Positions 1-25,824 of a DNA stretch of 25,824 nucleotides are shown here, one piece after another. A program made the translations under genes and the position numbers. This stretch comes from a virus, in the IMG/VR virus record IMGVR_UViG_3300031521_000324, positions 1-25,824 of that record. The stretch is one strand, 5' to 3'. Numbering within the stretch: position 1 is the first letter of the stretch; each line of letters starts with the position of its first letter. The notes under the pieces are model-generated. The model was not told the DNA's origin, did no database searches, and was given only the letters and a program-made list of their open reading frames with translations.

Positions 1-30
1 ATAGGCAACTAAGCCAGATAAAAGTGTCAT
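1..30 (-). CDS. Start of next tail-region gene (truncated by window edge)
   Basis: An ATG at 28-30 opens a frame running off the left edge (MTLLSGLVAY...). It lies 4 nt after the stop of the tail hub gene, matching the tight packing seen throughout. Only ten codons are visible, so no function can be given. By position it would be another tail, baseplate or fibre gene. Confidence 0.5.
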   Translation of the reverse strand, partial: MTLLSGLVAY

Positions 31-34
31 ATAT

Positions 35-1747
35 TTATATTAAATTATGATGCAAATAAAATACTGTGTCGACCGTTGGACTAATATCTCCAGTAAAATA
101 CAACTCTCCAGTTTTTGCAGTTGTATTTATGTTCATTAATGTCATAGGGCATATTGTTGTGTCATCACTTTTATAAACTGCAATAGTACTTCCATCACTT
201 ACAACATTACTAAAAAATGAGTTAGGGAGTTTTGATAAATCTAAATATATTACGTAGTTTGTTTTAACAACTGAACCACCAACTTTTGTATGGTCTATTG
301 TTAACGGTATCTCGTATATTAATGGTCCATATTTATATGGTGGTGTATCTTTTGCTTTTACTGATATAACTTCTACAAAAGTCATAACTTCTGACAATGT
401 ATGTATCTGCAAAACATCCCCAGTTGTATCTACTGAAGTTTCTGGCGTTGCTAGTGCTTGCAAGAAATCTACAAGTCCTAGTAATCTTCCACCGAATGTA
501 ACTGTGTATGTATATTCTATGGTACTTCCTGTCTCTACTAGTGTTGTGATCACTCTCTGAATAGTATAGTTTGTTGCTGTGTTTATATTCCAACTTGGGA
601 GTGTGACATTTAGTATCTGGCCTGGTGTGAAGTATGATCCTGTCTGCAGTAGTCCTGTTCTTGTTACAAATTCCCCGGATAGTGTTGGACTTCCATAGTT
701 TGCTATTTCTTTTAATGCTCTCTGTCTTGCTTGATCTTTTGATAAAATTGTACTATCAGTGATTGTATATCCGTGTATTCCATCTCCACCCTCTAGCGCT
801 TTCATTGCTGCAATTTCTGCTGGTCCTTGCACTTCAATTGATACTGGTATTGGGTATGTGAATATTACTTCTAAAATATCAGATGTTGATAACACTGTGG
901 ATGCAGCAGATAATCTTATACTTCCACGACTTGCATCGTACATTGAATATGAATTTGCTTCTGGATCTACTCCCTCAATTCCTACAGTTTTAACTACTCC
1001 GTTTAATTTAACACTTACGAGTGTAGTTACTGGATATACCAATAACCACTGTCTTGCAGTTCCATCTCCTTTTATTGTTTGTGTATAATTTTGACTCTCT
1101 TGTTTTCCTCCAAGTACTGTGATGTCATTTCTTACTTGAGTTGAGTCGATTGATATTGTAATTCTTTCGTGATTTTTAACACTATCAGTTAATGTTTCTG
1201 GTGCAAGTGTTGATTTGTTAGGATCCACAAAGTATATACTTTTATCATATCCTACCCACCAGATATACCCGGTAAGTTTTGCTAGATTTTCAAAACATTG
1301 TCTAAGTGATATATGGTTGAATGCTACTGTTGTTATTGTTGGTCCTACTGCAACATTTGTTGTATTTAATCCATATGATGATGCAATTCCTTTACTTACA
1401 ATATCATTTACAATTGTCTGCAGTGTTGCATTTGCATAACTTGTTTGTGCATATTTATTTACTAGTAGTTGTGTATAATCAGATGCTTCGACATGGTACT
1501 CGATCATATTTCCTATTCCGTATTCTGTGGGTGTTACCTTTGTTATAAATCCACCAAATAAGAAACGAGACCCATCTTTGAATATGAGTTCGTTTCCTAC
1601 TATGGGTGCACTGTCTAATGATTTTTTTATTATTACCATCGTACAAGTTCCCCCTTGGTTATATAGTTGTTGTGTAATAACAGCACTCCCAGTTTTATAC
1701 TGTGGTAAGAAATTATTTCCTCCAATTGTGAGAGTGAGTGTTGTCAT
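35..1747 (-). CDS. Tail hub / tail-associated structural protein
   Basis: 570 aa. The gene directly follows the tape measure (1-nt gap), the usual place for distal tail or hub proteins in siphoviruses. The N-terminal ~180 residues read like the beta-rich hub fold of gp27/Tal-type proteins: a short strand-rich start, then FGGFITKV, a SDYTQLL segment, and a helical section ending in TGYIWWVGYDKSIYFVDP. The middle (about 190-440) keeps alternating beta strands, and the C-terminal ~120 residues look like a separate beta domain. There is no visible peptidase or lysozyme motif, so a cell-wall-degrading function is not supported. Start is the ATG at 1747, with no SD. Hub identity comes from position and general sequence character rather than a diagnostic motif. 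Confidence 0.7.
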   Translation of the reverse strand: MTTLTLTIGGNNFLPQYKTGSAVITQQLYNQGGTCTMVIIKKSLDSAPIVGNELIFKDGSRFLFGGFITKVTPTEYGIGNMIEYHVEASDYTQLLVNKYAQTSYANATLQTIVNDIVSKGIASSYGLNTTNVAVGPTITTVAFNHISLRQCFENLAKLTGYIWWVGYDKSIYFVDPNKSTLAPETLTDSVKNHERITISIDSTQVRNDITVLGGKQESQNYTQTIKGDGTARQWLLVYPVTTLVSVKLNGVVKTVGIEGVDPEANSYSMYDASRGSIRLSAASTVLSTSDILEVIFTYPIPVSIEVQGPAEIAAMKALEGGDGIHGYTITDSTILSKDQARQRALKEIANYGSPTLSGEFVTRTGLLQTGSYFTPGQILNVTLPSWNINTATNYTIQRVITTLVETGSTIEYTYTVTFGGRLLGLVDFLQALATPETSVDTTGDVLQIHTLSEVMTFVEVISVKAKDTPPYKYGPLIYEIPLTIDHTKVGGSVVKTNYVIYLDLSKLPNSFFSNVVSDGSTIAVYKSDDTTICPMTLMNINTTAKTGELYFTGDISPTVDTVFYLHHNLI

Positions 1748-1748
1748 T

Positions 1749-4016
1749 TTAACTGTGTATTATTTTAACATTTTGGAATAGTGGTCGCAATACTTCATCT
1801 ATTTGTTTTCTTAGATTTGTTATATCTGAGTCATTTCTAACTGATGGATTGTTTATAACAATATTAATGTTTGAACCTCCACCCATTCTACCTGACTGTT
1901 CTGCAGGTATTACCATCTCTCCACCGTGTGCGATGATCGGTACTGCAGTTCCCCTTGGTGCATCTACGAATCCACCTGACTCGTGTTTTGCTACTGATGG
2001 ATAGCTTATTGTTGAAAGTGATGATGATGTTGATGATTTTGTTTGACTGATAGCAGATGCTAGTGCTTGAAATAATTTTATCTCTGCATTGACTTCATCT
2101 GTTGTTTGTTTCAATCTTGCATCTGATAATTTTGTATAGTAAACATTTGCATCATCCATAATTTTATTTATGGCATCTACTTTTTGTTGATACAATGTTT
2201 GCTCCTGAGCTGCTTCATCTTGTTTTGATTTTAGTTCTTTCTGTAACTGTGCCATTCTCTTGGTGTAATCAGCTGCATCAAGGACTGCTCTGGCATTGTA
2301 ATCTTCTATTGTTCTCTGTAGGTCTGTTTCCTTAGCTCTACGTCTTGCTTCCTCAATTGCAACGGCATTGGCATCTCTGAATGCTTGTGCTGAATCATAG
2401 TTTGCTTGCTCTGCTGCGAGTTGGTCTGCTAGTGTTTTGTATTGGTCTTGTCCCACTGCAGTTGCCATCTGTTTTTTGATGTCTGCTATCTTTGTCTCTG
2501 ATGCAACCACAGCCTCTGCAGTTGATTTTGTATTATCAGTTTGTGTTTGTGAATAACTAGAAACTAAATCAGAAATACTATTCTTTGTAGATTCAATTGA
2601 TTCATTTATTGACTTCATTTTATCTCTGAATGAGTCGGCAAGTTCAGCAAGAGTTGTCTTACCAGAAGTAGACATCTTTTTGTATTCATCAGTTAACCCA
2701 GAGATAGCTTCCTTGTGTTTCTTTTGTGATTCTGTAAGTGCTACCGCTGATGCCTTTGCTGTTTCTTGTGCTTTTGCTACCTTAAGAGTGGCTTGAATAT
2801 TATTCTCCATCTCCTTAGTCATATTATCGTAGTCGTCTCTTGTCTTGGTCATTGTCTGACCAATTCCCTCCCAGCTTTTCTGTACATCTCCACCACTTGA
2901 AATAAGTTTATCTGAACCCTCTTGTAATTGGTCCACCATTCCGTATGTTAAGTTTTGAGTTGCTTCAGTAAATTGACTCATCTTTCCATCTCCGAAAAGG
3001 TTATCGAATACTGAAGAAAAACCAGACACCATACCTGTTGCTGCAGTTGCTACTGTTGTGACTCCTTGTTTTATGACATTGTAACCTACACCTAGTGTCT
3101 TACCGACAGTTGCTACTGCTTGCCCTAGTCCAACAATAAAATTAGTTACTGAGTATACTTCATATCCCAATTCATGCATCTTTTCTTTTGTTCCAAGTGC
3201 TCCTGTCGCTGCTCCACTTAACTGTCCGATTAATGTATACAATGACGCTTGCATTGCTCCACCTATTACTTCTTGAATGTCATCTATTTTATTTTTTAAT
3301 TGTGTTATTTTACCACCAAATGTCTCAGCGGCATTTGCAGCTGATCCACCGAATTCTGTAGACAGTTCTTTTAAGATATATGTTTGTGCTTGTAGTGATT
3401 GCCCTGTGTTTACGAGATTTTTTATTAGATTTACTTGATCTTCGTTAAAACTAACACCGACACGTCTTAGTGCTGTGACCCCTAGTATTGGATCCTGGAG
3501 TGCCTTACCTAGTTGTATCGCTGCACTCTTTGTATCTTCTCCAAGAGCTGTAGCCATGTCTAGGACTGTCTGTGTTGCCTGTGGAAATATATCCTTACCT
3601 ATTTTTGTAAATGTAAGGAGCATATTCTCGGCCGACAATACTTGTTCATCACTGAATGTTGTTGATTCTTGCAATGCTTTTGAAAGATTTAGTGCTGCAT
3701 CTGCAGTTACACCTGCGGCTTGACCAGTTGATTGAAGTACTGCATACAACTGTGCTTGAACTCTCTGTGATTCTTCTGCCGCTTTCATACTATCAACAAT
3801 AAATTGTTTTGCTGCTTCGAATCCTTTCTGTAATATGCCAAAAGCCACCTGGCTACCCAGCATGGCCTTGAACATATCCCCGAACGATTGTGACGACTTC
3901 TGTGTTGCTTGTGTTATGGTATTACCCATCTGTGTCGTAGAATCACTGATTTTCTTCAGTGTTGCACTTGCTTCATCAATTGCTTTTACTACGATTTTTA
4001 ATTGGGAGTCATCCAT
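1749..4016 (-). CDS. Tail tape measure protein
   Basis: 755 aa. It sets tail length and fills the tail tube before DNA ejection. Evidence: position immediately after the G/GT chaperones, a long Ala/Gln/Lys-rich helical body with coiled-coil stretches (about 1-60 and 400-650), and a hydrophobic Gly/Ala-rich central segment (about 260-350) of the kind found in tape measures. Residues ~65-250 resemble the PhageMin_Tail-type core (EESQRVQAQLYAVL, QLGKALQDPILGVTALRRVG). Near the C-terminus GGFVDAPRGTAVPIIAHGGE and VIPA match the common tape-measure tail motif. At the usual ~0.15 nm per residue the tail would be roughly 110 nm; that is an estimate. Start ATG at 4016, no SD. Confidence 0.93.
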   Translation of the reverse strand: MDDSQLKIVVKAIDEASATLKKISDSTTQMGNTITQATQKSSQSFGDMFKAMLGSQVAFGILQKGFEAAKQFIVDSMKAAEESQRVQAQLYAVLQSTGQAAGVTADAALNLSKALQESTTFSDEQVLSAENMLLTFTKIGKDIFPQATQTVLDMATALGEDTKSAAIQLGKALQDPILGVTALRRVGVSFNEDQVNLIKNLVNTGQSLQAQTYILKELSTEFGGSAANAAETFGGKITQLKNKIDDIQEVIGGAMQASLYTLIGQLSGAATGALGTKEKMHELGYEVYSVTNFIVGLGQAVATVGKTLGVGYNVIKQGVTTVATAATGMVSGFSSVFDNLFGDGKMSQFTEATQNLTYGMVDQLQEGSDKLISSGGDVQKSWEGIGQTMTKTRDDYDNMTKEMENNIQATLKVAKAQETAKASAVALTESQKKHKEAISGLTDEYKKMSTSGKTTLAELADSFRDKMKSINESIESTKNSISDLVSSYSQTQTDNTKSTAEAVVASETKIADIKKQMATAVGQDQYKTLADQLAAEQANYDSAQAFRDANAVAIEEARRRAKETDLQRTIEDYNARAVLDAADYTKRMAQLQKELKSKQDEAAQEQTLYQQKVDAINKIMDDANVYYTKLSDARLKQTTDEVNAEIKLFQALASAISQTKSSTSSSLSTISYPSVAKHESGGFVDAPRGTAVPIIAHGGEMVIPAEQSGRMGGGSNINIVINNPSVRNDSDITNLRKQIDEVLRPLFQNVKIIHS

Positions 4017-4022
4017 AATTTT

Positions 4023-4537
4023 TTATTGTTGTGTTTGTGGACTTGCATTGGATCTAATGGCTTCCATTTTTAGTTTCTCCCTTGCTAAATCTACAACCCA
4101 CACTGGTTGATTTATATATGTGTAATAGTCCCATCCGTATTCTTTCATGATTTGTAACATCAAGATATCGCCAGACAGTTTACCATCGAAATAATTTTTT
4201 AAATCTTCAGTGTATTCTATTCTTTTTTTTTAGAGTCAGTAATACCATTTACAGCTTTTATTACTTCTTCAAAATCATTCAATGGTAGTGATGTTACCTG
4301 TTCCACAATAGATAATGTTTTATCTATTGATGGACCATCTACTGATATTACAACTGTTTCAATTGCTCTATCTTCAGCTATATGTAGCTTACCTGGTATC
4401 ATTTTAAATTTACCACTCTCCATTATCTCTGCTCCCTCTAGGAATGAGTCAGTAATGTATCTCTTATCTTTACCTGTGATAAAAGGTTTTAGTGTTAATG
4501 TATATCCACCTGTTGTTTTGTATGTTGCGTTTTCCAT
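4023..4537 (-). CDS. Tail assembly chaperone GT (product of -1 frameshift)
   Basis: About 171 aa if ribosomes slip -1 on the A9 run at 4223-4231. The first 105 residues are shared with the short G protein. After the slip the frame continues for 66 codons (RIEYTEDLKNYFDGKLSG...) to a TAA at 4023-4025, seven bases before the tape measure start. The extension has no good start of its own and contains YYTYINQPVWVVDLAREKL, a helical segment plausible for a T domain. The known lambda gpG/gpGT arrangement (short chaperone plus rarer fusion, just upstream of the tape measure) matches in position, size and slip type. The G part would coat the tape measure while the T part recruits tube subunits; that role is taken from lambda. 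Confidence 0.85.
4217..4537 (-). CDS. Tail assembly chaperone G
   Basis: 106 aa, the unshifted product, ending SKKKE then TAG right after the A9 run. It lies between the tail tube gene and the tape measure, where tail assembly chaperones occur in siphoviruses. The N-terminal half is beta-rich (YKTTGGYTLTLKPFITGKD) and the C-terminal half helical, the pattern of G-type chaperones. The stop falling directly on the slippery site supports the assignment. There is no SD before the ATG; the leader is A/T-only for about 20 nt. Confidence 0.85.
   Translation of the reverse strand: MENATYKTTGGYTLTLKPFITGKDKRYITDSFLEGAEIMESGKFKMIPGKLHIAEDRAIETVVISVDGPSIDKTLSIVEQVTSLPLNDFEEVIKAVNGITDSKKKE
4220..4231 (-). 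promoter_or_regulatory. Programmed -1 ribosomal frameshift site (A9G)
   Basis: Minus-strand sequence TCT AAA AAA AAA GAA TAG: nine consecutive A residues followed by G, with frame-0 codons AAA AAA AAA GAA. Slippage on A_AAA_AAA moves ribosomes to the -1 frame, which stays open for 66 codons up to the tape measure. The zero-frame stop follows one codon later. I did not identify a convincing downstream stem-loop. Confidence 0.82.
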
Positions 4538-4565
4538 TTTGTTTTATAAGATATTAATTTATTAA

Positions 4566-5558
4566 TTATTGATAGTTTGTACCTACATATCCATTTGTTA
4601 CTACTACTCCAAGTTCTAGGTCTGTTGCATCGTATTGTACTGTGAATTCTTGTTTCAACATTGTCAAACCATCTATTTGATATTCAATAGGTGCTTTTAT
4701 CAATGACAATTTTCCTAGTTTGAATGTTATAGCTTCTGGTGTTGGTACTACTCCAAGGTTTGCACCTGTTAATTTTACAACCATTGCATTCAATGTATTT
4801 GCTTGATACTTTGCAAGTTCTGTCGTATCTGCAAACTGCAATGTATATGATCCTTTGATTTCAAGTGGTCCTGCTACAAATCCACCGACTGCTGGTGTAT
4901 TTGCTCCTGATAAGAATGCATCATCAAACAGTACATTGTTGTTTATACTCAATGAGAATGCTGTCAAAGGTGTTGCTGACGCTGCTATCGCATTTGTTAC
5001 TGATGTACCAAATTTAGCAGTTAATTCATTTCGTGTGAACAGTGTATCTTGTGTGTATGATGGTGTGATTGTTCCTGTATCTGGGAATGCACCAAGTACT
5101 CCAAGTTTTACTTTTGCAAAATCTTTATCTACTGTGATATCAAATGAGTCGGCTACCATATTTGAATATCTTTCTGTTTGTACTCCACCTTGTTTAACAA
5201 AGAATGTTGCAGACTTCATTGCTGCATTATTGTTTTGTATTGAGAATGTATGATCGTACACAGTTGTCTCTCCTGCGTGTGCACCTGATGATCTTGTCCC
5301 CATAACTAGTCCTAGAATGTAAGGCATAATATCTACAGTTGGTACAAACTCAACGGATCCCTTTCCGTATTTTTTAAGTATCAAACTATTTGATGATTTG
5401 TTTCTTATTCCTCTTGCTGAATCAAGACTGATTTTATCACTGTATCCTACGATACTGAAACTATCCCATTTGAAATAATCTGCGGCCGCTACTGGTGTAC
5501 CAGCAACTGTTTCGATACCTATTCCTATTTCAACTTGTCTTCCTGCTATTTTTGTCAT
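4566..5558 (-). CDS. Major tail tube protein
   Basis: 330 aa. It lies directly upstream of the G/GT chaperones and downstream of the tail terminator candidate, the standard place for the tube subunit. The protein is almost entirely beta-rich with Gly/Thr/Ser-rich turns, opening with GRQVEIGIGIETVAGTPVAA, a typical tube N-terminus (short strand followed by a TxAGTP-like turn). A central section (about 85-250) is larger than in minimal tubes and could be a surface domain. The hexameric tube role is inferred from family and position. Start ATG at 5558 with an A/T-only leader. Confidence 0.85.
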   Translation of the reverse strand: MTKIAGRQVEIGIGIETVAGTPVAAADYFKWDSFSIVGYSDKISLDSARGIRNKSSNSLILKKYGKGSVEFVPTVDIMPYILGLVMGTRSSGAHAGETTVYDHTFSIQNNNAAMKSATFFVKQGGVQTERYSNMVADSFDITVDKDFAKVKLGVLGAFPDTGTITPSYTQDTLFTRNELTAKFGTSVTNAIAASATPLTAFSLSINNNVLFDDAFLSGANTPAVGGFVAGPLEIKGSYTLQFADTTELAKYQANTLNAMVVKLTGANLGVVPTPEAITFKLGKLSLIKAPIEYQIDGLTMLKQEFTVQYDATDLELGVVVTNGYVGTNYQ

Positions 5559-5560
5559 AT

Positions 5561-5746
5561 TTATTTATTGATTAAAGTTATATTTTGGTTTGCTAATATG
5601 ATTTTTTGTGACTCCACTTCGACTGGTAGTTCACGTTCTTCTCCCTCATGTATTCCCCATCCTATTGATGGGAAGTCAATTGTTTTTTTACTGGTAACAA
5701 TTACACCTGCTTTTTCTTTTTTGTTTTCTTCTTTTATATCTGCCAT
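5561..5746 (-). CDS. Small virion-region protein, unknown
   Basis: 61 aa. Charged, Lys/Glu-rich N-terminus (ADIKEENKKEKAGV), then a short beta-type segment (TIDFPSIGWGIHEGEERELPV). It lies between the tail terminator and tail tube genes with only 2 nt before the tube start region, so it is probably co-expressed with tail proteins. No recognised family. The conserved-looking FPSIGWGI segment argues for a real gene. Confidence 0.6.
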   Translation of the reverse strand: MADIKEENKKEKAGVIVTSKKTIDFPSIGWGIHEGEERELPVEVESQKIILANQNITLINK

Positions 5747-5771
5747 ATATTTTTTATATTAATAATAATAT

Positions 5772-6278
5772 TTAACGTACTTGTGTGAATGTTGCAGTGA
5801 CTTCAATCGTTCCCTCTATTGAGACCGATGATTCATTTGCTCCTCTCTTTCCGATTGTTACTCCATAATTGATATTACTCATTGTATTTAAATCAGTACG
5901 AAGATTGTTTGCTACATCTATCTCTACATTGTGTCTTAATATATAAAGAAGTGAGTCTGTTCTTAGTTGGTATGTATCTTCTCTCCCCTCTAGTATATTA
6001 TACAATGCATTGATTCCTTTTACCAATGTTTTATCGTCACTGATTGTGTCTCTCACATCTGTCACAACTGTAAACATTAATCTTATAGAATGTACATCTT
6101 CGGCATTACTTAAATTGCCAACTTGTGTGTCGACCTTTTGTATTATCAATACTGGATATTCACTTGCCCCTATTCTCACTGGGTCCCCATAATATGTTCT
6201 CTTATAACGAGAATTAGACACATTGATTAGGTCTGCATATTTCTTCATTATTGGATCTATATATTCTTGGTTTTCCAT
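5772..6278 (-). CDS. Tail terminator / tail completion protein
   Basis: 168 aa. By position (after the gp10-like protein, before the tube) this is the tail terminator that caps the tube and joins it to the head. Composition fits: an N-terminal helix (EYIDPIMKKYADLINVSN), beta strands (YPVLIIQKVD, SIRLMFTVVTDVR), a helix (KTLVKGINALYNILEG), and C-terminal strands ending in VSIEGTIEVTATFTQVR. This alpha-beta order resembles lambda gpU-like terminators, but there is no diagnostic motif, so the name rests mainly on synteny. Confidence 0.62.
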   Translation of the reverse strand: MENQEYIDPIMKKYADLINVSNSRYKRTYYGDPVRIGASEYPVLIIQKVDTQVGNLSNAEDVHSIRLMFTVVTDVRDTISDDKTLVKGINALYNILEGREDTYQLRTDSLLYILRHNVEIDVANNLRTDLNTMSNINYGVTIGKRGANESSVSIEGTIEVTATFTQVR

Positions 6279-6281
6279 ATA

Positions 6282-6740
6282 TTATTTTTGCATTGCTTTA
6301 TAAAAGTATGTGTGAAATATTTTAACGACTATCTGTTTCTGGTGTTCTTCTAGCTTCATCATCACACGTCTTGGTATCTTACTTCTCGGTTTGTTACTCT
6401 GGTGGTATTTGAAATAATCAATCCTATTGCTTACTTCTGCCATATCTGGCTTTACTAGGGTTGTGAACCCTGCTCTCATTTGCCCTGTAGCTTGCAAAAT
6501 GCCCTTATTACCATACTTCTTGGCCTTTTGTTGTGCATATGCCCTACTGAGTGGCGACCAACTCTCTCCGATGGCTCCTCCTTGTGTTTCAAACACATCA
6601 TTTTGGAATATCTTTTTAAGTGTATCTGCTGTCTCCTTAAATGCCGGGGTCCAATCTTTTACTCTCTCTGATAATAATAATAGGTTTCTACTTAGTTGGA
6701 CATCTCCCTCTATTGAGAATGTGAGATATTTTCCTGCCAT
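6282..6740 (-). CDS. HK97 gp10 / Mu gpG-like tail completion protein
   Basis: 152 aa from the ATG at 6740. A longer frame from 6785 would overlap the connector gene by 41 nt; the internal start sits 4 nt after that gene's TAA and fits local spacing. The core ESWSPLSRAYAQQKAKKYGN, then GILQATGQM and FTTLV, is characteristic of the phage virion morphogenesis family of Mu gpG (W-x-PLS, TGxL/M). C-terminal basic residues (KPRSKIPRR, then VMMKLEEHQKQIV) also match that family. It probably acts at the head-tail joint or in tail completion. Confidence 0.8.
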   Translation of the reverse strand: MAGKYLTFSIEGDVQLSRNLLLLSERVKDWTPAFKETADTLKKIFQNDVFETQGGAIGESWSPLSRAYAQQKAKKYGNKGILQATGQMRAGFTTLVKPDMAEVSNRIDYFKYHQSNKPRSKIPRRVMMKLEEHQKQIVVKIFHTYFYKAMQK

Positions 6741-6744
6741 ATAA

Positions 6745-7662
6745 TTAAAATCTTTGTTTACTTGTAAACATTCGGATTGGTCCATTTCTATTGTCTACTC
6801 CATCTGGGTATCCTTGGACTGTGTTTGCAGTTGTAATTGTTGGTAGTTCTTGTTCATCTTGTCCTATCAATCTCTGTGTTCCTTTCTTTATTGAGTTTAG
6901 TATTCCACGTGCTTCTCCTAGCCACTTCACACCCTCTCCATCTCTTCCGAACTCTTTATAGTCCATATAACCTGCTGCGAGTAATGTCGCACAGTTTTCT
7001 ATGATTGCTGGTATCTCTACGAGTGGTAATTCATATCTAAACATTATAATACTCTTGACTTCGTTTTCAGCTCGTGTTCTATAAACATCAATCATTCCAT
7101 CTGTTATGTATGGATTGTTTGTTAGGTTTGTTTGAATTCTAATGTTTGATATTGTTGTGTATCTTGTACTCTGGTCTCCTGGTACTGCATCACTATCTGC
7201 TAGGTCTGTCTCTGTAGTTGTTGCAGAGTTGTAATATGTAGCTTTGAAATATTTGTATCCCTCTACTCCGTTGTATTCGAATGTTGTACCTTGTGGATCA
7301 TCTACTTGTATTAATGCTGGAGAGCCATATGCTGTCAATTCTGTAAATGTTCCAGTCGCAGAAGTGCAACCATAGAACTTTCTTTTATCGTATGAGTATA
7401 TAGTTATTGGTGTACCTTTCTTATGGTTAAATAATAGCTTATCTACCACGATTGTTTGGCCTGGTGTAACACTTGCATTTATCTTTGCTATCTCTGTTTC
7501 TTCTGCACCCTCATACCCAATAACTACGAATGTATTCTGTGTCATTACGTTATTATCGGCTACTGTAAGTGATACATTTGTTCCGAGTACACAATCATTT
7601 GCGAGTGATGATCGTTCTTTCTTTATAAACTCTTCAGTTGATGCAATAAATTGTTTTGTCAT
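6745..7662 (-). CDS. Head-tail connector protein with extra N-terminal beta domain
   Basis: 305 aa. The C-terminal ~120 residues (ITDGMIDVYRTRAENEV, RYELPLVEIPAIIENC, ATLLAAGYMDYKEFGRDGEG) are helical and resemble gp6/gp15-type connectors that extend the portal ring: an N-terminal helix, a middle helix pair and a short acidic loop. The N-terminal ~180 residues are beta-rich (VTPGQTIVVDKLLFNHKKGT, ITIYSYDKRKFYG) and look like an added immunoglobulin-like or decoration-type domain. The start ATG overlaps the TGA of the 35-aa gene. Function inferred from position and helical pattern. Confidence 0.62.
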   Translation of the reverse strand: MTKQFIASTEEFIKKERSSLANDCVLGTNVSLTVADNNVMTQNTFVVIGYEGAEETEIAKINASVTPGQTIVVDKLLFNHKKGTPITIYSYDKRKFYGCTSATGTFTELTAYGSPALIQVDDPQGTTFEYNGVEGYKYFKATYYNSATTTETDLADSDAVPGDQSTRYTTISNIRIQTNLTNNPYITDGMIDVYRTRAENEVKSIIMFRYELPLVEIPAIIENCATLLAAGYMDYKEFGRDGEGVKWLGEARGILNSIKKGTQRLIGQDEQELPTITTANTVQGYPDGVDNRNGPIRMFTSKQRF

Positions 7663-7766
7663 AATATTATTTTGTTTGTTTTAGTTCGGAGAGTAACACG
7701 ACTATTTTTAGTTTTTAATATTACTTTTCTATTCTTTGTTGTGAGTGTTACTTTTTTATTTGCCAT
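7659..7766 (-). CDS. Tiny basic protein with three 9-residue repeats
   Basis: 35 aa, too short for ordinary gene finders. It starts at the ATG at 7766 and ends in a TGA overlapping the ATG of the connector gene, which implies translational coupling. After MANK the protein is almost entirely three degenerate copies of KVTLTTKNR, KVILKTKNS and RVTLRTKTN, alternating hydrophobic and basic residues. That is a strongly basic beta-strand pattern. It sits between a virion protein and a connector, so a minor capsid or DNA-contacting role is conceivable. No family recognised. Support is the coupled stop/start and the internal repeat. Confidence 0.6.
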   Translation of the reverse strand: MANKKVTLTTKNRKVILKTKNSRVTLRTKTNKIIL

Positions 7767-7783
7767 ATATTATATTCTTATTT

Positions 7784-7811
7784 CTCTCTCCGATAATTAT
7801 ATCAGAGAGAG
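7784..7811 (-). terminator. Intercistronic hairpin without U-tract
   Basis: CTCTCTC (7784-7790) pairs with GAGAGAG (7805-7811). The stem extends inward by one position that is C-A on the plus strand but G-U on the minus-strand RNA, then four more pairs, so the fold is favoured in the minus transcript. No run of U follows, so it may be a processing or stability element rather than an efficient terminator. It lies between the 140-aa virion gene and the 35-aa gene. Confidence 0.5.
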
Positions 7812-7824
7812 TATAAAAATACGA

Positions 7825-8247
7825 TTACTTTAGGAACGCTTTGACGCTGTATGTAAATGATGCAGTTCCCCCGGCTATCACACTTCGTGATCTTATACGG
7901 TCTGCTACTCCATACTGTCTTGTTGCTCCCGCTGCTGCATCGGATGTGACATCTGTTACTGCACTTGCTCCTGGATTACTAGAGTTTAATGCCATCACAA
8001 ATTTCTTTGCTCCACCATTTCCTAGTACTTGTGTAAAGTGGCCAACATTTACCCATGTTGTACCACCATCAGTACTTGTGTCTATGTAAACATCAAGTGT
8101 ATCTCCTACTGCAGTTGCTGGTACAGTTACATCAAGCAACACCATTGCTTCCTTGTATGTATCTCTAAATTTTACACCTGCTTTGGTTGTTGATACCAAC
8201 TCCGCACCAGATGCTTTTAATGTTACGACCGATGTAGTGTTTGTCAT
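7825..8247 (-). CDS. Virion-associated beta-sandwich protein, unknown
   Basis: 140 aa. Thr/Val/Ala-rich with alternating strands throughout (SVVTLKASGAELV, AMVLLDVTVPATAV, TLDVYIDTSTDGGTTWVNVG). The DVYIDTSTDGGTTW segment resembles turns in phage surface and decoration domains. It is transcribed after the capsid gene and before the connector, so a head accessory or decoration role is likely. No specific family can be named. The leader TATAATAAATT ends directly at the ATG. Confidence 0.6.
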   Translation of the reverse strand: MTNTTSVVTLKASGAELVSTTKAGVKFRDTYKEAMVLLDVTVPATAVGDTLDVYIDTSTDGGTTWVNVGHFTQVLGNGGAKKFVMALNSSNPGASAVTDVTSDAAAGATRQYGVADRIRSRSVIAGGTASFTYSVKAFLK

Positions 8248-8253
8248 AATTTA

Positions 8254-8646
8254 TTATAGATTATCGCCTGTTATTTCAGGTGTTGTTTCTTCGACTTTTG
8301 TTTTTTCAGTTACTTCAGGAGTGATGTCAACTGCATTCTTTTCAATCTCAGCGACTTTTTCCTCTGCTGGTGTTGGATCTATGACTTCATTCTTTACTTC
8401 AGTATCGCTTGGTGTTGTTTCAATTGGTGTTGTTTCAATTGGTGCATCTGGTTGTGGTCCCCATGTGTCTACTGGTTTTTCTACTTCAGTAATTACTTCT
8501 GGTTCTGTCTCAAACCCATCATCAAGTTTAAGCACACCTGCGTTTACTAATGATTCAAACTCTTCAGCAGTTCCATCAATGATGTCTCCGATTGAGTAGT
8601 TTGTTCCGTTGTATTTAAGCCCACTTAATATTTTGTATTTATTCAT
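8254..8646 (-). CDS. Acidic head-region protein with disordered tail
   Basis: 130 aa. Residues 1-45 form a compact domain (YKILSGLKYNGTNYSIGDII then a helix EEFESLVNAGVLKL), a layout common in small phage head proteins. From about residue 48 the protein is Glu/Thr/Pro/Val-rich and clearly disordered, with a direct repeat PIETTPIETTP encoded by the 15-bp tandem repeat at 8411-8440. Possible roles are head completion or a flexible surface tail; neither is shown by a motif. It sits in the head cluster between two beta-rich virion proteins. Confidence 0.62.
   Translation of the reverse strand: MNKYKILSGLKYNGTNYSIGDIIDGTAEEFESLVNAGVLKLDDGFETEPEVITEVEKPVDTWGPQPDAPIETTPIETTPSDTEVKNEVIDPTPAEEKVAEIEKNAVDITPEVTEKTKVEETTPEITGDNL
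8411..8444. repeat. 15-bp tandem repeat, two copies plus partial
   Basis: The plus-strand unit GGTGTTGTTTCAATT occurs at 8411-8425 and 8426-8440, followed by GGTG. It is in frame and encodes IETTP twice in the disordered tail. The unit length is a multiple of three, so copy-number changes would keep the frame. Confidence 0.9.
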
Positions 8647-8661
8647 AAGTTATAAATTTAA

Positions 8662-9198
8662 TTAAAGCCCGATATAATATTCTACGAAGATTGCCATCTT
8701 ACCTGCAGTCAATACTTGACCTGCAACTGTGACAGTGATTTGCTTTTCTGCAGTACACTTTATCATTGTTGCTGCACAAGCGGCTGCACCTGCGATTGCT
8801 GTTAATGCATTTCCATCTAATGATGGTGTTCCTGCTACAGAACCGTGCAATCCTGCGTCCCACACATTTGATGCATCACTGATTGCGATTGCAGCAGTCA
8901 AGTCGCCTGTATTCACAACACTTGCTGCGATTGTTCCTGCGTCTGCTCCTGCAGATACGAATGTTGTTTTAACATCATACCAAGCATCAGTTACGATTGC
9001 TCCTGCTGGTAAGTACACACCTGTTCCGTGTGCTGTAATTGTTTTATTTGATACACCTGCACTATCGTTTCCTGCAGTATCAAAAATAGCGACAGCAGTA
9101 TGCTTTACAGCAAGTCCACTTTCGCATTTAATTGCTCCTCTATGAGTTCTAATATCTGCTACAACTTCTATTATATTTTTCTTTAAAACTGTTGTCAT
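8662..9198 (-). CDS. Virion structural protein, Ala/Thr-rich beta protein
   Basis: 178 aa. The start is helical or basic (TTVLKKNIIEVVADIRTHRG), then a Gly/Ala/Thr-rich beta body containing HGTGVYLPAGAIVTDAWYDV, TTFVSAGADAGTIAASV and a C-terminal GKMAIFVEYYIGL. Many tailed-phage structural proteins share the pattern LPAGAIVTDAWYDV...SAGADAGTIA, and I read it as a virion (decoration or fibre-like) protein. It is the first gene after the major capsid, separated from it by a strong hairpin. The exact role is unknown. Confidence 0.65.
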   Translation of the reverse strand: MTTVLKKNIIEVVADIRTHRGAIKCESGLAVKHTAVAIFDTAGNDSAGVSNKTITAHGTGVYLPAGAIVTDAWYDVKTTFVSAGADAGTIAASVVNTGDLTAAIAISDASNVWDAGLHGSVAGTPSLDGNALTAIAGAAACAATMIKCTAEKQITVTVAGQVLTAGKMAIFVEYYIGL

Positions 9199-9249
9199 GG
9201 TTGTTTTTATTATGCACTATGGAGCGAGAGACGATCTCAACTCTATCTC

Positions 9250-9280
9250 CCAAGGTCCACGAGTTTTCCGTGGACCTTGG
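9250..9280 (-). terminator. Perfect 12-bp hairpin downstream of capsid gene
   Basis: CCAAGGTCCACG (9250-9261) and CGTGGACCTTGG (9269-9280) are exact inverted copies around a 7-nt loop. It lies 25 nt after the major capsid stop. Neither strand has an immediate U-tract. A further weak hairpin (GAGA/TCTC) follows on the minus transcript before the next gene. It may act as an attenuator, 3'-end protector or RNA processing site setting a high capsid-to-downstream ratio. Confidence 0.65.
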
Positions 9281-9305
9281 TTGATGAGTGCTTTTTAATT
9301 TTTAA

Positions 9306-10226
9306 CTACACACAGGCCTTGATAAGGTATCCTGCAAGTGCTGCAATAACTTTTTGAACATAGTTATCTTTACCAACACGAACATATGTTCCCTCACGGT
9401 CTTGGTCATACCATCTCTTAACTTCACGTACTCCGTATGTGAATGTTAATGCAAGAGTAAGCATTTTAATGTTTACCTTTGGAGCAATGTACGCAACGAT
9501 TGCGTCTGTTCCCCAGATATAACTTAGTGAGTCTGTTTGTCCCTCTGCTGCAGTGTTTGAACCTGCTTCCCCTACTAGGATTGTATCTACTTGGAATACA
9601 CGTGCTAGTAATTCAGCTGTGACTACTCCTAGTTGTGAGTATTTTACACGTTCGATTATTGCTGGGTGGTCACATAATGTATCAAATACTTGCTTTCCAA
9701 GAATAAGAGTGTTTGGTTTCTTGAATGTGTTTTGATGAATTGTAATTCTAGCTGTTCTGATGTCTCCGATTGGATCACTGTTTGAGTAATCACTCCATTG
9801 TGATGTACCTGCAAGTGTTGTGTTTTGAGTAAGGTTTGATGTACTTCTCAAAATTGTTGCAAGGTTACTTTCACGGTCTAACAACATCTTTTCTGTCAAT
9901 GTTTCTGTTTCATCGATTAATGGATTCAAAGCTGCATCTGCTTGGTCTTGGATTTCATCTGCTACGAAACCTTTTAGGGCGTGATCATCACAGGCGAACA
10001 CTCCTGTTGGTGCTACTCCGAAGTCAATTTCATTTGCTCCTGAACCTGCTGCACGGTTTGTCTTGTCTATGCGTAGATTACTCTTGTCATAGATGTAATA
10101 CTTACCTGTCTGTTTTGATACCTTTACCATTGGTGCGATAAGGTCAGCGATAAATACATCGTTAGTGTATTTAATTGAAACATTTCCTAATGCTGGGTCG
10201 ACTACGACGTCTTGTTGTACTAACAT
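9306..10226 (-). CDS. Major capsid protein
   Basis: 306 aa, HK97-fold type by size and context (protease/scaffold, decoration, capsid). Recognisable parts: an extended N-terminus with FIADLIAPMVKVSKQTGKYY, an acidic helical region (LIDETETLTEKMLLDRESN), the GKQVFDTLCDHPAIIERVKY segment typical of capsid P-domain helices, IWGTDAIVAYIAP, and the C-terminal TYGVREVKRWYDQDREGTYV then VRVGKDNYVQKV, a familiar capsid ending. No delta-domain precursor is visible; scaffold is probably supplied by the C-terminal part of the upstream protease. Start ATG at 10226, A/T-only leader. Confidence 0.9.
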   Translation of the reverse strand: MLVQQDVVVDPALGNVSIKYTNDVFIADLIAPMVKVSKQTGKYYIYDKSNLRIDKTNRAAGSGANEIDFGVAPTGVFACDDHALKGFVADEIQDQADAALNPLIDETETLTEKMLLDRESNLATILRSTSNLTQNTTLAGTSQWSDYSNSDPIGDIRTARITIHQNTFKKPNTLILGKQVFDTLCDHPAIIERVKYSQLGVVTAELLARVFQVDTILVGEAGSNTAAEGQTDSLSYIWGTDAIVAYIAPKVNIKMLTLALTFTYGVREVKRWYDQDREGTYVRVGKDNYVQKVIAALAGYLIKACV

Positions 10227-10276
10227 AATATTTTATATTTAGATTATTTGTAATTGGTTATTTGTTCGACTTAAAA

Positions 10277-10657
10277 CTATGCTGACAATGTTTGAATACC
10301 TATGCGTACTTCAATGATGTCGCCTGATGCACAAGCAGCACTTCCTAGGTATGTTCCAAGACATACATCTTTGTTAGTTACTGTTGCGATTGCTTTTCCG
10401 TTTGCATCTGATGTTACCCAATCTCCTGGATTGATAACTCCACCTGCTACGACTTTTGTTGTTGCTAAGAAACGTACTAATGCAGCAGCACCTACTGCTG
10501 GTTTGTTTTGAACTACACCGATGATCTTATCTGTTCCTGCTGCTGCAAGAATAGCTGTGCCATCTGTGTGTTGTTTAACGATATAATATTGCTTTGTTGC
10601 TAGAGAAGCTGCTCCACAAACGAAACTCTTCTCAAAATCACGAATTGAATTGGTCAT
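10277..10657 (-). CDS. Capsid decoration protein, DUF2190-like
   Basis: 126 aa. The pattern SFVCGAASLATKQYYIVKQH, then GTDKIIGVVQNKPAVGAAALVRF, VINPGDWVTSDANGKAIA and C-terminal SGDIIEVRIGIQ is that of the DUF2190 family, small beta-barrel capsid decoration or spike proteins. Family members sit beside the capsid gene, as here. Likely function: stabilising the mature head. Family assignment is from recalled sequence pattern. Confidence 0.8.
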   Translation of the reverse strand: MTNSIRDFEKSFVCGAASLATKQYYIVKQHTDGTAILAAAGTDKIIGVVQNKPAVGAAALVRFLATTKVVAGGVINPGDWVTSDANGKAIATVTNKDVCLGTYLGSAACASGDIIEVRIGIQTLSA

Positions 10658-10690
10658 ATATTTTTTTGTTTGACTAAATTATTTTTAATG

Positions 10691-12004
10691 TTATGCTTCG
10701 ACTTTCTTAGTACCTTTTAAACTACGATCATACTTTTCCTCAAGCCCTGCATTTTCTGACATTACTTGTTTCAAAGCTTCTGAGTATGAAAGTTTATCGT
10801 TGGCTTTCATTACTTCATTTACCTTTGCCTCTACTTCTGTTTCTACACTTGCATCTACTTCTTTTCCACCATCTCCCTCTTCACTGAACACCTGGTTCTT
10901 AGGCAGGCTTGCTATGAGGTCTGAGAATGCTTTCTTTTGGTCAGCATTTAATTTTCCCATAAAAGCACGGAGGTTGTCCTTACTCTTAGGCAAAAATCTA
11001 CCAGACTTATTGCTGTCACTGAATGTTAATGATGCGACTGCTGATTCAAGTTTACTTGCTTCTAGTTCTTTGAATGCTTGTGCTCCCTCATTGGCTTTCT
11101 TTTCCAATAAAGAGAATGCCATCTTTGACATTGACACTATTCCATTCTTCTCACTCATCTCAATCTTTTCTGTTTCTACTACTGGTGTCTCTACAACTGG
11201 TTCTACAACTTCTGCTGGTGCTGGTTCTTCCTCCTTTGGAGTTCCATCAGCATTCAAACCTGCTGCGATGTTTTCTGCTTCCTTATCTTCACGTGTTTTC
11301 TTTTCTTCTTCAGTTTCTGCTGGTGCTTCCTCTACTTTGATAACATCGGCATATGTGACTTTCTGTTCTTCAGTCAATTTGTCTGCGTTATCCTTTAGAA
11401 CTTTTTTATCTTCGTCAGTTAATGTTGTTACATCAAGTGCGAGTACTTCTTCTAATGTTTTTGGCATTGTTTGATTAAAATTATTACTAATGTTTTTGTC
11501 TGAGAAGACGATCGCTGTTAACTCTTTGAAGTATGGTGACTTCGTGAGTGCGCCTCCTGTTAATACGTTGCGATAAAGGTCGTGTGTTTCTGGGTCCTCA
11601 TAGTCCCGGCACAATTCTGGAGAGAAGAACTTCCATTGCTTATCTTGAAGTGCTTCCATGCCATACTCGTTCCACTCTACTTCTCCCCATAAACCGTCAT
11701 CACGCATTTCGACCTTTTTTATCCAACCTACTGCTGGCAATTCTTCAAATCCCTCATGGCCTGCTGTGATGTATACTCCCTTTCTTATCTCTGCATTGAA
11801 GTTCTGTGCGAACTCTCTGATGTCAGAGTTATTGATGATGATTGGTCCATAGACATTGTGTGCCCATTCGCCTATCGGTATCAGATGGATGACATTTGGT
11901 ACTGCCACTTTGTCATCTTCCCCTTTATCGCCATCGTCAAACTCGAAAGGTATTACTCCTACGAACTTGTCATTTGGTTTTGATTTTTTAAATGTTTTAG
12001 TCAT
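10691..12004 (-). CDS. Mu gpI-like prohead protease fused to scaffold
   Basis: 437 aa from the ATG at 12004 (a GTG at 12031 would add nine residues and is less likely). Residues ~38-165 match the Mu-like protease family: LIPIGEWAHNVYGPIIINNS, then YITAGHEGF with a likely catalytic His at 83, DDGLWGEVEW, and FFSPEL with the likely catalytic Ser at 128. The rest is acidic, Glu/Ala/Pro-rich and helical, and works as a scaffold in relatives. An internal ATG at 11467, preceded by an A-rich leader like other starts here, could make a separate 258-aa scaffold (MPKTLEEVLAL), as in the Mu I/Z arrangement. Confidence 0.85.
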   Translation of the reverse strand: MTKTFKKSKPNDKFVGVIPFEFDDGDKGEDDKVAVPNVIHLIPIGEWAHNVYGPIIINNSDIREFAQNFNAEIRKGVYITAGHEGFEELPAVGWIKKVEMRDDGLWGEVEWNEYGMEALQDKQWKFFSPELCRDYEDPETHDLYRNVLTGGALTKSPYFKELTAIVFSDKNISNNFNQTMPKTLEEVLALDVTTLTDEDKKVLKDNADKLTEEQKVTYADVIKVEEAPAETEEEKKTREDKEAENIAAGLNADGTPKEEEPAPAEVVEPVVETPVVETEKIEMSEKNGIVSMSKMAFSLLEKKANEGAQAFKELEASKLESAVASLTFSDSNKSGRFLPKSKDNLRAFMGKLNADQKKAFSDLIASLPKNQVFSEEGDGGKEVDASVETEVEAKVNEVMKANDKLSYSEALKQVMSENAGLEEKYDRSLKGTKKVEA

Positions 12005-12019
12005 GTCTTTTACATTTAT

Positions 12020-12028
12020 ATTATAACA
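12020..12028 (-). promoter_or_regulatory. Possible extended -10 promoter before protease gene
   Basis: Minus strand TGT-TATAAT lies 15 nt upstream of the protease ATG. The TATAAT is perfect and the TG extension is present, but no good -35 hexamer exists at 16-17 bp. If used, the leader would be under about 10 nt. It could give extra head-gene transcription. Confidence 0.3.
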
Positions 12029-12047
12029 CACTGATAATTTTTAAACA

Positions 12048-14471
12048 CTACTCATCACTATTTTGTAAATAGTCAGATGCTAAACTTCCCGGTGTAACGA
12101 TTGGCTTTGGTGGTTGGACCAACGCATTTGGTTCTCCTCCATAGTAATCTCCAATCTTATCTGGTATACCAGTTACTTCTGGTAAGTTTTCTTCATCCTT
12201 GAGTATCTCGACCCATATACCTCTACAGTTGTTATGGAACTCTCCCTCACTTGCCCATGAGTCATCTGGCTCGACTGTGAGTCCATCCATCGATAGACAG
12301 AAGTCACAAGTCACATTGTCTAGTATTTCACTTCTCTGTAGTGCGTGTATCATGGCTGTATTTCTCTCAAAAACGTCATTACGGCCGATATTCATCGCTT
12401 GCCCTATGATTAGTCCACTTGCCCCTGTAATGCTCTTAGATATCGATTCTTCGAGTGTGGCATCTATGGATCCTACTGCTTGCAATGTGTTTGTATCTTT
12501 TCGAAGAGCACTTGCTACTGATATCTTTGCTTTTGTTTCGATGTCTGTTGCTGTTTTGTTTGCGATTGTATCTGCCAATAGGTCAATCTCTGCTAAACTT
12601 GACGCTGTATTTGCTGGTGCATCTACTCCCATTTCTTTTGAAACATTTACCTTTCCGTATTCATATGCTCTCTTCATCGCGTCTTTCATCAATGCTTTGT
12701 AATCAGATATAAAGTTTACTTCTAGGTCTGCTATGTCTTTTGTGTTACCTGATTCCATTGCTGCATGAAGTTTCTTCATGAATGAGTCCTTTGATGAGTT
12801 AAGCAGTACTTGTGCATCTGAAGTGAATTGATCCTGGAGTGTATTCATCACATCTTCTATGTTCTTCCATGTTACTTTCTTCTCTGCGAATGTGAGTGGT
12901 CTCCATGACATATAACCTCTACCGTCATCAAACTTCTTTACTCTCTTTGTGTGTTCGTGTGCTGAAACTGGTTCCTTTGTTTTATCAATTGCATCATTTA
13001 CTTTCTTATTATCTTTTGGTGTTGGTTTTTTTGGATCTATCTTTTTTGTTTTATTATTTACGATTGTGTTATCTTCTTTCTTGTTTGGGTCCACAATTGT
13101 TTTATCTTCTTCAACAACATCTATATCCATTCCGTCTTTCTGATCTTCTTCAGTTGGATCATCTTCAGACATATCATCTTGTGTTCTTGCTGGTAGTCCT
13201 AATGCTCCACGTAGATATTGCTCATCTTCATTTGTTGGCTTGATTGCTTGTGCAGTTACCAATGCTCCGTATGCTGTTCCAAGTGCTGCAACATCTACCT
13301 TTGTGATACCAGAGTAATCAAGCACTGGATATACTTTAACATCATCAAAGTTTAAATCTATTATTTCTGGTATAAGGTTTTTGTTTATCTCTGCAATGAA
13401 GTTGTTTGCGATTGATTCGATTGCTTTCAAGAATAAGTCACTGTGATCCTGGGACAATGCTCTACTTCCTGATGACGATGAAGTCGCACCTAGTTCTAGG
13501 AACTGTGCGAGTACACTCTGCAGTATTTCTTTGTTGTGATGATTGATTGAGTTCTGTGGATCTCTTGTTGTCCCTGCTCCCATGTTCATGAACTCTGCAG
13601 TATATCCATCTGGCAATAACAAATATGCATCTTCATTTGCTCTTAGGTTCTGTGCAGCCTGTCTTGCTTTAGCTTCATCACTGTCGGTATAACCTGATGG
13701 CATATTAATCTTTGGCACTCCTAATCCTTGACGTTCGAATGCCATTGCATCTATCTTATAAAAATTGTTTTTATAATACCAATGCTTGTATGCTGCACGT
13801 ATCATTGAGTTTCCCCACCAGTTATTTCCCTCTCTTTCATTTATAAAAATAAGCAGTTTACTTCCCGGTATCTGTGCGAGTTGTCCGTCTTGTCTAATCT
13901 GTTGTATTCCGAATGTTTTGTCTTTCAATTCCCATTGCATAATACTCTTTGGTAGTCGTGGTGCTAACTTTCTAGGCACAACATAAGTTGTTCCCTCATA
14001 ATCTTTTGTGCCATATACTTTCTCAAACACCATAACACCAAAAGGCACACTTAATAGTGCCTGTCTTACTACATCATCCCATGTCATATCTTCTAACCAG
14101 TCAAAGAGTGCATGTTCGATTAACTGTGCGTGTTTCTCTGACTCTGCATCTCCTGGTATCGCTGGATTAACAAACCACTTTGCACGTCTGATTGGTAGTG
14201 TTGTTACTAGTACCGCAGCACGGACTGTTCCATCACTCTTTCTCATCTCATCAAATATTTTAATACCTTGGACTCCTTGTAAACTTGGATTATACTCTTC
14301 ACTAATAATTCCACGTATTCCCCTTGTTCCTGAATCTCCCAACTCTACCCTTGGAAATGATTTCTTTAATGGTAGTGATGGTGCTGTGTTTAATGTACTA
14401 ACTGGTACTGTTACAGTTGCAGATGATGGTAATTGTGGAGGCGTTACAATGTTTTTGTTTTCTTCTATCAT
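12048..14471 (-). CDS. Portal protein (DUF935 type) fused to MuF-like domain
   Basis: 807 aa. Residues ~60-440 match the DUF935/Mu gp29 portal family: FDEMRKSDGTVRAAVLVTTL, PIRRAKWFVNPA, SVPFGVMVFEKVY, FINEREGNNWWGNSMIRAAY, LELGATSSSSGSRALSQDHS. A charged, Asp/Lys-rich linker (about 440-520) leads to a helical C-terminal domain (about 530-770) of the Mu gpF/SPP1 gp7 type, with CDFCLSMDG (Cys722, Cys725) and FHNNCRG (His746, Cys749), a probable zinc-binding ending. In Mu these are two adjacent genes; here they form one polypeptide. Location: after terminase, before protease, as expected for the DNA entry ring. Confidence 0.9.
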   Translation of the reverse strand: MIEENKNIVTPPQLPSSATVTVPVSTLNTAPSLPLKKSFPRVELGDSGTRGIRGIISEEYNPSLQGVQGIKIFDEMRKSDGTVRAAVLVTTLPIRRAKWFVNPAIPGDAESEKHAQLIEHALFDWLEDMTWDDVVRQALLSVPFGVMVFEKVYGTKDYEGTTYVVPRKLAPRLPKSIMQWELKDKTFGIQQIRQDGQLAQIPGSKLLIFINEREGNNWWGNSMIRAAYKHWYYKNNFYKIDAMAFERQGLGVPKINMPSGYTDSDEAKARQAAQNLRANEDAYLLLPDGYTAEFMNMGAGTTRDPQNSINHHNKEILQSVLAQFLELGATSSSSGSRALSQDHSDLFLKAIESIANNFIAEINKNLIPEIIDLNFDDVKVYPVLDYSGITKVDVAALGTAYGALVTAQAIKPTNEDEQYLRGALGLPARTQDDMSEDDPTEEDQKDGMDIDVVEEDKTIVDPNKKEDNTIVNNKTKKIDPKKPTPKDNKKVNDAIDKTKEPVSAHEHTKRVKKFDDGRGYMSWRPLTFAEKKVTWKNIEDVMNTLQDQFTSDAQVLLNSSKDSFMKKLHAAMESGNTKDIADLEVNFISDYKALMKDAMKRAYEYGKVNVSKEMGVDAPANTASSLAEIDLLADTIANKTATDIETKAKISVASALRKDTNTLQAVGSIDATLEESISKSITGASGLIIGQAMNIGRNDVFERNTAMIHALQRSEILDNVTCDFCLSMDGLTVEPDDSWASEGEFHNNCRGIWVEILKDEENLPEVTGIPDKIGDYYGGEPNALVQPPKPIVTPGSLASDYLQNSDE

Positions 14472-14487
14472 GTTTATATTTTTATTA

Positions 14488-16065
14488 TTAGAATTGTTTT
14501 TTTCTAAGCCCTGCAGTCACTGGTCTCACTCTCTCTACTTCTTCCTTTCTCATTTTCGTTTTGACCTCGACCGATATTGGTCTTGCGAACTTTGTTAACT
14601 TGAAATGTTGTAATGCACACATTGTACTATCTGGTATGTGATCATCTTTCTTCACTGGTTTATCTGTTCCCTCCTGATATCTGTATCTCTTGTATTGCCA
14701 GTATGCTTCTTTGTTGGTTACCCATTCATCTTTGTTTATAACTTTTAATGGTATCTTGATTTTCTTTTGTTCAAAGTGTGCACGTAGATTTCCTAGCATT
14801 TCTACTTTCTCATTTCCGAATACTACTTCAACAACTTTGCACGGTAGGTTAGCTTTTGCGAGTGCGTTCTGCAATTCTGCATTCTCAAACTTACCAGCAC
14901 TATCGGCATAAATAAATCTGATACCATGCTTGCGAACTTTCTCCACTGTCTCTTTTATTATAACACTACTTTTAATTTGATGATAGGTTTTGCAATCCAA
15001 CTGGACTACAACACTATCCTTGTGTGCCATAAATTCTACAACTGATGTCATAGATGAGAAACCCCAGTCGATTCCGAGTATGCACGTCGCTCCTGTAATA
15101 TAATTATACAACTTTTCTTTCTGGCTATCAAACATCGCAGCGTCTACATCTTCTGGTTTAAGCACTAGCCCTGCTGTCGATGGTCTACTTCCTAGGTACT
15201 CTACTTCGAACCAGTCGTCTGTTGGCTTCTCTCTCCATGCTTGTATGACGTTCTCTATCGGTACCCATCCCTCTGGGTCTCCTGTTCTTCCTTTTGCATA
15301 TGCTTTTAGTTTTGCAATGTCTCCAATGCTCTTGATATCCTCTCTATCCCAGAAGTCTGCAGAGAATGTTTTGCAAACATCAAAAATGTCCCATTGTATA
15401 CGGTGGTAACCTCTCTCTTCAGCACTATCCCATGTCTCTTGGAATATACCGAATACTTTATGGAATGTACTTGCCATTATCACTAGTGGTCTCTGACTTG
15501 AGTCCACCATCGGCAATGCTGAGTGTATTAGTTCATCACTTGTTTCGCAGGTTTCGTCACTGATGAATGTATCGGGGTGTTTTCCACGAGTCTGCTTTGT
15601 TGATGATGTAACAGAAGAGAAGTAGTTTCCAGCTACTCCTAGTGTTCTTATTGCATTTGATTTTCCTTTGATGCTATCACTAATTGATGCATCCATCTCT
15701 GTACAATCTTTGAAGTAATCGTACACGATCTTCGCCTGGACAGCACTACCTCCCATGTTAACTACTTTTCTTTCTCGTAGGTACCAATCATCGAATCCTA
15801 TTGTTCCGAGTAACTTACTCTTACCACCACCTCTCGGCGCTTTGATTATGACTCTTGGAAACTGCATTGACCATATCTCTGCATACGCTTGGCGTATCAC
15901 TTTTGGCCACTTCATTGGTTGACTCGATGTATCGAACGTCTTGTGCATCGTTATCGGTCTCGATTGATATTGCTTGCGTAGGTCGTTCATTCCAATCGTC
16001 ATCTTCAATGTCTCTACTGTTTCTGATCGCGATAATGTCCTCGGTAATTTCTCGAAGGTATCCAT
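14488..16065 (-). CDS. terL: Terminase large subunit
   Basis: Up to 525 aa; packaging ATPase/nuclease. Walker A is KAPRGGGKS at 75-83 and Walker B DTFISDE with Asp170/Glu171. The RNase H-like nuclease has GIDWGF (Asp333), YADSAG (Asp388) and DDHIPDS (Asp474/475). The true start is uncertain: the frame opens at 16065 inside the small-subunit gene and several ATGs (16002, 15990, 15948) are possible. Since Walker A itself is encoded at about 15843-15817, overlap with the upstream gene (ending 15821) cannot be avoided whichever start is used. Confidence 0.95.
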   Translation of the reverse strand: MDTFEKLPRTLSRSETVETLKMTIGMNDLRKQYQSRPITMHKTFDTSSQPMKWPKVIRQAYAEIWSMQFPRVIIKAPRGGGKSKLLGTIGFDDWYLRERKVVNMGGSAVQAKIVYDYFKDCTEMDASISDSIKGKSNAIRTLGVAGNYFSSVTSSTKQTRGKHPDTFISDETCETSDELIHSALPMVDSSQRPLVIMASTFHKVFGIFQETWDSAEERGYHRIQWDIFDVCKTFSADFWDREDIKSIGDIAKLKAYAKGRTGDPEGWVPIENVIQAWREKPTDDWFEVEYLGSRPSTAGLVLKPEDVDAAMFDSQKEKLYNYITGATCILGIDWGFSSMTSVVEFMAHKDSVVVQLDCKTYHQIKSSVIIKETVEKVRKHGIRFIYADSAGKFENAELQNALAKANLPCKVVEVVFGNEKVEMLGNLRAHFEQKKIKIPLKVINKDEWVTNKEAYWQYKRYRYQEGTDKPVKKDDHIPDSTMCALQHFKLTKFARPISVEVKTKMRKEEVERVRPVTAGLRKKQF

Positions 16066-16549
16066 AGCATTTTGTTCTCATTGGTTCTGGTAATTGCTCT
16101 ATTGCGTATCTGATATCATTTACGCTGAGCACGACCTTTTTTTCTTCAGTAACTTTAACATCTTGCTTCTCACTAAAATCCTCAATCACTTGCATCCATA
16201 ACTTCTGAGCTTGCGGTGCCTCTTTGCCACCACCGACTGCTGAGTTATAAATTGCTTGTATGACTGTTGGTGTTCTACCTTGTCCCCATTTTTTCCACAG
16301 TGCTCTCACTCTTGGCATGAATTCTGGGCGGTCTATCCAATTGGTTAGTGTTCTTTCAGTGATATGGTTATACTCGGCAAAATCTTTCTGTGTCTCAATT
16401 CCTAGTTTTATTTTCTGTGGTCTAGGTAGTGCATACCAAATAATAAACTCTTCAAAAGCTGATTTGTTTCTAGTTTGCACATCATCTCTCCCGCGCGTAG
16501 AGGAACGGAAATTTAATGAAGTAAGTTTTTTGTCTTTATCTGTTGCCAT
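15821..16549 (-). CDS. Terminase small subunit-like DNA-binding protein
   Basis: 242 aa. Residues ~30-110 form a helix-turn-helix domain: FIIWYALPRPQKIKLGIETQ, KDFAEYNHITERTLTNWIDR, then PRVRALWKKWGQGRTPTVIQ. This resembles the phBC6A51-type helix-turn-helix used by phage terminase small subunits. After it come a helix, a VNDIRYAIEQLPEPMRTKC segment and a polar acidic tail rich in Asp/Asn/Ser. The last ~80 residues overlap the large-subunit frame. Position just upstream of terL supports the role of recognising packaging DNA. Confidence 0.78.
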   Translation of the reverse strand: MATDKDKKLTSLNFRSSTRGRDDVQTRNKSAFEEFIIWYALPRPQKIKLGIETQKDFAEYNHITERTLTNWIDRPEFMPRVRALWKKWGQGRTPTVIQAIYNSAVGGGKEAPQAQKLWMQVIEDFSEKQDVKVTEEKKVVLSVNDIRYAIEQLPEPMRTKCYGYLREITEDIIAIRNSRDIEDDDWNERPTQAISIETDNDAQDVRYIESTNEVAKSDTPSVCRDMVNAVSKSHNQSAERWW

Positions 16550-16566
16550 TGTTTGTTATTATTTAA

Positions 16567-16572
16567 ATTATA
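16567..16572 (-). promoter_or_regulatory. Possible -10 box before terminase genes
   Basis: A perfect TATAAT on the minus strand 17 nt upstream of the small-terminase ATG, in the 42-nt gap after the 66-aa gene. The best -35 candidates (TAGCAA at 16 bp or GTAGCA at 17 bp) are weak. It is the logical place for a late promoter but the evidence is thin. Confidence 0.28.
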
Positions 16573-16591
16573 CCCCTTTTCTGCAGTATTG

Positions 16592-16792
16592 CTACATCTC
16601 TCTCTTTCTTCTCTTACTTTCTAGTGCATATACTCTGTTCTTCTCTCTTCTACAGTTAAAGCATATCACTCTTTCTATGTCTACCATTCTCTCTACATTA
16701 CTACCACACTCATCACATTTCTTAATGATTACGGTACCCCTAGGTACTCCTTTATCTTCTCTATGATGTTGTGTGGTATCTGTAGTGTTCAT
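16592..16792 (-). CDS. Small zinc-ribbon protein, unknown
   Basis: 66 aa. Two CxxC knuckles (CDEC at 26-29 and CFNC at 44-47) around VERMVDIERVI form a likely zinc ribbon, followed by a very basic C-terminal helix (RREKNRVYALESKRRKREM). This layout suggests nucleic-acid binding. The ATG abuts the stop of the 38-aa gene, so the two are probably coupled. It lies between the methylation module and the terminase genes. Confidence 0.7.
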   Translation of the reverse strand: MNTTDTTQHHREDKGVPRGTVIIKKCDECGSNVERMVDIERVICFNCRREKNRVYALESKRRKREM

Positions 16793-16909
16793 TTATTTAT
16801 TCTTCTTATCTTTTTTCTTCTTCCCATTGGTAGGTTCTTCTTGTTTACTGGGGATTATCATCTCTACTCTTGGTTGCTCTATTGGTTGTGGTAGTGTGAT
16901 GTATATCAT
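16793..16909 (-). CDS. 38-aa protein with Lys-rich tail
   Basis: Starts at the ATG at 16909, 1 nt past the SAM synthetase stop, and ends in TAA immediately followed by the next ATG. Sequence: IYITLPQPIEQPRVEMIIPS then a hydrophilic tail ending GKKKKDKKNK. The exact fit between neighbours supports it as a real gene. No family recognised; the basic tail could contact nucleic acid. Confidence 0.6.
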   Translation of the reverse strand: MIYITLPQPIEQPRVEMIIPSKQEEPTNGKKKKDKKNK

Positions 16910-16910
16910 A

Positions 16911-17927
16911 TTACTTATACCCCTTATCCCATTTGAATCCGTTACCAAAATGTCCCCATCGTGCTGTCTCTTCGTACTGTGGTTTGTCTAGTTCTAAAAA
17001 CTCTATGATTCCTTGTGGTGTTAGGTCATATCCACTTACGATCTGTGACTCTAATACTCCATCTTCATTTTTAAATGTCATCTCTGTTGTTACCATTACT
17101 GGTTCTGCTTTCCCTATTGCATATGCTATTTTTACTAGACAAGTTAATGAGTCTGGGTATCTATCTAGCATATCTACTGCAATATATCTTGCCATGTATG
17201 CTGCACTTCGATCTACCTTTGTTGCATCCTTTCCACTGAATGCTCCACCTCCTATTGGTATGTTTGGACCGTAGTTGTCTACCATTAGCTTTCTTCCTGT
17301 GAGTCCTGTGTCTGCATCGAATCCTCCTTGGTTCCAGTCACCTGCAGGGTTGCAGTAGATATGGAATTGTTTTGCTTGTGGGCATCCAACTGATGATAAC
17401 CATCCACCATCTACTGTTCTTATTAAATCTAGCAATTCTTCTTTTGATACATTTTGAAAACTAGTTACTATTGTTTCTATTTCTCCATCATCATTCAATG
17501 TTATCTGTGTTTTTCCATCGTATCCATGTTTTTCAAAAATATATTTATTGAGTGATCTTGCTAGGTATTCTTCCTGTGGTATCAATGCAGAGTTTCCTCT
17601 ACAAGCATAACCTATCATTATCCCCTGGTCTCCAGCTCCACCATCGTCTACACCGTTTGCTATCTCTATTGATTGTTTTACAATTCTTACTTCTACAAAT
17701 AATTCTTCTCCTGCTATTCGATGAGCAATTTCTATAAGATGATCATAATTCAATTCACCATTAATTGTAACCTCCCCCATTATTACTATTTTCCCATGCC
17801 CTCCCATTGTCTCTACCGCTACTCTTGCGTGACTATCTTGTTTTAAACAGTAATCTAATATCGCATCACTTATCTGATCACACATTTTATCTGGGTGTCT
17901 TGGACTTACAAATTCTGCAGTTTTCAT
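16911..17927 (-). CDS. metK: S-adenosylmethionine synthetase
   Basis: 338 aa, shorter than the usual ~380-400. It makes S-adenosylmethionine from methionine and ATP. Conserved parts: RHPDK (His11, Asp13, Lys14; the usual Gly before His is Arg), DQISDAILD, RVAVET (Glu39), GAGDQGIMIGYA (Asp100), GLTGRKLMVDNYG, and GGGAFSGKDATKVDRSAAYM with the catalytic lysines. The C-terminal region ends RWGHFGNGFKWDK, matching the usual GHFG-x-F-W-x-K end. Catalytic residues appear complete, so it should be active; the shortening comes from smaller loops. It follows the ParB-methylase by 1 nt, so it probably feeds the phage methylases. Confidence 0.95.
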   Translation of the reverse strand: MKTAEFVSPRHPDKMCDQISDAILDYCLKQDSHARVAVETMGGHGKIVIMGEVTINGELNYDHLIEIAHRIAGEELFVEVRIVKQSIEIANGVDDGGAGDQGIMIGYACRGNSALIPQEEYLARSLNKYIFEKHGYDGKTQITLNDDGEIETIVTSFQNVSKEELLDLIRTVDGGWLSSVGCPQAKQFHIYCNPAGDWNQGGFDADTGLTGRKLMVDNYGPNIPIGGGAFSGKDATKVDRSAAYMARYIAVDMLDRYPDSLTCLVKIAYAIGKAEPVMVTTEMTFKNEDGVLESQIVSGYDLTPQGIIEFLELDKPQYEETARWGHFGNGFKWDKGYK

Positions 17928-17928
17928 A

Positions 17929-19191
17929 TTATATTTTTATTGCTTTTTTACCTGTTAATAATTCGAACCTTTTTATAATCACATCCACGTACTTCGGGTC
18001 TATCTCCATGGTGTAGTTCGTACGGTTTAATTGTTCGCACGCTACCATACACGATCCACTACCTCCGAAGAAATCTATCACTACATCATCTCTTTTACTT
18101 GAGTTCCTTATTGCAATTGATACGAGTTTTATTGGTTTCTGTGTTGGGTGGTCATATTTCATTTCCCGGTGTAATCTCCACACAGTTGAGTCGCCAAGTT
18201 CTTCTTTCTCGATGTTCTTTTTTACAAACTTTAGTAATTCTTCATCTGTCATTTCTTCACTCCACTCTGTGTATTGTTTTCTATCTCCATAAAATGGCAT
18301 TGATGTGTCTTTCTGGTGGCAGTAAAGTATCGGCTCATGCTTCCATCTATAATCTCCCCATCCCATGCTTGCTACTTTCTTTACCCAGATGATCTGATTT
18401 CTTACTTCATATCCATTTGAGTTCAGTGCATCTTCAAACTCTCTATGTGTTCTTGATGCATAGCAACAGTATAATGGTGCATCTGATTTTGCTGCGTGTT
18501 TTAATCCTGCAAACCATGATGTTAACATTGTTCTGAAGTCTGCCTCTGCCATGTTATCATTCTTGATTGTATTGGATGTATTTTTTCCTCTACCTGAATA
18601 TGCAACATTATAAGGTGGATCTACCCATATCATGTCTGCTTGTACCCCCCCCATCAGTTTATCTACATCTGCGGTCTTACTGCAGTCTCCACACATCAAT
18701 CTATGCTTCCCTAACTGATATACTTCTCCGTACTTCGATGTTGGTGTGACTATCTTTTCTGCTTCTTTGTCTCCATCGAAATCATCATCGTCTGCTTTTT
18801 TAAATATCTTATCTAGGTCTCGGCTTTCAAATCCTACATCTGCTAGCATTGTTTCATCAAAGTCGGCCAACAATTCAAAGTCCCATTCTCCTGTGTTCTT
18901 ATTGGACCTCACATTGTATTCGTTAAATTCTTCTTTTGTAAGTTTTCTGTTTGGTACTCGCACATCTATTTCTTCAGTACCTCTTCCTATTAGTTGCATT
19001 ATCTTCATTCTTTGATGGCCTGCAACAAGTACATTGTCTGTGTCTACTACTGGTATTTCTACGATATTGAACTTCTCAATCGATGCTTTCAACCGTTTTA
19101 TTTGGTCGTCAGTGATCTTCCTTGGGTTCTTCTCGAAAGGTATCAAATCATTAACCTTTCGCTTTTCTGTTCTCCATTCTAGTTTAATCAT
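17929..19191 (-). CDS. ParB-domain beta-class DNA methyltransferase
   Basis: 420 aa. Residues ~8-100 are a ParB-like domain (LIPFEKNPRKITDDQIKRLK, VLVAGHQRMK), an arrangement common in phage methylases. The catalytic part begins near 155: GEVYQLGKHRLMCGDC, motif IV DPPYNVAYSG (191-200), and after a long target-recognition stretch motif I FFGGSGSCMVACEQ (374-385). Motif IV before motif I marks the beta class that makes N6-methyladenine or N4-methylcytosine; DPPY favours adenine. Target sequence cannot be read. A G8 run encodes residues 180-183 just upstream of motif IV. It follows the 103-aa gene by 6 nt. Confidence 0.92.
   Translation of the reverse strand: MIKLEWRTEKRKVNDLIPFEKNPRKITDDQIKRLKASIEKFNIVEIPVVDTDNVLVAGHQRMKIMQLIGRGTEEIDVRVPNRKLTKEEFNEYNVRSNKNTGEWDFELLADFDETMLADVGFESRDLDKIFKKADDDDFDGDKEAEKIVTPTSKYGEVYQLGKHRLMCGDCSKTADVDKLMGGVQADMIWVDPPYNVAYSGRGKNTSNTIKNDNMAEADFRTMLTSWFAGLKHAAKSDAPLYCCYASRTHREFEDALNSNGYEVRNQIIWVKKVASMGWGDYRWKHEPILYCHQKDTSMPFYGDRKQYTEWSEEMTDEELLKFVKKNIEKEELGDSTVWRLHREMKYDHPTQKPIKLVSIAIRNSSKRDDVVIDFFGGSGSCMVACEQLNRTNYTMEIDPKYVDVIIKRFELLTGKKAIKI
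18645..18652 (-). repeat. G8 homopolymer in ParB-methyltransferase gene
   Basis: Eight uninterrupted G residues on the coding strand (ATG GGG GGG GTA, residues 180-183). With seven Gs the frame reads GGG GGG TAC AAG CAG ACA TGA; with nine it reads GGT ACA AGC AGA CAT GAT ATG GGT AGA TCC ACC TTA TAA. Both changes end translation before or at the DPPY codons, so eight is the ON length. Confidence 0.9.
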
Positions 19192-19197
19192 TTGTTT

Positions 19198-19509
19198 TTA
19201 TTTATTATTATACTGATATAAATCTTCACTAAATAAAGTATTACTTCTGTAACCATCTTTATCAACTGATTTTATTCCAGCTTCTTCTTGTAATTGACGA
19301 CCCTCTTCTCTTGTTACAAACCTACCCCTTGATGTTGTAAACCCTTGCTCCATTTTACCGTCTCCAATATAAAAATCGTGTAATTCCTTACCTGTCATCT
19401 CCCATCCTATTTCATCTCTCATTGCCTGCATTGCGTGGCCGTGTCTATGACCATTCCACACATAACCATTCACTCTAACCGCTGCACATATTACAAATTC
19501 TTTTTCCAT
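19198..19509 (-). CDS. Conserved-looking phage protein of unknown function
   Basis: 103 aa between the two DNA methylase genes, with gaps of 6 and 3 nt, so clearly in the same unit. Contains FVICAAVRVNGYVWNGHRHG, a helix around GHAMQAMRDEIGWEM, and TTSRGRFVTREEGRQLQEEA. A similar order (AAVR...G.RH, then TSRGRFV.REE) occurs in phage proteins of unknown function, as far as I recall; I cannot name the family. Possible roles include regulating the methylases or antirestriction, but nothing in the sequence proves either. Confidence 0.75.
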   Translation of the reverse strand: MEKEFVICAAVRVNGYVWNGHRHGHAMQAMRDEIGWEMTGKELHDFYIGDGKMEQGFTTSRGRFVTREEGRQLQEEAGIKSVDKDGYRSNTLFSEDLYQYNNK

Positions 19510-19512
19510 AAA

Positions 19513-20778
19513 TTATAAATATAATCTTTTAACTACTTCTGCGACCACGTTACTCACGATTCCATTTCCTAAGCATTTATATCTCTGGGTATCTGACAAT
19601 CCCTCTGTCCATCCGTCTGGGTATGCCATTAATCTCTCGCATTCGAGTGGTGTCAATCTTCTTATTCTAGTTTTGCTATGTAGCAATTGAGCAGTTTTAC
19701 CAGTAGTTGTTCCACAAGAAGTTCCAAGTGTTCCAGTTTCAGTTTCTGATTGTTTGCCATTATAAGGATTTCTTATAAATACTCCGACTACTGGTGGCAT
19801 TGTTGATATATCAGTTGCACTTGTTCTTCTTGCACTTAGACAAGGACTTATCGGCTCGCTTCTTATTCTTAATCCCTCATCATTTCTATAATCTGCAACT
19901 TGTACAACCTTTGGATCTTTGTAATCTCTAGCTAGTAGTGTTCTACTTAGTTCTCTTCTTTTATTGGAAATCGATTGAACCCTACTTGCTTCATCAATTT
20001 GTTTGTCTGTTCTTGCGATAGGAAATACTTTTCGTCTGGGGATTCCTCCAATATGTCCGACAATGAACACTCTTTCCCTATTCTGGGGGACTCCGAAATT
20101 CTTTGCGTTAAGCACTTGCCATTCCACGCAATACCCCAGTTCTGTAAGCGTATTGATGATGGTTGCGAAAGTTCTTCCATTGTCGTGAGAAAGCAATCCT
20201 TTGACGTTTTCCAGTATAAAGTTTTGTGGTTGTTTTTCTTTGATAATCCTAGCACAATCAAAGAAGAGTGTTCCTCTGGTGTCGTCAAATCCCCCTCTTT
20301 TTCCAGCAATACTAAAAGCTTGGCAAGGGAATCCTCCGACAAACAAGTCGAAGTCTGGCAATTCTTTTTCGTTGATTTTTGTGATGTCTCCATAGTTTTT
20401 GTTGTTAAAATGTTTTTGATAAATTTGGTCTGAGTATTTGTTGATCTCACTGTATCCAACACAAGTAAATTGTTGTACTCCCATTGATTCTTGCTTATTG
20501 TTGGAACTATTTTGTGAAGCCCCCCCCTGTTGTACCCCCTTGGTAGTTGATAAATCAGTGGCACATTTCCTCCCCCCATTCCGAATGATGCTTGAACCGT
20601 TGGTGCTATTCCTTGAGTTAGATATAACACATTTCTTTGATTGCTTTTTGGGTCTAGTGGTATCGCCATTATTATCATTGTTTTCTTCTTCATATGCTTT
20701 ATTGATACCAATCTCAAATCCACCGATACCAGTAAATGTTGAGAAGTATCTTATTTGCTTATTCATTATTTTAGTCAT
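19513..20778 (-). CDS. dcm: Cytosine-C5 DNA methyltransferase with internal insertion
   Basis: 421 aa. Motif I STFTGIGGFE (13-22), motif IV GGFPCQAFSIAGKR with catalytic Cys152, motif VI LENVKG (189-194), motif VIII PQNRERVFIVG (231-241), a target-recognition region (about 265-370: DYKDPKVVQVADYRNDEGL, PISPCLSARRTSATD), and motifs IX-X RRLTPLECERLMAYP and YKCLGNGIV. Between motif I and CVGYSEINKY (106-115) there are ~73 extra Asn/Ser/Lys/Gln-rich residues (about 31-103); family members normally have about 10-20. The inserted DNA holds runs G6, G5 and G8. The ATG overlaps the stop of the metallopeptidase gene; Met5 is another possible start. Probably active in this phase. Confidence 0.9.
   Translation of the reverse strand: MTKIMNKQIRYFSTFTGIGGFEIGINKAYEEENNDNNGDTTRPKKQSKKCVISNSRNSTNGSSIIRNGGRKCATDLSTTKGVQQGGASQNSSNNKQESMGVQQFTCVGYSEINKYSDQIYQKHFNNKNYGDITKINEKELPDFDLFVGGFPCQAFSIAGKRGGFDDTRGTLFFDCARIIKEKQPQNFILENVKGLLSHDNGRTFATIINTLTELGYCVEWQVLNAKNFGVPQNRERVFIVGHIGGIPRRKVFPIARTDKQIDEASRVQSISNKRRELSRTLLARDYKDPKVVQVADYRNDEGLRIRSEPISPCLSARRTSATDISTMPPVVGVFIRNPYNGKQSETETGTLGTSCGTTTGKTAQLLHSKTRIRRLTPLECERLMAYPDGWTEGLSDTQRYKCLGNGIVSNVVAEVVKRLYL
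20460..20654 (-). other. Out-of-frame target-recognition-like cassette inside dcm
   Basis: The inserted DNA, read in a different minus-strand frame from the methylase, gives QRNVLYLTQGIAPTVQASFG then MGGGNVPLI, followed by LPRGYNRGGLHKIVPTISKN and WEYNNLLV. The G-I-x-PT plus x-GG-N-x-PLI unit, and the PRG-x-N-x-GG ... PTI ... W-x-x-NN-LL unit, look like the tail of a C5-methylase target-recognition domain, which normally lies just before motif IX. In the methylase frame the same DNA encodes low-complexity sequence. The G8 run lies inside it. It has no obvious start or partner domain, so I call it an embedded remnant or cassette rather than a gene. Confidence 0.55.
20520..20527 (-). repeat. 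G8 homopolymer in cytosine methyltransferase gene
   Basis: Eight Gs on the coding strand (CAG GGG GGG GCT, residues 84-87), with a G6 at 20572-20577 and a G5 nearby. One G fewer moves ribosomes into the frame of the recognition-like cassette, which ends at 19947 without methylase motifs. One G more gives TAG within eight codons. Eight is therefore the only length that gives a complete methylase. Confidence 0.88.
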
Positions 20779-21193
20779 TTGTAATTGCCCATCGTGTGAT
20801 TGCTCTCACGACATCGTTATGATTAATATCTCCGACCTTGTACATTGGACTTCTCATTATGCTAGATAACTTCCATAAGTATTTTGTTCTCATATTCCTA
20901 TCATAGTTGTGGGTACAAAAAAACCAGTACTGTCGGCCGTACGCCTCTAGTTCCTGGCTTAGTCTGAAGTCTGGTTCTGCAAAATAACGATTCCACCATA
21001 TCTCTGGTCCACCTATATCTCTCTGTTGTCTCATATGCACTCTCTCGTGCTCTACAACGCTCTCAGGCACATTTATACCTGCTGGGTTGTATATCTTGTC
21101 GCCATAGGTATAAATTGTGCACGAATCGTCAATTTCAAAGCATTCATGTGCTTGTTTATATATGGGTGGTTTTTCGTTTATTATTTCTGTCAT
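20771..21193 (-). CDS. Zincin-like metallopeptidase
   Basis: 140 aa. HExxH zinc motif in VVEHERVHMRQQ (His49, Glu50, His53), with a plausible third ligand Glu in LSQELEAYGRQ (81-83). The surroundings (NVPESVVEHE, WWNRYFAEPDFR) resemble small phage zinc peptidases of unknown substrate. No signal peptide or membrane segment, so it is cytoplasmic. It ends overlapping the start of dcm, suggesting translational coupling. Substrate and role unknown. Confidence 0.75.
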   Translation of the reverse strand: MTEIINEKPPIYKQAHECFEIDDSCTIYTYGDKIYNPAGINVPESVVEHERVHMRQQRDIGGPEIWWNRYFAEPDFRLSQELEAYGRQYWFFCTHNYDRNMRTKYLWKLSSIMRSPMYKVGDINHNDVVRAITRWAITND

Positions 21194-21215
21194 AATAATT
21201 TAATAAATTAGTAAT

Positions 21216-21620
21216 TTAAAACTTTTTATTTAATAAAAAAAACGGCGATGGTATTCCTTGGTCTCTCCTATCTTTTACTGCAGTTACTATTTCCTTGCTT
21301 TCTATCATTGGATCTAAGTTTGCAGCATTCAATGGTTTGTATTTATATAAATCTTTAATGATTCGATTTAATATAATAAGAGCTTCTCTATTTCCTTTTA
21401 TTTCTGTATCAAATGTTGCAGCCCATCTTTGTGCATAAATTGATAGTATTCTTATCTCTTGCCAGTTTAATTTTACATATCCATCTTCTGATATTTTAAG
21501 TGGTATCTGTTTAGATCCACAATTTGGACAGCATTTAACTTTTGCTAAAAATAATGCAGTCTGGTTAAACTCTGCTGTACACATTGGACATCTTATATCA
21601 TTTTTGTTTTGGATTGTCAT
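21216..21620 (-). CDS. Zinc-ribbon protein with helical tail, unknown
   Basis: 134 aa from the ATG at 21620 (a TTG at 21629 is in frame but less likely). An N-terminal ribbon CPMC (11-14) and CPNC (31-34), then an alpha-helical region (LNWQEIRILSIYAQRWAATF, EALIILNRIIKDLY). It overlaps the upstream zinc-ribbon gene by 23 nt. Function unknown; the ribbon suggests nucleic acid or protein binding. It lies between the resolvase and methylation modules. Confidence 0.7.
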   Translation of the reverse strand: MTIQNKNDIRCPMCTAEFNQTALFLAKVKCCPNCGSKQIPLKISEDGYVKLNWQEIRILSIYAQRWAATFDTEIKGNREALIILNRIIKDLYKYKPLNAANLDPMIESKEIVTAVKDRRDQGIPSPFFLLNKKF

Positions 21621-21972
21621 AATAATCAAATTGATGAGCTGGATGTAATGGATCTGATAATATCATTTCCATTTTGTCATTCCTTATTTTGAATGAACAT
21701 TCTGGGTATTTAACACATTCAGTTATTTCATACTTTCCTACTGCATCCCTTAATTCATCATTACATATCGGACATCTCCCAACCCTTAAATTTTGCCAAT
21801 GTAATCTATAAACCTTTTTTGTTTTATCTGTTCTATTCTCAAGGATAGCTTTATATTTTTGTGGAGATATATGAAATACACAATTTGTGCAATTTATTTC
21901 ATTGTCGTCATCAAACACAAGGATTGATCTACAATAGGGACACTTATTTTGTTTTAATTGATTCCAGTCCAT
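21598..21972 (-). CDS. Double zinc-ribbon protein, unknown
   Basis: 124 aa. First ribbon CPYC (11-14) and CTNC (28-31); second CPIC (68-71) with CVKYPEC near residue 91-97, resembling topoisomerase-type zinc ribbons. The two ribbons suggest DNA or RNA contact. The start codon overlaps the resolvase stop (TAATG), so the genes are coupled. No enzyme motif seen. Confidence 0.72.
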   Translation of the reverse strand: MDWNQLKQNKCPYCRSILVFDDDNEINCTNCVFHISPQKYKAILENRTDKTKKVYRLHWQNLRVGRCPICNDELRDAVGKYEITECVKYPECSFKIRNDKMEMILSDPLHPAHQFDYYDNPKQK

Positions 21973-22388
21973 TATGTAAATTTTATTTTTATATCTACCT
22001 TTCCTTGTTCTGCCATCTTATAATCGAAACTACCAACTACATATTTGTCATTCATAAACAGTGCATCTGCTATTCCCTTAAAAATATTATCGCAGTCTGC
22101 GTGTGAATTATCTTTAAAGTAAATCATCAAATCTACAACTATTTTCCTATCACTCTTTTTTATTGGTTTCTTTTCGCTTAGGTTGATTATATCCGAGTAA
22201 TGCATTCGTTCTTCTTTTGTCATTCCTTGGATTAAATCTATAAACTGTGCAACCACGAAACTTTTCCACTCTTTGTATCTCATTGCTGGGTCTGACCATT
22301 GAGAACCTTGAGTCATACGTACGCATGGGATTGGATTACCTATCCTATTTTCTTGATTACCATGGACTGTAAAATTTAGGGTCTTCAT
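21972..22388 (-). CDS. rusA: RusA-family Holliday junction resolvase
   Basis: 138 aa. RusA resolves branched DNA before packaging. The active-site block HADCDNIFKGIADALFMND is clear, with Asp98, Asp100, Lys104, Asp108 and Asp114 matching the family's acidic cluster and DN-x-x-K. The N-terminal LNFTVHG strand and C-terminal VDIKIKF strand fit the fold. Residues 11-35 (ENRIGNPIPCVRMTQGSQW) look like the usual arginine-rich DNA contact area. It overlaps the upstream 71-aa gene by 32 nt. Confidence 0.9.
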   Translation of the reverse strand: MKTLNFTVHGNQENRIGNPIPCVRMTQGSQWSDPAMRYKEWKSFVVAQFIDLIQGMTKEERMHYSDIINLSEKKPIKKSDRKIVVDLMIYFKDNSHADCDNIFKGIADALFMNDKYVVGSFDYKMAEQGKVDIKIKFT

Positions 22389-22572
22389 ATAGTTTTTTTA
22401 TTCTCTTTCTTATTTCTAATGATTTCTCAAAGAGTGGAAGTGATTCAGTGTTTAATAGTTTGAGATACCTTAAGTTTTGCTCATATGTTGGTATGTCATA
22501 ATCTATTGGTTTCAGTTTTTGTGACTGACCAATTGGATCACTCTCATATGGTTTTCCTATTTGATATCTCAT
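22357..22572 (-). CDS. Small protein upstream of RusA, unknown
   Basis: 71 aa. Polar, with a helical C-terminal half (ESLPLFEKSLEIRKRIKKLY) and a Tyr/Asp-rich N-terminal half. The last 32 nt overlap the resolvase start, which suggests coupled translation. No family recognised. Starts at ATG 22572 with an A/T-rich leader. Confidence 0.6.
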   Translation of the reverse strand: MRYQIGKPYESDPIGQSQKLKPIDYDIPTYEQNLRYLKLLNTESLPLFEKSLEIRKRIKKLYEDPKFYSPW

Positions 22573-22579
22573 TATATTA

Positions 22580-23065
22580 TTAGACCTTAGCTTCGTTACT
22601 TATTTCTTCTTCCTTTGTTGTTTCTACTGGTTGTGAAGATTCTTCAGCTGGTGCTTCTTCTTTCTGTGGTTCTACTGGTGTCTCTGGTGTTACTTCAGGA
22701 GCTGGTGCTTCCTTTGGTATCATATCTTCATCAACAGCTAGAGCTTCTTTACTCAATATTTGAGTATCAAATTCTGAATCTTTTATTGCTAGTAATGTTT
22801 CAATACCACCTAGAATGTTTAATGCATCCTGTAAGTTTATTTTACGAGTTTCTAATCTTACCTTAACTGGTACAAAATCATCACCAGATTCAACTATTTG
22901 GTCTGGGTTCTCTGCTTTTAATGTTCTATCAGTTAATACATCAATAGCTCTGGCCATAGCATTACGAGTCCATGCATTTTTATAGAATGTTAACCATTCT
23001 CTTTTTGTGTAAACCTTACCTGTCATACCATTTATGTTTGGTAATACTTCAACTAGATTGTCCAT
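22580..23065 (-). CDS. Early-region protein with acidic disordered tail
   Basis: 161 aa. Residues 1-95 are folded and helical (KREWLTFYKNAWTRNAMARA, INLQDALNILGGIETLLAIK); from ~108 the protein is Pro/Glu/Ala-rich and disordered, with repeats such as TPETPVEPQKEEAPAEE. The layout (helical head, acidic tail) occurs in DNA-mimic or single-strand-binding-associated proteins, but no motif supports either. It lies just upstream of the resolvase genes in the replication/recombination region. Confidence 0.6.
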   Translation of the reverse strand: MDNLVEVLPNINGMTGKVYTKREWLTFYKNAWTRNAMARAIDVLTDRTLKAENPDQIVESGDDFVPVKVRLETRKINLQDALNILGGIETLLAIKDSEFDTQILSKEALAVDEDMIPKEAPAPEVTPETPVEPQKEEAPAEESSQPVETTKEEEISNEAKV

Positions 23066-23087
23066 TTTATTTTTTTAAATTAAATTA

Positions 23088-23213
23088 TTAAACTTGTACG
23101 ACTGTGTCTGCATTATCATCTAAATCTTCAAAGGTATCGTTATTGTTTGGATTACGATCCCCACCAACATCTGCTGCTGGAACTTCTACATCTGTTTCAA
23201 TATCGATTCCCAT
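23088..23213 (-). CDS. 41-aa acidic protein
   Basis: Start chosen at ATG 23213 (MGIDIETDVEV), 4 nt after the upstream gene's stop; a longer frame from 23285 would lie within that gene. It is very acidic, with Asp/Glu-rich stretches (DTFEDLDDNADT), and is short. It may be an unstructured acidic peptide. No family. Confidence is limited by size, though spacing to both neighbours is good. Confidence 0.5.
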   Translation of the reverse strand: MGIDIETDVEVPAADVGGDRNPNNNDTFEDLDDNADTVVQV

Positions 23214-23217
23214 ATAA

Positions 23218-23418
23218 TTATTTAGATTTCTTACTTTTTTTACTTTCACTATTTGGACCAAACAATGCAGATTGCAATGTTTCAATAGTGACTGAGACTG
23301 CTCCTGTTGGTATATCAGTTACTGAGTTAACTGGAACTGTGATCACAACTTGTGCATCCTTTTTTCCATTTTGAACAACAATTTTTTCAACTGTTGCCTT
23401 TATTGTTATCTTTGCCAT
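23218..23418 (-). CDS. Small beta-rich protein, unknown
   Basis: 66 aa. Alternating Val/Ile/Thr strands (MAKITIKATVEKIVV, AQVVITVPVNSVTDI, VSVTIETLQ), then a basic Ser/Lys tail (SESKKSKKSK). A good promoter candidate lies directly upstream with almost no leader. A nucleic-acid-associated or structural role is possible. No family recognised. Confidence 0.6.
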   Translation of the reverse strand: MAKITIKATVEKIVVQNGKKDAQVVITVPVNSVTDIPTGAVSVTIETLQSALFGPNSESKKSKKSK

Positions 23419-23426
23419 ATATATAT

Positions 23427-23455
23427 ATTATAACATTTAATTATTAATTTGTTTA
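23427..23455 (-). promoter_or_regulatory. Sigma70-like promoter, near-leaderless
   Basis: Minus strand: -35 TAAACA (23450-23455), 17-nt spacer ending TGT, -10 TATAAT (23427-23432). The downstream ATG begins 8 nt after the -10 box, so transcripts would start at or within a few bases of the codon. -35 matches 4 of 6 and -10 6 of 6, plus a TG extension. Confidence 0.45.
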
Positions 23456-23661
23456 CTTATTTTTTGTTGCAATCGACCGTCATTAAAATTCTTTAATTTG
23501 TATTTCTTTGTACACTCTTGGCAGTGTGATGATCCGTGTACTCTGGCATTAATTTTGCATTTCTTACATGGTATTGGTTTATCTACTATCGTTGTCTGTA
23601 GTATATCTTTACCATCTTCATGTCTCATTTTCATTCCTACTAGTTTAAGGTTTGATTTCAT
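23437..23661 (-). CDS. Small zinc-knuckle protein, unknown
   Basis: 74 aa. CKKC (32-35) and HCQEC (46-50) form a likely zinc site, followed by a basic C-terminal stretch (KKYKLKNFNDGRLQQKI). Its ATG overlaps the TGA of the preceding gene, so the pair is coupled. The basic character suggests nucleic-acid binding. No family. Confidence 0.65.
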   Translation of the reverse strand: MKSNLKLVGMKMRHEDGKDILQTTIVDKPIPCKKCKINARVHGSSHCQECTKKYKLKNFNDGRLQQKISKQINN

Positions 23662-23957
23662 ATTTGTTTCCCTTCAGTTAATTTTAATATCTCATTTCCG
23701 AACATATCTGGTATCGCCTTTGGTGGTACCTGTTGATCACATATCGACATCCCCCCCATTGGGTTTGGTACTGCTTTTCTTACAAAATCTATGAAATGTG
23801 GTTCTATTGCCACAACTGATGCCGGGTGCACGATCACTTGTTTCAACTGTACCAACATCTCATCTGCATTATCTTTCAACTTTGCAAGGTCTGACTCATC
23901 AATCTGGTACTCCTTGCCGTTCATCATTGATATTTTATACCGTCTTTCTTTTTGCAT
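23658..23957 (-). CDS. Unknown early protein carrying a G7 tract
   Basis: 99 aa from ATG 23957, right after the initiator stop (a longer frame from 24023 would overlap it). Contains RYKISMMNGKEYQIDESDLA (a short strand-turn-helix start), a helical KDNADEMLVQLKQV, then HPASVVAIEPHFIDFVRKAV. The codons for NPMGG (near residue 67) include seven consecutive Gs at 23751-23757. Function unknown; it sits between the replication initiator and small zinc proteins. Confidence 0.65.
   Translation of the reverse strand: MQKERRYKISMMNGKEYQIDESDLAKLKDNADEMLVQLKQVIVHPASVVAIEPHFIDFVRKAVPNPMGGMSICDQQVPPKAIPDMFGNEILKLTEGKQI
23751..23757 (-). repeat. G7 homopolymer in unknown early gene
   Basis: Seven Gs on the coding strand, in CCA ATG GGG GGG ATG. 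This is the third-longest G run I noticed in the window. Indels would alter the last third of the 99-aa protein. Confidence 0.85.
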
Positions 23958-23958
23958 A

Positions 23959-24627
23959 TTATACAATTCTCTTTTTAGGTTTATTATTAATTTCGACTTT
24001 TTTAAATTGATCCTTTTTTGCAAACCATGTAACTAATCGTCTATCTACCTGGAATGTTTCTTGTTTATGCCATCTCATCTTTTTGCCTGTGCTATTGAGT
24101 TCAGTCCAGTATCTTTCAAATTTCTGTATCTCATCCCATATAACAGCTTTCTCTGCTCTTGGGTATTTTTCTTTTAGTCCACATAAGAACTCTCTCATCT
24201 TCTTACCCTCTTCAGTTACTTCATCTGTTTCTTTTTTATTTCTAAGATCATTTATTCCTTTGAAAAAGTTTTCTGTTATATCTGCTGGTGTATCTTGTTG
24301 TGTTTCATTTGGTGCATCTTTGTATGACATTCCATCATTGAGTAGTGTATAGATATTATGTTCTCCGAGTTTTCTTTCTACTTCAATAAAATGTCTTTTT
24401 TCTAACAGCAAAATAGCACGAATTACCGTGCTTCTTCCCATATGTAATTTATCTTGAAGTGTATCAATTCCAGGGTATGCCTGTTGTGTTTGATTATCAG
24501 CATAGGCCGCAATTCCGCAGTACACTTTGTACATCTTTTCATCAACTAGTGGATTAAACAAAAAGTTTTTTGTTGTCCATACCCAGTCTTGTTGTCGCAA
24601 ATCTCGAACTTCAAATGTTTGGCTCAT
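23959..24627 (-). CDS. Winged-helix replication initiator candidate
   Basis: 222 aa. Residues ~28-95 form a winged helix: DEKMYKVYCGIAAYADNQ, YPGIDTLQDKLHMGRSTVIR, AILLLEKRHFIEVERK, the layout of phage and plasmid replication proteins of the helix-turn-helix 36/DnaD-like kind. The C-terminal half (ERYWTELNSTGKKMRWHKQE, FQVDRRLVTWFAKKD) resembles a DnaD/O-type helical domain that recruits helicase. It is the first gene after the control region with promoter and DnaA-like boxes, as expected for an initiator gene. Leader without SD. Confidence 0.7.
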   Translation of the reverse strand: MSQTFEVRDLRQQDWVWTTKNFLFNPLVDEKMYKVYCGIAAYADNQTQQAYPGIDTLQDKLHMGRSTVIRAILLLEKRHFIEVERKLGEHNIYTLLNDGMSYKDAPNETQQDTPADITENFFKGINDLRNKKETDEVTEEGKKMREFLCGLKEKYPRAEKAVIWDEIQKFERYWTELNSTGKKMRWHKQETFQVDRRLVTWFAKKDQFKKVEINNKPKKRIV

Positions 24628-24660
24628 GTAATAAAAAATAAATTAATAATATCTCTCATC

Positions 24661-24688
24661 ATTATACTCCCTATAAAAATCTTTGCAA
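24661..24688 (-). promoter_or_regulatory. Sigma70-like promoter for the initiator operon
   Basis: On the minus strand, TATAAT (24661-24666) is a perfect -10. At 16 bp lies TTGCAA (24683-24688), or at 17 bp TTTGCA. Transcription would start near 24654, about 27 nt ahead of the initiator ATG. It lies in the non-coding region, the best place for an early promoter. Confidence 0.6.
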
Positions 24689-24705
24689 ATACTTATCAAT
24701 AAAAT

Positions 24706-24726
24706 TGTGGATATATCTGGGGATAA
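24706..24726 (-). promoter_or_regulatory. Two DnaA-box-like 9-mers (possible origin)
   Basis: On the minus strand TTATCCCCA (24718-24726) and ATATCCACA (24706-24714) each differ from the TTATCCACA consensus by one base and repeat at a 12-bp pitch in the same orientation. They lie just upstream of the initiator promoter. This suggests host DnaA involvement in replication or in controlling the operon. Confidence 0.4.
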
Positions 24727-24736
24727 CTTTATGTAC

Positions 24737-24899
24737 TTTAGTTGGCTACCGTGATTCAACGCCCTGTGTGTTATTTATCAGCAAATCAATATGTGAAATT
24801 TTTAAGCATACTGATATCCAAGTGGTCGATCCTTAGTCCAATAAATCGGTGGCTATGACATACGTCCTCCCGGACTGTAATTGATGGTAGCTAACTAAA
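24737..24899 (+). ncRNA. Candidate 163-nt structured RNA or structured DNA element
   Basis: TTTAGTTGGCTACCGT (24737-24752) pairs with ATGGTAGCTAACTAAA (24884-24899), closing 131 nt. All 16 positions pair if the plus strand is the RNA (two G-U pairs); in the opposite transcript those two become C-A mismatches. Inside, TATCAG/CTGATA (24776-24781 with 24811-24816), TATG/CATA, TCGAT/ATCGG (24827-24831 with 24845-24849 area) and AGTCC/GGACT (24835-24839 with 24872-24876) offer further pairs, and GTCC/GGAC is an alternative. No clear plus promoter or ORF. The region holds no gene; a replication origin structure is an alternative. RNA class unknown. Confidence 0.45.
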
Positions 24900-24908
24900 A
24901 TACACAAA

Positions 24909-25091
24909 CTATCCCCTATCTATATCGTCTGTGTTCTGATCCTGGATCATTTTTTTAAAGTGTTCTATACCAAGTATATATGCTTTCTTTAAAAGACGAG
25001 ATAATTTTATAGAACCAGATTCTGATAGATTAAATTCTTCTGTACCTTTCAATGCAAGGTTATTTAATTTTTTAACTTCTTTGATGTTCAT
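24909..25091 (-). CDS. Small helical protein, unknown
   Basis: 60 aa, helical throughout (KEVKKLNNLALKGTEEFNLS, IKLSRLLKKAYILGIEHFKK), charged, without cysteines. Its ATG overlaps the TGA of the Cys-rich gene (ATGA), a sign of coupling. It is the last gene before the non-coding control region. Possibly a small regulator; not recognised. Confidence 0.6.
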   Translation of the reverse strand: MNIKEVKKLNNLALKGTEEFNLSESGSIKLSRLLKKAYILGIEHFKKMIQDQNTDDIDRG

Positions 25092-25756
25092 TTTATTGTT
25101 TTTAATATAGTAATCTCTTGTGTTTTAACACTTATATCATTAGGCATAAGTCTGTCCCAATCTTTACAATTAGCATAATAAGATACTTTGTACCATTCTT
25201 CTACCTCAGTATTCTGAGGGGTGACGTTAGGAACACTCTCTGGGGTGAGGTTAGGGGGTAACTTTTCACATAAACAACATTGAGTATGTTTTTCTAGTGG
25301 TATTCCACAAGGCATAGCATTTCTTACATTTTCCCAACAATGAGTATGAGATAAGTGTGAGTAGCTTGTGCTTTCTATTACTAATGGACCTATTATTCCT
25401 GTATATCCACCATCAGAACGACAATCACTCTCTGTTACTGATGGGTTATGACAGGCTTTACACATATCACTTGCTCCTTCTTTACATTCACAATCTGTTT
25501 GGGGAGGATAATTATCTGGTATTACCGAATTGGTTTCATTTTCAATATCTTTACTAGGATATAAAGGACAACTTGGTCTAATACATATATCGTGATTTCC
25601 TACGATGCATTTCCTCTCATTTCTATCTAAGGGAATGGACTGGGGTTCAAATGGTTTACCACAATTACAGCAAAGTTTTCTAGTTCCTTTTACTGTATGT
25701 CTTGATGTAAATGATGGACTATTACAACATTTTGATTTTTCGTTTGAGTTTTGCAT
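25088..25756 (-). CDS. Cys-rich protein, start possibly beyond the window
   Basis: 222 aa from ATG 25754-25756, but the same frame stays open to the window edge (about 22 more codons, LIFKLKTLKGHLKQIDKCLI), so the real start may lie outside. About 20 cysteines in pairs (KCCNSPS, LCCNCGKPF, CECKEGASDMCKACHN, CCLCEK) suggest several zinc sites. Proteins with such scattered CxxC pairs are often used as phage regulators, but no specific family fits. The C-terminal part (VEEWYKVSYYANCKDWDRLM) appears to be a separate small domain. Confidence 0.65.
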   Translation of the reverse strand: MQNSNEKSKCCNSPSFTSRHTVKGTRKLCCNCGKPFEPQSIPLDRNERKCIVGNHDICIRPSCPLYPSKDIENETNSVIPDNYPPQTDCECKEGASDMCKACHNPSVTESDCRSDGGYTGIIGPLVIESTSYSHLSHTHCWENVRNAMPCGIPLEKHTQCCLCEKLPPNLTPESVPNVTPQNTEVEEWYKVSYYANCKDWDRLMPNDISVKTQEITILKTIK

Positions 25757-25824
25757 ATAGTTAATTAGACATTTATCAATTTGTTTTAGATGACCTTTTA
25801 GTGTTTTTAATTTAAATATAAGAT

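Follow-up and report, generated by a model that had tools for sequence, protein, structure and literature searches.

Homopolymer-switched DNA methylases are well known in bacteria, as the initial annotation of the DNA studied here had stated. Examples are the type III methyltransferases of Helicobacter pylori, which carry G9 tracts (PMC12003011), and a poly-G phase-variable type IIG enzyme of Campylobacter jejuni (PMC4889913). In these systems, the length of the homopolymer sets the ON or OFF state by frameshift, and the genes concerned are chromosomal restriction-modification genes. In the open-access literature, the range of this search, no description of poly-G switching in phage-encoded ParB-methylases was found. 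Among phages, the orphan methylases of lactococcal 936-type phages, some of them encoded in the packaging module, shield phage DNA from restriction, with a Dam-type mark that makes methylated DNA sensitive to DpnI and leaves unmethylated DNA sensitive to DpnII, according to PMC4190342; the passages searched describe no phase variation, unlike the situation reported here. A prophage methylase may alternatively serve to control host genes, as for PamA, cited in PMC13076061. A phage that meets both DpnI-like and DpnII-like hosts would gain from a reversible switch, which such a trade-off would favor.

Multispecific cytosine-5 (C5) methylases of Bacillus phages have recognition regions built of modules of about 40 residues, placed in frame in a variable region, and the second polypeptide of the bipartite enzyme M.EcoHK31I is encoded in an overlapping frame. 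M.EcoHK31I is a C5 methylase made of two polypeptides, of which the small one provides motif IX and the large one the target-recognition domain (TRD) (PMC3404938).

The window analyzed here, positions 1-25,824 of IMG/VR record IMGVR_UViG_3300031521_000324, is a linear 25.8-kb piece from the genome of a tailed virus; its terminase, portal, capsid and tail genes lie on the minus strand. A cluster of two methylase genes and an S-adenosylmethionine (SAM) synthetase gene sits between the terminase and an early region. Like the H. pylori and C. jejuni enzymes, these methylases contain homopolymers; in contrast to them, the switch proposed here lies in a phage ParB-methylase beside the terminase, in many unrelated phages. 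The cluster comprises the following features:

16911..17927, minus strand, SAM synthetase, putative supplier of the methyl donor (PF00438, PF02772 and PF02773 above cut-off)
17929..19191, minus strand, ParB-like domain fused to an N6/N4 DNA methylase, 420 aa (PF01555 N6_N4_Mtase, 5.6e-28 at residues 186-406)
18610..18621, minus strand, DPPY catalytic motif, invariant in the homologue alignment and predicted to be lost at tract length 7 or 9
18645..18652, minus strand, G8 tract 1, ATG GGG GGG GTA encoding M-G-G-V, present length ON
19198..19509, minus strand, small ORF separating the two methylases (phrog_839, 2.5e-11), no function assigned
19513..20778, minus strand, C5 cytosine DNA methylase, 421 aa (PF00145, 1.8e-80; TIGR00675 dcm, 1e-88)
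20320..20328, minus strand, PCQ catalytic motif, invariant in the C5 alignment
20520..20527, minus strand, G8 tract 2, in the loop between motifs I and II, present length ON

The first methylase matches phrog_498, annotated as DNA methyltransferase, at 1e-121 over residues 7-419, and has the build of a phage ParB-methylase fusion, with the ParB-like phrog_620 over residues 7-169 followed by an N6/N4 methylase with DPPY. The second carries motif I, PCQ, ENV, QxRxR and RxLTPxE in the order of Dcm-type enzymes. The neighboring gene, taken from the outset for a SAM synthetase, has all three S-AdoMet synthetase domains and scores 5e-80 and 269 bits against TIGR01034 metK, under the 309-bit cut-off of that model. 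No endonuclease gene was seen among the neighboring ORFs scanned, a subset of those in the window, and a search of the phage collection with the window terminase gave no match.

The two G8 runs are confirmed. They appear as C8 on the plus strand at 18645-18652 and 20520-20527, which gives each methylase gene exactly eight Gs in its coding strand, as originally described. Dinucleotide shuffles lead one to expect 0.10 G8/C8 runs in the window, and two were reached in 1 of 100 shuffles. Among the genes of the window, GGG makes up only 10% of Gly codons, and Gly-Gly pairs are written GGGGGG in 4 of 49 cases against about 0.5 expected. Other runs had been described as mostly of five Gs or fewer; two longer ones had gone unlisted:

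20572..20577, minus strand, G6 run within the insert of the C5 methylase
23751..23757, coding strand, G7 run in a small gene (23658-24023) with no assigned function

A homologue of this small gene in the syntenic relative L003 lacks the G7 stretch, and no run of six or more Gs occurs on the non-coding strand of the window.

In both methylase genes, the homopolymer is in frame and a change in its length is predicted to truncate the enzyme. At seven Gs, tract 1 would give ...LMGGYKQT-stop, and at nine ...LMGGGTSRHDMGRSTL-stop; DPPY is missing from both predicted products, in line with the earlier claim that translation ends by that motif. Tract 2 at nine Gs would lead to GGGFTK-stop, the early TAG already pointed out, and at seven Gs into the +1 frame up to a stop at 19947.

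We consider it very likely that tract 1 is a slipped-strand contingency locus of the phage ParB-methylase; tract 2 is probably a second, independent switch. If one or two Gs are added or dropped when the phage replicates, the DPPY-bearing half would go out of frame and the gene would turn OFF; a reverse slip would restore it, and the window would record an ON length. A phage population would then contain both genomes that produce the adenine (or N4-cytosine) mark and genomes that lack it, which may be a hedge against two kinds of host, one restricting unmethylated DNA and the other attacking the methylated form; some hosts may instead need the mark to be off during lysogeny. If tract 2 switches as well, as many as four methylation states would be available, fed by the phage SAM synthetase. 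Four properties seen across the compared sequences support the switch at tract 1: a fixed tract position, length polymorphism, OFF alleles intact on both sides and an excess of ON alleles in viruses. That slippage reverses in a single lineage, that it serves bet-hedging and that tract 2 switches too are inferred; the comparison spans phages, switching in the window itself is predicted, and G8 is a short tract.

The tract is retained in syntenic relatives. Three syntenic loci (L003-L005) and L044 encode a ParB-methylase of about 62% protein identity with G9 in frame at the tract 1 site. The first three also share adjacent phage genes with the window, including the terminase at 68%. The residues encoded at the site are T-G-G-G-M or R-G-G-A, against M-G-G-V in the window, and a run kept while its encoded residues changed argues against a coding by-product at tract 1. 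A homologue of 56% identity (L045) has no tract at the site, and another (L085) carries an independent G9 at a different position of its methylase half, where its frame is shifted. L007, considered as an OFF relative, was rejected as a truncation, its ParB gene ending after LMGGEK with no methylase half. Near-DNA searches of isolated phages found no further copies.

The wider distribution was surveyed with a pattern of at least seven Gs lying 4-34 bases ahead of the DPPYNV codons, blind to reading frame, applied to viral contigs (IMG/VR, which includes proviruses) and to 84,980 bacterial and archaeal species genomes. At least 116 viral and 35 genome sites were found, at least 151 in total, with tracts of G7-18. 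Frames on either side of the tract were assigned by tblastn to a homologue panel; among the matches listed, the frame was kept at 83 sites (ON), broken at 59 (OFF) and left unassigned at nine, and adding L003-L005 gives 86 ON and 59 OFF of 154 sites. Every OFF allele with at least 900 bases downstream (52/52) was open on both sides and kept its C-terminal motifs; these alleles are thus broken at the tract only, and OFF is not gene decay. Poly-G tracts of this type are widespread in phages, with more than 100 related viruses or proviruses carrying one, although most family members are without it. In unbiased homologue sets, nine Gs were present at 3 of 72 viral sites and five or fewer at the other 69, with GGG at 13% of Gly codons; two bacterial families had six or more Gs at 5 of 42 sites. 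The initial annotation had taken a phage with two such genes next to a SAM synthetase to be unusual; the switch is not rare. Its proposal that both methylases are phase-variable is strongly supported by comparison for tract 1, with its kept position, lengths of 7-18, near-identical pairs of different tract length and 59 OFF alleles, and plausible for tract 2, which no close relative carries.

Tract length, suggested as a check among related phages, indeed varies between near-identical genomes, and natural ON and OFF variants occur in close relatives at the tract 1 site of homologues. L131 and L208, 99.0% identical across 10,036 aligned bp, have the tract as sole indel (G10 ON, G11 OFF). L225 and L195 likewise differ by no other indel in 2,853 aligned bp (G9 OFF, G10 ON), and L152 and L204, at 99.8% over 8,747 bp, have two indels, one of them the tract (G10 and G8). 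In total, tract length differs in 12 pairs with flanks at least 93% identical, although some indels from metagenomes may be assembly error. The cultured isolates L257 and L264, with recorded coverage near 320x, have G8 ON and G9 OFF, respectively. To judge from these alignments, such differences are the signature expected of slipped-strand mispairing.

ON and OFF alleles are distributed differently in the two collections. The ON:OFF ratio is 76:32 in viral contigs, among the matches listed, against 7:27 in microbial genomes (Fisher p=6e-7), and the contrast persists after clustering of near-identical flanks (p=4e-6, among the matches listed). Viral ON alleles, among the matches listed, are more frequent than the one third that a drifting frame would give (p=7e-15; p=1e-10 after clustering), and the ON share in genomes does not differ from one third (p=0.15). 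OFF copies checked in three cultured bacteria, Limosilactobacillus frumenti (G7, strain DSM 13145), L. urinaemulieris (G9) and Desulfotomaculum copahuensis, adjoin terminase genes, which marks these three as prophages. The simplest reading would be that ON is selected while the virus replicates and that selection is relaxed or reversed in the lysogen; it is put forward as a hypothesis because hosts and sampling are not alike in the two collections and proviruses are present among the IMG/VR records.

The setting of tract 2 is more complex. The C5 gene contains an insert relative to its homologues, overprinted in a second frame:

20470..20685, minus strand, insert (about 71 residues) that separates motif I from the CVGYSEI segment (from the C5 alignment)
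20457..20648, minus strand, target-recognition modules in the +1 frame, overprinted on the insert (tblastn)
19947..20693, minus strand, nested +1-frame ORF, 248 aa from an ATG at 20693, ending SLSDILEESPDEKYFLSQEQ (phrog_16143, 1.4e-26)

In frame 0, the insert has no tblastn homologue in the phage collection, and structure prediction gives loop residues 43-98 as disordered between confident flanks, so the C5 enzyme should tolerate it; on the same grounds, an in-frame domain was rejected. A one-off misassembly was also discarded, given the many relatives that have a loop there with recognition modules in the +1 frame, and direct repeats between the insert and the resident recognition region, sought for a donor cassette, were none of note. 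The +1 peptide matches in-frame TRDs of Streptococcus phage C5 methylases at about 48-50% identity (E 3e-10, tblastn). A loop is present in 36 relatives, and in many of them its +1 frame likewise matches recognition modules; that of L006 does so at 54% (E 3e-17). Over the catalytic core, the +1 frame is stop-free in 27 of 33 relatives against 1.0 expected from synonymous shuffling, and the +2 frame is open in 0 of 33. Differences fall on the third +1 codon position 1188 times, against 629 and 494 for the others, in the 40 best-matching loop pairs, which share sequences, so the counts are not independent. The position of the +1-frame ATG is often fixed, within the AYE codons, with GGAGG ahead in some loci, and the ORF ends in SLSDILEExxDEKYFLS. 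In Streptococcus phage MM1, the matching ORF is annotated as a methyltransferase, and as a beta subunit in one record.

These comparisons indicate that the +1 ORF is under selection as a coding frame, with a putative product. A well-folded protein was rejected, as the AlphaFold model has a pLDDT of 46 and only its C-terminal helix is confident. The earlier description of the seven-G outcome as a frame without catalytic motifs was right about the shift into +1, but that frame is not noise, since it is conserved and carries recognition modules. The gene may resemble that of M.EcoHK31I in its nested overlapping-frame ORF, here +1 with a putative product. Unlike the large polypeptide of M.EcoHK31I, the frame-0 enzyme of the window has motifs I-X, including motif IX (RRLTPLECERL), along with a recognition region, and additional modules lie in the +1 frame. 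Recognition modules are shared with the multispecific enzymes of Bacillus phages; in contrast to those, the window has one module set out of frame near the N-terminus. Tract 2 lies in this doubly coding stretch, so that any change in its length would break both frames.

Other origins of tract 1 have to be weighed against slipped-strand switching. Coding alone could produce a run, as the site frequently encodes M-G-G, GGG makes up about 10-15% of Gly codons in these genes, and L-M-G-G before DPPY with ATG GGG GGG yields seven Gs. It cannot explain the 59 of 142 resolved sites that are out of frame among the matches listed, and the retention of the tract under changing residues, the jump from five or fewer Gs to nine in the unbiased viral set and the near-identical phages that differ only at the tract all speak against it. 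A mere coding by-product is therefore very improbable, and pure coding constraint on tract 1 was rejected, with more than 40% of the resolved sites, among the matches listed, out of frame. We give still less credence to mistakes of sequencing or assembly, or to dead prophage genes, as the source of OFF alleles. Homopolymers invite errors, many loci come from metagenome assemblies and host genomes are mostly OFF; however, all 52 testable OFF genes are intact around the tract, the only indel in 10.0 kb (L131/L208) or 2.9 kb (L225/L195) is the tract, OFF occurs in cultured isolates including one of the pair at about 320x, and errors would not give opposite ON:OFF ratios in two collections. Slippage by RNA polymerase or the ribosome, by which each allele would yield a fixed mixture of full and truncated product with no genetic switch, is unlikely, though less so than either of these. 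Long G runs can be slippery and the overlapping +1 frame of the C5 gene is an obvious frameshifting partner, but frequent DNA-level length changes between close relatives and the strong viral ON excess, among the matches listed, indicate that genomic tract length matters.

For tract 2, the chance that it is incidental, a disordered loop overprinted with a recognition module in which Gly-Gly happens to be GGG GGG at fixed length, comes close to even. No G run of six or more occurs in L006 or L007, both related C5 methylases, which leaves tract 2 without a counterpart or natural length variants in close relatives, and the loop is variable among them. On the other side, Streptococcus phages encode the homologous Gly-Gly pair without GGG (GGC GGA in the matching stretch), a length change is predicted to destroy the C5 enzyme, other phages whose ParB-methylase has a tract also have one in a C5 methylase (G15 ON, G9 OFF), and a G12 in L325 goes with a broken frame. 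Phase variation at tract 2 is accordingly rated as plausible, no more, because no close relative has that tract.

Slipped-strand switching of ParB-methylases may be general in phages, with ON favored in free or replicating virus, OFF released or selected in prophage, two switches in some phages including this one, and spare +1 modules in the C5 gene; we hold this broader view tentatively, a little under even odds. If phages carry their own switches, phage DNA methylation would be a heritable coin-flip, with effects on host range past restriction barriers, prophage spread and methylation-based virome profiling. The opposed ON and OFF excesses of viruses and genomes would yield a testable prediction on lytic versus lysogenic selection.

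The tract-bearing contigs themselves (116, 1.0 Mb) hold 105 runs of G8 or longer at the site and 14 elsewhere, among the matches listed. Five of these 14, in four lineages and again among the matches listed, lie in other methylase genes, which makes the methylase pair of the window an example of an arrangement that recurs:

L129 and its near-duplicate L197, C5 methylase, G15, in frame
L240, C5 methylase, G9, frame broken
L172, C5-like gene (21 bits against a Pfam cut-off of 22), G8
L169, N6/N4 methylase, G8

Another tract, of G13, is found in a CI-like repressor gene of L200.

The C5 cytosine methylases of these phages possess a conserved, overlapping +1 reading frame, present in the window (19947-20693, minus strand) and in the relatives L006, L007 and L280-L355. 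This frame is free of stop codons in 27 of the 33 C5 methylase cores, against an expectation of 1.0. It opens with recognition modules and closes with SLSDILEExxDEKYFLS. In two contigs, L012 (5446-6100) and L013, the third reading frame of the C5 loop, the insert between motif I and CVGYSEI, contains an ORF that looks like an HNH-type endonuclease. Judged by eye, this putative HNH-type ORF carries the zinc-finger-like motifs CPKC and HKRQDGYK.

G runs are also found in other C5 methylases. The L014 gene has four, at 6315, 6586, 6772 and 6953, with lengths of 8, 9, 7 and 8, respectively; the final two lie within a recognition region where the frames are broken. The L325 gene carries a G12 run at 3769, with its halves in different frames, resembling an OFF state.

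The ParB-like gene of L007 (6280-6830) lacks the methylase half and stops directly after LMGGEK, the ParB-methylase tract site. The L085 ParB-methylase homologue has a G9 run (622-630) at another position in its methylase half, and the frames are broken there.

Beyond the methylases, the L200 phage, which also has the ParB-methylase tract, carries a G13 tract at 9602. This tract falls where a CI-like repressor gene encodes the C-terminal portion of its product, possibly a phase-variable lysogeny repressor. In the window, a G7 run (23751-23757) lies inside a small gene of unknown function (23658-24023); the stretch containing it is absent from the homologue in L003, a syntenic relative.
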